Positions 1-64,000 of a DNA stretch of 64,000 nucleotides are shown here, in pieces (position 1 is the first letter of the stretch; every line of letters begins with the position of its first letter). Source of the DNA: Spirochaeta lutea (lineage in GTDB: Bacteria; Spirochaetota; Spirochaetia; DSM-27196; Salinispiraceae). The notes below the pieces were generated by a model. That model ran no database searches and had not been told where the DNA came from. It saw only the letters and a list, made by a program, of their open reading frames with translations. The DNA lies in the NCBI RefSeq assembly GCF_000758165.1, contig NZ_JNUP01000072.1, forward strand, positions 40,496-104,495, in the 5' to 3' direction. A program made the translations under genes and the position numbers.

Positions 1-214
1 CCTCTTCTAACTCTTCGGCCTCTTCTAACTCTTCAGCCTCTTCTAACTCTTCGGCTTCTTCTAACTCTTCGGCTTCTTCTAACTCTTCGGCTTCTTCTAA
101 CTCTTCAGCCTCTTCTAACTCTTCGGCCTCTTCTAACTCTTCGGCCTCTTCTAACTCTTCGGCCTCTTCTAACTCTTCGGCTTCTTCTAACTCTTCGGCT
201 TCTTCTAACTCTTC
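1..214 (-). repeat. Tandem 18-bp repeat, about 12 copies, coding for AEELEE
   Basis: The unit is 18 bp and repeats without interruption from about 214 to the window edge. Copies differ by single transitions only. Because 18 is a multiple of three, copy-number changes would lengthen or shorten the encoded acidic helix without shifting frame. The array continues beyond position 1, so total copy number is unknown. Confidence 0.95.
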
Positions 215-1579
215 GGGATGCGTATTCCCGTCATCAGCTATGCCCCCCAGGCTTCCACTGGAGGTTACTTTTTTCGCCCTCTTCAGCGCGGTAGATGGTT
301 TCTGTGGGGTAGAGTTCTGTAGGGTACTTAACACCCGTTCAACTGCTTCCTCAATTCTTCTAATATCCATGGGGCGCTGGTCTGAAATTACCTTATTGCC
401 TCCAAAGATGTTTTCTAATTCATCCCACTTCTGTTCAATAAGAGAGTCTAAGTTCTTCTGTTTTTCCTTATCCTTCGAATGAACTCCGCGCAATAACTGT
501 TTATGCACATCCTGTTTACGGAGATGAAGCTCAGTTTTCCATCTTTTTAGATCAAGAGACTCCTTATTCTCTAGATACTCCTGAACTAAACTAAGCTGGA
601 ATCTCCTCAAGCGATCGGCAACAATCACCGAAGGATCCTGTTTGAGATTCAATAGGAGGAACGTAAACAGATAGCTAATTATCCATGTAGCCACTATGAG
701 AATGACCTTTAAATGGTCCCCTAGGTACGTCTCCGCCTTTGATACAAGAGTTATTATATTAAAATTGTACGGGCCGTTAATTCCAACAGCTATTTGGATC
801 TGCGAATTAATTCCGACCTGCCCCAGAATTGTATACTCGTTAACCGGTTCGATGGTTTCTTTCCAATCATGAGCTTTTATACTTCCAATGAGTGGGGTCG
901 GAATATTCACGGCCAGGGTATCTTTATTTATGGTGATTAAACGCTTCTCGATATCAACAAATTGCTTTTGTATAAGTTGATTATTAAGAGCGGACAGGCT
1001 GATGGTGAAAACTGCTGTACCCGTGAATAATTCATAGTTGTCCATTATTGGAAGTGAAATCGTCAGCGAATTATTCTCTAGGAGAGAGATAGCAAGTCCT
1101 TGTTCTTCTTTCAGTAGGTAGGTTTGTATCTCAGAACCGTCTTCTATATCCTCAATAGGCTTATAAACAATTCTATTTGCTGAACGTTCAGCAATATCGC
1201 TGAGCTTGGTGCTGTAAAACAAATTACCACTGTCTTGTGCAATAAACCGTATACTTCCCAGCCCTTGCACCTCAGAGAAAAGTTGCGTAGTAAGGGCTTC
1301 CCTCTCGCGGATCAATTCCACGGGCTGATTTATCCTGCTAGCAAGCTGAACGGCGTTTGATTGCAAATAATTGTTGAGAGAGGATAGAACGGTCTCCAAA
1401 TAAGAATCGAGGGTATTGGCGACACCTACCAGCCTATTATCCACAATCTGTTGTACCCTTGTTTCGTAAAATAATGAGTCTAAGGTTGTGAATAAATTCA
1501 GAAAACCAACACCGGCTAACAAACCTGCACATGTAAGAGAAACGATTAAACTAATAAGAATTTTTTGACTTGTTCGCAT
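1..1579 (-). CDS. Membrane sensor-like protein with acidic repeat tail (3' end outside window)
   Basis: No family recognised. The frame is open from ATG at 1579 to the window edge (526 residues seen) and I found no in-frame stop. AAGGTG just upstream is a good ribosome site. Residues about 7-29 form an N-terminal membrane helix and about 290-312 a second one. The roughly 260 residues between them would lie outside the cytoplasm and look like a sensor domain. A charged cytoplasmic region follows, rich in Lys, Glu and Leu and probably helical. From about residue 456 it runs into tandem AEELEE hexapeptides that continue off the window. The layout resembles Cache-type sensors, but no HAMP, kinase, cyclase or chemoreceptor module is visible so far. 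It lies beyond the terminator of the ribosomal operon and so is probably a separate unit. Confidence 0.72.
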   Translation of the reverse strand, partial: MRTSQKILISLIVSLTCAGLLAGVGFLNLFTTLDSLFYETRVQQIVDNRLVGVANTLDSYLETVLSSLNNYLQSNAVQLASRINQPVELIREREALTTQLFSEVQGLGSIRFIAQDSGNLFYSTKLSDIAERSANRIVYKPIEDIEDGSEIQTYLLKEEQGLAISLLENNSLTISLPIMDNYELFTGTAVFTISLSALNNQLIQKQFVDIEKRLITINKDTLAVNIPTPLIGSIKAHDWKETIEPVNEYTILGQVGINSQIQIAVGINGPYNFNIITLVSKAETYLGDHLKVILIVATWIISYLFTFLLLNLKQDPSVIVADRLRRFQLSLVQEYLENKESLDLKRWKTELHLRKQDVHKQLLRGVHSKDKEKQKNLDSLIEQKWDELENIFGGNKVISDQRPMDIRRIEEAVERVLSTLQNSTPQKPSTALKRAKKVTSSGSLGGIADDGNTHPEELEEAEELEEAEELEEAEELEEAEELEEAEELEEAEELEEAEELEEAEELEEAEELEEAEELEEAEELEE

Positions 1580-1826
1580 TCACCTTACTTTTTCGGAAAC
1601 ACTGGTTTTCTGTATCTATTTTCGGCAATTTTACACAAGTCCTGGAGAAAAACAACCAACACTTCGTCGGTGCACGGCATCGAAATAGGCTGGAAAAAGG
1701 TACCGTTTTACTAAACCAAGTGGTATTAATTGCAGTTTTCACCGAAATGCGCGATGTATCCGTGATGGCACCACATATCCGGTATTCATTGCAGGTTTTC
1801 TTGCTCACTATACTAGACATTCTCGT

Positions 1827-1860
1827 AAAAAAAAAACAGAAGGCTTTCAAGCCTTCTGTT
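1827..1860 (-). terminator. Rho-independent terminator of the ribosomal operon
   Basis: An 11-bp perfect stem (1836-1846 with 1849-1859, 2-nt loop) is followed on the minus strand by a run of about ten T (plus-strand A run 1827-1836). It lies 24-57 bp after the rplQ stop and closes the long minus-strand supercluster. Confidence 0.93.
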
Positions 1861-1883
1861 TCATTTCACTATGGAATAAACCC

Positions 1884-2342
1884 TTACTCTTTTGCCTTTT
1901 CAGCCTTCTTCGCTGTAGGTTTTTTTTCTTTTTTTTCTGTGGTAGTTTTACTATTTTTAGGTTTTTCCTTACTTTCTGAAACAGTAGTCTTCTCTACCAA
2001 TTCAAGAATAACCATCTCAGCAGCATCACCCTGCCGTTTCCCCAATTTCAGGATACGAGTATAGCCCCCGGGTCGTTTTTCGAATAATGGGCCAATCTTC
2101 TCAAAAACCTTTCGAATGGCTGCATCGTCCTTAATTCTTCTTCCTACCATTCTTCTATTATGGACAGAATCAACCTTTGCACGAGTAATTATCTTTTCAA
2201 TCTGAGATCTAACAGCAAGCGCTTTGGTATGAGTAGTTGTTATTCTTTCATGCTGAATTAATGATGTTATCATATTCCGCAGCATTGACTCTCGATGGCT
2301 TGCTTTTCTCCCCAGCCGATTAAAACCAATCTTATGTTTCAT
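1884..2342 (-). CDS. rplQ: 50S ribosomal protein L17
   Basis: Large-subunit protein L17, which lines the exit-tunnel side of the ribosome. The conserved start [12 protein letters not shown] and the region HRESMLRNM are clear. The core (about 118 residues) is of normal length, but a Lys/Glu/Thr-rich tail of some 30 residues extends the C-terminus to 152 residues. Such basic tails occur in some bacterial L17 proteins. Its ATG overlaps the end of rpoA by 11 bp, suggesting translational coupling. It is the last gene before the operon terminator. Confidence 0.97.
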
Positions 2343-3390
2343 CGTTTACATCATCCTTTTTCTCTGGAAACCTTGCAGCACTCTTTAGTGAACTATAATC
2401 AGTCATACCTAAGCTAAGATTCCACTCTTTTAGTTTTTCCTTAATCTCTTGTAGTGACTTTTTACCAAAGTTTCTAGTTTTTGCTATCTCATCTTCGGTT
2501 TTCGATGTTAGATCACCTATCGTTTTTATATTTGCATTTTTTAGACAGTTGCTTGACCGTACGGAAAGTTCTAACTCATCTACTGGTGTTTCAAGTAAGG
2601 ACTTAACACGCTCGGAATCCTCATCAACATCGTCATCACTTAAAATATGGTTTTCATCAAAGTTAATAAAAATGGTAAAATGATCCTTTGCGATTTTAGC
2701 AGCCTCAGCTAGTGCATCCTCAGGTCGTATACTACCATCAGTCCATACATCAAGTGTAAGTCGATCGTAATCCGTTCGATGCCCCACACGGGTATTCTCC
2801 ACGGTATAGGTTACCCTCCGTATCGGAGAAAACAAAGCATCGATGGCGATCGTACCGACATGCTCTATTAACTTTTCTGATTGTTCGGAAGGTACGTATC
2901 CTCGTCCCAAATCAATTTCAAGTTCAATCTCTAAATGGGCACCTTCCATAAGAGTCAAAAGATGAAGATCCTTGTTCATTACTTCGACATCAGAATGCTC
3001 TTCGATTAATGCACCAGTGATCTCACCTGGACCTTTTAATTCAAGGGTTACAATCTTCTGTTCAACATCCTCTGGCAGTTTTACTCTCAGCTGTTTCAGG
3101 CTATTAATAAAATCCGATGTGTCTTCTACAACCTCAGGAATTGATTCAAACTCACTGGAGAGGACATGTGCGGTCCCCTCTGCATCAAAAGAAGTAATTC
3201 TCATCGAGGTCACTGCGTAACCCTGGATGCTGGACAGTAGTACTCGTCGTAACGTGTTTCCTACCGATGTCCCAAAGCCCCTTTCGAAGGGGTAGGCGAT
3301 AAACCTACCATATTGACTTTGTACCTCTCCATGCTCGAACTGTATTCCACTGGGTCGTTTAAAACCTTTCAGAAGGCTTTTACGCGCCAT
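2332..3390 (-). CDS. rpoA: DNA-directed RNA polymerase subunit alpha
   Basis: Alpha subunit of RNA polymerase (352 residues). The N-terminal half is the assembly domain. The C-terminal half (from about 265) is the DNA- and activator-binding alpha-CTD with helix-hairpin-helix segments ([14 protein letters not shown]). The frame is open to 3477, but I place the start at 3390 ([13 protein letters not shown]). AAGGAG sits four bases upstream, and the longer frame would overlap rpsK and has no family match. It lies between rpsK and rplQ with no rpsD in between, the arrangement known from treponemes. Confidence 0.96.
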
Positions 3391-3446
3391 TTGATCTCCT
3401 TGACGTTTTCTTCCATTTTCATCGATCCCGTAAAAAGGGCCGAAGT

Positions 3447-3827
3447 TTATACTCTTCGGCTCTTCCTGGGACGACATCCGTTATGAGGAATAGGAGTAAC
3501 ATCCTTTATACTGCGCACCCGCAACCCCAAGGCTCCTAGGGACCGTATGGCCGATTCACGACCGACACCGGGTCCTTTTACAAGTACATGAACATCCTGC
3601 AAACCAAAGTCCATTGCCTTCTGTGCCGCGCTTTCTGCTGTACTCTGAGCGGCGAAGGGTGTAGACTTTTTTGCGCCTTTAAAACCAAGACCACCTGCAC
3701 TGGCCCATGATAATGCATTTCCTCGCATATCGGTTACAGTAACGATGGTGTTATTGAAGGTAGCCTGAATATAGACCATACCCTCAGTAACCGATTTTTT
3801 CTCTCGTTTCTTCTTTGTTTTAGCCAA
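3447..3827 (-). CDS. rpsK: 30S ribosomal protein S11
   Basis: Small-subunit platform protein S11 (126 residues, usual length) with a basic N-terminus. The signatures [13 protein letters not shown] and the C-terminal [13 protein letters not shown] are typical. It follows rpsM by 20 bp and precedes rpoA. Confidence 0.97.
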
Positions 3828-3847
3828 GGTATATTCCCTCCACCTTC

Positions 3848-4213
3848 TTACTTCTTCTTACCGGCAACGGTCTTACGCTTACCTTTTCTGGTACGTGCGT
3901 TGGTTTGGGTCTGTTGTCCCCGAACCGGCAGTCCCCTTCTGTGTCTGAGGCCTCTATAGCAGCCAATATCCATAAGCCGTTTAATGTTTAGGGAAACCTC
4001 TGTTCGTAGTCGACCCTCAACCTTGAAGTCACTTTCTATCACGGTACGAATCTCGTTAACCTCTTCACCGGTTAGATCGTTGATTCGTTTACCACCATCA
4101 ATACCTGTTTTTTCACAGATCTGTTTTGCTGAAGTTCTTCCGATACCGTAGATATATGTCAGCGCGATCTCTACATGCTTGTTCGGAAGGTCCACACCGG
4201 CAATACGTGCCAT
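3848..4213 (-). CDS. rpsM: 30S ribosomal protein S13
   Basis: Small-subunit head protein S13 (121 residues), which contacts the P-site tRNA and the B1 bridges. [21 protein letters not shown] and the basic tail [16 protein letters not shown] are family hallmarks. GGAGGA precedes the ATG. It lies 10 bp after rpmJ. Confidence 0.97.
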
Positions 4214-4223
4214 TCATGTCCTC

Positions 4224-4337
4224 CTATCGTTGTCTCTGCTTGTGCTTAGGGTTTTCGCAGATAATACGCACTACACCGCGTCTCTTGATAACCTTACATT
4301 TGTCACAAATTGGTTTAACACTTACTCGAACCTTCAT
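4224..4337 (-). CDS. rpmJ: 50S ribosomal protein L36 (zinc-binding form)
   Basis: A 37-residue protein read directly from the minus strand: ATG at 4335-4337, stop TAG at 4224-4226. It begins [14 protein letters not shown]. Three Cys and one His (CxxC, then Cys and His near the end) form the zinc ribbon of the C+ form. It sits between secY and rpsM; infA, map and adk, which often lie here, are missing. Confidence 0.95.
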
Positions 4338-4354
4338 TGTTCATCTTCCTTTTT

Positions 4355-5677
4355 CTAGAGATTCCTAGATCTAATCTTACCTTTTTTGCTGAATCCACCA
4401 TGGTGGTGCATACGCAATTGCCCTTCAATCTGGCTCATTAAATCTAAATCGACTCCAACCAAAATCAAAAGACTTGTTCCACCCATCAAGTAAGCAACCT
4501 GAGCAGGGAAGTTAAAAACGGACTGAACTATTGTCGGTATTACCGCTATAAAAGCGAGGAATATCGAGCCTGGAAGGATAATTCTGTTTAATACCCTTGT
4601 TAGGTACTCTTCCATTTTTTCAGACCGGATCCCCGGTATGGAGCCGCCATTCTCTCTTATATTCTTTGAAATTTCAATAGGATTCAGAGAAACCTGTGTG
4701 TAGAAAAAAGCAAAGAAGATAATTAATACCGTGTAAAGTATTATATATAATGGCCCGCCTGGATTTAATGCGTTTGCCAGGTTTTGCAACCAACGGACAT
4801 TTGGCCCCAGTGATTGCGCTATCTGCAGGGGGAACGTCAGAATTGATGAGGCAAAGATAACAGGTATAACTCCAGAAGGATTTATCTTGAAAGGGATATA
4901 TGTGTTTTGGGCACCGTACATCCGTCTTCCCACAACACGCTTGGCGTAGTTAACGGGAATTTTTCTTTGACCCCTCTGCTCATAAATCACAAGGACCACT
5001 ACTCCAACAAACATTACCGCTGCAACAATTACGAAAACCGGATTCAACTGATCATTCTGTATCGCGGTGAACAATTGCCAAAGTGCATTAGGCATCCTAG
5101 CCACAATACCAGCAAAGATAATCAAGGATATACCATTGCCAATACCACGCTGATTTATTTGTTCACCGAGCCACATAAGAAATACTGTACCGGCTGTTAC
5201 GGTCAACATCGCAAGGATTGTGTAAGCAGTACGATTTATGGCAATGGCATCTGGAATACTATTCGCATAAACCGTAACGGTGACTGATTGAATTAATGCA
5301 ACCCCCACGGTACCGTAACGAATCCATCGCTGTACTTTCTTTCTACCACCGTCTTCTTCAGAAATCTTTTTCAGGCTTGGGAATACCAACAACATCAACT
5401 GCATAATAATAGACATAGAAATATACGGCATAATTCCCAGCATGAAGACAGAGAAGTTTGTAAAGGCTCCACCTGAGAAGAAATCAAGGAAGCCCTCTAT
5501 AGAAACGCCACCTGCGGTCTGCTGAGTTGCAAAATAAGCCTTCAGAGCAGTTACATTGATCCCCGGGATAGGGACAACCGTACCAATCCGAAAGATAATT
5601 AGAACGCCAAGGGTAAAAAATATTCTCTCCCTCAGATCCTTAATCTTAAAGATGTCTACTAATGCGTTATTCGCCAT
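4355..5677 (-). CDS. secY: Protein translocase subunit SecY
   Basis: Central channel of the Sec translocon in the inner membrane (440 residues, ten predicted membrane helices). The first helix follows DIFKIKDLRERI, and the plug-region start RIGTVVPIPGIN and the motif GIGNGISLIIFAGI are visible. It is encoded in the spc operon with its start overlapping rplO by 11 bp, as is common, so that translocon and ribosome synthesis are coupled. SecE is encoded at 28374-28553; secG is not in the window. Confidence 0.97.
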   Translation of the reverse strand: MANNALVDIFKIKDLRERIFFTLGVLIIFRIGTVVPIPGINVTALKAYFATQQTAGGVSIEGFLDFFSGGAFTNFSVFMLGIMPYISMSIIMQLMLLVFPSLKKISEEDGGRKKVQRWIRYGTVGVALIQSVTVTVYANSIPDAIAINRTAYTILAMLTVTAGTVFLMWLGEQINQRGIGNGISLIIFAGIVARMPNALWQLFTAIQNDQLNPVFVIVAAVMFVGVVVLVIYEQRGQRKIPVNYAKRVVGRRMYGAQNTYIPFKINPSGVIPVIFASSILTFPLQIAQSLGPNVRWLQNLANALNPGGPLYIILYTVLIIFFAFFYTQVSLNPIEISKNIRENGGSIPGIRSEKMEEYLTRVLNRIILPGSIFLAFIAVIPTIVQSVFNFPAQVAYLMGGTSLLILVGVDLDLMSQIEGQLRMHHHGGFSKKGKIRSRNL

Positions 5678-6137
5678 TGTTCTGGTCCTGTACTAATTCG
5701 ATTTCTTTTACAGTTCCGCCAGCGGCTTCAATCTTCGATTTCGCAGCCCCCGAAACAGCAACAAATTCAAGGGTTAATCTCTTCGTAATAGTTCCATTAC
5801 CGAGCACCTTAACCTCAAGTTCAGAATTCTTAATTAGGTTTTTTTCTCTCAGGGTATCTATAGAAACTACATCGCCTGATTCAAAAACCCTCTCCAGATC
5901 AGACAGGTTAATAACGGTAAAATTAACCTTGAAGGGATAGTTGCTGAAACCTCTGCGCGCAATTCTACGATACAGAGGCATCTGGCCGCCTTCAAAGCCC
6001 GGGCGAACACCACCGCCTGATCGGGAATTCTGTCCGTTCATCCCCCGACCTGCGGTACAGCCATTACCGGATCCGGCTCCCCTACCAACTCTCTTTTTTT
6101 GCTTAGTTGCACCAACTGGTTTTCGAAGCGCATCCAT
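5667..6137 (-). CDS. rplO: 50S ribosomal protein L15
   Basis: Large-subunit protein L15 (156 residues). The Gly/Arg-rich N-terminal extension (KKRVGRGAGSGNGCTAGRG) threads into 23S rRNA, and the C-terminal globular domain follows. Its ATG shares one base with the rpmD stop (TAATG), indicating coupled translation. Confidence 0.97.
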   Translation of the reverse strand: MDALRKPVGATKQKKRVGRGAGSGNGCTAGRGMNGQNSRSGGGVRPGFEGGQMPLYRRIARRGFSNYPFKVNFTVINLSDLERVFESGDVVSIDTLREKNLIKNSELEVKVLGNGTITKRLTLEFVAVSGAAKSKIEAAGGTVKEIELVQDQNNGE

Positions 6138-6316
6138 TATTTAATCTCCTCAACTTCCAGCAAGTAAGAAATGGAGGTTATCATCCCCTGTATCATGGGA
6201 TTTAATTCCTTTTCTACAACTTGATTGAGCTTTTTGAGCCCAAGAGCCGAAACCGTAGCTCTATGCTTCGGCTTCCTTCCAATACTGCTTTTTACCAATT
6301 TAATCCGAACTCTCAT
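6137..6316 (-). CDS. rpmD: 50S ribosomal protein L30
   Basis: A 59-residue protein read from ATG at 6314-6316 to TAA at 6137-6139. The start [20 protein letters not shown] and the LGLKKLN segment are typical L30. It sits between rpsE (4-bp gap) and rplO, its standard place in the spc operon. Confidence 0.94.
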
Positions 6317-6319
6317 TGG

Positions 6320-6826
6320 TTAACCCCACATCTCGTGCAATGATTTACCGCGGTTCTTAGCCACTGCTCTTGCGTTGAACAATGACTCAAGGCCATTAAA
6401 CACTGCCTTTACGACGTTGATGGCATTCTGTGAACCTAAGCTCTTGCTAAGGACATCATTTACACCACCGACTTCGAGAATCGCCCGAACCGGTCCACCA
6501 GCAATAACCCCTGTACCCGGAGCGGCAGGTTTCATTAGAACACTGGCACTTTTGTATTTTCCAACAATCTCATGAGGTATAGTAGTCTTCTTAACCGGAA
6601 TATGGATGAGATTCTTTTTTGCTTTCTCTACACTCTTTCTAATTGCTTCAGATACGTCATTGGCCTTGCCAAACCCATATCCTACACGGCCATTCTTATC
6701 TCCAACAACCACTAGTGCAGAGAAACTGAATCTCCGACCACCCTTAACAACTTTGGCAACTCGGTTAAGGGTTATGAGTTTTTCAGTAAACTCTTTATCT
6801 CGTTCTCTATCAGATCGATGATCCAC
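6320..6826 (-). CDS. rpsE: 30S ribosomal protein S5
   Basis: Small-subunit protein S5 (168 residues), important for decoding fidelity. The N-terminal double-stranded RNA-binding domain contains [16 protein letters not shown]; the C-terminal domain contains [15 protein letters not shown]. The start is GTG at 6824-6826 behind an unusually purine-rich ribosome site (AAGGGGGAG). Confidence 0.96.
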
Positions 6827-6836
6827 GTACTCCCCC

Positions 6837-7193
6837 TTAAATCTTAATCCCGGCTTTGCGGGTGCCTTCAGCTACAGCCTTTACTACACCATGGTATAAA
6901 TAGCCGTTTCTATCAAATACAGCTGTTTGGATTTTTAGGTCCAGCATTTTTTTACCAAGAGCTTCACCCAACTTTTCAGCATCGGCTGCAGAAACTTTCA
7001 AATCTTTAAACTCGCCAACCGTTGATGCTGAAGTGATGGTGTGCCCATTCAGATCATCAATAACCTGAATATAAAGATTCTTATTACTCTTATAAACCGA
7101 AATCCTAGGCTTTTGCGCTGTACCCTTCAGGTTTTTACGAACTCGCAGTTTCCTTCGAGCCCGTCGTTGCAGCTTTTCTTGTATTCTCTTCAT
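6837..7193 (-). CDS. rplR: 50S ribosomal protein L18
   Basis: Protein L18 (118 residues), part of the 5S rRNA complex with L5 and L25. Basic N-terminus ([20 protein letters not shown]), then the 5S-binding fold ([18 protein letters not shown]) ending in a typical [11 protein letters not shown]. It lies 10 bp after rplF. Confidence 0.97.
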
Positions 7194-7202
7194 ATCGATA
7201 CC

Positions 7203-7742
7203 TTATTTAATACCTGATTTTCCGACCTTGCGTCGCACGTACTCGTTCTCGTACTTCACACCCTTACCCTTGTAGGGTTCAGGCGGCCGAATGGAGCGAA
7301 TCTCAGAGGCTACTCTGCCTACAAGAACCTTATCAATGCCCTTAACAGTCACCTTATTCTGGCCCTCAACCTCAACGGTCACCCCTTCAGGCACAACATA
7401 TTCGACTGAATTAGAATACCCGAGGTTTAATGCCAAGATCTTACCCTTCAGCTCTGCACGATACCCTACACCATTGATGACCAGAGTTTTTGAAAAACCG
7501 CTTGTAACACCAGTAACCATGTTATTAAGAAGATTCCGATACAAACCATGGTATGATTTTGCGGGCTTACTATCGTCCTTGCGAGTAACAGTTGCAGTTT
7601 GGCCTTCCACCGAAATCACTACCAAAGGCTTATAATCCTGCTCGAGTTTTCCCTTAGGGCCTTCAACGCTGATAAGATCATCTGTAACGGTTACTTTTAC
7701 ACCCTGCGGTATAACCACAGGCATTTTTCCTACACGTGACAT
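7203..7742 (-). CDS. rplF: 50S ribosomal protein L6
   Basis: Protein L6 (179 residues, usual length) made of two similar alpha/beta domains near the factor-binding site. The C-terminal signature [19 protein letters not shown] is diagnostic. It has standard spc-operon position after rpsH. Confidence 0.97.
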
Positions 7743-7752
7743 AATTTACCTC

Positions 7753-8151
7753 TTACCAAACTGAACAAATGAGTTCGCCGCCGACTTTTTTCTCAGCAGC
7801 TTTTTTACCCGTAGTAACCCCTGCGGAGGTGGATACAATTAACATACCATAGCCGTTTAACACACGGGGCATTTCTTTATACCCGGAATAAACTCTTCGG
7901 CCGGGGGTAGAAATCTTAGAAATACCATGGATTACTGGATTTTCATTTTCATCATACTTCAGGAAAACACGAATGATATTCAAATTATCCTGGGTAACCT
8001 TCTTAAAGTTTTTAATGTAGCCTTCATTCTTCAAGATTTTAATAATTTCGAGCTTAAGTTTTGAGGTGTTAACATCAACCTTCTCAAACTTTGCTTGGCT
8101 CGCATTTCGAATCTTGGTAAGCATATCTGCTACAGGATCAGAAAGACTCAT
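7753..8151 (-). CDS. rpsH: 30S ribosomal protein S8
   Basis: S8 (132 residues) binds the central domain of 16S rRNA and in other bacteria also represses the spc operon. [17 protein letters not shown] opens the protein, and [20 protein letters not shown] closes it just before CSVW. A GAGAG ribosome site precedes the ATG. Confidence 0.97.
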
Positions 8152-8163
8152 ACTACCTCTCTC

Positions 8164-8349
8164 CTACCAGCTGGATTTGGTTACGCCAGGGATTAGACCT
8201 TCACTGGCGAACTTGCGGAAACAAACACGGCACATCTGGAACTTCCTCATATAACCTCTAGGTCTTCCACAAACCCGGCATCGGTTGACTCTCCGGGTCA
8301 TGAACTTTGGTTTCCGCTGTGCTTTAATAATCATTGATTTTTTTGCCAT
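8164..8349 (-). CDS. rpsN: 30S ribosomal protein S14, zinc-binding type
   Basis: Short 61-residue S14 of the zinc form (type Z). Two CxxC pairs, [20 protein letters not shown], bind one zinc ion. A zinc-independent paralogue is not present in this window. It ends [11 protein letters not shown], the usual C-terminus, and lies between rplE and rpsH. Confidence 0.97.
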
Positions 8350-8360
8350 GAATTAACCCC

Positions 8361-8912
8361 TTACTTCCTGAACGGCATACCGAGCTTAGTTAATAGGCTC
8401 TTTGCTTCTTGATCGGTTTCAGCAGTGGTAACTACTGCAACGTTCATTCCAGAAATTCGTTCGATCTTATCGTAATCAATTTCAGGGAAAATGATTTGCT
8501 CGGTTACTCCCAGGGAAAAATTCCCATGACCATCAAAGGCGTTAGGATTTACTCCGCGAAAGTCTTTAACCCGAGGAAGGGCAATACTCATGAGCCTGTC
8601 TAAGAATTCGTACATTCTATTACCGCGAAGTGTAACCTTTGCACCAACTTCCATACCCTCACGTAGCTTAAAATTGGCAATAGATTTTCGCGCACGGGTT
8701 TTTATCGGTCTTTGACCGGTAATTAGCGCCAATTCATTAACCGCAGATTCCAAGAGTTTTTTATTAGCTACCGCATCACCAATACCCATACTTACAATGA
8801 CTTTCTCAAGCTTTGGTATTTGCATTGGGCTCTTATATCCAAACTCTTCTTTGAGTTCCTTCCGTACATTTTCTACGTAGGCTTTCTTTAAAACGGGAAT
8901 ATATGCAGCCAT
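8361..8912 (-). CDS. rplE: 50S ribosomal protein L5
   Basis: L5 (183 residues) binds 5S rRNA and the P-site tRNA elbow. [34 protein letters not shown] and [16 protein letters not shown] are signature segments. Its first base overlaps the last base of rplX. Confidence 0.97.
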
Positions 8913-9238
8913 TACAACGCTTCTCCTGTTCGGACAGATGTTCTGACCTTCTTACCATTATCAAGGGTGAAGGTTAACCGAGTGGGCTTACCACTTTTAT
9001 CAACGGCCATTACGTTGGAGATGTGGATACTACCCTCTATCTCCATAATACCACCGCGGTCATTCTGGTCCTTCCGTCTCACGGCCTTTTTAACCATGTT
9101 GACGCCCTCAACGATAACTCGACCCTTATTTAGATCCAGCTTCAAAATACGACCAGTCTTTCCCTTTTCTTTTCCAGAAACGACCATCACGAGGTCGTTT
9201 TTCTTCAACTTTGTGTTAACCGTAGTTTTATTCTGCAT
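8912..9238 (-). CDS. rplX: 50S ribosomal protein L24
   Basis: L24 (108 residues), an assembly initiator of the large subunit. The KOW motif is clear ([20 protein letters not shown]). It lies between rplN and rplE. Confidence 0.96.
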
Positions 9239-9247
9239 GACCTTCTC

Positions 9248-9616
9248 CTACAGAACTTCCGGAGCAAGCGAAACGATTTTCATATAATCTAAATCCCTTA
9301 ACTCCCTAGCAACCGGCCCAAAGATACGCTTTCCCTTGGGGTTATGATTGGCATCGATTATTACACACGCATTATCATCGAACCGGATATACGTGCCATC
9401 CTCACGGCGAAATGCCTGTTTTGTTCTCACAATAACAGCCTTCTCGACCTTACCTTTTTTTACAGGCGCATTAGGAATAGCATCTTTAACCGCGACAACG
9501 ATAATATCACCTACTCCAGCAGTTTTACGTTTAGAGCCGCCGAGAACCTTGATACACTGTACTCGTTTAGCCCCACTATTATCTGCCACATTCAAAAAGG
9601 TTTGCATCTGAACCAT
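9248..9616 (-). CDS. rplN: 50S ribosomal protein L14
   Basis: L14 (122 residues), a five-stranded barrel at the subunit interface. [20 protein letters not shown] and [12 protein letters not shown] are hallmark segments; the length is exactly standard. Confidence 0.98.
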
Positions 9617-9640
9617 GTTTATTCCTCTCGCTTTGCGGCG

Positions 9641-9910
9641 TTATTTGGCACGCTCAACAACTTGAGTCAAACGCCAAACCTTGTCCTTACTCACGGGTCG
9701 ACACTCCTCGACACGAACAGTATCTCCAACATGAGCATCATTTGCCTCATCGTGAGCCTTTAGTTTCTTAGACCGGGTTATATACTTCTTGTACAAGCCA
9801 TGAAGTGTTTTAGTGGTTACCTTCACAACAATGGTTTTATCCATTTTATCACTGACCACTATCCCGGTATATGAACGCTTATTCTTTTTAACCGTCTCAA
9901 TAGCTTCCAC
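9641..9910 (-). CDS. rpsQ: 30S ribosomal protein S17
   Basis: S17 (89 residues), an OB-fold protein binding the 5' domain of 16S r[19 protein letters not shown] and [15 protein letters not shown] are typical. The start is GTG at 9908-9910 with AGGAG upstream. Confidence 0.96.
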
Positions 9911-9919
9911 TGGGATCTC

Positions 9920-10135
9920 CTACTTTCTACTTGCCTTTGCACTTTCGGCTGCGTTATCAAAGTTATGAATAAGGGTATTTACCCGTGCAATCTTTCGCTT
10001 GATAACACGCTTCTCAAGTGGATTATCAAGATACCCAATCACTGAATTAAATCTAAGATCGAAGTATTTCTTCTGAAGCTCATCCTTCTTCTGAATTAAT
10101 TCTTCCAGGGTCAAATCTTTGTATGAATCCTTCAT
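9920..10135 (-). CDS. rpmC: 50S ribosomal protein L29
   Basis: L29 (71 residues), a helical hairpin at the tunnel exit and part of the SRP/trigger-factor docking site. LTLEELIQKKDELQKKYFDLRF and RVIKRKIARVNTL are typical. It starts two bases after the rplP stop. Confidence 0.95.
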   Translation of the reverse strand: MKDSYKDLTLEELIQKKDELQKKYFDLRFNSVIGYLDNPLEKRVIKRKIARVNTLIHNFDNAAESAKASRK

Positions 10136-10136
10136 C

Positions 10137-10565
10137 TTACTGCTCCATATCAGGCCGCATTACGAACTTGGTCTTAATCGGCAGCTTCGAACCAGCCCGG
10201 GCCATCGCTTCTTGGGCGAGGCGCGGATCTACACCAGCTATTTCGAACATCACGGTGCCAGGCTTAACCACGGCAACCCACGTCTCCGGACTACCCTTTC
10301 CCTTACCCATTCGGGTTTCAGCAGGCTTCCTTGTATACGGTACATCGGGGAAAATTCTGATGTACACCTTACCACCACGCTTGATGTGCCGGGTCATAGC
10401 AATACGGGCAGCTTCAATTTGGCGATTCGTAATCCATTTATTTTCAAGACTCACTAAACCGAACTCACCATATGAAACAGAATTCCCTCTAGTTGCCTTA
10501 CCCAGTAAGGATGTGCCAACCTTTCGCTGACGTTTCCGATATTTAGTTCTCTTTGGGCTTAGCAT
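10137..10565 (-). CDS. rplP: 50S ribosomal protein L16
   Basis: L16 (142 residues), near the A-site tRNA elbow. [15 protein letters not shown] and [20 protein letters not shown] are diagnostic. It has standard order rpsC-rplP-rpmC. Confidence 0.97.
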
Positions 10566-10568
10566 GCT

Positions 10569-11270
10569 CTAACTCCTCGATCCACTTCGTTCACGCTTCT
10601 TGCGTACAACTTCGCCTGCATCTTCTTTGGTTTCCTTTTTGAGGACTTCACCCTTGAAGACCCATACCTTTACGCCAATCACACCGAAGGTAGTTTCTGC
10701 TTCTGCAAATCCATAATCGATGTTCGCTCGCAAGGTATGCAACGGCACTCTTCCTGCCATTTGGCTTTCGCTACGGCTCATTTCCGCACCACCCAAACGA
10801 CCAGCTATCAGAATCTTCACTCCCTGTGCCCCATGGCGCATAGCATTGCCAACAGACATTTTTAGGGTTCTTCGAAATGATGCTCGGGATTTCAATTGCC
10901 TGGCAACGTTCAATGCAATGATCTGTGCATCGACTTCAGGCTTTTTAATCTCTTTTATTTTAATTTGGATCTTCTTATCAATTTCTTTTTGCAAGATAGA
11001 TCCGATCTTCTCAATTGTTGCACCCTTCGTACCGATCAGTACGCCGGGGCGAGAGGTATGAATCACCAGGGTAACTCTTTGAGGATGCCTTATGAGTTCC
11101 ACATCGGAAATCTCAGCGTTTTTGCTCTCAGGAATCTTCTTCAATAACCGCCTGATCTTTAGATCTTCGTGCAGTGTATCAGCATACTCCCGGGGGTCAA
11201 CATACCATTTTGATCGCCAAGTCTGATTAATTCCAAGACGTAGGCCGATAGGATTAACTTTCTGTCCCAC
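10569..11270 (-). CDS. rpsC: 30S ribosomal protein S3
   Basis: S3 (233 residues), head protein at the mRNA entry channel. KH domain in the N-terminal half (GVLIGTKGATIEKI) and the C-terminal domain with RRTLKMSVGNAMRHGAQG. I chose GTG at 11268-11270 because the protein then begins with the family start VGQKVNPIGLRLG. A GGGGAG site lies six bases upstream, and the rplV stop ends one base before it. The frame remains open upstream to an ATG at 11297, inside rplV. Confidence 0.95.
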   Translation of the reverse strand: MGQKVNPIGLRLGINQTWRSKWYVDPREYADTLHEDLKIRRLLKKIPESKNAEISDVELIRHPQRVTLVIHTSRPGVLIGTKGATIEKIGSILQKEIDKKIQIKIKEIKKPEVDAQIIALNVARQLKSRASFRRTLKMSVGNAMRHGAQGVKILIAGRLGGAEMSRSESQMAGRVPLHTLRANIDYGFAEAETTFGVIGVKVWVFKGEVLKKETKEDAGEVVRKKRERSGSRS

Positions 11271-11271
11271 G

Positions 11272-11634
11272 TTATTCTCCCCTTCCTGTTTTTTCACCGA
11301 CTACAGCAGTAATATGACTCATTCGCTTTTGTAATATGTCAGCACGACCTCGTCCCCGTCGCCATATGCGCTTCATCCTCGGTCCCTCATCGATGTACAA
11401 TTCATTGACGTAGAGCATGTCTTCATCCAGGTTTTTATCCTGGTATAAAGCGTTAGATGCAGCCGAATGGACCACCTTCTTCAGAAGCTTTGCGCCCTTA
11501 TGGGGTAAATGATCTAGTATAGCCATAACCTCTGAATAGGGTTTGCGACGAACCTCGTTTGCCACACGACGAATTTTTGAAGGAGAAATAAGTACGTATT
11601 TAGCATGGGCACGGTAAGCTTTTTTTTCTGCCAT
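11272..11634 (-). CDS. rplV: 50S ribosomal protein L22
   Basis: L22 (120 residues); its long beta-hairpin lines the exit tunnel. KYVLISPSKIRRVANEVR and IDEGPRMKRIWRRGRGRAD are typical. The frame is open to 11748, but the start is placed at ATG 11632-11634 (MAEKKAYRAHAKY), six bases after AAGGGAG. The longer version would run into rpsS. Confidence 0.95.
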   Translation of the reverse strand: MAEKKAYRAHAKYVLISPSKIRRVANEVRRKPYSEVMAILDHLPHKGAKLLKKVVHSAASNALYQDKNLDEDMLYVNELYIDEGPRMKRIWRRGRGRADILQKRMSHITAVVGEKTGRGE

Positions 11635-11647
11635 TTCCATCTCCCTT

Positions 11648-11929
11648 TTACCGCTTTCCGGCTTTCTTATCCGAACCAGCGTGACCACGGAAGATTCTCG
11701 TAGGAGCAAACTCACCAAGCTTGTGCCCAACAAGATTCTCCGTGACATAAACAGGGACCCAAGTCTTCCCGTTATACACTGATACAGTCATACCAACCAT
11801 GTCAGGGATAATGGTAGATGATCGACTAAAGGTCTTGATCATCTTTTTATCACCGGACTTACTCATTTCGGTAACTTTTTTATATAGACTCTTTGCTATG
11901 AAGGGTCCTTTTTTTATTGACCTAGACAC
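11648..11929 (-). CDS. rpsS: 30S ribosomal protein S19
   Basis: S19 (93 residues), head protein forming a complex with S13. [28 protein letters not shown] and [11 protein letters not shown] are hallmark segments. Confidence 0.97.
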
Positions 11930-11938
11930 ATTGAACTC

Positions 11939-12763
11939 CTACTTTCTTCGTTTCACTATGAAACGACTAGACTGCTTCCGCTTCTTTCTGGTTTTATATC
12001 CCTTTGTAGGTACACCCCAAGGACTAACAGGATGTCGGCCACCAGACGTCCGCCCTTCACCACCACCATGGGGATGGTCAACAGGGTTCATAACAACACC
12101 ACGAACCTTAGGTCTATGACCAAGCCAGCGTGAACGCCCGGCTTTGCCGATAGAAACGTTCATGTGGTCTGCATTGCCAACAACTCCAAGAGTCGCAAAA
12201 CACTTTTTAAATACAAGACGAGTTTCCCCCGATGGCAGTCGAAGAGTAACATAGTCTTTTTCTTTTGCTACAATCGTGGCATAAGCGCCTGCGGATCGTG
12301 CCATTTGTCCCCCGCGACCGAGCTGCAATTCGATATTATGCACCTGAGAACCAAGAGGTATAAACTCAAGCTGCATAGAATTTCCAACCTTCGGCTCAAC
12401 AGAAACACCACTGATTATCTGATCCCCAGGAACCATTCCCTTTGGGGCGAGTATGTAACGCTTCTCGCCGTCGGCGTAATTCACAAGTGCGATATTAGCG
12501 GAGCGGTTCGGATCATATTCGATCGCAGCGATTTTACCAGGCACATCAAATTTCTGACGAGCAAAATCAATAGATCTGTATCTTTGCTTATGCCCGCCAC
12601 CTCGTCGCCGCACAGAAATTCTGCCACTGGCGCCTCTTCCTGCTTTTTGGGACTTACCTTTTGTAAGGTTTTTTTCGGGGCTACGTTTAGTAATCTCCGA
12701 AAAATCCAAGGCTGTTTTTTCCCGCATTCCAGGTGTAATCGGATTATAGGTTTTAATTCCCAT
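11939..12763 (-). CDS. rplB: 50S ribosomal protein L2
   Basis: L2 (274 residues), required for subunit joining and peptidyl transfer. The conserved His-containing loop [18 protein letters not shown] near the C-terminus is present, as is the N-terminal [14 protein letters not shown]. Confidence 0.98.
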
Positions 12764-12777
12764 CTTAAACTCCCAGC

Positions 12778-13068
12778 CTATGCGCCTTCAAAGACACTAA
12801 TGGTTTCTCCCTCTTTGAGGGTAACCACTGCTTTTTTCCACGAAGAAGTTTTACCCGCTGCTTGACGCAATCTTTTGGGTTTTCCCTTCACATTAACAAC
12901 ATTACAGGCAATAGGATTAACTTTAAAAAGTGATTTGATTGCCTCTTCAACCTGTATTTTGTTCGCTCTCTTATCAACAACAAAGGTGTACTTACCAAGC
13001 TCACGCTCCGCTGAGGATTTTTCAGTTACAATCGGTGCGATTATTATCTGATCGGGTCTCATTTTCAT
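12778..13068 (-). CDS. rplW: 50S ribosomal protein L23
   Basis: L23 (96 residues), tunnel-exit protein and docking site for trigger factor and [22 protein letters not shown] and [12 protein letters not shown] are typical. It lies between rplD and rplB. Confidence 0.96.
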
Positions 13069-13079
13069 ACTCCTCTACA

Positions 13080-13733
13080 TTAGGCGGAAGCCGTTGTAGT
13101 GCTTTTTTTTGCATCACCGTAAAACTCATTCAGCTTTAGGGCAGCACTTTCAAGAACCACAACCTGCTTAGCATAAAATAAATCATGAGCCCGCAGCCGA
13201 TTGTAGGATAATGATTTCAGCCAAGGAATATTTCTTCCAGCTCGCTTAACCATCTGATCCTCATCACGGATAATCAAAACCGCCCTCTCCGCAGGAATGA
13301 TATTCTTTAAAATCTCATTAAGAGTCTTGGTTTTACCTTTACCAACCTGCAGATCCTCAAGCACAATTAATGTATCATTCTTCGTCTTGAGACTAAGAAG
13401 AGACTTCATAGCAAGACGCTTAATTTTCCGAGGAAGTGAGTATCCGTAGTCACGTGGTTGCGGACCATGGGAAATACCTCCACCCACCCATACAGGTGAT
13501 TGTTTTCTACCTGCGCGGGCTCTTCCTGTACCTTTTTGTTTCCAAGGTTTTTTATGACTTCCAGCAACCTGGCTTCTAGTCTTTGTACTCGCATTACCAA
13601 CACGCAGGTTAGCAAGTTCATTCCGGATAGCGTGATATATCGATCCGTCACTAACTTCGCGGTTAAATACCGAGTCATCGAGCTGGATGGTCTTAACTTC
13701 TTTTCCTTCTTTAGAAAGGACCTTCTTGTCCAT
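13080..13733 (-). CDS. rplD: 50S ribosomal protein L4
   Basis: L4 (217 residues) with an extended loop in the exit tunnel (KKPWKQKGTGRARAGRKQSP). In enterobacteria it also represses the S10 operon; whether it does here cannot be seen. Confidence 0.96.
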   Translation of the reverse strand: MDKKVLSKEGKEVKTIQLDDSVFNREVSDGSIYHAIRNELANLRVGNASTKTRSQVAGSHKKPWKQKGTGRARAGRKQSPVWVGGGISHGPQPRDYGYSLPRKIKRLAMKSLLSLKTKNDTLIVLEDLQVGKGKTKTLNEILKNIIPAERAVLIIRDEDQMVKRAGRNIPWLKSLSYNRLRAHDLFYAKQVVVLESAALKLNEFYGDAKKSTTTASA

Positions 13734-13744
13734 GATCTCCTACC

Positions 13745-14368
13745 TTAACCTTTCTTCTTAGCCTTTGCTAAAACCAGATACGTGTTTTTGCGCCCAGGAA
13801 CTGCGCCTTTAACAAGAATGACCTGTTTCTCAGCATCAACCTTGACTACGCGCAGGTTCTGTACGGTGACGCGATCAAATCCCATGCGTCCTGACATCTT
13901 AAGACCTTTAATAGTCTTGCTTGGATAGGCTGACTGTCCGGTTGAACCGTTTTCTCTATGAAACTTTGATCCATGGGTCTTACGACCACCGCCGAATCCC
14001 CATCGCTTCATCACCCCTTGAGTGCCCTTACCTTTAGAGGTACCGGTCACGTCGATAAATGAAACATCTTCAAAGAGCTCAACTCCAAGTACATCACCAG
14101 GATTTGTATCCTTCTCAAAGTCACGCATCTCGATAAGGCATTTCTGAGGTTTTGCTCCATCCTTGAACTGACCTGAATACGGCTTTGCTGCACGTGATTC
14201 CTTCATTTCGTCAGTACCAAGAATGACTGCGCTGTATCCGTCCCTATCGGGTACACGGTGCCCAATAACCAGGTTGGGCTCTACACGCACAACGGTAACG
14301 GGAGTAACCTTTCCCTTTTCATCAAAAACTTGGGTCATTCCGACCTTTTTTCCAATAAGCCCTATCAT
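13745..14368 (-). CDS. rplC: 50S ribosomal protein L3
   Basis: L3 (207 residues), close to the peptidyl-transferase centre. [20 protein letters not shown] opens the protein; [20 protein letters not shown] is the conserved extension. Start ATG at 14366-14368 behind GAGGAAAAG; the frame extends four codons further to a TTG, which I regard as unused. Confidence 0.96.
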
Positions 14369-14399
14369 TCTTTTCCTCAATATCTTACGTATGTATGCT

Positions 14400-14708
14400 T
14401 TACTGCTTGATCTCTACGTCCACACCAGCTGGAAGTTCAAGCTTCATGAGCGCATCCATTACCGCAGAAGTCGGCTCAATGATATCAATCAGCCGCTTAT
14501 GGGTTCGCATCTCGAACTGCTCACGGGACTTCTTATTTACGTGCGGCGACCGGAGGACAGTAAACTTGTTTATCCGGGTAGGTAATGGAATAGGGCCTGA
14601 TACCTTTGCACCAGACTTCTGAACGGTTTGTACGATTGATTTCGCACTCTGATCAATTAACTCGACATCAAAGCCACGAAGCCGCACCCGAATCTTTTCC
14701 TTAGACAT
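14400..14708 (-). CDS. rpsJ: 30S ribosomal protein S10
   Basis: S10 (102 residues), head protein and the NusE transcription antitermination factor. [20 protein letters not shown] and [20 protein letters not shown] are signature segments. Its GGAGG ribosome site directly abuts the T-run of the hairpin at 14718-14754. Expression may therefore depend on read-through from tuf or on a promoter not recognised here. Confidence 0.97.
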
Positions 14709-14717
14709 TATTCCTCC

Positions 14718-14754
14718 AAAAAAGGGGGGATTTCTTCACCGGGAAGAAATCCCC
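14718..14754 (-). terminator. Terminator-like hairpin between tuf and rpsJ
   Basis: An 11-bp perfect stem (14726-14736 with 14744-14754, 7-nt loop) is followed on the minus strand by CC and six T, then at once by GGAGG of rpsJ. It starts 18 bp after the tuf stop. It probably ends part of the transcripts from the tuf promoter. Confidence 0.82.
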
Positions 14755-14771
14755 ACTCACAACAATCGTTA

Positions 14772-15962
<1,191 letters not shown>

Positions 15963-16419
15963 TACGCCCTCCTCACAGAATCGTAACGAAAATGTAATAT
16001 TTTGAACCTAAAACCAGGAGCCCCACGGGTCTGATATAGGCTACTTTGTCGAATAATGATTAATATACAGGTGGGTAAACGCAGACAACCCGTTCCGATA
16101 TTATAATCAGAGCTTTGTCTGTCAAGATAATCACCATAGTAACCAGAGGAACGTCTGATAATAACCAGCGTTCTTTGTTATCCGCGCAGCCGAAACTGAC
16201 AGTTGGTTCACACGGCAACCACCTTACCACCCTTTATAATCAGTACCGCCAAGCGCCTGATCAGTAACACCGATTGGTTCGACTTTGGCCTTTAGGATGA
16301 TTGGTTTGGTTGATCTAAAGGCAATATGCCCTGGCGATCGTCCTCAGCTTCATGCTGAGACCAATATGTCAGGCAGGATACCAAAGGGCTCCTGCCTTGT
16401 CAATCCTTTACAGTAGAAT
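15963..16419 (-). other. 457-bp rpsG-tuf spacer with structured leader
   Basis: No gene seen here, where fusA would normally stand. On the minus strand the spacer contains a possible upstream promoter (TTGACA at 16398-16403, 17 bp, TATCCT at 16375-16380). It then holds three inverted repeats: 16372-16378 with 16390-16396; 16343-16348 with 16354-16359; and 8-bp arms 16288-16295 with 16315-16322. The main tuf promoter follows. The repeats could form a leader or small RNA. No match to the C-terminal part of EF-G was seen, so this is not an obvious fusA remnant. Confidence 0.55.
16098..16125 (-). promoter_or_regulatory. Main tuf promoter
   Basis: The -35 hexamer TTGACA (16120-16125) is perfect. 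The -10 is TAATAT (16098-16103, 16-bp spacer) or the overlapping TATAAT (16100-16105, 14-bp spacer). The leader to the tuf ATG would be about 130 nt. Confidence 0.8.
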
Positions 16420-17279
<860 letters not shown>

Positions 17280-17398
17280 GAGTATACAACTCCCTCTTTA
17301 CTAATTGCCTTAGCAAGGCTGTTTTTCAAATAAACCCCGGAATATATAAACTACCCTCGAGTCAGCACGTTTATTTGATTAAATTGATATGAGCCTGC

Positions 17399-17428
17399 AA
17401 TGTAGCAGGCATCATACTGTCCTGTCAA
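17399..17428 (-). promoter_or_regulatory. rpsL promoter
   Basis: TTGACA (17423-17428), 18-bp spacer, TACATT (17399-17404), about 120 bp before the rpsL ATG. It lies directly after a hairpin overlapping the rpoC stop codon (arms of ATAGGG and AACCC type), which has no T-run. Confidence 0.7.
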
Positions 17429-17456
17429 GCATAGGGAACCCCCCGAGGGTTAGACC

Positions 17457-20400
17457 CTATGATTCATCATCATCTTCATCGTCTTGGCTGTTCACCTCAC
17501 CGGGTTGAGCAGTTACCTTCTCTCGCTCCCGCGCCTCGACAATCTGTGCAACGTGGGCATCTAAATCCTCCCGCTGCTCGTCATAGAGCTTAATATTCTT
17601 GTATGCACGCATTCCGGTACCGGCGGGAATTAATCGACCAATAATGACATTCTCCTTCAATCCCCGGAGATGATCCACAGATCCCGCGATGGCAGCATTG
17701 GTAAGTACCCTGGTCGTCTCTTGGAAGGATGCAGCCGAGAAGAAGCTATCAATATTTAAACTGGCCCGTGTGATTCCAAGGAGTAAGGGCTTCGCAACGG
17801 CCGGGAGACCACCCTCACGTTCAACGCGCCGGTTTTCTTCAAGGAACTTGGACTTATCAACCTGTTGCCCAAAGATGAAATTGGTATCTCCGACCTTGAC
17901 GATCTCAACCTTTCTCATCATCTGGCGAATGATAACACCGATATGTTTGTCATTGATATCTACGCCCTGTAGACGGTAAACCTCCTGGACCTCATTCATC
18001 AAGAATCGCTGTAGAGCATTCTCTCCAAGAATCTGAAGGATGTCATGAGGATCACGGGCACCATCACTCAAGGGCTCACCGGCTTCTACAAGGTCACCTT
18101 GACGAACCAGAAGGTGACGCCCCATTGGAATGAGATGTTTATGCTCTTTCCCATGGGCGTCTACAACCCTGATATCCCGTTTTGACTTAACAATACCGTT
18201 AAACTTAACCTCCCCAGAAACAGCAGAAAGTACCGCTGCGACCTTAGGGCGCCGGGCTTCAAAAAGCTCACCGATTCTCGGCAATCCTCCGGTAATATCG
18301 CTTGTTTTCACAGATTCTTTGAGCAGCTTGGCCAAGACTCGACCGGCCTTAATATCATCACCCTCATCTACACTGAGGTAAGCACCGCCGGGAAGGAAGT
18401 AGGTAACAAGATCTTCGCCCTCTTCATTCCTAAGAACAATGCGAGGCTGTAAGCTTTCCACGGTGTTCTCAGCGATCTTTTTTTCGATCCTTCCGGTATC
18501 CTCGTTCACCTCTTCCTTGAGGGTATTTTTGTCAATATCCTCGAAGTGAACAGTACCAGCATGCTCGGCCAAGATCGGCTCGGAGAAGGGGTCGAAGGTA
18601 GCTATGGACTGATCAGCTGGAACAATATCCCCCTCAGACACCAGGAGCTCTGCTCCGTTTCTAATTTCATGACGCTGCTCCTGGCCGATTAGGTACAGGA
18701 GTTTTCCCCTCAGCATGGCATACGCATTGTCTTTGGAGAGAATCTTATCGCCCTTACGCTCGAGTATTTCCTGTCCTTTTATGACCTTGTCACCATCTTT
18801 TACCAAGGCTTTGTCACCATCTTTTATATCGATGGTTTCCAATACCTTGCTAACCAGGATAAAGCCCTTCCGGGTGAACAAGCGGTCACCGTTGTCAAGA
18901 ACAACCGTACTCCCTTGCACTTCTCGAATTACAACCGGATACTTGAGGTAGGTTCTGTTTTCTTCAGATGCCTTGGTTGCGGCACCACCGATATGGAAGG
19001 TACGCATGGTAAGCTGGGTACCCGGCTGACCAATCGATTGAGCAGCGATTATGCCTACAGCCTCTCCAATGTTTACCGTTTTGTTGGTGGCGAGATTTCG
19101 ACCATAACACTTCTGACACACCCCGTACTTGGATTCGCAGGTCAAAACGGTTCGGATACGGACCGATTCAATCCCCGCTTCCTCGATGGCGTCCGCGATG
19201 TCCTCGGTGATTTCCTCGTTTACATCTACCAGAATATCGCCGCTAATGGGATGTTTAACCCGCTCAATGGTGAAACGTCCTACAATTCGTTCCCGGAGGG
19301 ATTCAACCACCTCTTCTCCGTCTTTTAACGCGGTGTACTGGATACCGTTAATGGTTCCACAGTCTTCTTCATTTACAACGACATCCTGGGCTATATCAAC
19401 CAATCTTCGGGTCAGGTATCCGGCATCAGCTGTTTTCAACGCGGTATCAGCCAATCCCTTACGAGCACCGTTGGTAGAAATAAAGAACTCAATTACTGAA
19501 AGGCCTTCTTTAAAGTTTGATCGGATGGGAAGCTCAATAATCTCCCCGTTCGGCTTAGCCATCAATCCGCGCATACCAGCCAGCTGTCGAATCTGGCTTC
19601 GTGAACCACGTGCACCTGAGTTAGCCATCATAAAGACCGGATTGAATCCTTGGCGATCCTTTTTCAAATGGTCCATCATTTCATTGGTTAACTCTTCATT
19701 GGTTTTTGACCAAACCTCTACGACCCGGTTATAGCGCTCATCCTGGGTTATATGTCCCTGGAGATACTGGTTCTGAATTGCAAGAACCTCGTTATTAGCG
19801 CGATCAATCATGGCGGGCTTCGAGTCAGGCACCATTATGTCTTCTACACCAATAGTTGCCCCGAATACTGTGGCATACCGGAATCCGAGATCTTTTACAG
19901 CATCAAGCATTCGTACGGTAACCGCCGGCCCTTTTTTCTCGTATACCTCGGAGATCAATCCACGGAGTTCTTTATCACCCATTTGGTAGTTCACATACTC
20001 AACCTCCGGGGGTAATCCTTCATTTAGAATCACCCTTCCTGGGGTAGTTTCAATCAGCTCACCGTTATGGGTAAGCTTAACGAGAGCATGGTAATCCACA
20101 GCACCGATTTCCAGGGCATAAATGACCTCATCGATACTGGCAAAGCGCTTACCCTCACCCTTTACACCTTCCCTGGAACGGGTCAGGTAATAAATTCCGA
20201 GAACCATGTCCTGGGAGGGGAAAACGATTGGTTTTCCATTCGCAGGATTCAAAAGGTTCCGGCTTGAGAGCATGAGGGTCCAGCACTCAATCTGAGCCGC
20301 TTGCGTCAAGGGAACGTGAACAGCCATCTGGTCGCCATCAAAGTCGGCATTGTAGGCATGACACACCAGAGGGTGAAGCTTTATTGCCTTACCTCCCACA

Positions 20401-21689
20401 AGCACCGGTTCAAATGCCTGGATCCCGAGACGGTGAAGAGTCGGTGCACGGTTCAGAAGGACGGGATGCTCCTTTACAACCTCATCTAAAACAGCCCACA
20501 CCTCCGGCGTTTCTTGCTCGACCAGGGTTTTAGCTCTCTTGATATTGTATACTACGTCCTTCTCTACGAGTTTCTTCATAATAAAGGGCTTATACAGCTC
20601 AAGAGCCATCTTGGTGGGAAGACCACATTGATGCAGTTTTAGGTCGGGCCCAACAACGATTACAGAACGGCCGGAATAATCCACCCGTTTCCCCAACAGA
20701 TTTTGCCGGAACCGTCCTTGCTTACCCTTCAGCATATCGGAGAGGGATTTCAATGGACGGTTGGATGCACCCTTCACAACCCTTTTCTTTTTACTATTAT
20801 CAAATAAGGCATCAACCGCTTCCTGGAGCATTCGCTTTTCGTTGCGGATGATAATGTCCGGTGCGTTTAGATTCATCAGACGCTTTAACCGGTTATTCCG
20901 GTTGATAACTCGTCGGTAGAGGTCGTTCAAATCGGATGTGGCGAAACGCCCCCCGTCCAACTGAACCATAGGGCGTAATTCGGGAGGAATTACCGGAATT
21001 ACGCTCAAGATCATCCAATCGGGTCTATTCTTGGAGTCCCTAAAGTTCTCAACAATTTCAATTCGCTTCAGTAATCGCTTATCAGCCTTGGCACCCTTTT
21101 CTATCATAGTGGATCGCAGCTCAGCTGAGAGGCCTTCCAGATCAAGGTTTTCTAATAGAGTCTTGATGGCCTCTGCTCCGATACCTGCGGAGAAGGACAT
21201 TCCATAGCGTTCCTTGGCCTCGGCGTATTCTTCCTCCGTCAGAAGCTGCATCTGCTTAAGGTCAGTATCACCTGGATCGATTACGATGTACTTTTCGTAG
21301 TACAGAATTGAGCGCAGCGCTGCAATGGTAAGATCAAGCAACAATCCCATACGGCTCGGGACTGAACGGTAATACCAGATATGGCTTACCGGTGAAGCCA
21401 GCTCGATATGACCCATGCGTTCACGCCGAACCTTGGGGTGGGTCACCTCTACCCCACAACGATCACAAATGACACCTTTATATCTGATGGATTTGAACTT
21501 CCCGCAATAGCACTCCCATTCCTTGGTGGTACCAAAGATTCTCTCACAAAAAAGACCATCTTTTTCTGGCCGCAGCGTACGGTAGTTAATCGTCTCAGGC
21601 TTCTTAACCTCTCCATAACTCCATGACCGGATCTGATCCGGAGAGGCCAGTTTTATCATTATACTGTCGAAATCCTGAATTTCCCTCAT
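17457..21689 (-). CDS. rpoC: DNA-directed RNA polymerase subunit beta'
   Basis: Catalytic subunit of RNA polymerase (1410 residues). The first zinc site lies near residue 60 (CYCG...CDRCG). The catalytic magnesium loop [12 protein letters not shown] is intact, and the second zinc site is [13 protein letters not shown]. The trigger-loop and bridge-helix regions are present. The C-terminus is an acidic tail rich in Asp/Glu. The opening [18 protein letters not shown] and absence of large lineage insertions are spirochaete-like. GGGAGG precedes the ATG. Confidence 0.98.
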
Positions 21690-21710
21690 GTATCCTCCCT
21701 AATTGGTAAG

Positions 21711-21744
21711 AAAAACGCCGGTGGTTTCAAAACTACCCACCGGC
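21711..21744 (-). terminator. Terminator-like hairpin between rpoB and rpoC
   Basis: An 8-bp GC-rich stem (21717-21724 with 21737-21744) is followed on the minus strand by G and five T, then shortly by the rpoC ribosome site. A second GC-rich palindrome overlaps its 5' side, so alternative pairings are possible. It lies 16 bp after the rpoB stop. Confidence 0.65.
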
Positions 21745-21759
21745 CAAATATCCGGCGTA

Positions 21760-24700
21760 TTAAAAGTTAGTGCCTTGCCTATTTATCAATTCTTCATCCC
21801 GCTCGGTCAACGGAACCTGCTTACCCTTGGAATCGTAGATTGAAAGATCAAGGGCAAGTCCACGCAACTCTTGAACAAGGACATTGAAGCTTTCTGGGAT
21901 TCCAGCAGTTGTTCCCGGCTCTCCCTTCACGATACTCTCATAGACCTTAGCGCGCCCGTTCATGTCGTCCGACTTTATGGTAAGAAGCTCCTGCAATGTA
22001 TTTGCAGCACCGTAAGCTTCCAGTGCCCAAACCTCCATCTCTCCAAGGCGCTGCCCACCGAACTGTGCTTTTCCCCCTAGGGGCTGCTGGGTGACCAAGC
22101 TGTAAGGGCCGGTAGATCGTGCATGCATCTTATCATCCACCAGGTGGTGCAGCTTAAGGATATACATGTAGCCCACCATAACAGGGTTTTCGAAGGGAAC
22201 ACCGGTTCTACCGTCGCGGAGCACTGCCTTGCCTTCAGCAGGCAACCCTGCTTTTTCAAGTCGCTCTTTGATTCCCTCTACCGTGATGGATTCAAAGACC
22301 GGGGTCGCATACCACTCATCATTCTTAACCGCACCCCATCCGAGCATGGTCTCTAAAAGCTGTCCGATATTCATACGGGAAGGAACCCCAAGGGGATTCA
22401 GACAAACCTCCAGGGGTGTACCGTCCTCAAGAAAGGGCATGTCTTCTTCAGGAAGCACCCGGGCAATAATACCCTTGTTTCCATGCCTTCCGGCAATTTT
22501 GTCACCTTCCTGCATCTTCCGCTTGGTTGCCATGAGTACCTTCACAACCTCATCCACCCCTGGGGGAAGATCATCACCCTCAGAGCGCTTCAACCTCTGC
22601 ACATCTATTACGGTGCCCTCTGCCCCATGAGGCACCCGAAGGGAGGTGTCTCGGACTTCTTTGGCCTTCTCACCGAATATTGAGTTTAATAATTTGAATT
22701 CAGGGGTTGTTTCTGTATCGGTTTTGGGAGTCACCTTCCCGACGAGAATATCTCCGGAGCCGATTTTAGCACCTACCCGCACAATCCCCTCTTCATCCAG
22801 CTGATCAAGAACCTTTTCACTGGTATTGGGAATATCACGCGTAATTTTCTCAGGACCGAGTTTGGTTTCCCGAACCTCAATCTGAAACTCCTTAATGTGA
22901 ACGGAGGTGAACACATCCCATTTAACCACCTTTTCGGAGATTAATACGGCATCTTCGTAGTTATAACCGTTCCACGGAACAAACCCTACGAGCATGTTTC
23001 TGCCCAAGGCAAGCTCACCATTGTAGGTTGAGGGCCCATCAGCCAAAACATCCCCGGTCGCAATTTTTTGTCCCTGAGAAACAATAGGCTTCTGCACGTA
23101 GCAGGTATCCTGGTTAGTCCTTTGATACTTCAACATGGGATACTCATGAGCGTTCCCCGAATCATCGGTGATAATCACCTTTCGGTTGCTCACATAGGTA
23201 ATGGTCCCGGAGTGTTTTGATTTAACCAATACACCGGAATCGTAGGCAGTCTTGCCCTCCAACCCGGTACCAATCCGGGGAGGTTCGGGGAACACCAAAG
23301 GAACAGCCTGACGCTGCATGTTGGATCCCATCAAGGCACGGTTAGCATCGTCATGCTCCAAAAACGGAATGAGTGATGCTGAAACAGATATAACCTGCAT
23401 GGGAGAAACATCCATGTACTGGATATCCTGAGCAGGTTTCGTCGTATAGTCGCCATTCTTGCGTACAGAGATAAGATCTGATGCGAAGGTACCATCGTCA
23501 TTCAACTCGGCGTTCGCCTGTGCAATGAAATACTTTTCCTCATCCATCGCAGATAAGTACTCAATATCATCCGTAACCTTCCCGTCCCGTACCTTCCGAT
23601 AGGGGGTCTCGAGGAAACCGTAGTCATTAATCTGCGTGTAGTTAGAAAGGCTTACAATGAGTCCGATATTTGGCCCTTCAGGAGTTTCAATAGGACACAT
23701 CCGACCGTAGTGGGTATGGTGAACATCCCGCACCTCAAACCCCGCACGATCTCTGGACAATCCACCAGGACCAAGGGCGTTCAGCCGCCGCTTATGGGTC
23801 AATTCAGAAAGGGGATTCACCTGGTCCATGAACTGCGAAAGCTGACTTGATCCGAAGAATTCCTTGATGGCCGCCACTACCGGCTTAATGGAAATAAGAT
23901 CCTGGGGCTTAATAGTATCGGTTTCCTTCAGACTCATCCGCTCCTTAGCGATTCTTTCCATTCTGCTGAAGGCAGTTTTTAGCTGATTCGCCATAAGCTC
24001 ACCCACGGAACGGACACGGCGGTTGCCCAGGTGGTCTATATCATCAATAGAAGCCTCACTAATGTAAACCTTGATGAGATACATCATGGTATTAACGATA
24101 TCGTCTTTGGTAAGGATATGGTCCTGGGGAGGTTCTGGGTAATCGAACTTCTTATTGAGCTTATACCGTCCAACCCTACCGAGATCATATCGCCGGGCGG
24201 TAAAAAACATGGAATTAAAATCCTTTTCCGCCGCCTCTAAGGTGATCGGCTCACCCGGCATAATGATGGCGTACACCGCAGATAGGGCCGCTTCTTTCGT
24301 CGGCTCGTCATGCTCATCACCCTTGCTGTATTTGGACTCTTCCCGCTCGAAACAATTGAGAATAATGTCAGAGTGAAGGCTTTCGCTATTATTATCATCT
24401 ATTATCTCTATTTCGGTTATGCCTGAGTGGATCAATTCGTCAATATCATGGGGATGTATTTTATCTCCCGCCCGGTAGAGTTTCCGCTGTTCGCCATCCT
24501 GTTCGACGAACACGTTTTTACCAAATACCCGGCCGGTGATAGATTCCTTGTATTCCCGGGAATCCTCGATAACGGTTTTTGCGGTTTTGTAAAACAGATT
24601 GATAATCTTTTCACGGGTATCAAATCCCAATGCACGCAGAAAAAGCGTACCCAATATGCGTTTTTTCCTATCAATCTTTGCGTAGATCAGCTCTTTTTTC

Positions 24701-25245
24701 TGATCGATTTCAAATTCCAACCAGCTACCGCGGTAGGGGATAATCCGCGAGCTGTAAACGCCTTTTTCATGGGAGAAAATGACACCGGGAGACCTGTGAA
24801 TTTGACTAACCACAACACGTTCAGCACCGTTAATAATGAAGGTACCGCGGTCGGTCATTATCGGTATATCCCCCATGTAGATATCTTTCTGACGGATCTC
24901 ACCGGTTTCGTTGAACAGCAGATTTATTCTAGCCTTAATTGGCAGGGCGTAGGTATGCCCCTTGAGCTTACAATCCTGTTCAGAGAATTTTATACCCTCT
25001 TCATCAAGAGTATAATGATCATACTCAAGGCGCATATCTCCAGCCTGACTTTCTATAGGGAAAATAGACTGAAACACCTCTTCAAGTCCCTGTACATTCA
25101 GGGATTCACTACGACGCAGACGCTCCCGCTGCAAAAATCGTTCGTATGAAGATAACTGGATATCAACTAGATCAGGGAGCGCCATGACCTCCCTGGGGTT
25201 TGTACCCACATTGATACGCATAATAGTTTGGTTTCTATCGAACAT
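21760..25245 (-). CDS. rpoB: DNA-directed RNA polymerase subunit beta
   Basis: Beta subunit (about 1161 residues). The rifampicin pocket is clear: [20 protein letters not shown], followed by [12 protein letters not shown]. Asn (codon 23779-23781) stands where E. coli has Ser531, a known natural feature of spirochaetes linked with rifampicin resistance. The C-terminal clamp segment [20 protein letters not shown] is intact. I prefer ATG 25243-25245, seven bases after GGAGG. An in-frame ATG at 25249-25251 lies too close to the ribosome site. Confidence 0.97.
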
Positions 25246-25315
25246 GAACATCCCTCCAAGAATGTCAGGACCAGAGGACTCTGGAATACAGTATACACAT
25301 TATTAGACATAGATA

Positions 25316-25347
25316 CACCATGCACAGTCGCTGAACTGCGCATGGTG
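25316..25347. repeat. Inverted repeat in rplL-rpoB spacer
   Basis: Arms of 13 nt (25316-25328 with 25335-25347, one mismatch, 6-nt loop) without a T-run on either side. It lies between rplL and rpoB. In other bacteria this spacer holds an attenuator or RNase III site that sets the rplL to rpoB ratio; that role here is inferred. Confidence 0.6.
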
Positions 25348-25393
25348 AAATGAGTTACAAAAGATTAATTTTTGCGCTGCGGAAGCAAGCAAC

Positions 25394-25771
25394 TTACTTG
25401 ACTTCAACCTTCGCACCAGCATCCTCAAGGGTTTTCTTGATTTCTGCTGCTTCATCTTTGGAAACATTTTCCTTAACAACACCAAGCCCCTCGACGAGCT
25501 CTTTAGCTTCCTTAAGACCCAGACCACTAACAATAGTCCGTACGGCCTTAATAACGTCGATTTTCTTCGCACCTGAGTCGGAGAGCTTCACTGTGAACTC
25601 AGTCTGCTCTTCAGCTTCCTCAGCAGCAGCAGCGGGACCAGCCGCAGCCACAGCTACCGGAGCAGCAGCGGTTACACCGAACTTCTCTTCCATAGCTTTC
25701 ACAAGCTCGCTCACCTCAAGGACAGTCATGTTTGCGATTGCCTCGAGAATATCATCTTTAGTAAGTGCCAT
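25394..25771 (-). CDS. rplL: 50S ribosomal protein L7/L12
   Basis: Stalk protein (125 residues) recruiting translation factors. It has an N-terminal dimerisation domain, an Ala/Pro/Glu-rich hinge ([14 protein letters not shown]) and the conserved C-terminal domain ([20 protein letters not shown]). Start ATG at 25769-25771 behind AAAGGAG; a TTG six codons upstream is in frame but lies before the ribosome site. Confidence 0.97.
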
Positions 25772-25900
25772 ATTATCTTCTCCTTTCAATTTAATGTATA
25801 AACAGTGATAGCAGGCACTCCCAATTACGGAAGACTAACACTGCCTTCGGTTCTACGGAGACAGAGAACTCCCTGCCTTATTCCGGTTACCTTCTAATAC

Positions 25901-26437
25901 TCAACCCTGCGCCTTTTGATCAGCCACAGCTTGGACAGTCCGCACCAGCTTAGTAGTCACACCATTGAGGGCGTAAACAAAATTCTGCAGCGGGGCGTTC
26001 ATTGTACCCATGAGAGAAGCAAGAAGCTCAAGTCTTCCAGGCAGCTTACTATAGGCGTCAACTTGTACGGCATCAAAAACGCTGCCGTTAATAATTCCAC
26101 CCTTCACCTGGAGAGGCCAGTCCTTGGTCAGCTCCATGAGAGCCTTGGCGACGGGACCGGATTCATCCCGGGCTAATGCAATCGCCGTGGGACCGACAAG
26201 ATACTCATCCACCAAGGGGTATTCAAGATCTTTAAATGCTATCTTGGCATAATTATTCTTTACAACATGGTACTCAGCATGTACCTCGCGCAGCTTGGCT
26301 CGGAGGGTTGTAATTTGATCAACAGAAAGACCCCGGTAGTCGGTGAAGATAAAATCCTTAACCTCGGAGAAACTATCTTTTATTGCGCTGACAGCTTCTT
26401 TCTTGTTTTGATTAATCTTAGTTACATAATCAGACAT
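25901..26437 (-). CDS. rplJ: 50S ribosomal protein L10
   Basis: L10 (178 residues), base of the L7/L12 stalk. The N-terminal rRNA-binding domain contains FTDYRGLSVDQITTLRAKLR; the C-terminal helix binds L7/L12 dimers. In other bacteria the L10-L7/L12 complex represses its own leader. Confidence 0.95.
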   Translation of the reverse strand: MSDYVTKINQNKKEAVSAIKDSFSEVKDFIFTDYRGLSVDQITTLRAKLREVHAEYHVVKNNYAKIAFKDLEYPLVDEYLVGPTAIALARDESGPVAKALMELTKDWPLQVKGGIINGSVFDAVQVDAYSKLPGRLELLASLMGTMNAPLQNFVYALNGVTTKLVRTVQAVADQKAQG

Positions 26438-26455
26438 CTTTATGATCCTTCCTGT

Positions 26456-27133
26456 TTATTCGCCGTCCCGGGCGATCTTTATCCCAGGGCCCATGGTTGA
26501 TGAAACAGCGATAGTTTTAACAAACTCACCCTTGGTATCCGAGGGACGCTTCCGCTCAACCTCTCCAATTACGGCGCTAATGTTTTCCTTCAGCTGTGCA
26601 GGCTCCATAGAAACCTTTCCGACCGCCAGGTGAACAACACCGGTTTTATCCGAACGAAACTCCACCCGTCCCTTCTTGAGCTCATTGATAGCCGCCGTTA
26701 CATCGAAGGTTACCGTCTGGGTTTTTGGGTTCGGCATCAGACCCCGGCGCCCGAGAATCGGACCGAGCTTACCGACATCCTTCATCATGTCGGGTGTAGC
26801 CACCGCCACATCAAAATCCAGCCAGCCACCACGAATCTTTTCTACAAGATCATCATCCCCAACATACGCAGCGCCGGCTTTCCGAGCCTCCTCGGCCTTA
26901 TCGCCCTTGGCAAACACCAGAATCTTTTTTTCACTCTTAAACTGATGGGGTAAAACCAGGGTATCTCTGATGGTAGTGGATTTTTTAACATTTAGATTCA
27001 TTGACAGCTCGACGGTTTCATCAAACTTCGCAAATGAAAGCTTCTTAACCAGTTCGATAGCCTGATCAGTGGTATAGGTCTGAAATCGGTCAACATTCTT
27101 GAGGGCTTCTCGATACTTTTTTCCGTGCTTCAT
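26456..27133 (-). CDS. rplA: 50S ribosomal protein L1
   Basis: L1 (225 residues), mobile stalk protein at the E site. [11 protein letters not shown], the region [20 protein letters not shown] and the C-terminal [10 protein letters not shown] are typical. L1 often represses its operon by binding the rplK-rplA leader. Confidence 0.97.
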
Positions 27134-27134
27134 A

Positions 27135-27566
27135 TTATCCCTCCACCTCTACGCCCATACTGCGGGCTGTTCCAGCAATAATATTAATAGCTGCATCCAT
27201 GTCATTCGCATTCAAGTCTTGGAACTTTACCTCTGCGATCTGTTTTAGTTGATCCCTGGTAATCTTCCCCACCTTCACCTTATGGGGCTCAGCCGAACCA
27301 CTAGCGAGGTTCAACGCCTTCTTGATGAGCACTGCCGCCGGCGGACTCTTCAACTCGAAGGTGAAGGAACGATCCTGATAGACGGTAATGATTACCGGAA
27401 CGGTGAGACCAGCCTCAATATGCTTAGACGCATCATTGAATTGCTGAACAAATTGGGGAGCGCTAACCCCATGAGGACCAAGGGCCGGACCTACCGGCGG
27501 TGCAGGGGTGGCCTTCTGAGCCGGCACCTGCAACTTGATCTGCGCAGTCACTTTCTTTTTCGCCAT
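27135..27566 (-). CDS. rplK: 50S ribosomal protein L11
   Basis: L11 (143 residues), GTPase-centre protein sensing stalled ribosomes. The proline-rich loop [14 protein letters not shown] and C-terminal [20 protein letters not shown] are diagnostic. The frame is open to 27671, but ATG at 27564-27566 ([16 protein letters not shown]) follows AGGAG and matches the family start. Confidence 0.97.
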
Positions 27567-27588
27567 AGCTTTCTCCTCTGTGGTAATT

Positions 27589-27604
27589 GAGTCCCTAGGG
27601 ACTC
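27589..27604. repeat. 16-bp perfect palindrome in rplK leader
   Basis: Self-complementary GAGTCCCTAGGGACTC, about 22 bp before the rplK ATG in the 169-bp nusG-rplK spacer. It might form part of an RNA element (for example an L1 autoregulatory site) or a DNA-binding site; the sequence alone does not decide. Confidence 0.6.
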
Positions 27605-27735
27605 TTTCTGTATCAGCAATTCTACTGATCCAGAAATTATCGTTCAGCCTCGATGTGGCGCACCGGACCAAACTCCCAACTTCCGCCCCCTGGGCGAATA
27701 CTCTTTGCTTTCAACCCCACCGCAATGATGGAACT

Positions 27736-28290
27736 TTATATCTTTTCAACCTGAAGGAATTCAACATCCACCGGCGTATTCCGACCAAAAATTCCGACCA
27801 TTACCTTTAGACGTGATTTTTCCGCATGAACCTCTTCAATAGTACCGGTGAAGGACTCGAACGGCCCGTCAATAATTCTGACGCTTTCGCCCTCAACAAA
27901 GGTTTGCTTAGGCCGGTAGCTCGCATCACCCTTGATCTCTCCCATACGTGCCAGTAGAGATTTCGCCTCTTCGGACGAGATTGGGTTCGGCTTCATATTA
28001 GAGCCTGCTCCCACAAAACCAGTAACACCCTGAATCCGTCGAATCTTAGAACAAGGCTCCTTCCAACCAATGGAAGGCAGATCCATTTCGATTAATACAT
28101 ACCCGGGAAGTACGCGCTGCATACGCTCCTTCCGCTTTCCATCTTTTACATCCACGACCTTCTCAGAGGGAACCTTGATATCGGAAACCACCGACCCCAG
28201 CTCACCCTGATCAATCATTATTCGGATTGTTTTTTCAATCTTGTTTTCGTAGCCCGAATAGGTATGCAAAACATACCAGCCCTTTGCCAT
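27736..28290 (-). CDS. nusG: Transcription termination/antitermination factor NusG
   Basis: NusG (184 residues) binds RNA polymerase and links it to Rho or to the ribosome. The NGN domain opens MAKGWYVLHTYSGYENKIEK, and the C-terminal KOW domain contains GESVRIIDGPFESFTGTIEEV. AAGGGG precedes the ATG by five bases and is enclosed in a hairpin (28298-28316). It has standard position between secE and rplK. Confidence 0.97.
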   Translation of the reverse strand: MAKGWYVLHTYSGYENKIEKTIRIMIDQGELGSVVSDIKVPSEKVVDVKDGKRKERMQRVLPGYVLIEMDLPSIGWKEPCSKIRRIQGVTGFVGAGSNMKPNPISSEEAKSLLARMGEIKGDASYRPKQTFVEGESVRIIDGPFESFTGTIEEVHAEKSRLKVMVGIFGRNTPVDVEFLQVEKI

Positions 28291-28297
28291 ACTCGCC

Positions 28298-28316
28298 CCT
28301 TGTTAACAAAACAAGG
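28298..28316 (-). promoter_or_regulatory. Hairpin overlapping the nusG ribosome-binding site
   Basis: A 7-bp stem (28298-28304 with 28310-28316, 5-nt loop) whose 3' arm on the minus strand contains AAGG of the AAGGGG ribosome site. A second inverted repeat lies just upstream (28318-28325 with 28358-28365). Control of nusG translation is possible but inferred. Confidence 0.5.
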
Positions 28317-28373
28317 CTTAGGTGAACAACCGTAATCCTTCACCAAAGCCCGCAACCTCACCTAACCCGTAGC

Positions 28374-28553
28374 CTAGAACAACAACTCAATGACGTTTGC
28401 CAGTAAGAAGTCAACAAACCCAAGTAAGGCAGCAAAAATTACAACAGAAACTAGAACAACAACGGTACTTGTGCTCACCTCATCTCGGGTGGGCCAAATT
28501 ACCTTCTTGAGCTCAGCTGCACTGTCTTTGAAGAACTGAATCAGCTTCTTCAT
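28374..28553 (-). CDS. secE: Protein translocase subunit SecE
   Basis: Short SecE (59 residues) with a single membrane helix, clamping SecY. FFKDSAAELKKVIWPTRDEV is the conserved amphipathic segment, followed by the hydrophobic stretch to the C-terminus. ATG at 28551-28553 lies eight bases after GGAG; an in-frame GTG at 28560-28562 overlaps that site and is unlikely. Confidence 0.95.
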   Translation of the reverse strand: MKKLIQFFKDSAAELKKVIWPTRDEVSTSTVVVLVSVVIFAALLGFVDFLLANVIELLF

Positions 28554-28593
28554 GAAAGGCACTCCTTCATGGTTAGTGTGTGCTTCACACTAC

Positions 28594-28619
28594 AAAAAGA
28601 CCCCGAAACCCGGGGTGTC
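28594..28619 (-). terminator. Terminator-like hairpin between tRNA-Trp and secE
   Basis: A GC-rich 6-bp stem (28600-28605 with 28611-28616, extended past a bulge) is followed by five T on the minus strand. A further hairpin (28574-28580 with 28586-28592) lies between it and secE. It probably separates tRNA from protein-gene transcripts in part. Confidence 0.6.
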
Positions 28620-28682
28620 CAATCATAGTGTTTCAGCATTCCCAAAACCTGTAAGATGATTTAAACGCTGTTATGCATCTGT

Positions 28683-28755
28683 CAGGCCCAGTAGGACTCG
28701 AACCTACAACCCTCGGTTTTGGAGACCGATACTCTACCAATTGAGCTATAGGCCT
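28683..28755 (-). tRNA. tRNA-Trp (CCA anticodon)
   Basis: A 73-nt cloverleaf with 7-bp acceptor stem (AGGCCTA with TGGGCCT, one G-T pair). It has a D-arm with AGCTCAATTGGTAGAG, anticodon loop CTCCAAA and T-loop GGTTCGAGTCC. The discriminator base is G. CCA is not encoded. Confidence 0.97.
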
Positions 28756-28790
28756 AGGTTGATACCGAACTCACCATTCCGTACCAAACG

Positions 28791-28863
28791 AGCCCTCGAC
28801 CGGACTTGAACCGGTGACCCCCACCTTACCATGGTGGTGCTCTACCGACTGAGCTACAAGGGC
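28791..28863 (-). tRNA. tRNA-Thr (GGT anticodon)
   Basis: A 73-nt cloverleaf: acceptor GCCCTTG with matching 3' side, D-arm AGCTCAGTCGGTAGAG, anticodon stem CCACC/GGTGG with loop ATGGTAA, T-loop GGTTCAAGTCC. CCA is not encoded. It is the first gene behind the promoter at 28886-28914. Confidence 0.97.
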
Positions 28864-28885
28864 AATATCGCTAATTTGCTCGCTG

Positions 28886-28914
28886 AATGTACCAGATAGG
28901 TTCTGAGTTGTCAA
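28886..28914 (-). promoter_or_regulatory. Promoter of the tRNA-secE-nusG-rpl-rpoBC operon
   Basis: TTGACA (28909-28914), exactly 17 bp, TACATT (28886-28891), about 15-20 bp before tRNA-Thr. It begins four bases after the end of sufE. Confidence 0.85.
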
Positions 28915-28917
28915 CGC

Positions 28918-29373
28918 CTAGGCAGTTTTTTTTGCCCCTTCGGCCTTATCATACATGAGTTGGTAGATATTACCGAAGGCATTGGCCCGGTTGGGTGTCA
29001 GGGTGGCGCGAATGTTTGTTTTCTCCGCAAATTCTTCAACCAATACCCTGCTCTGCTCGAGCACGTCGTCCAATGTCAGGCCGCTCAAGGCTTCGATAAG
29101 GATCGCCAGATACCCTCTTACAATGAGAGAATCTGAGGAACCCCGGTACCGAATCCGTCCATCCTGCACCCCGTGAGAGACATAGACATTGCTTACACAA
29201 CCCTGAACGAAGTTCTCATCGGTTCGTTCCGATTCTTCCAGGGCCGGCAGGTTGCCACCCTGTTCCGTGAGGAACCGGTACATCTCCATCTGGTCCATGG
29301 AGGAGAGAACCGTTAGTTCATCAGCCATATCTTGAAGGTATTGTCGGCATTCGGAAATGTCTTTGGTTTGCAT
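28918..29373 (-). CDS. sufE: Cysteine desulfuration protein SufE
   Basis: SufE family (151 residues) accepts persulfide sulfur from a cysteine desulfurase and passes it to the SufBCD scaffold. The conserved acceptor cysteine is Cys59 in VQGCVSNVYV, and the downstream SSDSLIVRGYLAILIEALSG is family-typical. The ribosome site is weak, so Met16 is an alternative start. The sufBCD genes lie 13 kb away at 42703-46289. No desulfurase gene is in the window. Confidence 0.9.
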   Translation of the reverse strand: MQTKDISECRQYLQDMADELTVLSSMDQMEMYRFLTEQGGNLPALEESERTDENFVQGCVSNVYVSHGVQDGRIRYRGSSDSLIVRGYLAILIEALSGLTLDDVLEQSRVLVEEFAEKTNIRATLTPNRANAFGNIYQLMYDKAEGAKKTA

Positions 29374-29385
29374 GGGGACAGTATG

Positions 29386-29433
29386 AAGAAAACCGGCTGT
29401 ATCGGCAAGGTGTAAGAAGAAGATACAGCCGGT
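29386..29433 (-). terminator. Terminator upstream of sufE
   Basis: A 12-bp perfect stem (29392-29403 with 29422-29433, 18-nt loop) is followed on the minus strand by TTTTCTT. It would end transcripts from the exported-protein gene at 29571-30128. Confidence 0.72.
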
Positions 29434-29570
29434 AGAGTTGGGTTCTATTGATTAGCTTAGGCGCAAATGGTTGTACCCCTGCCCATGGACGGATCTCTCC
29501 ATGGGGCCGGCCGCAGGACATCCCCGCGCACCCGGCATCGTCTACAACCCACCACGCACTACCTATATAA

Positions 29571-30128
29571 TTAGAAGCTTCCCCAGGTGAAGCGAAGTCC
29601 CAGAACCGGGGTGTATTTCGCCTGCTCTATGAGCCGACCCGGAGAACCGGTGATAGGAAAGAATGAAGCGTATCCGGCATATCCGCTGATCTGAAACCAG
29701 CGAAGCACAGCCAGACCAACCTCGATATCTGCCTGACCAAAGCCGCCGAAATGTCCTCCGGTGTAATCGTAGGTATAGCCGCCTACCCCAAGCCAGAGGT
29801 TGGTCGCCACACTTACCCGTCCGGTTGAACCGTAGGTTCCCAGAAGCATTCCCCCGAAGCCCCCCGCGATGAAGGGATCGCTGGTACTACCGTCTTCGGA
29901 ATTATGGACTGCGAGTCCGAATCCTCCGATCTTGGCGCCACCCCGGGCAACCCCGTAGCCGAATCCTCCGGTAAATGTCATCCCCAGGTTCGAGACCCCT
30001 AGGTTTTCCTCACCGATCCAGGTCATGTTTGTTCCCCAGATTGTGCCGCCGCCTCCCTTAGCAATAAGGGGAGACGCCGCCAGGAGCATCATGGCCGTTA
30101 CAAAGGCGAACTGTTTTATTTTATTCAT
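29571..30128 (-). CDS. Exported Gly-rich, beta-rich protein (outer-membrane candidate)
   Basis: Function unknown. 185 residues with a clear signal peptide (MNKIKQFAFVTAMMLLAASP, cut about after residue 23). The mature part is rich in Gly with alternating aromatic residues and ends in Phe (RFTWGSF). This suggests an outer-membrane or surface beta structure. The start at 30126-30128 follows AGGAGG; the open frame extends upstream without support. It is transcribed divergently from the UbiB-like gene and followed by its own terminator, so it is probably monocistronic. Confidence 0.75.
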   Translation of the reverse strand: MNKIKQFAFVTAMMLLAASPLIAKGGGGTIWGTNMTWIGEENLGVSNLGMTFTGGFGYGVARGGAKIGGFGLAVHNSEDGSTSDPFIAGGFGGMLLGTYGSTGRVSVATNLWLGVGGYTYDYTGGHFGGFGQADIEVGLAVLRWFQISGYAGYASFFPITGSPGRLIEQAKYTPVLGLRFTWGSF

Positions 30129-30151
30129 GGAATAGCCTCCTATGCTGCTTT

Positions 30152-30170
30152 CTGTTATCCTATATAACAG
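30152..30170. promoter_or_regulatory. Operator-like dyad in divergent spacer
   Basis: Perfect 7-bp arms CTGTTAT and ATAACAG separated by five bases, midway between two divergent genes. An AT-rich -10-like stretch overlaps it. A regulator-binding site is plausible; none is identified. Confidence 0.45.
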
Positions 30171-30209
30171 GAACAGCCTCAAAAAGTGTTCCTTAAAAAA
30201 AGGGTTAGT

Positions 30210-31922
30210 ATGCTTCACATCCAGCAAAAGAAACGTGGTCACCTCAGTACCCGACGTCTGAAGGATATTGTTACCACTATGGCGCGATTCGGTCTTCACG
30301 ACTGGGTCCGGGCGCTGCGGATCAAACGGCAGTACCGGGGAATAGCGAGATTGATACTCCCCCGTCCTGAAAAACAGTATCTGCACATGAATCGCTGGGA
30401 ACTCCTGCGGATCACCATTGAGAAGCTGGGTCCCACCTTTATTAAATTCGGGCAGGTACTTTCCAGTAGAAGCGATATCTTACCTCCTGAGCTCATCCGC
30501 GAGCTTCAGAAACTCCAGGATCAGGTTGCCCCCTTGGATTGGGAGCTGATGGAACCGGTACTGATCTCCGAGCTACCCCAGCCCTATAAAACAACCTTTG
30601 CAACGATACATCCCACGCCTATTGCATCGGCTTCCATTGCCCAGGTGTATGATGGTGTGCTCATTTCGGGTCAGCGGGTTGCCGTAAAAATCCAGCGCCC
30701 GGGGATCAAAAAAACAATTGATCAGGATATCGAGATTCTACGGTTCCTGGCGGGGCTGGCGGATCATTATGTGGCTGAGTTTCATTTGCTGGATGCTCCC
30801 GGATTGGTGGAAGAGTTTGCCAAACAGATAAAGCGGGAGCTTGATTTCACTCGAGAACTTCAGAATATTCTGCGTTTCCGGGAGCTGTTTAAGCACAACC
30901 AAGATCTTTACATTCCGGCTGCCTACGAGGATATCAGTACCTCCAAGGTGCTGGTGATGGAATTTGTGAACGGCACCAAATTAAGCTCCATCCTCTCCCA
31001 GGATCCCCGGATGCTCAACGACCGGATTAACAGACGGAGAATCGGCCGGGTAGGAGCGGAGTCTATTCTGGACCAGATTTTGGTCTATGGTATTTTCCAT
31101 GCGGATCCCCATCCGGGGAACGTACTGGTGCTGGCGGATCAACGGGTATGTCTCCTGGATTTCGGTATGGTTGGAACCCTCCATGCCCGGGAGCAACGGG
31201 AAATTATCGATATCCTGGTCGGGATATTGGACCGGGATATAGAACGGGTTACCCATGCCGTATTGACGATAATTCCCCATAAGCCCGGTCAGGTGCAAAC
31301 CCAAGCCCTGGAGCACGACCTTGAAGAGCTGGTGGATGAATATGTCGACCTTCCCCTGAAGTACATTAATATCGGTATCTACATCCAGCAGGTTCTTCAG
31401 CTCATTACCAGTAACAACCTGAGAATTCCAGCCAAGTACCTGTATATGAGCAAGGCTCTTACTACCATTGAGGGAGTGGGCCGGCAGCTGTATCCGGAGT
31501 TTAACCTTCTCAGCTTGATGAGACCGCTTACTAAAAAAATCGCACGCCGGCAGATCGACCCTGAGAATTTGAAAAAAAAGGCCCTGGAAAGCAGCTTGGA
31601 CTATCTCAAACTCGTCCAGGAACTGCCGAAGGAAGAACTGCTGATTCTCCAGAATCTTCGGAAGGGAAAACTGCGAATCGAATTCTCCATTCAGAACATT
31701 GAGCCTATACGAACCACCATTGATGCTGTAGGAACCCGGCTGATCTTCGGCCTGGTACTCGCCTCGGTGATGATCAGCTCATCCCTGATTGTCCACGCGG
31801 GTATTCCACCCCTGGTGTGGGGCATACCGATAATCGGGCTCATCGGCTACGGTATTGCGGGAATTATGAGTTTGGGTTTTTTATTCTCTACCATTACCAG
31901 GGTACTGCGCAAAGACCGATGA
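30210..31922 (+). CDS. ABC1/UbiB/AarF-family protein kinase-like protein
   Basis: Atypical kinase of the ABC1 (UbiB, Coq8) family, about 570 residues. The family motif FIKFGQVLSSRSD replaces the usual glycine loop. The ATP lysine lies in RVAVKIQRPG, and the metal-binding pair lies in GIFHADPHPGN and LLDFGMVG. Two C-terminal hydrophobic helices (about 505-560) would anchor it in the membrane. Relatives support ubiquinone synthesis, but no quinone genes lie nearby, so the substrate is unknown. ATG 30210 is preferred over an in-frame GTG at 30186, since AAAGGG lies just before it. Confidence 0.88.
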   Translation: MLHIQQKKRGHLSTRRLKDIVTTMARFGLHDWVRALRIKRQYRGIARLILPRPEKQYLHMNRWELLRITIEKLGPTFIKFGQVLSSRSDILPPELIRELQKLQDQVAPLDWELMEPVLISELPQPYKTTFATIHPTPIASASIAQVYDGVLISGQRVAVKIQRPGIKKTIDQDIEILRFLAGLADHYVAEFHLLDAPGLVEEFAKQIKRELDFTRELQNILRFRELFKHNQDLYIPAAYEDISTSKVLVMEFVNGTKLSSILSQDPRMLNDRINRRRIGRVGAESILDQILVYGIFHADPHPGNVLVLADQRVCLLDFGMVGTLHAREQREIIDILVGILDRDIERVTHAVLTIIPHKPGQVQTQALEHDLEELVDEYVDLPLKYINIGIYIQQVLQLITSNNLRIPAKYLYMSKALTTIEGVGRQLYPEFNLLSLMRPLTKKIARRQIDPENLKKKALESSLDYLKLVQELPKEELLILQNLRKGKLRIEFSIQNIEPIRTTIDAVGTRLIFGLVLASVMISSSLIVHAGIPPLVWGIPIIGLIGYGIAGIMSLGFLFSTITRVLRKDR

Positions 31923-31967
31923 CCCTGCCGGGTTTGAGGGGCCCTGAGGGTTGACGGGGCATGGGAA

Positions 31968-32933
31968 TCACCCTATATCCTGAAGCAGCGAAGTGACGGA
32001 CCCCAGGTAGGACGCCCCGAAGAGGTTGAGGTGGTTCAGCATGTGGTAAAGATTGTAGATCGTTTTCCGCCGGTGGTATTCCCGAGGGATGGGGCCCGAG
32101 AGCTCCTGATAACTCCGGTAGAATTCCCGGGTGAAGCCCCCGAAAAGCTCGGTCATTGCCAGGTCAGCCTCATGGTGCCCGTAATACACCGCCGGGTCGA
32201 TGAGCACAGGGGTTCCCCGGTCATCCCACATCATATTACCGCCCCATAGATCGCCGTGGAGGAGAGAGGCCTTCGGACTGGCCGGCAGGAAGTCCGCCAT
32301 GGATGAAATAAGGGTTTCCGCTTTATCCGCCCATCGCCGCGGGAGCGCCCCGGAACGGGCTGCCTGTTCAAGCTGGGGTGCCAGGCGCTGGTAGGCGAAA
32401 AAATCAGGCCAGCGGGAGGTCGGGGTATTCTGTTGCGGGGATGAACCGATCCGGTTTGTGATATGGTACCCGTAGGGTTTCTGGGGATTTGCGGGCTGGC
32501 CCGGCTCGGGAGGGTCGCCGAAGCCATGAAGCAGCGCGAGGGCCGTTCCTGCAGCAGCCTGCCGGGCAGCAGAGGAACCCCCAGAGCCTGCCCGGGGGAT
32601 GTACTCCATTATGAAAAAACTCGCCCGGGCTTCCACTCCCCAGCAGAGGGGTTTGGGAACCCGGAGCACCCCTGATCCGAAGGTGGCGGTAATTTCTCCA
32701 GCCCGTTCGGAGAGGGTTAGCAGGCCGTCAAACTCCGAGACAAAATGGCCGGGATCTGTCGACGGATACCTCTTCATGAAAAACCGGGTATGGTTCTGGC
32801 ATTCGAGTTCATAGGCCTGGTTTATCGAACCGCCCCCCAGGGAACGGCGGTACCGAATGGGACTGCCCAGAACATCTTCCGCTTGGTTCAGGGAGATTAG
32901 CGGGGGCGGGCAGGTGTCAGGCCAATCGTCCAT
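31968..32933 (-). CDS. Fructosamine-3-kinase-family protein
   Basis: Kinase of the fructosamine/ribulosamine kinase family (321 residues). LLHGDLWGGNMMWD is the catalytic-loop motif and DPAVYYGHHEADLAM is the family-specific metal-binding segment. In characterised relatives the enzyme phosphorylates ketoamine adducts on protein lysines so that they fall off (protein deglycation). The start ATG at 32931-32933 overlaps the preceding phosphatase gene by 17 bp, with GGAGG nine bases upstream. The frame is open to 33035 without family match. The partner phosphatase strengthens the deglycation reading. Confidence 0.88.
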   Translation of the reverse strand: MDDWPDTCPPPLISLNQAEDVLGSPIRYRRSLGGGSINQAYELECQNHTRFFMKRYPSTDPGHFVSEFDGLLTLSERAGEITATFGSGVLRVPKPLCWGVEARASFFIMEYIPRAGSGGSSAARQAAAGTALALLHGFGDPPEPGQPANPQKPYGYHITNRIGSSPQQNTPTSRWPDFFAYQRLAPQLEQAARSGALPRRWADKAETLISSMADFLPASPKASLLHGDLWGGNMMWDDRGTPVLIDPAVYYGHHEADLAMTELFGGFTREFYRSYQELSGPIPREYHRRKTIYNLYHMLNHLNLFGASYLGSVTSLLQDIG

Positions 32934-33408
32934 CCAGGTACGCCTCCAAGATCGCCCGGGTGGTGCGGTCAGTAATGTCGTAGACAAGATCGAATCCCGC
33001 CTGGCCGCCATAATAGGGATCCGGTACGTCATCATCGGGGCCGCCCTGGGGATCGAATTCCCGGAACATCCGGATCTTCTCCTTGTCCGCCGGGGTACGC
33101 GCCAGGGAGCGGAGATGCCTCAGATGCCCCCGATCCATTACGAAGATGGTATGGTAGGTATCAAAATCCGCTATAGAAAACTGGCGCGCCCGGTGATGAA
33201 AGGGAACCCCCCGTTGCGCGGCGGTAGAGCGCATCCGCGGATCGGCATCCTCCCCTATGTGGTAGCCGTGGGTTCCTGCGGATTCTACATAAAAATCAGC
33301 CTGGAGGTCCTGCTCATCCACCTTGGATTGAAAGAGAGCATGGGCCAGGGGTGACCTGCAAATATTTCCGGTGCACACAAAGAGCACCGCCCTGGGGTTA
33401 TGGTTCAT
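32917..33408 (-). CDS. Low-molecular-weight phosphotyrosine phosphatase family
   Basis: 163 residues of the LMW-PTP fold. The P-loop CTGNICRS (Cys12, Arg18) and the C-terminal acid motif DPYYGG are intact, so it should be an active phosphatase. The substrate may be a phosphotyrosine protein, as for Wzb/Etp. Given the overlapping fructosamine-kinase gene, it may instead be a phosphorylated ketoamine: a mammalian LMW-PTP is known to act on protein ribulosamine 5-phosphate. No capsule genes lie nearby. No clear ribosome site precedes the ATG. Confidence 0.9.
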   Translation of the reverse strand: MNHNPRAVLFVCTGNICRSPLAHALFQSKVDEQDLQADFYVESAGTHGYHIGEDADPRMRSTAAQRGVPFHHRARQFSIADFDTYHTIFVMDRGHLRHLRSLARTPADKEKIRMFREFDPQGGPDDDVPDPYYGGQAGFDLVYDITDRTTRAILEAYLDGRLA

Positions 33409-33618
33409 GGGTACTAGTATGGGGCAGGTGCGGGGTTTATGACAAGGGTTGCTTGCTGGAAGGCCTGACAGATCTCCCGGTTCCGATCTCATTCATCTTG
33501 ATGAGTATCGTGTGGGGCGGCGGGTTGCGGCGGGCAACGACTGGCAACGACAGATTGTGGCGGGCAACTCCCTATCCCGCTGGGCACGACACTGCTGTTC
33601 CGCCCGGAGATCCCGGCA

Positions 33619-34368
33619 TCAGGGCTTCCGGCTTGTCAGAAACACCCCTAACCCGTTCCCGGGTAATACCACCCGAATGCCGGCGGGCTCACGGGTTATG
33701 AAGAGAGGCTGACCTCGGTAGGTAATCCTCAGGGTTTCCGGCGGATCCCCTGATGTATCCGGGGAGCTCGAGGCGCCGGAGGAGGGACCGTTTGGGGGAA
33801 GCTGTATCAGTACCTCGCTGAGATCGGAGATTGATACGGAGATACCCGGCTGTACCAGGTCCTGCTCTCCCCCTTGGGGCTGGGTCAAGGACTGGGATGA
33901 CGTCGGAGACTGACCGGGCGAGAGGGTCTGGATCGGAGCCAAAGAAGGATCTCGGGTTATCGGCCCCTCGGCGGATCGGTACTCGCTGTCCTCCCCGGTC
34001 AGGGACGGAACGCCGGTTGTAACCAATGACATGGCCTGCTCAAGGGATGAAACCCCCGGGGTATTCTGAAAGACAGTGAAAATATGGGAGTAGCGGCGGG
34101 AGCCCTCAATCCTCCCCAGGAGTACGGAAGTGTGTTGATCGTCGTTTCTGAGGCCCTCAGGACCCGGAGAATCAGTAGCGTCCTGAGCAGGATTTGCCCT
34201 GAGTATCGATGTGCCGTGGATGGTGATTTGACGCTGATCCATACTTCCAGCTATCCGATAGACGGGAACTCCCTCGGCGTAGAGCTCTCCCTCGATCTGA
34301 GATAAATCCGGTACGGCAGAATTAAGTAGGTAGATCGCGCAGGTTATAATGAACCAGAGAGAAGACAT
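33619..34368 (-). CDS. Putative exported protein of unknown function
   Basis: Not recognised. 249 residues with a short hydrophobic N-terminus (MSSLWFIITCAIYLL) that may serve as signal or anchor. The middle (about 125-175) is low-complexity in Ser, Pro, Gln and Thr, and the C-terminal stretch looks beta-rich. It starts 10 bases after the cheY stop, without a clear ribosome site, so it may depend on coupling to cheY. A 210-bp spacer with imperfect GGCGGGCAAC repeats separates it from the phosphatase gene. Confidence 0.6.
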   Translation of the reverse strand: MSSLWFIITCAIYLLNSAVPDLSQIEGELYAEGVPVYRIAGSMDQRQITIHGTSILRANPAQDATDSPGPEGLRNDDQHTSVLLGRIEGSRRYSHIFTVFQNTPGVSSLEQAMSLVTTGVPSLTGEDSEYRSAEGPITRDPSLAPIQTLSPGQSPTSSQSLTQPQGGEQDLVQPGISVSISDLSEVLIQLPPNGPSSGASSSPDTSGDPPETLRITYRGQPLFITREPAGIRVVLPGNGLGVFLTSRKP

Positions 34369-34378
34369 AGACTACGGC

Positions 34379-34744
34379 CTAGGCTATGAGCTTCTTCACA
34401 ACGCCCAAGAGCTTGTCAGCATCGAAGGGCTTAACAATCCATCCTGTAGCACCTGCAGCCTTTCCCTCTTCCATCTTATCCTTCTGAGCCTCTGTGGTAA
34501 GGACAACAATGGGGAGGAATTTGTTGGAGGGATTTTCCCGTACCTGACGAACCAAACCGATACCATCGAGATTCGGCATATTCACATCGGTAATAATGAG
34601 ATCAAACTTCCGAGATTTGGTTTTGGTCACCCCATCTAATCCGTCTATAGCTTGAATCACCTCATACCCTGCCTGCTCTAAAATAAATGAGACACTCTGT
34701 CGAACAGCCGATGAATCATCGACAACTAAGATTGTTTTAGCCAC
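34379..34744 (-). CDS. cheY: CheY-like single-domain response regulator
   Basis: Receiver domain alone (121 residues). Asp9/Asp10, phospho-acceptor Asp53 (IITDVNMPNLDG), Thr83/84 and Lys105 (WIVKPF) are all present. The sequence is close to chemotaxis CheY, though other chemotaxis genes are absent nearby. The chemoreceptor gene at the window end is not linked. Start GTG at 34742-34744 with AAGGAG upstream. Confidence 0.85.
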   Translation of the reverse strand: MAKTILVVDDSSAVRQSVSFILEQAGYEVIQAIDGLDGVTKTKSRKFDLIITDVNMPNLDGIGLVRQVRENPSNKFLPIVVLTTEAQKDKMEEGKAAGATGWIVKPFDADKLLGVVKKLIA

Positions 34745-34799
34745 AATGCACTCTCCTTTTAACCTTCTTCATTATGGAATGATCCCATCTATAATTCAA

Positions 34800-35387
34800 T
34801 CAAGAATCTTCCGATGGAAGATCAAGCTTTTCGATAAGAGCCTGGGAGATGATGCCTGCAATAGCTCCAGGCAATAAGCCGTCGGTGTTAATGATGAGAT
34901 CTGAAAACGCGTAATCATTGTTATCTATCGTATAGAGATCCTGATATCGCCTATGATCCTCCTGATCCCTGATTCGGGTCGCTTCCAGAACCTCCTGTAA
35001 GGATCCACCCTCCCGCTGGCGAATCCGTTCGGCCCGTACATCGGGGCTGGCGGTAAGGTAGACCCTGAGATCGGCATCTTCAAGAATCCAGATGGCCAGT
35101 CGGGACCCCAACACACAATTGCCCGGACCAGCAAGCTCGACCTGTTTTGCATCCAGATACCGGTCCCATGCAGGGTCCTGCCCCGCCTTGGTATGCAGCT
35201 CCTGAAAGCTCATGCCCCGGTCCCGGGCCAGGTTACGGAAGGTATAATTAATGACCTGGAAGCCCAGTGTTCGGGCTACCAAACCGCTCACCGTGGTATT
35301 GCCGCAGCCACTTTTCCCGGAAATGGCAATCTTTGGCGTCCGGCTTTTTAGGGAAGAAAGCAACTCTTCGCTCAGGGGGTGCTTCAT
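34800..35387 (-). CDS. Cytidylate kinase-like protein
   Basis: Nucleoside monophosphate kinase (195 residues) of the short cytidylate kinase group. The P-loop is AISGKSGCGNTTVS, with Asn in place of the more common Lys; this NTT form is known from spirochaetal and archaeal-type members. The LID region includes RIRQREGGS. CMP/dCMP is the likely substrate. Start at ATG 35385-35387 behind GAGGAG; the open frame continues into yicC. It lies between yicC and cheY. Confidence 0.78.
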   Translation of the reverse strand: MKHPLSEELLSSLKSRTPKIAISGKSGCGNTTVSGLVARTLGFQVINYTFRNLARDRGMSFQELHTKAGQDPAWDRYLDAKQVELAGPGNCVLGSRLAIWILEDADLRVYLTASPDVRAERIRQREGGSLQEVLEATRIRDQEDHRRYQDLYTIDNNDYAFSDLIINTDGLLPGAIAGIISQALIEKLDLPSEDS

Positions 35388-35433
35388 GGTTTTGTACTCC
35401 TCAATTCGGCAGTGCCGGTCTGGTTCCGGTAGG

Positions 35434-36300
35434 TTATTCGAGATTCCGCAACTGCTCCCGGATATTCTCCAGGGCATCCTTCATCTGGACTACCGTCTGG
35501 CTAATTTCAATAAGAAAGCTCTTTGACCCGATGGTATTAATCTCTCTATTGAGTTCCTGGCAGATAAAATCCAGGCGCTTACCGGCGGGTTCCCGGGCAG
35601 CGAGAAGCTCCTCCATGCTTGAGAGATGGGACTCGATTCTGGCAACCTCTTCATTAATAGAGTGCTTTACCAGCAGGGATGCTGTTTCCGCCAGGAGCCG
35701 CTGCTCTTCCACCTGATCGCCCAGCACCTGGGAAAACCGTTCCCTGAGACCTCGGCTGACCGCATCCTCTATTTGGGGGATCTGCCCGGTAATGACACCA
35801 AGACCGTGGTGAATCCGGGCTGTCTGGGTTTTAATATCGACAAGGGTAGCATTGCCCTCCTTTACCCTGGCTTTATCAAATTGCAGGTATGCCTGCTCCA
35901 GAGAACTATTGATACCAGGCCAGAGATCTTCGGGATCTCCGGTACGCTCCAGCCGGACAACCCCGTCAAGCTGAAGCAGATGCTCAAGTCCCGGGGGTTT
36001 TCGTATACCGGCGGTTTTTTGGATGGATTTTAATGCCTGTGCATAGGCTTCTACCAAGTGGTGGTCCACCCGGGGCTCTAAGGTACTGATCAATTCCCGG
36101 ACCCGAAGATAGACCTCCACCCGCCCCCGGGTAATACGATCCTTTAGGTACTCCCGGATACGTTGCTCCAGGATTCCCAGACTCTGGGGGACGTTTACCA
36201 CGATATCAAGGTACCGGTTATTATAGCTTTTTAATTCGAGAACGATAGCAACCCGTTGGTCCTGGAATTCGCCGGTACCAAAGCCTGTCATACTCTTCAT
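35434..36300 (-). CDS. yicC: YicC-family endoribonuclease
   Basis: YicC/YloC family (288 residues). MKSMTGFGTGEFQDQRVAIV with ELKSYNNRYLDI is the diagnostic N-terminus. GKRLDFICQELNREINTIGSK is the conserved C-terminal segment with its metal-binding acid residues. Family members are reported RNases that act on small and messenger RNAs. It lies 51 bp after murC. Confidence 0.92.
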   Translation of the reverse strand: MKSMTGFGTGEFQDQRVAIVLELKSYNNRYLDIVVNVPQSLGILEQRIREYLKDRITRGRVEVYLRVRELISTLEPRVDHHLVEAYAQALKSIQKTAGIRKPPGLEHLLQLDGVVRLERTGDPEDLWPGINSSLEQAYLQFDKARVKEGNATLVDIKTQTARIHHGLGVITGQIPQIEDAVSRGLRERFSQVLGDQVEEQRLLAETASLLVKHSINEEVARIESHLSSMEELLAAREPAGKRLDFICQELNREINTIGSKSFLIEISQTVVQMKDALENIREQLRNLE

Positions 36301-36351
36301 AGGGTTAAGAATCTCCTTACCTGATTGAATAGGTGCATCTAAAAACGACAG

Positions 36352-37836
36352 CTACCCACGGCCGTTTTTGGTCCCGTCTGAGACGAGAGAATCGTAGATA
36401 CGCCGGCCCAACTTCCAATTATCCCCGGCACCCATGGTCACCAGGACATCCCCGGGGGTAAGCATACTACGCACCGGGAGGAAGGCCTCCTCTATACGCG
36501 GCAGGTATATGACATCCGGGTGATGGTTTTGTACCGCCTCGAATAAGGCCCGCCCCGAATAATCCTGCAGGGGCGTCTCCCGGGCTGATGCGTACACGTC
36601 ATGAAGAATCAGCCGATCCGCCGATTCAAAACAGCGGGCAAACTCTTGGAAAAGCGCTGCGGTCCGGGAATAGGTATGAGGCATAAAGCTGACTACCAGG
36701 CGGCGGCCAGGGTAGAACTCCTTGAATCCCTGGAGGGTGCTCCGGATGGCACTGGGATGATGGCCGTAATCATCCAGCACAAGGATGCCCTGGGCTTCTC
36801 CAATCACCTCGCTCCTGCGCGTTGTGCCCCCGAAGGTGCTTAGGGCGACGGCGGCGCTGGAGAGCAGATCCGGGGATAAATTGCCGTACAAGTCTGCGTA
36901 GATGCCGAAAATAAGGGCAAGCGCCCCCGCAGCGTTCAGTACCGAGTGTTTTCCGGGTATCCGGATGGAATAGTGCCGGGGCCCCTGTCCCCTGGAAGCA
37001 GAGAGAGGCATCCCGGAGAGGTTGAAGCGTTGAAATCCCTGAGAAACCTCATGGTCGGTAATCCTGAAGGGCCCCTCAGCGGTGAAGCCGTAGGGAATAC
37101 TGGCGATATCATGCCGTAATTCCGCTGCCCGTCGAGCAATTTCGAGGGCGCCGGGATCGTCAGTACAGTAGATGAGCTGCCCGCCTTCGGGTAGCCGTTG
37201 AATAAATTCCAAGAAGGCTTGATACAGATCTTCCAGGTCGCGGAAATAATCCGGATGGTCGAGTTCCGCGCTGGTTAACAGAATTCGCCTGGGGGAAAAG
37301 TGCAGAAAATGCCGGCGGTATTCGCAGGTTTCGGCTACAAAGAATCCCTCGCCTCCGGCCCAGGTTGACCGGCCCCCGAAGCTGGAAACACCGCTGCCTA
37401 CCAATACGGACCCATCCAACCCCAAGCCCTTTATTATGCTTCCTACCATCCCAGCGGTGGTGGTCTTCCCGTGAACTCCGGCTACTGCGCTGGAATCTCC
37501 CAGACTTGAAAAATCACCCAGGGCTTGGGTGTACCCTATGCAGGGAATGCCTAATTCCTTTGCCCGAAGGAGCTCTGGGTGGTTGGCAGGATCGTAGGCA
37601 GCTGAGTAGATCACCAGGGATGCCTCCGGGGGAAGGTTATCGGCGCTGAACCCCTCAAAGACTGGTATTCCTAATTCCTTTAGGATCTGGTCGGTATAGA
37701 AGATGTCGGGGGTATCTGAACCGGAGATCTGGGCACCTCGATGGAGGAGCAGTTCTGCCAGAGCGGTCATACCGGTGCCCTTAATGCCAACGCAGTAGAT
37801 CGGGAAATCCCGAAGGTCTTCAGGGAAATACTTCAT
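36352..37836 (-). CDS. murC: UDP-N-acetylmuramate--L-alanine ligase
   Basis: Cytoplasmic peptidoglycan ligase (494 residues) adding L-Ala to UDP-MurNAc. The Rossmann motif GIKGTGM is in the N-domain, the ATP loop GVHGKTTT in the central domain, and DDYGHHPSAI with PHTYSRT and the final GAGD in the C-domain. All three Mur domains are complete. The acceptor region has AETCEYRRHF instead of the classical EADESD, so Mpl-like substrate preference cannot be fully excluded. Start set at ATG 37834-37836; no good ribosome site is visible. Confidence 0.87.
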   Translation of the reverse strand: MKYFPEDLRDFPIYCVGIKGTGMTALAELLLHRGAQISGSDTPDIFYTDQILKELGIPVFEGFSADNLPPEASLVIYSAAYDPANHPELLRAKELGIPCIGYTQALGDFSSLGDSSAVAGVHGKTTTAGMVGSIIKGLGLDGSVLVGSGVSSFGGRSTWAGGEGFFVAETCEYRRHFLHFSPRRILLTSAELDHPDYFRDLEDLYQAFLEFIQRLPEGGQLIYCTDDPGALEIARRAAELRHDIASIPYGFTAEGPFRITDHEVSQGFQRFNLSGMPLSASRGQGPRHYSIRIPGKHSVLNAAGALALIFGIYADLYGNLSPDLLSSAAVALSTFGGTTRRSEVIGEAQGILVLDDYGHHPSAIRSTLQGFKEFYPGRRLVVSFMPHTYSRTAALFQEFARCFESADRLILHDVYASARETPLQDYSGRALFEAVQNHHPDVIYLPRIEEAFLPVRSMLTPGDVLVTMGAGDNWKLGRRIYDSLVSDGTKNGRG

Positions 37837-37999
37837 AGTAGTCACTATACGGGCAGGGCAGATTTTTTGCAATCAATTGCTTTGTAGGCAACAGGTTGTA
37901 AAGCACGTCAAAAAGAGCGGAACAATACGGCATTCTACCCGGGGATGGGCTGTCCCGGTAAAATGGTACAGCCTTATGCGCAGCATCCCCTCGGGCTTC

Positions 38000-39061
38000 T
38001 TATTCATCCCCGCAGGCCCTTCGGATACGGTCTTGGAGGGCAGATCGAATTCCCCCCTCCTGGGGGGAAAAGACCGTCGAGGATGGGTAGTGGAGAATGA
38101 TCAGCTGATAATCCTCGGACTCCAGCTGGACCATGTCCTTGTACAGTTGACGAGCGTAATGATCGAGGTCTGCATATACCACCACCCGCTGGGACTGTCC
38201 ATCCAGAGGCAGGGTGGAGAATCGCTGGGTTGTGAGGATTGCGAATCGTAGATCCGGATTCTCGTTTAGTTCGTCCTGCAGCAGGGCAGTCAGGGACGCA
38301 CCATCAGAAAAGCGGCGCACCCTGATAGACGGACTGTAATGACGGTAGCGGCTGCCGGGAACCTGGTGGTGGGCAGCATCTGTCCCCTCAGGATGCTCGG
38401 CAGTGCCCTCCATTGGAGAGTACAAGGGTATGGCGGACATGCCGGCTTCATCCAGCACCTGACGAATCTGCTCAATCCCGATGGCTCCGGGACGAAGGAT
38501 GAAAACACTGCCCTGATCAACCCGGAGAATGGTGGACTCCAATCCGATTCGTGTATCAGGTCCCTTAACGATACCATCAATACGGCCGGAGAGATCCCTC
38601 TGCACCATCCAGAAGGCGGTAGGGCTCGGCCGACCGGAGGTGTTGGCGCTGGGAGCGGCTACCGGTACATCTGCAAACCTGAGGAGCTCCATGGCCGTGG
38701 GATCATCGGGAATCCGCACCCCCACTGTGGCTAATCCCCCGGTTACCGAGCCGGGAATTGACGGCGATTTAGGTAGTATAAGGGTCAACGGCCCGGGCCA
38801 AAGAGCTTCCGCCAGGATCTGGCTCACCGGATCCACCCCGCCGCAGACCTGGGACATACGATCCAGGGACGGAATGTGGACAATCAGGGGATTATCCGAT
38901 GGCCTTCCCTTGGCGGCATAAATAGCCCGGGCTGAATCGTGAAGAAACGCATTTCCTCCTAATCCATACACCGTCTCGGTCGGAAAGGCCACAAGCCCCC
39001 CGGATCGAATCAAACGGCCGGCCTCCTGGAGCTGCCCAGGTAAAAAGATTCGGGTTTCCAT
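38000..39061 (-). CDS. L-threonylcarbamoyladenylate synthase (Sua5 type)
   Basis: Enzyme making threonylcarbamoyl-AMP for the t6A37 tRNA modification (353 residues). The N-terminal YrdC domain includes GGLVAFPTETVYGLGGNA and KGRPSDNPLIVHI. A linker and a C-terminal Sua5 domain make it the long form rather than the short TsaC. It is divergent from the antiporter gene. Met1 is well placed. Confidence 0.92.
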   Translation of the reverse strand: METRIFLPGQLQEAGRLIRSGGLVAFPTETVYGLGGNAFLHDSARAIYAAKGRPSDNPLIVHIPSLDRMSQVCGGVDPVSQILAEALWPGPLTLILPKSPSIPGSVTGGLATVGVRIPDDPTAMELLRFADVPVAAPSANTSGRPSPTAFWMVQRDLSGRIDGIVKGPDTRIGLESTILRVDQGSVFILRPGAIGIEQIRQVLDEAGMSAIPLYSPMEGTAEHPEGTDAAHHQVPGSRYRHYSPSIRVRRFSDGASLTALLQDELNENPDLRFAILTTQRFSTLPLDGQSQRVVVYADLDHYARQLYKDMVQLESEDYQLIILHYPSSTVFSPQEGGIRSALQDRIRRACGDE

Positions 39062-39127
39062 GGAGTTTATTCTACAGGGAGGTATCAGACTGGTAAATAC
39101 TGCACCTCAAGGTTTATACTCCCGACT

Positions 39128-41377
39128 ATGAAGTACTTCCGCGGCTTTCTTATACTCTGCGTTCTTGGATTGGCTATGGTACTCCTCAGCCCCTCGGTGT
39201 TTGCTTCCACCCAGGGGTCCCAGGCTGCAACCGAGGAACTCCCGGTACAATCCAGCTCCCTAACCCATCAGATGACGGAACTGGTTATACAATTAGCCAT
39301 ATTACTCTTTGCCACCTGGATCGGCGGAAAGGCCGCCAAGCTGCTCCACCTGCCCGGGGTGGTGGGCCAGATTTTATCCGGGATTATCATCGGCCCATTC
39401 CTTCTGGGAGGTATCAGCCTACCCGGATTTCCCGAGGGATTGTTCCCCGTGGTCTCGGGCCCCATACCCGTATCTCCCCTGCTGTACAGTATTTCAACCC
39501 TGGCGGCGATAATTCTGCTGTTCATATCGGGGTTGGAAACCGATCTCAGCCTCTTCCTCCGGTACGCCCTTAAAGGCGGTATAATCGGGATCGGCGGAGT
39601 TATCGTTTCCCTCGTTTCCGGTGCTGCTGTCGCCTCCGTTTTTATGGCGGTGCCCATCACCGATCCCCGGGCCCTCTTCATGGGCAGCCTCAGTGTTGCT
39701 ACCAGCGTAGGCATAACGGCAACAATCCTATCGGAAAAACGGAAAATCGACAGTCCCGAAGGAACGGTCATACTCTCGGCCGCCGTTATCGACGATATCC
39801 TGGGGATAATCATCCTCGCCATCGTCCTGGGGATCGCAAGCTTTTTCGGGGTGAGCCATGGTACCCAGGCTGCACAACCCCAGGCGGGACAGGGTTCCCT
39901 GGTTTGGAATATCCTCTGGATTGCCCTCCGCGCCATCGGTGTATGGCTGGTAGTTACCATCCTCGGGCTTCGCTACTCCCGCCAGCTCGGGCGGTTCTTA
40001 AAAATCACCTTCAAGGACAGAAGCACCATGACGGTAATGGCCTTCGGCCTTGCTCTGCTTTTAGCAGGCCTCTTCGAGCAGGTGGGACTATCGATGATCA
40101 TCGGTGCGTACATCATGGGACTCAGTCTCTCAAACACCGACCTTACCTATGTCATCCAGAGCCGGCTCAAAACTCTTCACGATTTTTTTGTCCCGATCTT
40201 TTTTGCCTTAAGCGGGATGATGATCAACCTGGAGGCCATAGCCCATTGGAATGTTCTGCTCTTCGGTTTTGTATTCACCCTTGTGGCCATTGCGGCCAAA
40301 CTCTTGGGCAGCGGTCTGCCTTCATTGTTTATGAATTTCACCCTCACCGGAGCCGTCCGAATCGGATGGGGGATGGTCCCCCGGGGTGAGGTAGCCCTCA
40401 TCATAGCCAGCATTGGGGTCACATCCGGTATCATCGGCGAATCGGTATTCGGCGTAGCACTGCTGATGACCATCGCAACCACCATCATCGCGCCTATGGC
40501 CCTGAACCGGGCTCTCAAGATAAAAAAACCGAGCCAGCGCAAAATCACCGAGACCTCGGAACGCACCGAAACAACCGTCAATTTCCAGACCCCGGAATTC
40601 GCAGACCTCTTGGTGAGTAAATTCCTGGGCGAGATCGAAAAAGAAGGATTCTTCGTCAACAAGATGGATCACGGCGAAGATATGTACCAACTCCGGAAGG
40701 ATACCGTATTCATCACCCTAACGGTGGATCCATCGGGAGAGGCCCGGTTCATTTCCGAGGAACAGCACATCGGTCTTTTTCAGACCGCCCTGTACGAGAG
40801 TCTTTTGAGTATATCGGATGCAGCAGCTGAAATGAAAAAACGCTTCAAGCCCAAAGAAATGGCTCAATCCATTAGCGCACAAGGCACCTCTTCCGGTAAA
40901 CCCGGTTTTGATATGACTCCCTACCTGGATCCCAAGCTCATAAAACTCCGCCTGGAAGCCCGGGATAAGGAGGGGGTCATACAGGAACTCATTGATCTAT
41001 TTATAGCCCAAGGCCAGGTACAGAACGAGCAGGAGGTCCTATCCGACGTGCTGGAACGAGAAAAGTCCATGTCCACGGGTATGCAGAACGGTATTGCCAT
41101 CCCCCACGCTAAAACCAAGGGAGTGCAGACCATGCAAGTAGCCATTGGTTTCATACCCGAGGGGATTGATTTTACAAGCCTGGACGGAAAACCCAGCCAA
41201 CTATTTTTCATGATTCTGTCGCCGAAACAGGGATACGGCCCCCACCTGCAGCTCCTCGCTGCCATCGCCGGAAGCCTCAATACCGAGACGATCCGTACCG
41301 CCTTACTCAACGCCGAGACCGGGTATGAGGTCATACGGATCTTGCAGAACCCAGGCGGGATAGGCCATGAACAATAA
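39128..41377 (+). CDS. CPA2-type cation/proton antiporter fused to PTS EIIA-like domain
   Basis: 749 residues. A signal-like N-terminus (MKYFRGFLILCVLGLAMVLL) precedes about 12-13 membrane helices (roughly 47-470) of the Kef/NhaA-like Na+/H+ exchanger family (SATIL- and GAYIMGLSLS-type segments). After a linker of some 130 residues, a fructose/nitrogen-type EIIA domain occupies about 605-745 with the phospho-accepting histidine His660 in GIAIPHAKT. The fusion suggests transport controlled by phosphoryl flow from the phosphotransferase system. The transported ion cannot be told from sequence. Confidence 0.88.
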   Translation: MKYFRGFLILCVLGLAMVLLSPSVFASTQGSQAATEELPVQSSSLTHQMTELVIQLAILLFATWIGGKAAKLLHLPGVVGQILSGIIIGPFLLGGISLPGFPEGLFPVVSGPIPVSPLLYSISTLAAIILLFISGLETDLSLFLRYALKGGIIGIGGVIVSLVSGAAVASVFMAVPITDPRALFMGSLSVATSVGITATILSEKRKIDSPEGTVILSAAVIDDILGIIILAIVLGIASFFGVSHGTQAAQPQAGQGSLVWNILWIALRAIGVWLVVTILGLRYSRQLGRFLKITFKDRSTMTVMAFGLALLLAGLFEQVGLSMIIGAYIMGLSLSNTDLTYVIQSRLKTLHDFFVPIFFALSGMMINLEAIAHWNVLLFGFVFTLVAIAAKLLGSGLPSLFMNFTLTGAVRIGWGMVPRGEVALIIASIGVTSGIIGESVFGVALLMTIATTIIAPMALNRALKIKKPSQRKITETSERTETTVNFQTPEFADLLVSKFLGEIEKEGFFVNKMDHGEDMYQLRKDTVFITLTVDPSGEARFISEEQHIGLFQTALYESLLSISDAAAEMKKRFKPKEMAQSISAQGTSSGKPGFDMTPYLDPKLIKLRLEARDKEGVIQELIDLFIAQGQVQNEQEVLSDVLEREKSMSTGMQNGIAIPHAKTKGVQTMQVAIGFIPEGIDFTSLDGKPSQLFFMILSPKQGYGPHLQLLAAIAGSLNTETIRTALLNAETGYEVIRILQNPGGIGHEQ

Positions 41378-41382
41378 TCGCC

Positions 41383-42369
41383 GTGTTCTGGCCTAAATCT
41401 CCCGCCGCCGGACTCTCCCCTCCCCGCCCCTGGCAGGAAGCATCCTCGGTCTACAGCGCGCCGAGCACCGCCCAACACAGCGCCGAAATCCTGGACGATC
41501 AAGAGACCCTGGAGGGCGCCCTGCCCCGCCACCTGCAAACCCTCCAAGTTCAGTGGATGCTCCACCGACACAGGGCCCTGAGCCCGGTTCACACCGCCGG
41601 GAATGCCCGGACTGTTTTTGACCTCGCCTGCGGAAACGGGGCTCACCTTCAGATCTTTGCGGATTCGGGATGGTCTGGATGGGGCGTTGACATTAACCCC
41701 ATCAGCATCAAGGGGATTCTTTCCTCCCAGGCTGGACGGCGGGGGCTAATAGAGGCGGTTCAGGGTGATTTGAATGCCCTAGGCACAACCCTGCCCGCTC
41801 CTCACCACAAGGCCGATCTCGTACTAATGTGTTACGGAACCATCTGTACCCTACCCCCCGGAACGGTGGACCGGATCACGCGGTTTGCCTGGGAGTCCCT
41901 AAAACCCGGGGGACTCTGGATGCTTGATATCATCACGCCAGAGTACTTTTCGTCACCCCGGCAACCATCCCTGGAAGAACTAATCAGGGATGGGGATGAC
42001 CCGGAAGGCGGCCACACATCAGGCGCCCTTCTCCTCGACCAGAAAACCTACCTCTCCCCTTGGCTGGGATTCTGGGGGGCTCTTCCTAAAAGGGTTATAG
42101 AATCAACCTGGTACTATCCAACGGAGAATCTCTACTGTGAGGACTATTCAGTGGCCAAGCAGCGCTTCTTAACCTGGAAACGCCCCTACACCCCCCAGGA
42201 GTACCGCACCAGATACCGCTCCAGGGGTTTTCTTCACTGCACAACAGAGTCCGGCAGCTTCGGGCAAACCCCGCCCCGGGATGACGGCTCCCGGAGTGAC
42301 ATCCCTTCCGGCTGGAGTACCCTGGTCTTTCAGAAATCAGGCCGGGGGAACAAAAATGAAGATGTCTGA
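41383..42369 (+). CDS. Class I SAM-dependent methyltransferase
   Basis: 328 residues. Motif I FDLACGNGAHLQIFADSG and the acidic loop GWGVDINP mark the SAM site; VLMCYGTIC and LKPGGLWMLDI correspond to later motifs. The substrate is unknown. It starts five bases after the antiporter stop at GTG 41383 with a poor ribosome site; ATG 41557 would leave the SAM domain intact. Its 3' end overlaps the convergent Rieske gene by 33 bp. Confidence 0.78.
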   Translation: MFWPKSPAAGLSPPRPWQEASSVYSAPSTAQHSAEILDDQETLEGALPRHLQTLQVQWMLHRHRALSPVHTAGNARTVFDLACGNGAHLQIFADSGWSGWGVDINPISIKGILSSQAGRRGLIEAVQGDLNALGTTLPAPHHKADLVLMCYGTICTLPPGTVDRITRFAWESLKPGGLWMLDIITPEYFSSPRQPSLEELIRDGDDPEGGHTSGALLLDQKTYLSPWLGFWGALPKRVIESTWYYPTENLYCEDYSVAKQRFLTWKRPYTPQEYRTRYRSRGFLHCTTESGSFGQTPPRDDGSRSDIPSGWSTLVFQKSGRGNKNEDV

Positions 42370-42672
42370 GCCTTCCAGCTTTACATCGAAGGTTTTAATA
42401 TCCTCGGTGGCGGGAAGATTGACCACACGGCCTGACTTGATATTAAACCGTGAGCCGTGCTTCTCGCAAAACACCTCATCCCCCATGACAATCCCCTCAG
42501 ACAGGGGGGAGTATTCATGGGAACAGGAATTCTGGGTACAAAAAAAACCATCATCGAGCTTGTACAAGGCGTACTCGTGCTTTCCTACCTTTACCATGGT
42601 AGAACGATGAAAATCATCCACCGAAGCAACCCGCACCCATTCAGGTTTTTTCTTTTTACCCAGTAATCCCAT
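42337..42672 (-). CDS. Rieske [2Fe-2S] ferredoxin-like protein
   Basis: 111 residues with a complete Rieske site: Cys50-x-His52 (CSHEYSPLSEG) and Cys69-x2-His72 (CEKHGS). It resembles the small ferredoxin components of aromatic dioxygenases and NirD. Its place as the last gene of the suf operon suggests an electron donor or a redox role in cluster assembly. No oxygenase gene is nearby. Confidence 0.9.
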   Translation of the reverse strand: MGLLGKKKKPEWVRVASVDDFHRSTMVKVGKHEYALYKLDDGFFCTQNSCSHEYSPLSEGIVMGDEVFCEKHGSRFNIKSGRVVNLPATEDIKTFDVKLEGSDIFIFVPPA

Positions 42673-42702
42673 TTCACTATCCTCCTGCAGACTTCCAGCT
42701 CT

Positions 42703-44064
42703 CTATCGGTAATTGAGGGCAAGCTCGTGAACCGAACCCGCCAGCTGCTCCTCCAGAAGCTCTCGAACCTCATGGGCTACGTGCTCATGGGCTCTGCCCA
42801 GTACATCCTCATAGTACGCAAGTATCAAGCTTTGAATAGCTTCCTCCCGGGGGAATCCGCGGCTTTCGAGGTAGAAAACCTGTTCGGGATTGAGCTTTCC
42901 GGTGGTTGATCCATGGCTGCACCGTACATCGTTGGTATCTATCTGGAGACAGGGGATGGAATCCGCCTTCGCTCCGTCGGAAAGCACCAAGTTTTTGTTA
43001 GACAAGTAGGCATCGGTTTGCTTTGCCTGGGGTGCTACCTCGATCAGGCCCTGATAAATGGTCCGGGCCCCGGAATTGACCGCTCCGCGGTATACCGCAT
43101 TGCTCACCGCATGAGGAGCCAGATGGTGCTGAACCGTTCTCATGTCCATGTGGCGTTCGTCATCGGCATAATATACCCCGTCCAGTTCAAGATCGCTTCC
43201 CGGCCCCGCCAGGGTTGAATCCACCCGGTTTTTAATAAATCCGCCCCCCAATAGGGCTTCGAAATGCCGGAACCGTCCATCCCTGCGGATCACCGAGCGG
43301 CCATTAGTGAAGATCACCACCTCATCGTCGCTGCGTTGTACCTGAGCAACCGACAGGTTTGCAGCCTCCCCGACCAGGAATACATTGGATTGATTCACCA
43401 GAAATCCGCCGGAACCGGCCCAGGTTACATGCACTCCTGCCTTGGCTTCATCCTCCAGGACCACGAATAACCCAGGGAAACACGCCTCATCCTCTCCCTC
43501 ATGGGATAGGGTGATTCTAACGATATCCTCCACCTCCACCCCCCGGGGAACATAGAGCACCGCCCCGTAGCCAAGAGCGGCCAACCCCCATTGGAACACC
43601 TTATTATCCGCGGTGTTCTGCGCCTCCTGGTAGGCTTCCTCAATCTTCCCCGGTAGACCCTCGGGAAAAGACCGCCCCTCGGCGATATCGGTGAAAAACC
43701 CCGCCAGATCATTCAGATAGACCCCGCGGCGGACAAGGCTGGACAACAATCCCCGGGAGGTCAGGCGTCCATTTTGGAACCCCAATACACCTGCCTGTTC
43801 ATGCCGCTCCAACTCCTCATCGTCCACACTCCGATGGCCATCCCGGGAGCTCAGGTCGTTTTCGTGAAAACCCAGGGCATCCAGATCGAACTCCCGAATG
43901 CTGGTTCTTCTCCACTCTTCATCTTTCTGGGTCGGCCAGGCTGATCCCTGAAAGGCCTCCAAAGCCTTGAGACGAATGTCGCCGAACCATTGAGGCTCTC
44001 CCACTGTACCGGCCCGTCGGCTGACAAATTCCGGTAATGCTGCACTTGATTCGTAGTATTTCAC
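42703..44064 (-). CDS. sufD: Fe-S cluster assembly protein SufD
   Basis: SufD (453 residues), partner of SufB in the SufBC2D scaffold. The beta-helix core includes GARTIYQGLIEVAPQAKQTD and the C-terminal NPEQVFYLESRGFPREEA. The start is probably GTG at 44062-44064 behind AAGGGGA. The frame runs on to an ATG at 44100 inside sufB. Confidence 0.94.
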   Translation of the reverse strand: MKYYESSAALPEFVSRRAGTVGEPQWFGDIRLKALEAFQGSAWPTQKDEEWRRTSIREFDLDALGFHENDLSSRDGHRSVDDEELERHEQAGVLGFQNGRLTSRGLLSSLVRRGVYLNDLAGFFTDIAEGRSFPEGLPGKIEEAYQEAQNTADNKVFQWGLAALGYGAVLYVPRGVEVEDIVRITLSHEGEDEACFPGLFVVLEDEAKAGVHVTWAGSGGFLVNQSNVFLVGEAANLSVAQVQRSDDEVVIFTNGRSVIRRDGRFRHFEALLGGGFIKNRVDSTLAGPGSDLELDGVYYADDERHMDMRTVQHHLAPHAVSNAVYRGAVNSGARTIYQGLIEVAPQAKQTDAYLSNKNLVLSDGAKADSIPCLQIDTNDVRCSHGSTTGKLNPEQVFYLESRGFPREEAIQSLILAYYEDVLGRAHEHVAHEVRELLEEQLAGSVHELALNYR

Positions 44065-44074
44065 TAATGTCCCC

Positions 44075-45502
44075 TTATCCGACGGATCCTTCCATCTCAA
44101 GCTCGATGAGCTTGTTCAGCTCAACAGCGTACTCCATGGGTAATTCTTTAACCAAGGGATCCAAAAAGCCGTTAACAATCATCATTGACGCCTCATCCTC
44201 GCTAAGCCCGCGGCTCATCAGGTAAAAAAGCTGATCTTCGCTTATCTTGCTCACCCTGGCCTCATGCTCCATGGAGACATCGGTGGAATCAATCTCCATA
44301 TACGGGTAGGTATTGGACACCGACTCCTCATCCAATAGCAAGGCATCACATACAACGTGGCTCTTGATATGGGTCAACCCGGGATTCACCTTGATCAATC
44401 CCCGGTAGCTGCTGACTCCCCCTTCCTTGCTGATGGACTTTGAGGTTATCACCGAACTCGTATTGTTAGCTGCATGGACAATCTTACCCCCGGTATCCTG
44501 TTCCTGACCGTCCCGGGCGAAGGCGATGGACAATACCTCGCCGTGGGCGCCCTCATCCATCAAGTAGACCGCAGGATATTTCATGGTACGCTTGGAACCG
44601 AGATTTCCATCCACCCACTCGACCGTGGCATTCCTGTGGGCTACTGCCCGCTTGGTTACCAGGTTATACACGTCATTTGACCAGTTCTGAATGGTGGAGT
44701 ACCGAACCCGGGCGCCTTCTAAGGCTATTATTTCAACCACCGCCGAATGCAAGCTATCGGTAGAATAGATCGGCGCTGTACAGCCCTCTACGTAGTGAAC
44801 AAAGCTTCCCTCATCGGCGATTATGAGAGTCCGTTCAAACTGGCCGAAGTTTTCTGAGTTTATCCGAAAGTAGGCCTGAATAGGGATCTCAACCCGGACA
44901 CCCTTGGGGACATACACAAAGGAACCGCCGCTCCAAACCGCAGAGTTTAAGGCCGCGAACTTATTGTCGTTATACGGGATGATGGTGCCAAAATACTTTT
45001 TAACCAGGTCCGGATACTTCTGAACCGCTTCTTCCGGGGATGTGAATACCACACCCTGCTGTTCCAGATCCTCCCTGATGCTATGGTAAACCATCTCGGA
45101 ATCATACTGGGCCCCTACGCCGGCAAGGAACTTTTTTTCCGCCTCGGGTATTCCCAAGCGGTCATAGGTTTCCCGGATCTCCTGAGGAAGATCCTCCCAG
45201 GTTCGTTTCTGTTCATCCGTGGGTTTTGCATAGTAGTAGATATCATCAAAATCCAGGGCGGAAAGATCTCCGCCCCAGTTCGGCATGTCCTTCTCCCGAA
45301 AAGCCTGAAGACTCTTCAGACGAAAGTCCAGCATCCATTGGGGTTCGTTCTTGTGCTGAGAAATTGCGGTGACCACCGCCTCATCCAGCCCCTTACGGGT
45401 TTTAAAAATACTCTTATCGGGAAAAGAAAATCCGTATTTATAGTCTCCGAATTCCAGTGCCTCTTCTTGGCTTTGAGGTTTTTGAATTGCTTCGTTACTC
45501 AT
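44075..45502 (-). CDS. sufB: Fe-S cluster assembly protein SufB
   Basis: SufB (475 residues), the main scaffold subunit. [40 protein letters not shown] (with the cluster-site Cys) and [20 protein letters not shown] are diagnostic. ATG 45500-45502 lies six bases after AGGAGG; it overlaps the sufC stop by 8 bp. Confidence 0.97.
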
Positions 45503-46289
45503 TCTCATCCTCCTGTATGCCGTACTGCTTCTTAATCCAGTCGTACCCCTTCTCTTCCAGGGTCTCTACCAATTTCTGATCCCCGGAGGTTACGATCTTT
45601 CCTTTGTACAAGATATGTACGAAATCCGGCTTTATGTAATTCAGGATCCGCTGGTAGTGGGTGATAATAATTGCTCCAAAATCTGGGCCTTTGAGGTGAT
45701 TTACCCCCTTGGCAACCACCTGGAGGGCATCAATATCCAAACCTGAATCCGTCTCATCCAAAATTGCAAGCCCTGGTTTGAGCATCATCATCTGCAGAAT
45801 TTCCATCCGCTTTTTCTCACCACCGGAAAAACCATCATTCAAGTACCGGTTGATAAACGCCTGGTCCATTTCCAGGAAGTCCATACCCGCCCGAAGCTCG
45901 CGGACAAACCCGCTGGCTTTGGGAGCCTTCTCTTCTTCCTCCCCGCGGAGCCGGGCCTGAGCCGCTCGGTGAACCTCGGTAACCCGCTTGAGGAAACGGC
46001 CTACGGTTATTCCGGGAATTTCAACGGGATACTGAAAGGCCATAAACAGTCCCTTCTGAGCCCGTTCGCTCACCTCCATCTCCAGAACATCCTCACCATC
46101 CAGAAGAATTTGCCCCTGGGTTACTTCGTAGTTGGGATGTCCCATAATAACATTCGATAAGGTACTCTTCCCAGAACCGTTGGGTCCCATGATTGCATGG
46201 ACCTGACCGGATTCGATGGTAAGGTTGATTCCCTTGAGGATTTCCTTGTCCTCAACTCTGGCATGTAAATCTTTAACCTCAAGCTTCAT
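45495..46289 (-). CDS. sufC: Fe-S assembly ATPase SufC
   Basis: ABC-type ATPase (264 residues) driving SufBD conformational change. Walker [10 protein letters not shown], signature [11 protein letters not shown], Walker [13 protein letters not shown] and the H-loop IITHYQRIL are intact. It has the typical SufC segment [22 protein letters not shown] precedes the ATG. Confidence 0.97.
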
Positions 46290-46451
46290 TCTCTCTGCTC
46301 CTTAGCATGGTATCTATCTATCTATTATTGGGCTCCCTTGGCACCGGTAACGGTTATCCCTACAGAATTTTATTCCTGCTTTCATGAAAAGAGTCCATTT
46401 CTTGCTGACGATGTCCCACCGTCTCCACCGGGGGCATCAGGCTCCTATGTG

Positions 46452-46760
46452 CTATATGGGGTATCCCAGCTCTAGCCGGGCTTCCTCGCTCATGAAATCA
46501 AGGTTCCAGGGCGGGCTCCACACCAGGTTGGTATTCACAGCATCTAGGCCGTGATCATCCTTAAGCACCCGCAGCATATCATTCTCAATGACATCCGCCA
46601 GAGGACAACCTGGCGAGGTTAGGGTGAAATCTATATCCAGGGAACCTGTCTCTTCAGAAACCTCCACCCGGTAGACCAAGCCGAGGTCCACAATATTCAA
46701 GCCGATTTCCGGGTCAATTACCTTGCGGAGAGAGTCTAATACTTCCCGTTTTGTGGGCAT
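46452..46760 (-). CDS. MIP18/DUF59 iron-sulfur assembly factor (SufT-like)
   Basis: 102 residues of the DUF59 fold. VIDPEIGLNIVDLGLVYRV and TSPGCPLADVIEN (Cys52) are hallmarks. Such proteins aid maturation of Fe-S proteins and are often the first or last gene in suf operons. It precedes sufC by 162 bp. GGAGGA precedes its ATG. Confidence 0.9.
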   Translation of the reverse strand: MPTKREVLDSLRKVIDPEIGLNIVDLGLVYRVEVSEETGSLDIDFTLTSPGCPLADVIENDMLRVLKDDHGLDAVNTNLVWSPPWNLDFMSEEARLELGYPI

Positions 46761-46969
46761 TGGTATCCTCCTAATACATTACTAAAATAATAAGGTATTT
46801 GTAATTCTTCAAGTCCTTTACCCCCGGGTTCTCCTCTAAGAACGCTTCAACTCTGATTCAGCGGAATATCATAGTAGCGGAGGGTTGCCAGTCTTGTACG
46901 GTGTTGTTATCCCAATATACCAAGTTGTTCTTCGGGGGAAAAGGGGAAATGTACGACAAATTAATATTT

Positions 46970-46985
46970 GTTAGTCTATTCTAAC
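46970..46985. promoter_or_regulatory. Small dyad in the sufT-oxidoreductase divergent spacer
   Basis: Arms GTTAG and CTAAC separated by six bases within an AT-rich part of the 284-bp spacer (46761-47044). The spacer must hold the promoters of the suf operon and of the oxidoreductase gene. I could not assign either with confidence; TTGAAG near 46830 is only suggestive. Confidence 0.3.
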
Positions 46986-47044
46986 TTGTATCTACTCATC
47001 TAAATAGGGTAGAAACTCCCGGGGGTATTTCATACACTATCGCC

Positions 47045-47725
47045 ATGGACCCAACATCGCTGGTTGTGCTCTGCCACCCCGATCCCCGGAGCTATTGCCA
47101 CGCTATCGCCCGGAAGGTGACAGAGGCGCTTACAGACCGGGGACGGACCGTACATGTGCAGGATCTCTACAGCCAGAACTTTGATCCGGTATTGTCCCTG
47201 GATGAGGAACGGCAGAAGACCAGCCTGGACGCTCTCATACAAGGGTACGCCCGGGAAGCAGAGCAATCCCAGCAGATCATCTGGATCTTTCCGGAGTGGT
47301 GGGGACTTCCCCCAGCCCGCCTGAAGGGATGGCTGGACCGAGTACTGCGCCCCGGGGTTGCCTTTGATTATCAGGGGGACTTCGAGGATACCAGACGGCG
47401 GATTCAGCGGTTTGCGGGAAAAACTGGCACGGTGTTTATGACCAGCGATCAAAGCCCTCCGCCCCCCATCGACCAGACCGGGGCGGATGCTCAAGGCAGG
47501 TTAACGAGGGTCTTACATCGGCGGGCTAATCTGGTAGACCGGCTTCGAGACCAGAGCGGCCACCATCCTCTTGCCCGGATATGGCAGGAATCCGTTGGGA
47601 ATTTTACCGGATTGACCATGGCTGGGTTCTACATTCTCGGCCCCGTTCGCAATTCCGAATATACCACGCGTATCAGTTGGCTCTCCCAGATCGGAGAGAT
47701 ACTACAACATCCCGGAGGCTCTTGA
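47045..47725 (+). CDS. NAD(P)H-dependent oxidoreductase, flavodoxin-like fold
   Basis: 226 residues of the NQO/KefF/MdaB family, reducing quinones with FMN or FAD. LVVLCHPDPRSYCHAIARKV is the flavin-binding start, and IIWIFPEWWGLPPARLKGWL is the conserved active-site segment with PARLKGW. No fused partner. A Kef-type exchanger is encoded 6 kb away, but there is no direct link. It is followed at 2 bp by sixA. Confidence 0.85.
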   Translation: MDPTSLVVLCHPDPRSYCHAIARKVTEALTDRGRTVHVQDLYSQNFDPVLSLDEERQKTSLDALIQGYAREAEQSQQIIWIFPEWWGLPPARLKGWLDRVLRPGVAFDYQGDFEDTRRRIQRFAGKTGTVFMTSDQSPPPPIDQTGADAQGRLTRVLHRRANLVDRLRDQSGHHPLARIWQESVGNFTGLTMAGFYILGPVRNSEYTTRISWLSQIGEILQHPGGS

Positions 47726-47727
47726 CA

Positions 47728-48225
47728 GTGCAACACATCATCCTGATTCGCCACGGCCGAGCAGAGGCCGGCAGCTGGAACATGGACGACTTTGATCGTC
47801 CCCTGACCCCCGAAGGAACCGAGTGGATCTCCCGGGCAGCCGCCTTGCTGCTTCAAGGTTCTCGATCCGTAGCCACCGCAAAGCGGGTACGGATCATTCA
47901 CTCCAACGCCCTGAGAACGACCCAGACCGCCGAAGAAATCGCCGCTGTGTTATCCCGGGCAGGCATTGCCGGGGAGCTGGAAAACGATCCAGAACTCTAT
48001 CAGGCGGATCAGGACCATCTCCTCAAACTCATCTTGTCAGCGGAAACCGGGGTTACCATGGTGGTGGGGCATAATCCGGCCATAGGACAGTGCGCGGAGA
48101 GTCTTTCCGGCAGCCCCCTGGCCATGCATCCCGGATCGGTGGTGGTGTTTTCCCTAGATACTGCGGATAGTGAATCTCTCGTCGGAAAGAACCATGAACC
48201 GGAGTTGGTCATCCACCCCCATTAG
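47728..48225 (+). CDS. sixA: Phosphohistidine phosphatase SixA-like
   Basis: Histidine-phosphatase family (165 residues). The RHG triad LIRHGRAEAG (His9) and the late VVGHNPAIGQCAE supply the catalytic residues. In E. coli, SixA removes phosphate from histidines in phosphorelay or PTS proteins. The start is GTG 47728 with GGAGG ten bases upstream; the open frame extends into the previous gene. Confidence 0.87.
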   Translation: MQHIILIRHGRAEAGSWNMDDFDRPLTPEGTEWISRAAALLLQGSRSVATAKRVRIIHSNALRTTQTAEEIAAVLSRAGIAGELENDPELYQADQDHLLKLILSAETGVTMVVGHNPAIGQCAESLSGSPLAMHPGSVVVFSLDTADSESLVGKNHEPELVIHPH

Positions 48226-48232
48226 GAAGGAC

Positions 48233-48703
48233 CTAGGAGGTCGTGGGAGCCCCCGGAAAGGTCTCAAACCGATGGGGGAGCAATTCTTCCAGGCGGTAGA
48301 TGTTTCGCGGTCCTGTCAGGTCGCATATTACGAGCCGGAAGGCGGGACCGCATAGTTCACTGATAACCTGGAGACAGAGGGCACAGGGAAGAGCCGGAGG
48401 GTCGGCATCGGTAACCAATACGCCGTAATCAAAGCTCCTGGAACCGAAGCGCGATATGGCGGCAACCAGGGCTGATCGCTCCGCGCAGATGGTGGCCCCA
48501 TAGCTAATATTTTCTACGTTCACCCCCGGCATAAACTGGTGGATGCCGTCAGAATCACCAAGATGCAAAGCAAAGCCCACTGCAAAACCGGAATAGGGCA
48601 CATAGGCATGTTGACGTGCCTCCGAGGCCATGGCAAAGCCATCCTGCCATCCTCGGGGTAACAAACCGGCTTCAACGGGACTAAGGGTGTTTTTTTTCTT
48701 CAC
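48233..48703 (-). CDS. cdd: Cytidine deaminase
   Basis: Pyrimidine-salvage enzyme turning cytidine into uridine (about 156 residues, homotetrameric type). AYVPYSGFAVGFAL, the catalytic Cys73-Ala-Glu75 (TICAERSAL) and the zinc pair Cys107/Cys110 (PCALC) are intact. GTG 48701-48703 behind AAAGGA is preferred; an ATG at 48718 is the alternative. It converges on sixA with a 7-bp gap. Confidence 0.9.
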   Translation of the reverse strand: MKKKNTLSPVEAGLLPRGWQDGFAMASEARQHAYVPYSGFAVGFALHLGDSDGIHQFMPGVNVENISYGATICAERSALVAAISRFGSRSFDYGVLVTDADPPALPCALCLQVISELCGPAFRLVICDLTGPRNIYRLEELLPHRFETFPGAPTTS

Positions 48704-48791
48704 ATTTTTTCCTTTCATCGGTAATAATGATAGCATAGCCGGCATTGACAGAGAACATGATTTTTGCAACAACCATAGACTCGAGGTTTTT

Positions 48792-51365
48792 ATGGCAGAA
48801 AAGGTACTGGTAATTGTAGAGTCCCCCACCAAGGCGCGGACTATCAGCAGGTTTCTCCCCAAGAATTTCATCGTTGAGGCGAGTGTGGGACATATACGTG
48901 ATCTTCCCCAGACCGCCTCGGATGTTCCGAAGAAGTACAAGGGGGAGTCCTGGGCGCGACTTGGCATTGATGTGGAGCACGACTTTACTCCGCTCTACAT
49001 TACCCCCAAGGGTAAAACCAAGGTAATTAATGAGCTCAAGCGTAAATTAAAGGACGCCGATGCCCTGTTCCTGGCGACTGACGAGGACCGGGAGGGAGAG
49101 AGTATTTCTTGGCATCTGGTTGATTTGCTTAAGCCTAAGCAGCCGGTACGGCGAATGGTATTCCACGAGATAACCAAGCAGGCTATAGCCAAGGCCATAG
49201 AGAATCCCCGGGACATTGATATGAACCTGGTCCGGGCGCAGGAGACCCGCCGTATCCTGGATCGGTTGTACGGGTTCACCCTCTCGCCGCTGATCTGGAA
49301 AAAGATTGCCTACGGGTTATCTGCGGGTCGGGTTCAGAGTTCCGGTCTGCGGATGATTGTAGAACGGGAGCGTGAACGGATTCGGTTTAAAAAATCCGTG
49401 TATTGGGATCTCAAAGCAACCCTGACAGCTCCTGACACCGGCAGCACCCAGGTGTTCGAGGCTAAGCTGCTACAGGCCTACGGAAAACGCGTAGCATCCG
49501 GCAAGGATTTCGATTCGACCACCGGGGAGGTAGTCCAGGGCAAGGACATCATCGTTCTAACCGAAGACCAGGCGGTTAACCTGGCTGCGTCTTTGGAATC
49601 TGAGGCCTGGAAGGTCCTGGAGCTCTCGGAGAAGCAGACCACCAGCCGCCCAGCTCCACCCTTCATAACCTCCACCCTTCAGCAGGAGGGAAACAGGAAA
49701 CTTGGCATGAGTTCCCGGGAGACCATGCGTACCGCCCAGCGGCTCTACGAGGAGGGGCTGATCACCTACATGAGAACCGACAGCCCCACTCTATCCAACG
49801 AGGCTATCGAAGGAGCCAGGGCTACTATTTCGGATCAGTACGGTCAGGATTACCTCAGCGCCGAGGTTCGGCAGTATGCATCAAAATCCAAGGGTGCCCA
49901 GGAGGCCCACGAGGCAATCCGCCCAGCGGGATCTTCCTTTCTCCATCCGGATCAGACGGGTCTCTCAGGGCGGGAAAAAGCCCTCTACGAGCTCATTTGG
50001 AAACGAACCCTGGCGACCCAAATGGCTGAGGCTAAAAAACTCAGCGTCTCCGCCAAGATCGGGGTTGGTGAGGGGGTGTTCCAGGCAAATGGAACCCGAA
50101 TTCTCTTCCCCGGATTTCTGAGGGTCTATGTGGAAGGCAAGGACGATCCGGAAGCAGCATTGGAGGACAAAGAGGTGCTTCTCCCCCCCCTGAAGGAGGG
50201 AACCCTCTGCCTTCCCCAGAGCCTCGAAACCCTCTACCATGAAACCAAGCCACCCGCCCGGTTTACCGAAGCAAGCCTCATCCAGCGCCTGGAGAAGGAG
50301 GGCATCGGAAGACCGAGCACCTATGCAAGTATCCTGAGCACCCTCTATGACCGGGGGTACGTTCGGAAGCTCGGCACCGCCCTGGTTCCAACCTTTACCG
50401 GATTCGGCGTGGTTCAATTCCTAGAAAAGAACTTTCACCAGCTGGTAAAATACAGCTTCACCTCGGAGATGGAACAGAGCCTGGATGAGATCGCCGAGGG
50501 GAAAAAAGACCGGCTTGAGTACCTAAAACAGTTCTACCTGGGAGAGGACGGGCTACTCCATAAGGTGGAATCCCGGGAGGGACAGATCAAGCCGGAGGAA
50601 TCCCGAACCATCGATCTACCCCAGCTGGAGCACGCCGTGGCGGTTAAGATCGGCCGTTTCGGACCCTACATCGTCTGTAATGAAGCAGAAAGCGGTGAAG
50701 AGATACACGCCTCCATTCCCGAGGACATCGCTCCCGGGGATCTATCCAAGGACGATATTAATGATCTCATTGAACTGCAGAAAAACGGTCCTAAACCCAT
50801 CGGATATCATCCCGACACCCAGGAACCAATCTTCTGCCTGGTAGGGCGGTACGGGCCCTATGTACAGCTTGGCGAGGCCACCGAGGAGACCCCCAAACCC
50901 CGGAGAGCAGGCCTGCCCCGGGATGTCTCGCCGAAGGATGTCAGTATGGAACTGGCGGTAAAACTGTTAAGCCTGCCCCGGGTTCTGGGACTGCATCCCG
51001 AAACGGGTAAGGAGATCTCGGCCAATGTAGGACGTTTCGGCCCCTTCGTGGTTCATGACGGGGATTTTAGGAGCCTCAAAAAGGATGATGATGTCTACAC
51101 CGTCGGCTTGGACCGCGCCTTGGAGATCCTCAGTGAACCAAAAACGGGGGGCCGAGGATCGAAACTGGTGAAGGATCTCGGCAGGGATGAGGCCGGTAAA
51201 AAGGTGGGGTTGTACGAGGGAAAATACGGTCCCTTCCTGAAATACGGAACAAAAAACATCGGTATTCCCGAGGATAAACGCCAGGAGTCCTTTCTCCAAA
51301 ACCTCACCCTGGAACAGGCCATGGTATTTATTTCGCCCAAAACCCAGAAGGGCGGCAAGTCCTGA
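48792..51365 (+). CDS. topA: DNA topoisomerase I (type IA)
   Basis: Relaxes negative supercoils (857 residues). The TOPRIM domain contains ESPTKA and DEDREGE, and the catalytic Tyr is in ITYMRTDSPTL. Strand-passage domains are complete. Instead of C-terminal Cys4 zinc fingers it has four repeats of the G[RK][FY]GP[FY] type (about residues 620-830), the Topo_C TOPRIM-associated form known from several phyla. ATG 48792 follows GAGG and gives the family start MAEKVLVIVESPTKA; the longer open frame overlaps the divergent cdd gene. Confidence 0.95.
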   Translation: MAEKVLVIVESPTKARTISRFLPKNFIVEASVGHIRDLPQTASDVPKKYKGESWARLGIDVEHDFTPLYITPKGKTKVINELKRKLKDADALFLATDEDREGESISWHLVDLLKPKQPVRRMVFHEITKQAIAKAIENPRDIDMNLVRAQETRRILDRLYGFTLSPLIWKKIAYGLSAGRVQSSGLRMIVERERERIRFKKSVYWDLKATLTAPDTGSTQVFEAKLLQAYGKRVASGKDFDSTTGEVVQGKDIIVLTEDQAVNLAASLESEAWKVLELSEKQTTSRPAPPFITSTLQQEGNRKLGMSSRETMRTAQRLYEEGLITYMRTDSPTLSNEAIEGARATISDQYGQDYLSAEVRQYASKSKGAQEAHEAIRPAGSSFLHPDQTGLSGREKALYELIWKRTLATQMAEAKKLSVSAKIGVGEGVFQANGTRILFPGFLRVYVEGKDDPEAALEDKEVLLPPLKEGTLCLPQSLETLYHETKPPARFTEASLIQRLEKEGIGRPSTYASILSTLYDRGYVRKLGTALVPTFTGFGVVQFLEKNFHQLVKYSFTSEMEQSLDEIAEGKKDRLEYLKQFYLGEDGLLHKVESREGQIKPEESRTIDLPQLEHAVAVKIGRFGPYIVCNEAESGEEIHASIPEDIAPGDLSKDDINDLIELQKNGPKPIGYHPDTQEPIFCLVGRYGPYVQLGEATEETPKPRRAGLPRDVSPKDVSMELAVKLLSLPRVLGLHPETGKEISANVGRFGPFVVHDGDFRSLKKDDDVYTVGLDRALEILSEPKTGGRGSKLVKDLGRDEAGKKVGLYEGKYGPFLKYGTKNIGIPEDKRQESFLQNLTLEQAMVFISPKTQKGGKS

Positions 51366-51739
51366 CAACAGGGTTCATCCTCGGCGCTTCGAATCAAGGG
51401 GATCCGGAGGGCCGGGGGTAGACGATGCCCCGCCCCTGGCTTTCTGGCTACGGGCTTTGATAATGCGTAACAGGGTGTACACTACATCGGACCAAGAGGC
51501 GTTCCCCGCGGTCCGCATCCAGAAATGGTGCCGGTGCAGAGAAGTACCGGTGCAGAGATGGTATCGCAGCCGGGATAGGCGCATTCTTAATATAGTACCC
51601 CGGCGACACCACCCATGGGAGGACCTATCGGTTGCTCCTCTATATCCGGTGTCGTTTACAACCTTTTACGCACGATAATTCCTTCACACACTACGAACCT
51701 TCGCCCCCTGGATGAGAAACGCGGAGAAATTAATCGATA
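51366..51739. other. 374-bp spacer after topA, no convincing gene
   Basis: Contains a short direct repeat (GGTGCAGAGA twice, near 51532 and 51550) and a 69-codon minus-strand frame at 51375-51584 without ribosome site or recognisable product. No terminator with a clear T-run was seen for either flanking gene. Confidence 0.5.
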
Positions 51740-52801
51740 TTAATCGAGGTCGATAAGATCGTTGATGAAGTACCGGCGGTAGGGGCTCACATCCCGCTGC
51801 TCCCGGCTGAATTCCTGGTACAGTACGGAAGCCTGGTGGTTAATGGCATCCACAGCCTGCCCCAGGGTTTCCTGGGCGGTGATCCGGTCCTGCAGGGAGA
51901 CAAGCAGCTGATTTATTACACCCACACCGTATTTCAGGAAGGTACCGGTGCTCACGGTGGTAATGTAGCGCTGGCGCGCTGCGAAGGCCAGATCGTCTCC
52001 GGCATCCGGAACTTGGCTCTCTGCGTCCGCCTTCAGCTCCTGGTATGCTGCTTGGGAATCCTGGAAGTTCTTCTGCAGCCGGGTGAGTAAATCCCCTATC
52101 TTCGTCAGATACTCTGCCAGGGTGATTTCATTGTCCCTGACAAGGGAATTATGTTCGATGAGAGAATACACAATGTCCTGATCAACTCCCCGGAGAAATA
52201 GCGAGGCTGAGGCAAGCTTATCAACCTCCAGGGCCTGTACCAGGTATTCCTCATACCCGCTGAGGCTGTATCCCCCTGCCAGATACCGGGAGATAAACAG
52301 GGTCTGGATGTACAGGGCATCCATACTGTACAAGTAGCGTTCTACCGGCTGGGAATAGGAGGTCTGAAACTGTTCACCCAATTCCAAATAGTTCCGTGCA
52401 TGCACCAGGGCCTCCACCACCAGGGACAGGGCAAGACTCGGATAGCGATCGGAGAGATCGAATAGGCTGGGGTTAATCACCAGATAGGCCTGATTCTCAT
52501 GGTAACTGAAATAGACGCTGGATAACTTATCAATACCCTCCAACTGGTCGCGGGAAAAGAGGATGAGGATATCCCGGGATCGTAGGGCGGGCCGCACCTG
52601 TTGATACATCTTTCGCACCTCGTCCCCCTCCCCTGGCTGGCTTGTAACCAGGAGATCATCAATGGTCCGTAACAACCCGGAAAACCGTTGACCCAATTGC
52701 TGGTCATCCTGAAGCCCGTCGGTGGCCTGTGCGCCCCCCAGCCCTGGAGCCATAAGCAATACAATCACCCCCAAAACGGGGATGATACGCCGAACCCCCA
52801 T
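51740..52801 (-). CDS. Exported protein of unknown function
   Basis: 353 residues, not recognised. The N-terminal signal peptide MGVRRIIPVLGVIVLLMAPG (cut around residue 25) is clear. The mature part is mostly helical with no cysteines in the part inspected, and looks periplasmic. It begins immediately after the stop of the PASTA gene. The four genes def, fmt, PASTA and this one form one tightly packed unit. Confidence 0.7.
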   Translation of the reverse strand: MGVRRIIPVLGVIVLLMAPGLGGAQATDGLQDDQQLGQRFSGLLRTIDDLLVTSQPGEGDEVRKMYQQVRPALRSRDILILFSRDQLEGIDKLSSVYFSYHENQAYLVINPSLFDLSDRYPSLALSLVVEALVHARNYLELGEQFQTSYSQPVERYLYSMDALYIQTLFISRYLAGGYSLSGYEEYLVQALEVDKLASASLFLRGVDQDIVYSLIEHNSLVRDNEITLAEYLTKIGDLLTRLQKNFQDSQAAYQELKADAESQVPDAGDDLAFAARQRYITTVSTGTFLKYGVGVINQLLVSLQDRITAQETLGQAVDAINHQASVLYQEFSREQRDVSPYRRYFINDLIDLD

Positions 52802-54118
52802 TTACTCTTCTTCCTTAACAACCAGGTACCGTAATAACTCCCCTCCGAAGGCAGAAACGACGATCTGGGCACCCTCTTCCAGGAGGTAGGGAAAACTAAT
52901 CTGCCCTCCGGGATGTTGGGTGGTAAACAGCTCCCTGCGCTCCCCGCTCGGTTCGATAACCTCCACGAATAACTCCACGGGTACCGCATACCTGGGCAGT
53001 GTCCGGGTAAACAGGCCGAAAACCTGCCGTGCCCCTACCCTTCGAATGGGCTGAATCTCCAGGCTTACCGGGGTGCTTTGTTCAACCACTGCTCCCGGCT
53101 GAGGCTCCTGACTCACCACGATACCCCCGGCCGTGGTTTCATCCACATCGGCGAGGGTGAAGGTAAAGGGTTGATTTTGACCGGCCAACAGACTCATAGC
53201 GCGGTTGTAATCCAAATTGACGTAATTCGGAACCGAGAAGGTCTGCACCTCGGGACCTCGGGAAACCAGGAGGTTCAAGGGCGTTAGGCCCGTGAGTTCC
53301 GCGCCCGGCGCTGGATCCTGGTCTAGGATGGTACCCGGTTCTGAATCGTCGAATACGTAGTTTACTGAATTTCCGGTTATCTGGAGCAGGGGCTTGTAGG
53401 TGGCGAAGAGCACCTGGAGTTCCTGTTCCACCTCCTGGAGCTGGCGGCCGATATAGTCATCAACCCGGTCAACCACCGCCCCCTTGCTGACGGTGAGCAG
53501 CACCGATCGGCCGGCCTTTAACCGGCTGCCCGGACCGGGTTTTTGTTCCACAACCCTGCCCTTGAGTGAGGGGTCGGAGAAGAACCGCTGCTCTATCTGG
53601 GCGTAGAGTCCCCGGGCTTGAAGCTGCTCCATGGCGTTACCAAGCTCCTCGTCCGTCAGAGCAGGCACGGTTATGGTTTCCGCTCCTTGGAGCGCTACAA
53701 TGAAGGCGGTAACCGCTGAGAGCACTACCAGCACTGCGATACCGACAAAACTCCATACCAGGATCTTAAAATACCGGTTTTCCGGGGGATCATCCTTTCG
53801 CGGAAACCAGCCGGATGGTCCACGGCCTTTTCTGGAGCCGGATTTGCCCTTGAAGAAGGGCAGCCTGAATCGGCGGGCCGCGGGACCAGATGCGTTTCCG
53901 TCATCAGCGTCGCCGGCTGGGGTAGTTTCAGGGGAGGCTGGCGCTTCCGGTTGGGGGGACTCCTGGGAATCCCGGGGGGGATGGGTACCCAATTCCGCCT
54001 GGCCGGGCTGAGGGTCTGGGGCTAGGGGCTGATCTTCTTGAATGTTCCGGGTTTCATCGGAACCGTCTATCTCCTGGCTCTCTTCGGAGATGGCTGGCTT
54101 TTGCTGTTTTTTACTCAT
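52802..54118 (-). CDS. PASTA-domain membrane protein without kinase domain
   Basis: 438 residues. An acidic, Pro-rich cytoplasmic segment (1-80) and a basic patch precede one membrane helix (about 119-142). Three PASTA-type domains follow outside (about 148-355), each with the (G/D)xxxxxxQxPxPG pattern (VVEQKPGPGSRLKAG, ILDQDPAPGAEL, VVSQEPQPGAVV). A beta-rich end follows. PASTA domains bind peptidoglycan fragments or muropeptides in Ser/Thr kinases and PBPs; no kinase domain is present here. Start ATG 54116-54118 behind GGAGG overlaps fmt by 8 bp. Confidence 0.85.
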   Translation of the reverse strand: MSKKQQKPAISEESQEIDGSDETRNIQEDQPLAPDPQPGQAELGTHPPRDSQESPQPEAPASPETTPAGDADDGNASGPAARRFRLPFFKGKSGSRKGRGPSGWFPRKDDPPENRYFKILVWSFVGIAVLVVLSAVTAFIVALQGAETITVPALTDEELGNAMEQLQARGLYAQIEQRFFSDPSLKGRVVEQKPGPGSRLKAGRSVLLTVSKGAVVDRVDDYIGRQLQEVEQELQVLFATYKPLLQITGNSVNYVFDDSEPGTILDQDPAPGAELTGLTPLNLLVSRGPEVQTFSVPNYVNLDYNRAMSLLAGQNQPFTFTLADVDETTAGGIVVSQEPQPGAVVEQSTPVSLEIQPIRRVGARQVFGLFTRTLPRYAVPVELFVEVIEPSGERRELFTTQHPGGQISFPYLLEEGAQIVVSAFGGELLRYLVVKEEE

Positions 54119-55091
54119 GTATTCCTCCAAGGTGTGATCCAAGAAAATCCTGTACCCCGTTTACAAAGCTCTTAAAATCCATTTGCTTCTTGGATTGCAA
54201 TTGCAGGCTCTGCAGGGCTATTTGACCATCCCCCGTTTGTACCAAAATACCGGATTTTTTGTCTATGCCTAGTACGGAACCCGGAGGTTGTTGGGAGGAC
54301 TGGGCCTCATTATAAACCACTGCGGCATGGATTGTAAGCTTGAGACCCTTCCAATAGGTGTAGGCACCCGGCCAGGGACGGTAGGCCCGAACCCTACGGT
54401 GAATTTCAATGCTGGAATCCGACCAGGTTATCAGTCCGTCTTCCTTCGTGATAATCCGGCAATAGGTAGCCTTGGAATGATCTTGAGGCTCGGGCCGGGC
54501 TAGGCCGGCCTGCAGGTCCTGCAAAACCTGGAGCACCATTTCAGCTCCCCTGGACGCCGTGCTCTCGAGCAGCTCATGGGCGTATTCATCCCCGACAAGG
54601 GCTAAGGGTTCCTGAAGCAGGATATCTCCGGCGTCCATCTTCTGGGATAGGTATTGCACCGTGATGCCCGTTTGATGGAGCCCGGCCAGAATCGCAGCCT
54701 GAAGGGGCGAGGGGCCGCGGAATTGGGGAAGGAGACTCGGGTGCAGGTTGATTCCTCCCCGAGGAAACAGGGCGAGAAATTTGGGGCCGAAGATTCGACC
54801 GTAGGCGACACAGACCAGGATATCCGGCTGTAACTCCGCCACAGCATCCCGGACAGCCTGATCCAGACGCTGGGGTTTTAGTACCGCCACGCCTTCGGCA
54901 TGCTCCTGCACAAATTGAGACACTGGACTGGGTTTCAGGGTTTTCCCCCGTTTCCCCGGAGCATCGGGGTTTGTGAGCACACCGACCAGCCGGATAGTCT
55001 CAGGATTGTTAACCATGGCGGCCAGGGTCGGTACGGAGAAATCCGGGGTTCCGGCGAAAAGAACTCTCAGGGGGGACAACTTGTTGTTCAT
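54111..55091 (-). CDS. fmt: Methionyl-tRNA formyltransferase
   Basis: Formylates initiator Met-tRNA with 10-formyl-THF (326 residues). LRVLFAGTPDFSVPTL at the start, the catalytic NLHPSLLPQFRGPSPLQAAIL region (Asn and His) and the OB-like C-terminal domain are complete. It lies 5 bp after def, the usual pairing. Confidence 0.95.
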   Translation of the reverse strand: MNNKLSPLRVLFAGTPDFSVPTLAAMVNNPETIRLVGVLTNPDAPGKRGKTLKPSPVSQFVQEHAEGVAVLKPQRLDQAVRDAVAELQPDILVCVAYGRIFGPKFLALFPRGGINLHPSLLPQFRGPSPLQAAILAGLHQTGITVQYLSQKMDAGDILLQEPLALVGDEYAHELLESTASRGAEMVLQVLQDLQAGLARPEPQDHSKATYCRIITKEDGLITWSDSSIEIHRRVRAYRPWPGAYTYWKGLKLTIHAAVVYNEAQSSQQPPGSVLGIDKKSGILVQTGDGQIALQSLQLQSKKQMDFKSFVNGVQDFLGSHLGGIHE

Positions 55092-55096
55092 GGTAC

Positions 55097-55585
55097 TCAG
55101 GCGCGCATCCGTTTCTCATACAAACGCAGCAGACGTTTTTGACTGCCGGGACGAAGGTACTCATAAAAGAGCGTACCATCCAGATGGTCGTATTCATGCT
55201 GGATGACTCGGGCTAATAGACCGCTAGCCTCTAGGGAAAATTCTCTGCCCTGTTCGTCCCAAGCGGTTACCTGTACCGATTCCGGCCGAGTGACATCGGC
55301 GTATACCCCGGGTATACTCAGACACCCCTCCTCGTAATCGCTGAGTTCCGAGGAGCGGGCAGTAATGATGGGATTTATAAAGGCCCTGGGCTTATCATCG
55401 GGAACGCCTACGACAAACAACCGGTCCATACGGCCGATCTGAACCCCTGCCAACCCGATTCCTTTGGAAAGCTGCATGGTTTCGATCATATCATGGACAA
55501 GTTTCTCTAGGGTTCCGTCAATATTCGCCACCGGGTTTGATACCTCGTGAAGCCTATCATCCGGCAGGGTAACCAAATCTAACAT
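55097..55585 (-). CDS. def: Peptide deformylase
   Basis: Metalloenzyme removing N-formyl groups (162 residues). Motif 1 GIGLAGVQIG (usual GxGLAAxQ), motif 2 EEGCLSIPG with metal ligand Cys88, and motif 3 HEYDH (His130, Glu131, His134) are all present. It pairs with fmt. Confidence 0.95.
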   Translation of the reverse strand: MLDLVTLPDDRLHEVSNPVANIDGTLEKLVHDMIETMQLSKGIGLAGVQIGRMDRLFVVGVPDDKPRAFINPIITARSSELSDYEEGCLSIPGVYADVTRPESVQVTAWDEQGREFSLEASGLLARVIQHEYDHLDGTLFYEYLRPGSQKRLLRLYEKRMRA

Positions 55586-55758
55586 TCTGTTCTCCTCTTG
55601 GAAGGAAAATGTAGGGAACTATACCGGAAAAGTCAATCCAGGGGCATTCATGCCCGGTCCCAGGCGGAAGATGAATAGTGGCATCCCAGCAAAAGAACAG
55701 CCCCGGAATTGGGGGGTGCCGGGTACTCTCCGGGCCGCCATCCTCGGGGACGGTAGAA

Positions 55759-58008
55759 TTAGTTCTGCCCTGGATTCTCCAGGGGAAGGGTAAACCAGAA
55801 TACACTGCCCGAACCCAGCTCGCTCTCAAACCCAATCTTGCCGCCATGGGCAACGACCAGTTTTTTAGAAAGGGCTAATCCGAGACCCGTACCCTCGATA
55901 TCCCGCACCGCGAACGCCCGGCCGAACTCTGTGAAAATCACCTTTTTATCCGAGTCGGCGATTCCGATCCCCGTGTCCCGAACCGAAAAAACGAGCTCCC
56001 GCCCACTGTTCCCCGGCTTTACCTCCAGGTCGACCCGCCCTTGGTTGGTGTACTTCACACCGTTGGTCATCAGATTAAGCAGTACCTGCTTTACCTTCTG
56101 GCCATCCGCCATAATATCTTCCGGGCAGTCTGGATGGATGGTTTTCACGATAGACAGGGTATTGATCTTCCCCTTACTCCGGGCGTAGCTCTCGCTATGA
56201 ACCAGGGCATAATTGATAATCTCGCTTAACCGCTGGGGCCCCTTGGATATCTCAATCACTCCCGACTCGATGCGGGACAGATTTATTACCTCATCAATAA
56301 TATTTATGAGAACCTCCCCGGCCTCCCTGATGGTCGAGTATGCCTTTAGGTAGCTCCGGTCCTGTTCGGCTAAGAGCTGCTTAACCCGTTCCGTCAATTG
56401 GGGATAGTCCGGGAGGGCTGGCAGGGCGTCCTCCAGATAGGATACAAAGGCGGCGATGCCGTTTCCGCGTAGAATCAGGTGGCCGAGATACGCATCCAAA
56501 TGGTCTAGTGCCCTGGCTTCTTCCGGAGAGAGGGGATCGTCATCGGGGCTTTGATGCAATTCCAAATACTGCTCCAGAGCATGGATAAGGTCCTCCGTTT
56601 TATCGTAGGCACCAAAGCGCAGAAGGTCGGTTATTCCGCTAATGGAGTTGAGGGGGGTCCGCAGCTCGTGGTTCATGTTAACCAGGAACCGTGATTTATG
56701 GGTGTTAGCGATTTCCGCCCGAATCCGCGCCTCTTCCAGCTCCCTGGTACGTTCCTGAACCCGTTCTTCCAGGGTCTGGGCGTAGTTGAGAATTTCCTCC
56801 CGTTGGGATCGAATTTGAGAAAAACTTGCCTTCAGTTCAGCGCCGAGTTGATTAAAACTCCGGGAAAGATCCCCAATTTCATCATCACTTTTTATCCCGA
56901 TCTGTAGGAGCGGTCCCTGCTCCCGGAGATGGCGCCGGAGATTTTCCACCCCGTCGGAGAGATCTACCACGGGACGAATAAGAAACCGGGCAATGAGCAC
57001 CGTCATAATAATAATGAGAAACAGTACAGCGGCTGCCACAATCCAAAGGTAGTTCGGCCCTTCGGAGCTACGGAATCTGCTCTTAGGGATACTAATATGC
57101 CCCACATACTCCCCGGGTTCTCCTATGGGCAGTGGAGCATAGACACTGTACTGTTCTACCCCCTCCAGCACCTCTTCCTGGACAGCATCAACCCGAAGGT
57201 CGGATTGCTGAGAAGATGGTAGCCCGGCGAACCAGGGTATAGTAGCAGGAAGCCGTTCCAGCCGACGTCCGTAGGAATCGAACCGGGTGGTAAACACTAG
57301 CTCTGAGGGTATCCGGCCCTGGCTGCCGTAGCGGTTCCACAGTACCGATTGCGGGGTGGTTTCCAATTCTTCAAGCACCGTTCCAGGAACGCGGTAGATG
57401 GAGGTCTCCTGCCCCAGAGAGAAGGTAACAATATCAAACACCTCATGGCTGATCCGGGTATGCAACCCAAGAACCAGAGCCCCCCCGTTCTCCGTCAGCC
57501 CCCCTGTATTCGCCGCTGCTTCTCCCCTGTTCAACACCAGAAACTGAAAAACCAGTAAGCCCTCTTCGCTCACATGGACAACCTGGGTCCTTCCCTCAAG
57601 CACAGATTCAAAGCTCACTAAGCCGGATACAAAGGGATTCATGGCCCTGATCGGCCGGTTATAGACCAGGCTTTGGTCGCGACTCCACATCTGCACCCCC
57701 ACACTGGGCGCCACATCCACCGGTGCGGGCTGGGAGTTGGGCTCGTTTACCGCTGCTAAAAAGTAGGGATCACCACTCAGGCGGATAGCGGTGCCCCTAA
57801 GCTGCTGGAGCTTGTAGCCCAGGTTTGCCTCCAGGGTCTTCTTACCGTAGTTAAGGCTCTCAAGCAACCGCGTCTGAGAAACCCCTAAGGCCTGGTTGGA
57901 GAGGAAGGTGATCAAGGCAATGGTCGGCACTATCATTACCAGGGTGATGATCATACCGATTTTGAGCATGAGGGGGGTGCGGGTGGATCCGTAACTATGG
58001 TTACTCAA
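55759..58008 (-). CDS. Membrane sensor histidine kinase with enlarged dimerisation domain
   Basis: About 749 residues. Membrane helix 1 (about 15-38), an extracytoplasmic sensor domain of some 280 residues, helix 2 (about 320-342), HAMP (343-395) and a coiled coil come first. The phospho-acceptor His447 lies in NMNHELRTPLNS. The second dimerisation helix (VLINIIDEVINLSRIESG) comes roughly 80 residues later than usual, after an acidic helical insert (about 465-560). The ATPase domain has N-box LLNLMTNGVKYT, DTGIGI and GTGLGLAL. I place the start at TTG 58006-58008 (GGGAG eight bases upstream), overlapping the lipoprotein stop; ATG 57969 is an alternative. Confidence 0.87.
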   Translation of the reverse strand: MSNHSYGSTRTPLMLKIGMIITLVMIVPTIALITFLSNQALGVSQTRLLESLNYGKKTLEANLGYKLQQLRGTAIRLSGDPYFLAAVNEPNSQPAPVDVAPSVGVQMWSRDQSLVYNRPIRAMNPFVSGLVSFESVLEGRTQVVHVSEEGLLVFQFLVLNRGEAAANTGGLTENGGALVLGLHTRISHEVFDIVTFSLGQETSIYRVPGTVLEELETTPQSVLWNRYGSQGRIPSELVFTTRFDSYGRRLERLPATIPWFAGLPSSQQSDLRVDAVQEEVLEGVEQYSVYAPLPIGEPGEYVGHISIPKSRFRSSEGPNYLWIVAAAVLFLIIIMTVLIARFLIRPVVDLSDGVENLRRHLREQGPLLQIGIKSDDEIGDLSRSFNQLGAELKASFSQIRSQREEILNYAQTLEERVQERTRELEEARIRAEIANTHKSRFLVNMNHELRTPLNSISGITDLLRFGAYDKTEDLIHALEQYLELHQSPDDDPLSPEEARALDHLDAYLGHLILRGNGIAAFVSYLEDALPALPDYPQLTERVKQLLAEQDRSYLKAYSTIREAGEVLINIIDEVINLSRIESGVIEISKGPQRLSEIINYALVHSESYARSKGKINTLSIVKTIHPDCPEDIMADGQKVKQVLLNLMTNGVKYTNQGRVDLEVKPGNSGRELVFSVRDTGIGIADSDKKVIFTEFGRAFAVRDIEGTGLGLALSKKLVVAHGGKIGFESELGSGSVFWFTLPLENPGQN

Positions 58009-59581
58009 TGGTGATTCTCCCGTCGACCGCCGAATCAAGAGATGCCATATTCCGCAGATGCTGAAGCATCACCGATAAGCTGGATACCATGGTATCGGAA
58101 ATCAACCGTGCATCCCGAAAATTGGTGTACCCATCCCCGCCGGCATAGAGATACCGCTCCACCGCCACGGTATACTCTCGGTGGGGATCCACCGGCCGGC
58201 CCCCTACCCGGACATCCTGACTGTCGAGCAGCAGATGGGAGCCGGTACGCTGGTACGCCACCTGCAGACCAGAAACCTGGAGAAAGCCGTTCTCCCGCTG
58301 GGGGTCGCCCCAGAACTCTCCGCTTTTCTGCAGCACCTGAATTAACTCCCGGCCCGTCATTCCCAGCAAAACCACCGTTCCTTCAAAGGGCAAACTGGCA
58401 TACAGGTCCGCCAGGGTCACGGCTCCCGGCCCAAGGGAACCGCGAACCGCACCGCTGTTAATCAAGGCAACATCAGTGTTCCAATACGACCGGCATGCAT
58501 CCAAAATAACATTGGCTAAGGGACTTTCACCCCGGGGATTATGGCTTATCCGCTCAGAACTTAGGGTGATTTGATCGCGCAGGAGCTCTTCCACCGCAGC
58601 GGAGGAACGAAAAATCGCCTCGCCGATCACCGGATCCGGTTCGATTACCCTAGACCGTACCGGCAAGTGCTCCTGGGACACCCGTGAGAAATCCTGATGC
58701 ACCTCCAGGTAATCCACGGTTTTCGCACCATCAAATATGGTATCATCAACCATCAGCAGATGTTTCGTCCGACCGTTCCGGGTAAGGCGCTGGAGGGTCG
58801 GTGCCTGGAGATCACGGTTCCCTATGACCAGCATGGAAACCTCAGGAATCCGAATAGCCTCATCGATGAACTGATTCGTGCTCTGGCGGTCCGCCTTATA
58901 CCCCACAGCCATAACCACTACATGTTTGAAGGGCAAGGACCTATTCCGGGCCGTCTCAATTGCGCCGGTGACTGCCTGCTCCAGAGGTATAAGCCCCAGA
59001 CCCCGGATATTTTCCGGCAGATTTCTCTCCTCCAACAGGGGACTCCCCAGTCCAACAAAGAGGGTTGCAGACTGCTCATGGTAAAAATAGGGCTCCAGGT
59101 ACGGGGGAATCTCTCCGGTCTCTGAAATAACAATATTTGAAGCAACCAGGGGGAAGTTTGCAATGACGGCGAGATCCGATAAGCGCCGGGCGCCAAAGTA
59201 AAGCTCCCGGGAGTCGACAAACAGGGCATCCAACCCCATGGAATTGAGACCCTCAATGATAATCTGTCCCTTGGATAGGTAGGCATGGGGACTGCCATGA
59301 ATAGTTCCGTTGGTGGCGAATACCAGGGGATCATCATACTGCCGAATGTAACCGGAAATGAGACTCAGTCCTCCCCGTTTCTCATCCCCGACCTCCTCGG
59401 GAAACAGGCCCCCCTTGAGAGAGTGGATGCCGATCCACCGTACCACTGGTTCCGAATCCTGGGAGGAACAACCGGAAACCAGGAGCAGTCCCGATATGAG
59501 GATGAGCAGCACACCCGGCAGTCCCAGCTTCCAGGAAGCTACATTACTGAGGCTTGGTGATGCTGGCTTCAAGTTTTTCAT
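58001..59581 (-). CDS. Lipoprotein with degenerate 5'-nucleotidase fold
   Basis: 526 residues. A hydrophobic leader ends in VSGC (Cys38), a spirochaete-type lipobox. The C-terminal substrate-binding domain of the UshA/5'-nucleotidase family is well kept (ALINSGAVRGSL, YASLPFEGTVVLLGMTG, GGDGYTNF). The N-terminal phosphoesterase fold aligns, but its metal ligands are gone. Where the family has HTNDxH this protein has GIHSLKGG, for DxGD it has ATNG, for GNHE it has DSRE, and for GHxH it has GNRD. Nucleotide hydrolysis is therefore unlikely, whereas binding may remain. It overlaps the small gene upstream and the kinase downstream. Confidence 0.85.
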   Translation of the reverse strand: MKNLKPASPSLSNVASWKLGLPGVLLILISGLLLVSGCSSQDSEPVVRWIGIHSLKGGLFPEEVGDEKRGGLSLISGYIRQYDDPLVFATNGTIHGSPHAYLSKGQIIIEGLNSMGLDALFVDSRELYFGARRLSDLAVIANFPLVASNIVISETGEIPPYLEPYFYHEQSATLFVGLGSPLLEERNLPENIRGLGLIPLEQAVTGAIETARNRSLPFKHVVVMAVGYKADRQSTNQFIDEAIRIPEVSMLVIGNRDLQAPTLQRLTRNGRTKHLLMVDDTIFDGAKTVDYLEVHQDFSRVSQEHLPVRSRVIEPDPVIGEAIFRSSAAVEELLRDQITLSSERISHNPRGESPLANVILDACRSYWNTDVALINSGAVRGSLGPGAVTLADLYASLPFEGTVVLLGMTGRELIQVLQKSGEFWGDPQRENGFLQVSGLQVAYQRTGSHLLLDSQDVRVGGRPVDPHREYTVAVERYLYAGGDGYTNFRDARLISDTMVSSLSVMLQHLRNMASLDSAVDGRITIE

Positions 59582-59753
59582 AGAGACTGTCCATATTGTG
59601 CTGAATTTTTTTTATAAACTCCGCCCGCTCCTGCTCGGTCATGGTCTCCATGACGCCTAAGCCTAACAGATCTATGAGTCCCTTTAGCTTATTCATGTTC
59701 TCACGAAGCAGGAAATCCGCCTCGGCTTTATAGAATTGTTCTGAATCGGCCAT
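59544..59753 (-). CDS. Small helical protein of unknown function
   Basis: 69 residues, acidic and almost wholly helical (MADSEQFYKAEADFLLREN to MDSLYEKLEASITKPQ), no signal or membrane segment. It starts three bases after the response-regulator stop, and its end overlaps the lipoprotein start by 38 bp. Both suggest a real, co-expressed gene. A role as docking or connector protein for the adjacent two-component pair is a guess from context. Confidence 0.65.
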   Translation of the reverse strand: MADSEQFYKAEADFLLRENMNKLKGLIDLLGLGVMETMTEQERAEFIKKIQHNMDSLYEKLEASITKPQ

Positions 59754-59756
59754 AGG

Positions 59757-60188
59757 CTATCCTAACCGTTCCCGGAGCCGATCGGGAATAGCAACCCCCA
59801 GGGTTCTGGAGATATCCTGAATCATTTCGGCTTGATTTATAGGCTTTGTTATATACTTGGTAAACCCGGCTTTTAAACAGCGGTCACGATCACTGTCATT
59901 ACCGTCATGGGCAGCCATGGCCTGAGCGGTTACCGCCCAAATCGGTGTATCCCGAAACTCGGGAATGCTGCGGATCAGCTTTACAACCTCAATGCCTGAG
60001 TCCTCCCGCTCCATCTTAATATCCATGAGAATGAGATCCGGTTTCTCATTGCGGATAATCTCCACCGACGTCACACCGGAACTCGCCTCCAGAACCGAGA
60101 TGTCAGCCTTCGGACCAAAAAGTTTAAAGAGGGTCTTTAAGACGTACCGGTTAGACTCCAGATCGTCAACTATTAATACTTTTGTCAT
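59757..60188 (-). CDS. Receiver-only response regulator
   Basis: 143 residues: receiver domain with Asp8/Asp9, phospho-acceptor Asp56 (LILMDIKMERED), Thr87 and Lys115 (YITKPINQ), plus a short C-terminal extension (about 20 residues) without DNA-binding or enzyme domain. It is probably the partner of the histidine kinase at 55759-58008, acting through protein contact. Confidence 0.85.
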   Translation of the reverse strand: MTKVLIVDDLESNRYVLKTLFKLFGPKADISVLEASSGVTSVEIIRNEKPDLILMDIKMEREDSGIEVVKLIRSIPEFRDTPIWAVTAQAMAAHDGNDSDRDRCLKAGFTKYITKPINQAEMIQDISRTLGVAIPDRLRERLG

Positions 60189-60200
60189 AGAGAAAGTGTA

Positions 60201-60959
60201 TTACCCGGCGGATAGATTTTCAAGTAATTCTCCGACCTGAACCCAAAGGGTATCCCCTTGAACCTGCCGGGGATCAGCCCAGACCTGAACTTCCCGCTGG
60301 CCCGTGGGATGGGGTACAGAGAGGTACCGCGCATGGAGGGCTATGCCCCCTCCAGGAATACTCCGGGCCGCCCCGTATTTCAGATCCCCCCGGAGAGGAA
60401 ACCCCCGGGCAGCGAACTGCACGCGAATCTGGTGATGCCGTCCGGTTTCCAGCTGAACCTCCCAGAGGGCATAGCGATCCAGGCGCAGCCCTAGGGAGTA
60501 CCGCAACACCCCATGCTTCGCCCCCCGGGTTCCCTGGGGTACGGTGACGCTTTTATTGACCTTGGGATTGCGCCGGAGCCAATCCGACATCTCTCCCCCC
60601 TCACCCAATACCTCCGTAGCTTGGATATCAGTAATGGCCCAGTAGTGTTTTTGTACACTCCGGTCTCGAAAGCTCTCCGTCAATCGGGAGAGGGCCTTGG
60701 ATGTTTTAGCGTATACAACACATCCGCTGGTGGGTCTATCCAGGCGGTGAACCAGGCCGAGAAATACATTCCCCGGTTTGTGGTCCCGAACCTTTATAAA
60801 CTCCTTGAGGTTCTCCAAGAGTGAGACATCTCCGGTCTTGTCTCCCTGCACTAATTCCGAGCAGGTCTTGTTCACAATCAGGAGATGGTTATCTTCGTAT
60901 AAAATCCGTTGGGCTAAGGGGGGAGTCTCACCCTGCCGCAGATCCTTCACACCTCCCAA
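60201..60959 (-). CDS. RluA-family rRNA/tRNA pseudouridine synthase
   Basis: 252 residues. The catalytic motif GLVHRLDRPTSG with its Asp, the KHYWAI segment and the LETGRHHQIRVQFAARG region are complete; no S4 RNA-binding domain precedes them. The target uridine cannot be told. The start appears to be TTG at 60957-60959 with AAGGA nine bases upstream, two bases after the preceding gene's stop; GTG 60950 is the alternative. Confidence 0.88.
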   Translation of the reverse strand: MGGVKDLRQGETPPLAQRILYEDNHLLIVNKTCSELVQGDKTGDVSLLENLKEFIKVRDHKPGNVFLGLVHRLDRPTSGCVVYAKTSKALSRLTESFRDRSVQKHYWAITDIQATEVLGEGGEMSDWLRRNPKVNKSVTVPQGTRGAKHGVLRYSLGLRLDRYALWEVQLETGRHHQIRVQFAARGFPLRGDLKYGAARSIPGGGIALHARYLSVPHPTGQREVQVWADPRQVQGDTLWVQVGELLENLSAG

Positions 60960-60961
60960 GC

Positions 60962-62986
60962 CTAGAGATCCTTCCGGTAAACCTGGAGATGAAACTCGCC
61001 CGCAGCATCGGAACTGAAGGACATCACCCGAATGGTGTATATGCCAGGCTCGTTGAGATCATGCACAATCATGGAATCAGTACCGCTCCCGCCATCATCA
61101 TCCTCGGCCATAATAATCCCCCGGGGATCCAAAAGACTCAACCTCGTATCAAAATCCTGACTTTGAAGGTTAATCCGGACAGTTCCGGGTTGGGATACGG
61201 TCAGGACATATTCCTGCTCCACCTGGGCCGCGCCGATAGCACCCCGCTGATCCAGCACTAATTCACCAAGTTCAAACTCCTCAACCTTCAAGGTGTATAT
61301 TCCCTGGGCATCACCGGAATAGCTGGAGGCAGTAAGCCGGTACTGCCCGGAGGCGGGCGCCGTAAGCACTAATAATGAGTTGGTATCCTCGGGACCGTCA
61401 TCGTTCTCCCAAGCCTCCCCTTGCGGACCGTCTATCTGAAGGAAGGTATCGAAGCTATCAGACTCCAGGGTGATCTGATAGGCCCTGCCTTCTGTCAAGC
61501 CGATGGTATACACCTGGCCGACCCGGGATTCCCCGTACCAATCATCCGAGGAAGCCTCAATACCCATGGCGGATAAAAAGGACGTGACCGGTTCTCCTAA
61601 TTCGAGGCGTGCACCCTCCCGGTAGGGGACAATTGAATCGGAATCCAGCTCTGTAACCAGGAGTTCGTAGGCTCCTGAATCCTCCTGGGAGTATCCCCGT
61701 ACCTCAATGAACAGGGGAGCATCACCGGTGAATTGGTACTCCACCCTCGAAACATAATCCCAGGCAGACGAGCCGCCCCGGGGCTGGGAGGCATCATCGT
61801 TCTCAATTGATGTTCCCTCGGGGGTGGTGACGAACAGCAGGGTATCAAAATCCTGGCTCACCAGCTGAACGGAAACGAGTTGACCCGCCCTCCCCCGGAA
61901 AGAGTAGCGGTTTATCCCCCCCGGAGAAAGTTCGCCGGAAACTGCAGTACCGAGTTCCAAGGCCGGGGGATCGGGAATAAGAGCGGTAACCAGCTCAAAG
62001 GACCCCGAACCGGAGTAGGATTTTACGATGATTTCTGCGTTTTCTCCCTCATCCAGGGGTACGGTTAGCATTGAGTTACTGCCCTCTCCTCCATCATCAT
62101 CGGATAACCGGGTACCGCCGGCTAATGAAGCCTCGAGGAGGGTATCAAAATCCGAGCTGGATAGGCTAAACCGGTAATACCCGCTTTTCGGCGCGGTGAA
62201 TTCATAGCGCAGCTCATCGCCGCTGCCCGAGGAAAAGACCTGTCCACGAAGAAGCTCTCCAAGCCGGAGAGCCGGGGGCGGCTCGGGTATCCGAGCATCT
62301 AGGCTATAGGCTCCCTCCTCCCCGAAGAGAGCGCTTGCCCCCAGGAGCACCGACACCCCCGGCTCACCCCTCAGGGTAATTCGGGAATCCGTGCCTGAAC
62401 CGTAGTCATCGTTGCTGTCTATCCTTCCATCGGGATAGTAGACGGTCAGCAGGGTATCCACATCGGAGCTATGCATACTAATGACAGCGGTGCCGGTTTC
62501 AGGGATCTCAACCAGGTACCATTCAGATCGGTTTGATCCCGGAAGCATAAATGAATCCGGCGTAAGCCGGCCCTCTACCCCCTCGCCCATTCCCAGGCGG
62601 TTTTCGGGTTGCAGAAGGGTCACCCGGACTTGTACCTCCCGGGGCGGCGAGCCCTGTCTGTCAGCGGACTCGATTAGCAGCCGGTAATCCCCCTGGGGGG
62701 CATATACCAATCCCTGACTCCTCCCTTGACTCTCTTCCGCTTGGGCAGAAAATCCCCCTGGGCCTTCTAGGCTGAGTATGGGCTGTAGATCAATGCTCCC
62801 GGCATCGAATAGAAGCAGCCCTGGAGATTCAACCTGGAACTGAACCCGGGTTGGGGTCCTTAATCCCGCCTCAAGAACCACGTTTTCTCTCACCAACTCT
62901 TGAGCTTGTGCACCGACCAGGGCCGGCCACATGACCAGCAGGCCGGCTATGATCCCAAGCCCGGTATTTCGTTGAAAAATCTTCAT
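60962..62986 (-). CDS. Exported protein with five PPC-like beta-sandwich repeats
   Basis: 674 residues with a signal peptide (MKIFQRNTGLGIIAGLLVMW, cut near AQA at 28). Five repeats carry S[SQ]D[FV]DTLL-like cores at about 173, 277, 377, 509 and 609. Each is followed some 15 residues later by an acidic DDxGGxGTDS-like loop. This is the pattern of bacterial pre-peptidase C-terminal (PPC) domains, which may bind calcium or glycans. No peptidase domain is attached. It lies 23 bp after the chemoreceptor gene with GGAGGGA before its ATG, so the two are probably co-transcribed. Confidence 0.83.
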   Translation of the reverse strand: MKIFQRNTGLGIIAGLLVMWPALVGAQAQELVRENVVLEAGLRTPTRVQFQVESPGLLLFDAGSIDLQPILSLEGPGGFSAQAEESQGRSQGLVYAPQGDYRLLIESADRQGSPPREVQVRVTLLQPENRLGMGEGVEGRLTPDSFMLPGSNRSEWYLVEIPETGTAVISMHSSDVDTLLTVYYPDGRIDSNDDYGSGTDSRITLRGEPGVSVLLGASALFGEEGAYSLDARIPEPPPALRLGELLRGQVFSSGSGDELRYEFTAPKSGYYRFSLSSSDFDTLLEASLAGGTRLSDDDGGEGSNSMLTVPLDEGENAEIIVKSYSGSGSFELVTALIPDPPALELGTAVSGELSPGGINRYSFRGRAGQLVSVQLVSQDFDTLLFVTTPEGTSIENDDASQPRGGSSAWDYVSRVEYQFTGDAPLFIEVRGYSQEDSGAYELLVTELDSDSIVPYREGARLELGEPVTSFLSAMGIEASSDDWYGESRVGQVYTIGLTEGRAYQITLESDSFDTFLQIDGPQGEAWENDDGPEDTNSLLVLTAPASGQYRLTASSYSGDAQGIYTLKVEEFELGELVLDQRGAIGAAQVEQEYVLTVSQPGTVRINLQSQDFDTRLSLLDPRGIIMAEDDDGGSGTDSMIVHDLNEPGIYTIRVMSFSSDAAGEFHLQVYRKDL

Positions 62987-63009
62987 CTAGTCCCTCCGAA
63001 CCGGCCCGG

Positions 63010-64000
63010 TTAGCGGTCCGTTTCTGTTTTAAAGGTATGAACAAGCTGTCCCAGGGTGTCAATGACCCCGCTGAGATTAGTGTTCAGGGTTTGAATATGA
63101 TTCATCGCCTCATTGATCTCCTGTACTCCAATGGTTATTTCGCTCATACCATTGGATGATTCACTGGAGGAATGGGTGATCTGCTCCTGATTTCTGGTTA
63201 TTTCCTGGATACTCCCGGTCATTCCCTGGGCACCCTGTTTTATTTTGAGAGAGGCCTCCTGCAGAGCCGTCATTGCCTGGAGAATCTGCCGTCCCCCCTC
63301 GGTAAGCTCCATGGTAGAAGACTCAATCTCAGAGAAGGCATTCACCGTCTCGTTGACCTCCCGGATTACCGTAGAAAAATACTCCGAAACCTGATTTACC
63401 ATCTGCCCGGTCTTTTCGATATTCTCGATAATCAGACCGATGGTGGTCGAAATGGTATTTGAACTCTCGGCGGAATTCTCGGCCAATTTCCGAATTTCGT
63501 CGGATACCACGGCGAATCCCTTACCAGCCTCACCGGCATGGGCTGCTTCAATGGCAGCATTCATGGCCAGAAGATTCGTTTGGCTGGCAATTCCCTGAAT
63601 AGTTTCTACCATCTCCTTTATTTGATCAATATTAGCGGCCACCCCGGTTTTGAAAATGTCGTTGGTCATGTCCAACTGCTCGTTGGCTGCCTGGGAATTC
63701 TCCGCCAGTTGGGTGGTTATTTCCCGGCGCTGCCGGGTTATGGACGCCACGGATTCCAGGCTGGATAGCATCTGGTTCACCGATGCGGTGGACTCTTCCA
63801 CCATGGAACCCTGTTCATCCAGTTGTTCCGTGACGAGCCTTGCCTCTTCGCTCATGGAATGTACCGCCCCGGTGTTTATCTCAATCGCCCGGTCCAGGCT
63901 CCGGATCTGCTCTTTTATGGATGCCACATTGGCTGCAATCTGGTTCATCGCTGAGGTGGTTTCCTCGGTAGATGCGGTCAGTTCTTGGCGTACCCGGGTA
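63010..64000 (-). CDS. Methyl-accepting chemotaxis protein (5' part outside window)
   Basis: The last 330 residues of a chemoreceptor; the frame is open to the window end, so the sensor and membrane parts are missing. The signalling hairpin tip GIASQTNLLAMNAAIEAAHA, followed by GEAGKGFAVVSDEIRKLAE, binds CheA/CheW. Flanking heptad helices carry Gln/Glu-rich methylation-type segments. The C-terminus TFKTETDR lacks the NWETF-type CheR tether. Confidence 0.93.
   Translation of the reverse strand, partial: TRVRQELTASTEETTSAMNQIAANVASIKEQIRSLDRAIEINTGAVHSMSEEARLVTEQLDEQGSMVEESTASVNQMLSSLESVASITRQRREITTQLAENSQAANEQLDMTNDIFKTGVAANIDQIKEMVETIQGIASQTNLLAMNAAIEAAHAGEAGKGFAVVSDEIRKLAENSAESSNTISTTIGLIIENIEKTGQMVNQVSEYFSTVIREVNETVNAFSEIESSTMELTEGGRQILQAMTALQEASLKIKQGAQGMTGSIQEITRNQEQITHSSSESSNGMSEITIGVQEINEAMNHIQTLNTNLSGVIDTLGQLVHTFKTETDR

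Follow-up and report, generated by a model that had tools for sequence, protein, structure and literature searches.

A pair of adjacent genes, encoding a lipoprotein with the 5'-nucleotidase fold and a membrane histidine kinase, was found to be the conserved core of a four-gene unit in Spirochaeta lutea, whereas the other two members, a stand-alone receiver and a 69-aa protein, constitute an output arm confined to the family of this organism. The unit is located in a 64,000-nucleotide stretch of contig NZ_JNUP01000072.1, hereafter called the window. The lost metal site of the lipoprotein, its kept substrate pocket and its constant kinase neighbour suggest that a dead enzyme has been taken over as the sensing component of a signalling pathway. 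A sensor complex formed by the lipoprotein and the kinase is our leading hypothesis, and the overall reading, in which a dead nucleotidase would be the ligand-binding subunit of a partner-read envelope receptor, appears moderately probable.

The four-gene unit and its conservation in one family

The four genes had been described as a tightly packed minus-strand unit, and the coordinates agree with this description (Table 1). The receiver and the 69-aa ORF are separated by a gap of 3 bp, the 69-aa and lipoprotein ORFs overlap by 38 bp, and the lipoprotein and kinase genes overlap by 8 bp if the kinase start is the TTG at 58008; the kinase frame is open as far upstream as a TTG at 58038. In each of the three genera discussed below, the receiver gene is immediately preceded by the genes for an exported PPC-repeat protein and a pseudouridine synthase (60201-62986 of the window, minus strand). 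The pseudouridine synthase gene is probably co-transcribed with the receiver while standing outside the signalling unit. PADLOC identified no defence family among the four proteins.

Table 1. Coordinates of the gene unit, its internal features and the partner kinases that have lost phosphorylation residues
Feature	Position	Strand	Basis
Stand-alone receiver, 143 aa	59757..60188	-	Pfam Response_reg 2.6e-21
69-aa protein ORF	59544..59753	-	Adjoins receiver in G002 and G003; no significant Pfam family
Pseudo-5'-nucleotidase lipoprotein, 526 aa	58001..59581	-	5_nucleotid_C; AF2 5'-nucleotidase fold
Motif RELYFG, residues 125-130, replacing the catalytic NHE motif	59192..59209	-	Alignment of relatives
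Membrane histidine kinase	55759..58008	-	HAMP, HisKA, HATPase_c (Pfam); two membrane helices
Kinase outer domain, double-Cache-like fold	57061..57894	-	AF2 model and structural matches
Segment inserted between the His helix and helix 2 of the kinase DHp hairpin	56344..56589	-	Kinase alignment
Pseudouridine synthase gene, 12 bp upstream of receiver	60201..60959	-	Same place in G002 and G003
Exported PPC-repeat protein, head of the same gene run	60962..62986	-	Same place in G002 and G003
Partner kinases with lost His and Asp	L086:11505-14561, L088:4724-7834, L092:6244-8597

In the genome G002, from a different genus of the family, the genes for the PPC protein, pseudouridine synthase, receiver, small protein, lipoprotein and kinase follow each other in the same order, and the identities to the window proteins are 80% for the receiver, 62% for the 69-aa protein, 37% for the lipoprotein and 40% for the kinase. 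In G003, the receiver (73% identical) and the 69-aa protein (68%) precede a lipoprotein gene that is truncated by the contig end. Three genera of a single spirochaete family thereby share the gene order receiver, 69-aa protein, lipoprotein, and also the kinase downstream except where the contig ends (G003). The four-gene unit with its small ORF is beyond chance and is conserved in G002 and G003. A further genome of the family, G001, is without the receiver, the small protein and the lipoprotein. Among 60 relatives searched, no genome besides G002 and G003 yielded the receiver at E 1e-20, and outside these two the 69-aa protein gave only weak matches inside longer frames; the latter protein was also absent from the plasmid collection, and neither the receiver nor this protein was present at the remaining pseudo-lipoprotein loci that were inspected.

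A 5'-nucleotidase lipoprotein without metal ligands

The lipoprotein possesses the lipobox LLVSG-C38. Pfam recognised its 5_nucleotid_C domain (6.5e-31) with no metallophosphatase match, and all NCBIfam matches were far under the cut-off. According to the AF2 model (pLDDT 84.5, pTM 0.81) and its structural matches, an N-terminal metallophosphatase-like domain that escapes Pfam is present, and the best PDB matches are 5'-nucleotidases aligned by Foldseek over about 520 columns at TM 0.6-0.75, which corresponds to the full two-domain fold. The window protein and 17 relatives, about 25-37% identical to it, were aligned with E. coli UshA and canonical relatives, including C62 from the window's own genome. 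None of the seven UshA metal ligands (D41, H43, D84, N116, H217, H252 and Q254) is present in any of the 18 pseudo-5'-nucleotidases, and neither residue of the catalytic dyad H117/D120 was found in them. The original observation of a lipoprotein that has the 5'-nucleotidase substrate domain but lacks the metal-site residues is thus confirmed by the comparison with UshA. The position of the old NHE motif is occupied by the family signature R[ED][FLY]YFG, in which R125, Y128, F129 and G130 are invariant in all relatives aligned; used together with 5_nucleotid_C, this signature could guard against misannotation of such proteins as 5'-nucleotidases.

In CD73, the base is stacked between two aromatic residues, the ribose is held by Asn390 and Asp506, and the phosphate by Arg354 and Arg395 (PMC8677862). 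All 18 pseudo-5'-nucleotidases keep a clamp that consists, in UshA numbering, of R410, an aromatic residue (F/Y) at 429 and 498, D504 and the ribose Asn, and the positions of UshA R375 and R379 are lost. Judging by the retained residues, the pocket looks fit for a nucleoside or a nucleoside-bearing ligand; active enzymes conserve the clamp residues as well, so that part of this retention may have structural reasons. We give a nucleoside-type ligand an even chance. The lipoprotein shares the two-domain fold and the C-terminal nucleoside clamp with UshA and CD73, but, unlike them, it is devoid of the metal ligands and the dyad, and its gene is always found beside a kinase gene. A 5'Nuc-related salivary protein of tsetse was considered as a pseudoenzyme precedent and dropped, its active site being retained (PMC2843633).

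Family peptide patterns, which limit the members that can be detected, were scanned over 84,980 prokaryote species and returned 15 proteins beyond the window's genome and G002. Seven of them come from records with spirochaete names, and the other eight from Candidatus Delongbacteria or from unclassified records that branch with these. Pseudo-5'-nucleotidases are encoded in nine of the 13 genomes of the class to which one of the eight Delongbacteria-type genomes belongs, and the same test was passed by five of 393 Spirochaetota genomes. In a tree of 49 proteins, the 18 pseudo-5'-nucleotidases of Spirochaetota and Candidatus Delongbacteria all fall into a single clade (support 100/100). A membrane kinase is encoded by the next same-strand gene downstream at each of the 18 pseudo loci (L085 and L096 were counted on the kinase start alone, the contig ending there) and at none of the 31 distinct canonical 5'-nucleotidase loci, for which at least 900 bases downstream were required and from which the entry L101, itself a protein kinase, was removed. 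The distances of the lipoproteins and of the kinase outer domains are correlated (r = 0.90, with a contribution from shared species history). A functional pairing of the lipoprotein and the kinase is very likely in our assessment. Conserved co-occurrence of all four genes, as originally proposed, held for the lipoprotein-kinase pair in two phyla and for the receiver-69aa-lipoprotein order in three genera, but the full set proved to be restricted to the family.

The partner kinase and its exchangeable outputs

The outer domain of the kinase belongs to no Pfam family, and dCache_1 gave no match above the cut-off in seven outer domains (the best reached 0.018, the cut-off being 45 bits). Its AF2 model, which is of moderate confidence (pLDDT 71.7, pTM 0.74), aligns at VIA-align Z 12-14 with Cache domains of chemoreceptors and kinases among the matches listed; LuxQ is not among the best 50 structural matches listed, which is no argument against a likeness to LuxQ. 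In the outer-domain alignment, invariance is limited to a single Asp that follows the first helix and to a T..D..G motif near the membrane, with no conserved distal pocket. For the purine-binding motif of the distal Cache module, no conserved aromatic pair was seen in this alignment, where low identity makes the placement of the motif unsure.

On the cytoplasmic side, the residues expected of a two-component system are present in the window: the kinase has H457 and intact ATP-binding boxes (N-box and G-boxes), and the receiver has the phospho-acceptor Asp56 with the usual DD/T/K residues. It is fairly likely that this receiver is the target of the kinase. Among the kinases aligned, only those of the window and G002 carry the insertion in the DHp hairpin, which is roughly 80-90 residues long, and no further match to it was obtained in 60 relatives. 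The insertion co-occurs with the receiver and the 69-aa gene in both cases (2/2) and is absent elsewhere, although its co-occurrence with the small protein is suggestive only. By inspection, the 69-aa protein is probably a two-helix hairpin; its interpretation is speculative, and a role on the kinase is rather doubtful. Phosphotransfer via a conserved His in this protein was rejected, as its sole His is not conserved in G002.

The outputs of the family differ by lineage. The window and G002 combine an intact-box kinase bearing the DHp insertion with the separate receiver and small protein, while the hybrid kinase of Delongbacteria contains PAS and a receiver that is intact. The spirochaete kinases of L086, L088 and L092 have lost the phospho-accepting His as well as the receiver Asp; the first two end in a class III cyclase domain, and the third is cut by the contig end. 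Since the cyclase domain is kept in L086 and L088 despite the loss of His and Asp, the signal may pass there without phosphorylation. This diversity suggests that the lipoprotein and the outer domain form the conserved input, and that the downstream part is exchangeable. A second pseudo-lipoprotein/kinase pair is located on contig C28 of the window's own genome (L035:6000-9747, minus strand), and its kinase has HisKA and a receiver-like tail with no recognisable ATPase domain. The genes of a Delongbacteria run (L101:2-12989, L095:6449-16010) encode a TPR-repeat Ser/Thr kinase (L101), a membrane-helix protein of ~1160 aa to which Pfam gave no match, the lipoprotein with its kinase, lipoyl synthase and an ATP:guanido phosphotransferase-like protein.

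A candidate partner-read receptor and alternative explanations

LuxP is a periplasmic protein of the sugar-binding type. In Vibrio, the tandem-PDC (double-Cache-like) outer domain of LuxQ reads LuxP, a soluble envelope protein and the AI-2 receptor (PMC8534201). Based on the AF2 folds of the lipoprotein and the outer domain, the architecture in the window resembles LuxP/LuxQ with a dead nucleotidase replacing LuxP. The likeness lies in a kinase with a tandem-PDC (double-Cache) outer domain, here at the fold level of a moderate-confidence model, whereas the partner in the window is a lipid-anchored dead 5'-nucleotidase and not a LuxP-type periplasmic binding protein. By the same analogy, the pattern of invariant columns without a distal pocket fits an outer domain that is read through its partner, as LuxQ is through LuxP. 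We propose that the lipoprotein and the kinase would assemble as an envelope sensor complex, in which the C-terminal clamp of the lipoprotein would hold a nucleoside or a nucleoside-bearing molecule. A ligand-dependent movement of the two lipoprotein domains would then be read by the double-Cache-like outer domain (cf. LuxP/LuxQ), the direction of the effect being presumed. In the window's family, the kinase would phosphorylate the neighbouring stand-alone receiver and may itself be tuned by the 69-aa protein via the inserted DHp segment.

The site of ligand binding could be placed differently. In the dCache_1PU receptors, the Cache domain itself binds a purine (PMC11245519), and these receptors have in common with the window a double-Cache-type outer domain and possibly a purine-type signal. 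With such a precedent and the double-Cache-like fold, the outer domain of the kinase might bind the signal in a Cache pocket of its own, the lipoprotein merely delivering or scavenging the ligand; however, an outer domain with so few invariant positions, no conserved pocket and no dCache_1 match above the cut-off makes this quite improbable, and the candidate site is instead placed in the lipoprotein. Kinase accessory proteins that act without ligand binding are exemplified by LpqB-MtrB and NlpE-CpxA. On these precedents the lipoprotein might be an accessory regulator that binds no small ligand and reports the envelope state or its own trafficking, for which the same pairing and single-clade data would speak, but we hold this to be unlikely, given that the aromatic pair, the ribose Asn/Asp and one Arg are kept in 18/18 proteins of such low identity. 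The actinobacterial LpqB-MtrB system resembles the window in having a lipoprotein gene beside a sensor kinase gene, while its lipoprotein fold and kinase family, set apart by name rather than by sequence, are unrelated to those of the window.

The invariance of R[ED][FLY]YFG at the old catalytic position implies that the site is under selection and could be taken to mean that the lipoprotein is still an enzyme with a different active site; yet, besides the hydrophobic Tyr/Phe, the motif provides an Arg and an acid but no metal ligands of known chemistry, so that residual catalysis of this kind is very improbable. On the output side, the receiver and the 69-aa protein might constitute a separate upstream module, with the kinase signalling elsewhere. 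Their absence from other pseudo-lipoprotein loci would agree with this, as would the far higher identity of the window and G002 receivers compared with that of the lipoproteins and kinases. The preserved gene order in three genera and the restriction of the DHp insertion to genomes with the receiver and the 69-aa gene render such a separation rather unlikely; the receiver may serve other kinases too.

Partner-read kinases are already known, and the new element relative to the open-access literature is a pseudo-5'-nucleotidase as the partner; no description of the pseudo-5'-nucleotidase/kinase pair was found there, which is in itself weak evidence. A broader formulation of the partner-read receptor is offered tentatively, and we consider it somewhat less probable than its opposite: bacterial receptors of a class so far undescribed, where a dead 5'-nucleotidase lipoprotein, a relative of CD73, would be the ligand-binding subunit of a double-Cache sensor of extracellular nucleosides, and the output would be, depending on the lineage, a kinase with a stand-alone receiver, a hybrid kinase, or a class III cyclase acting directly after decay of the phosphorelay. 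If true, an enzyme family turned sensor subunit could be traced to one clade, and a dead nucleotidase would have stayed with its receptor in two phyla through changes of output. It would also become possible to test whether bacteria of lineages with little experimental work sense nucleosides or nucleotide derivatives outside the cell.

Several other arrangements of 5'-nucleotidase genes were observed. In genomes of the same order, the 5'-nucleotidase domains are split into two genes (L041:6131-7910, L042:6638-8426 and L043:7534-9379), which are divergent in L043. Three tandem 5'-nucleotidase-like lipoproteins, two of them with partial loss of metal ligands, are encoded at L036:5725-10588 (plus strand) with no kinase nearby. 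At L079:690-4577 (minus strand) and L080:8668-12546 (plus strand), the gene after a canonical 5'-nucleotidase whose metal ligands are intact encodes a dCache_1 chemoreceptor (Pfam on L079), an arrangement that is the active-enzyme counterpart of the lipoprotein-kinase pair.
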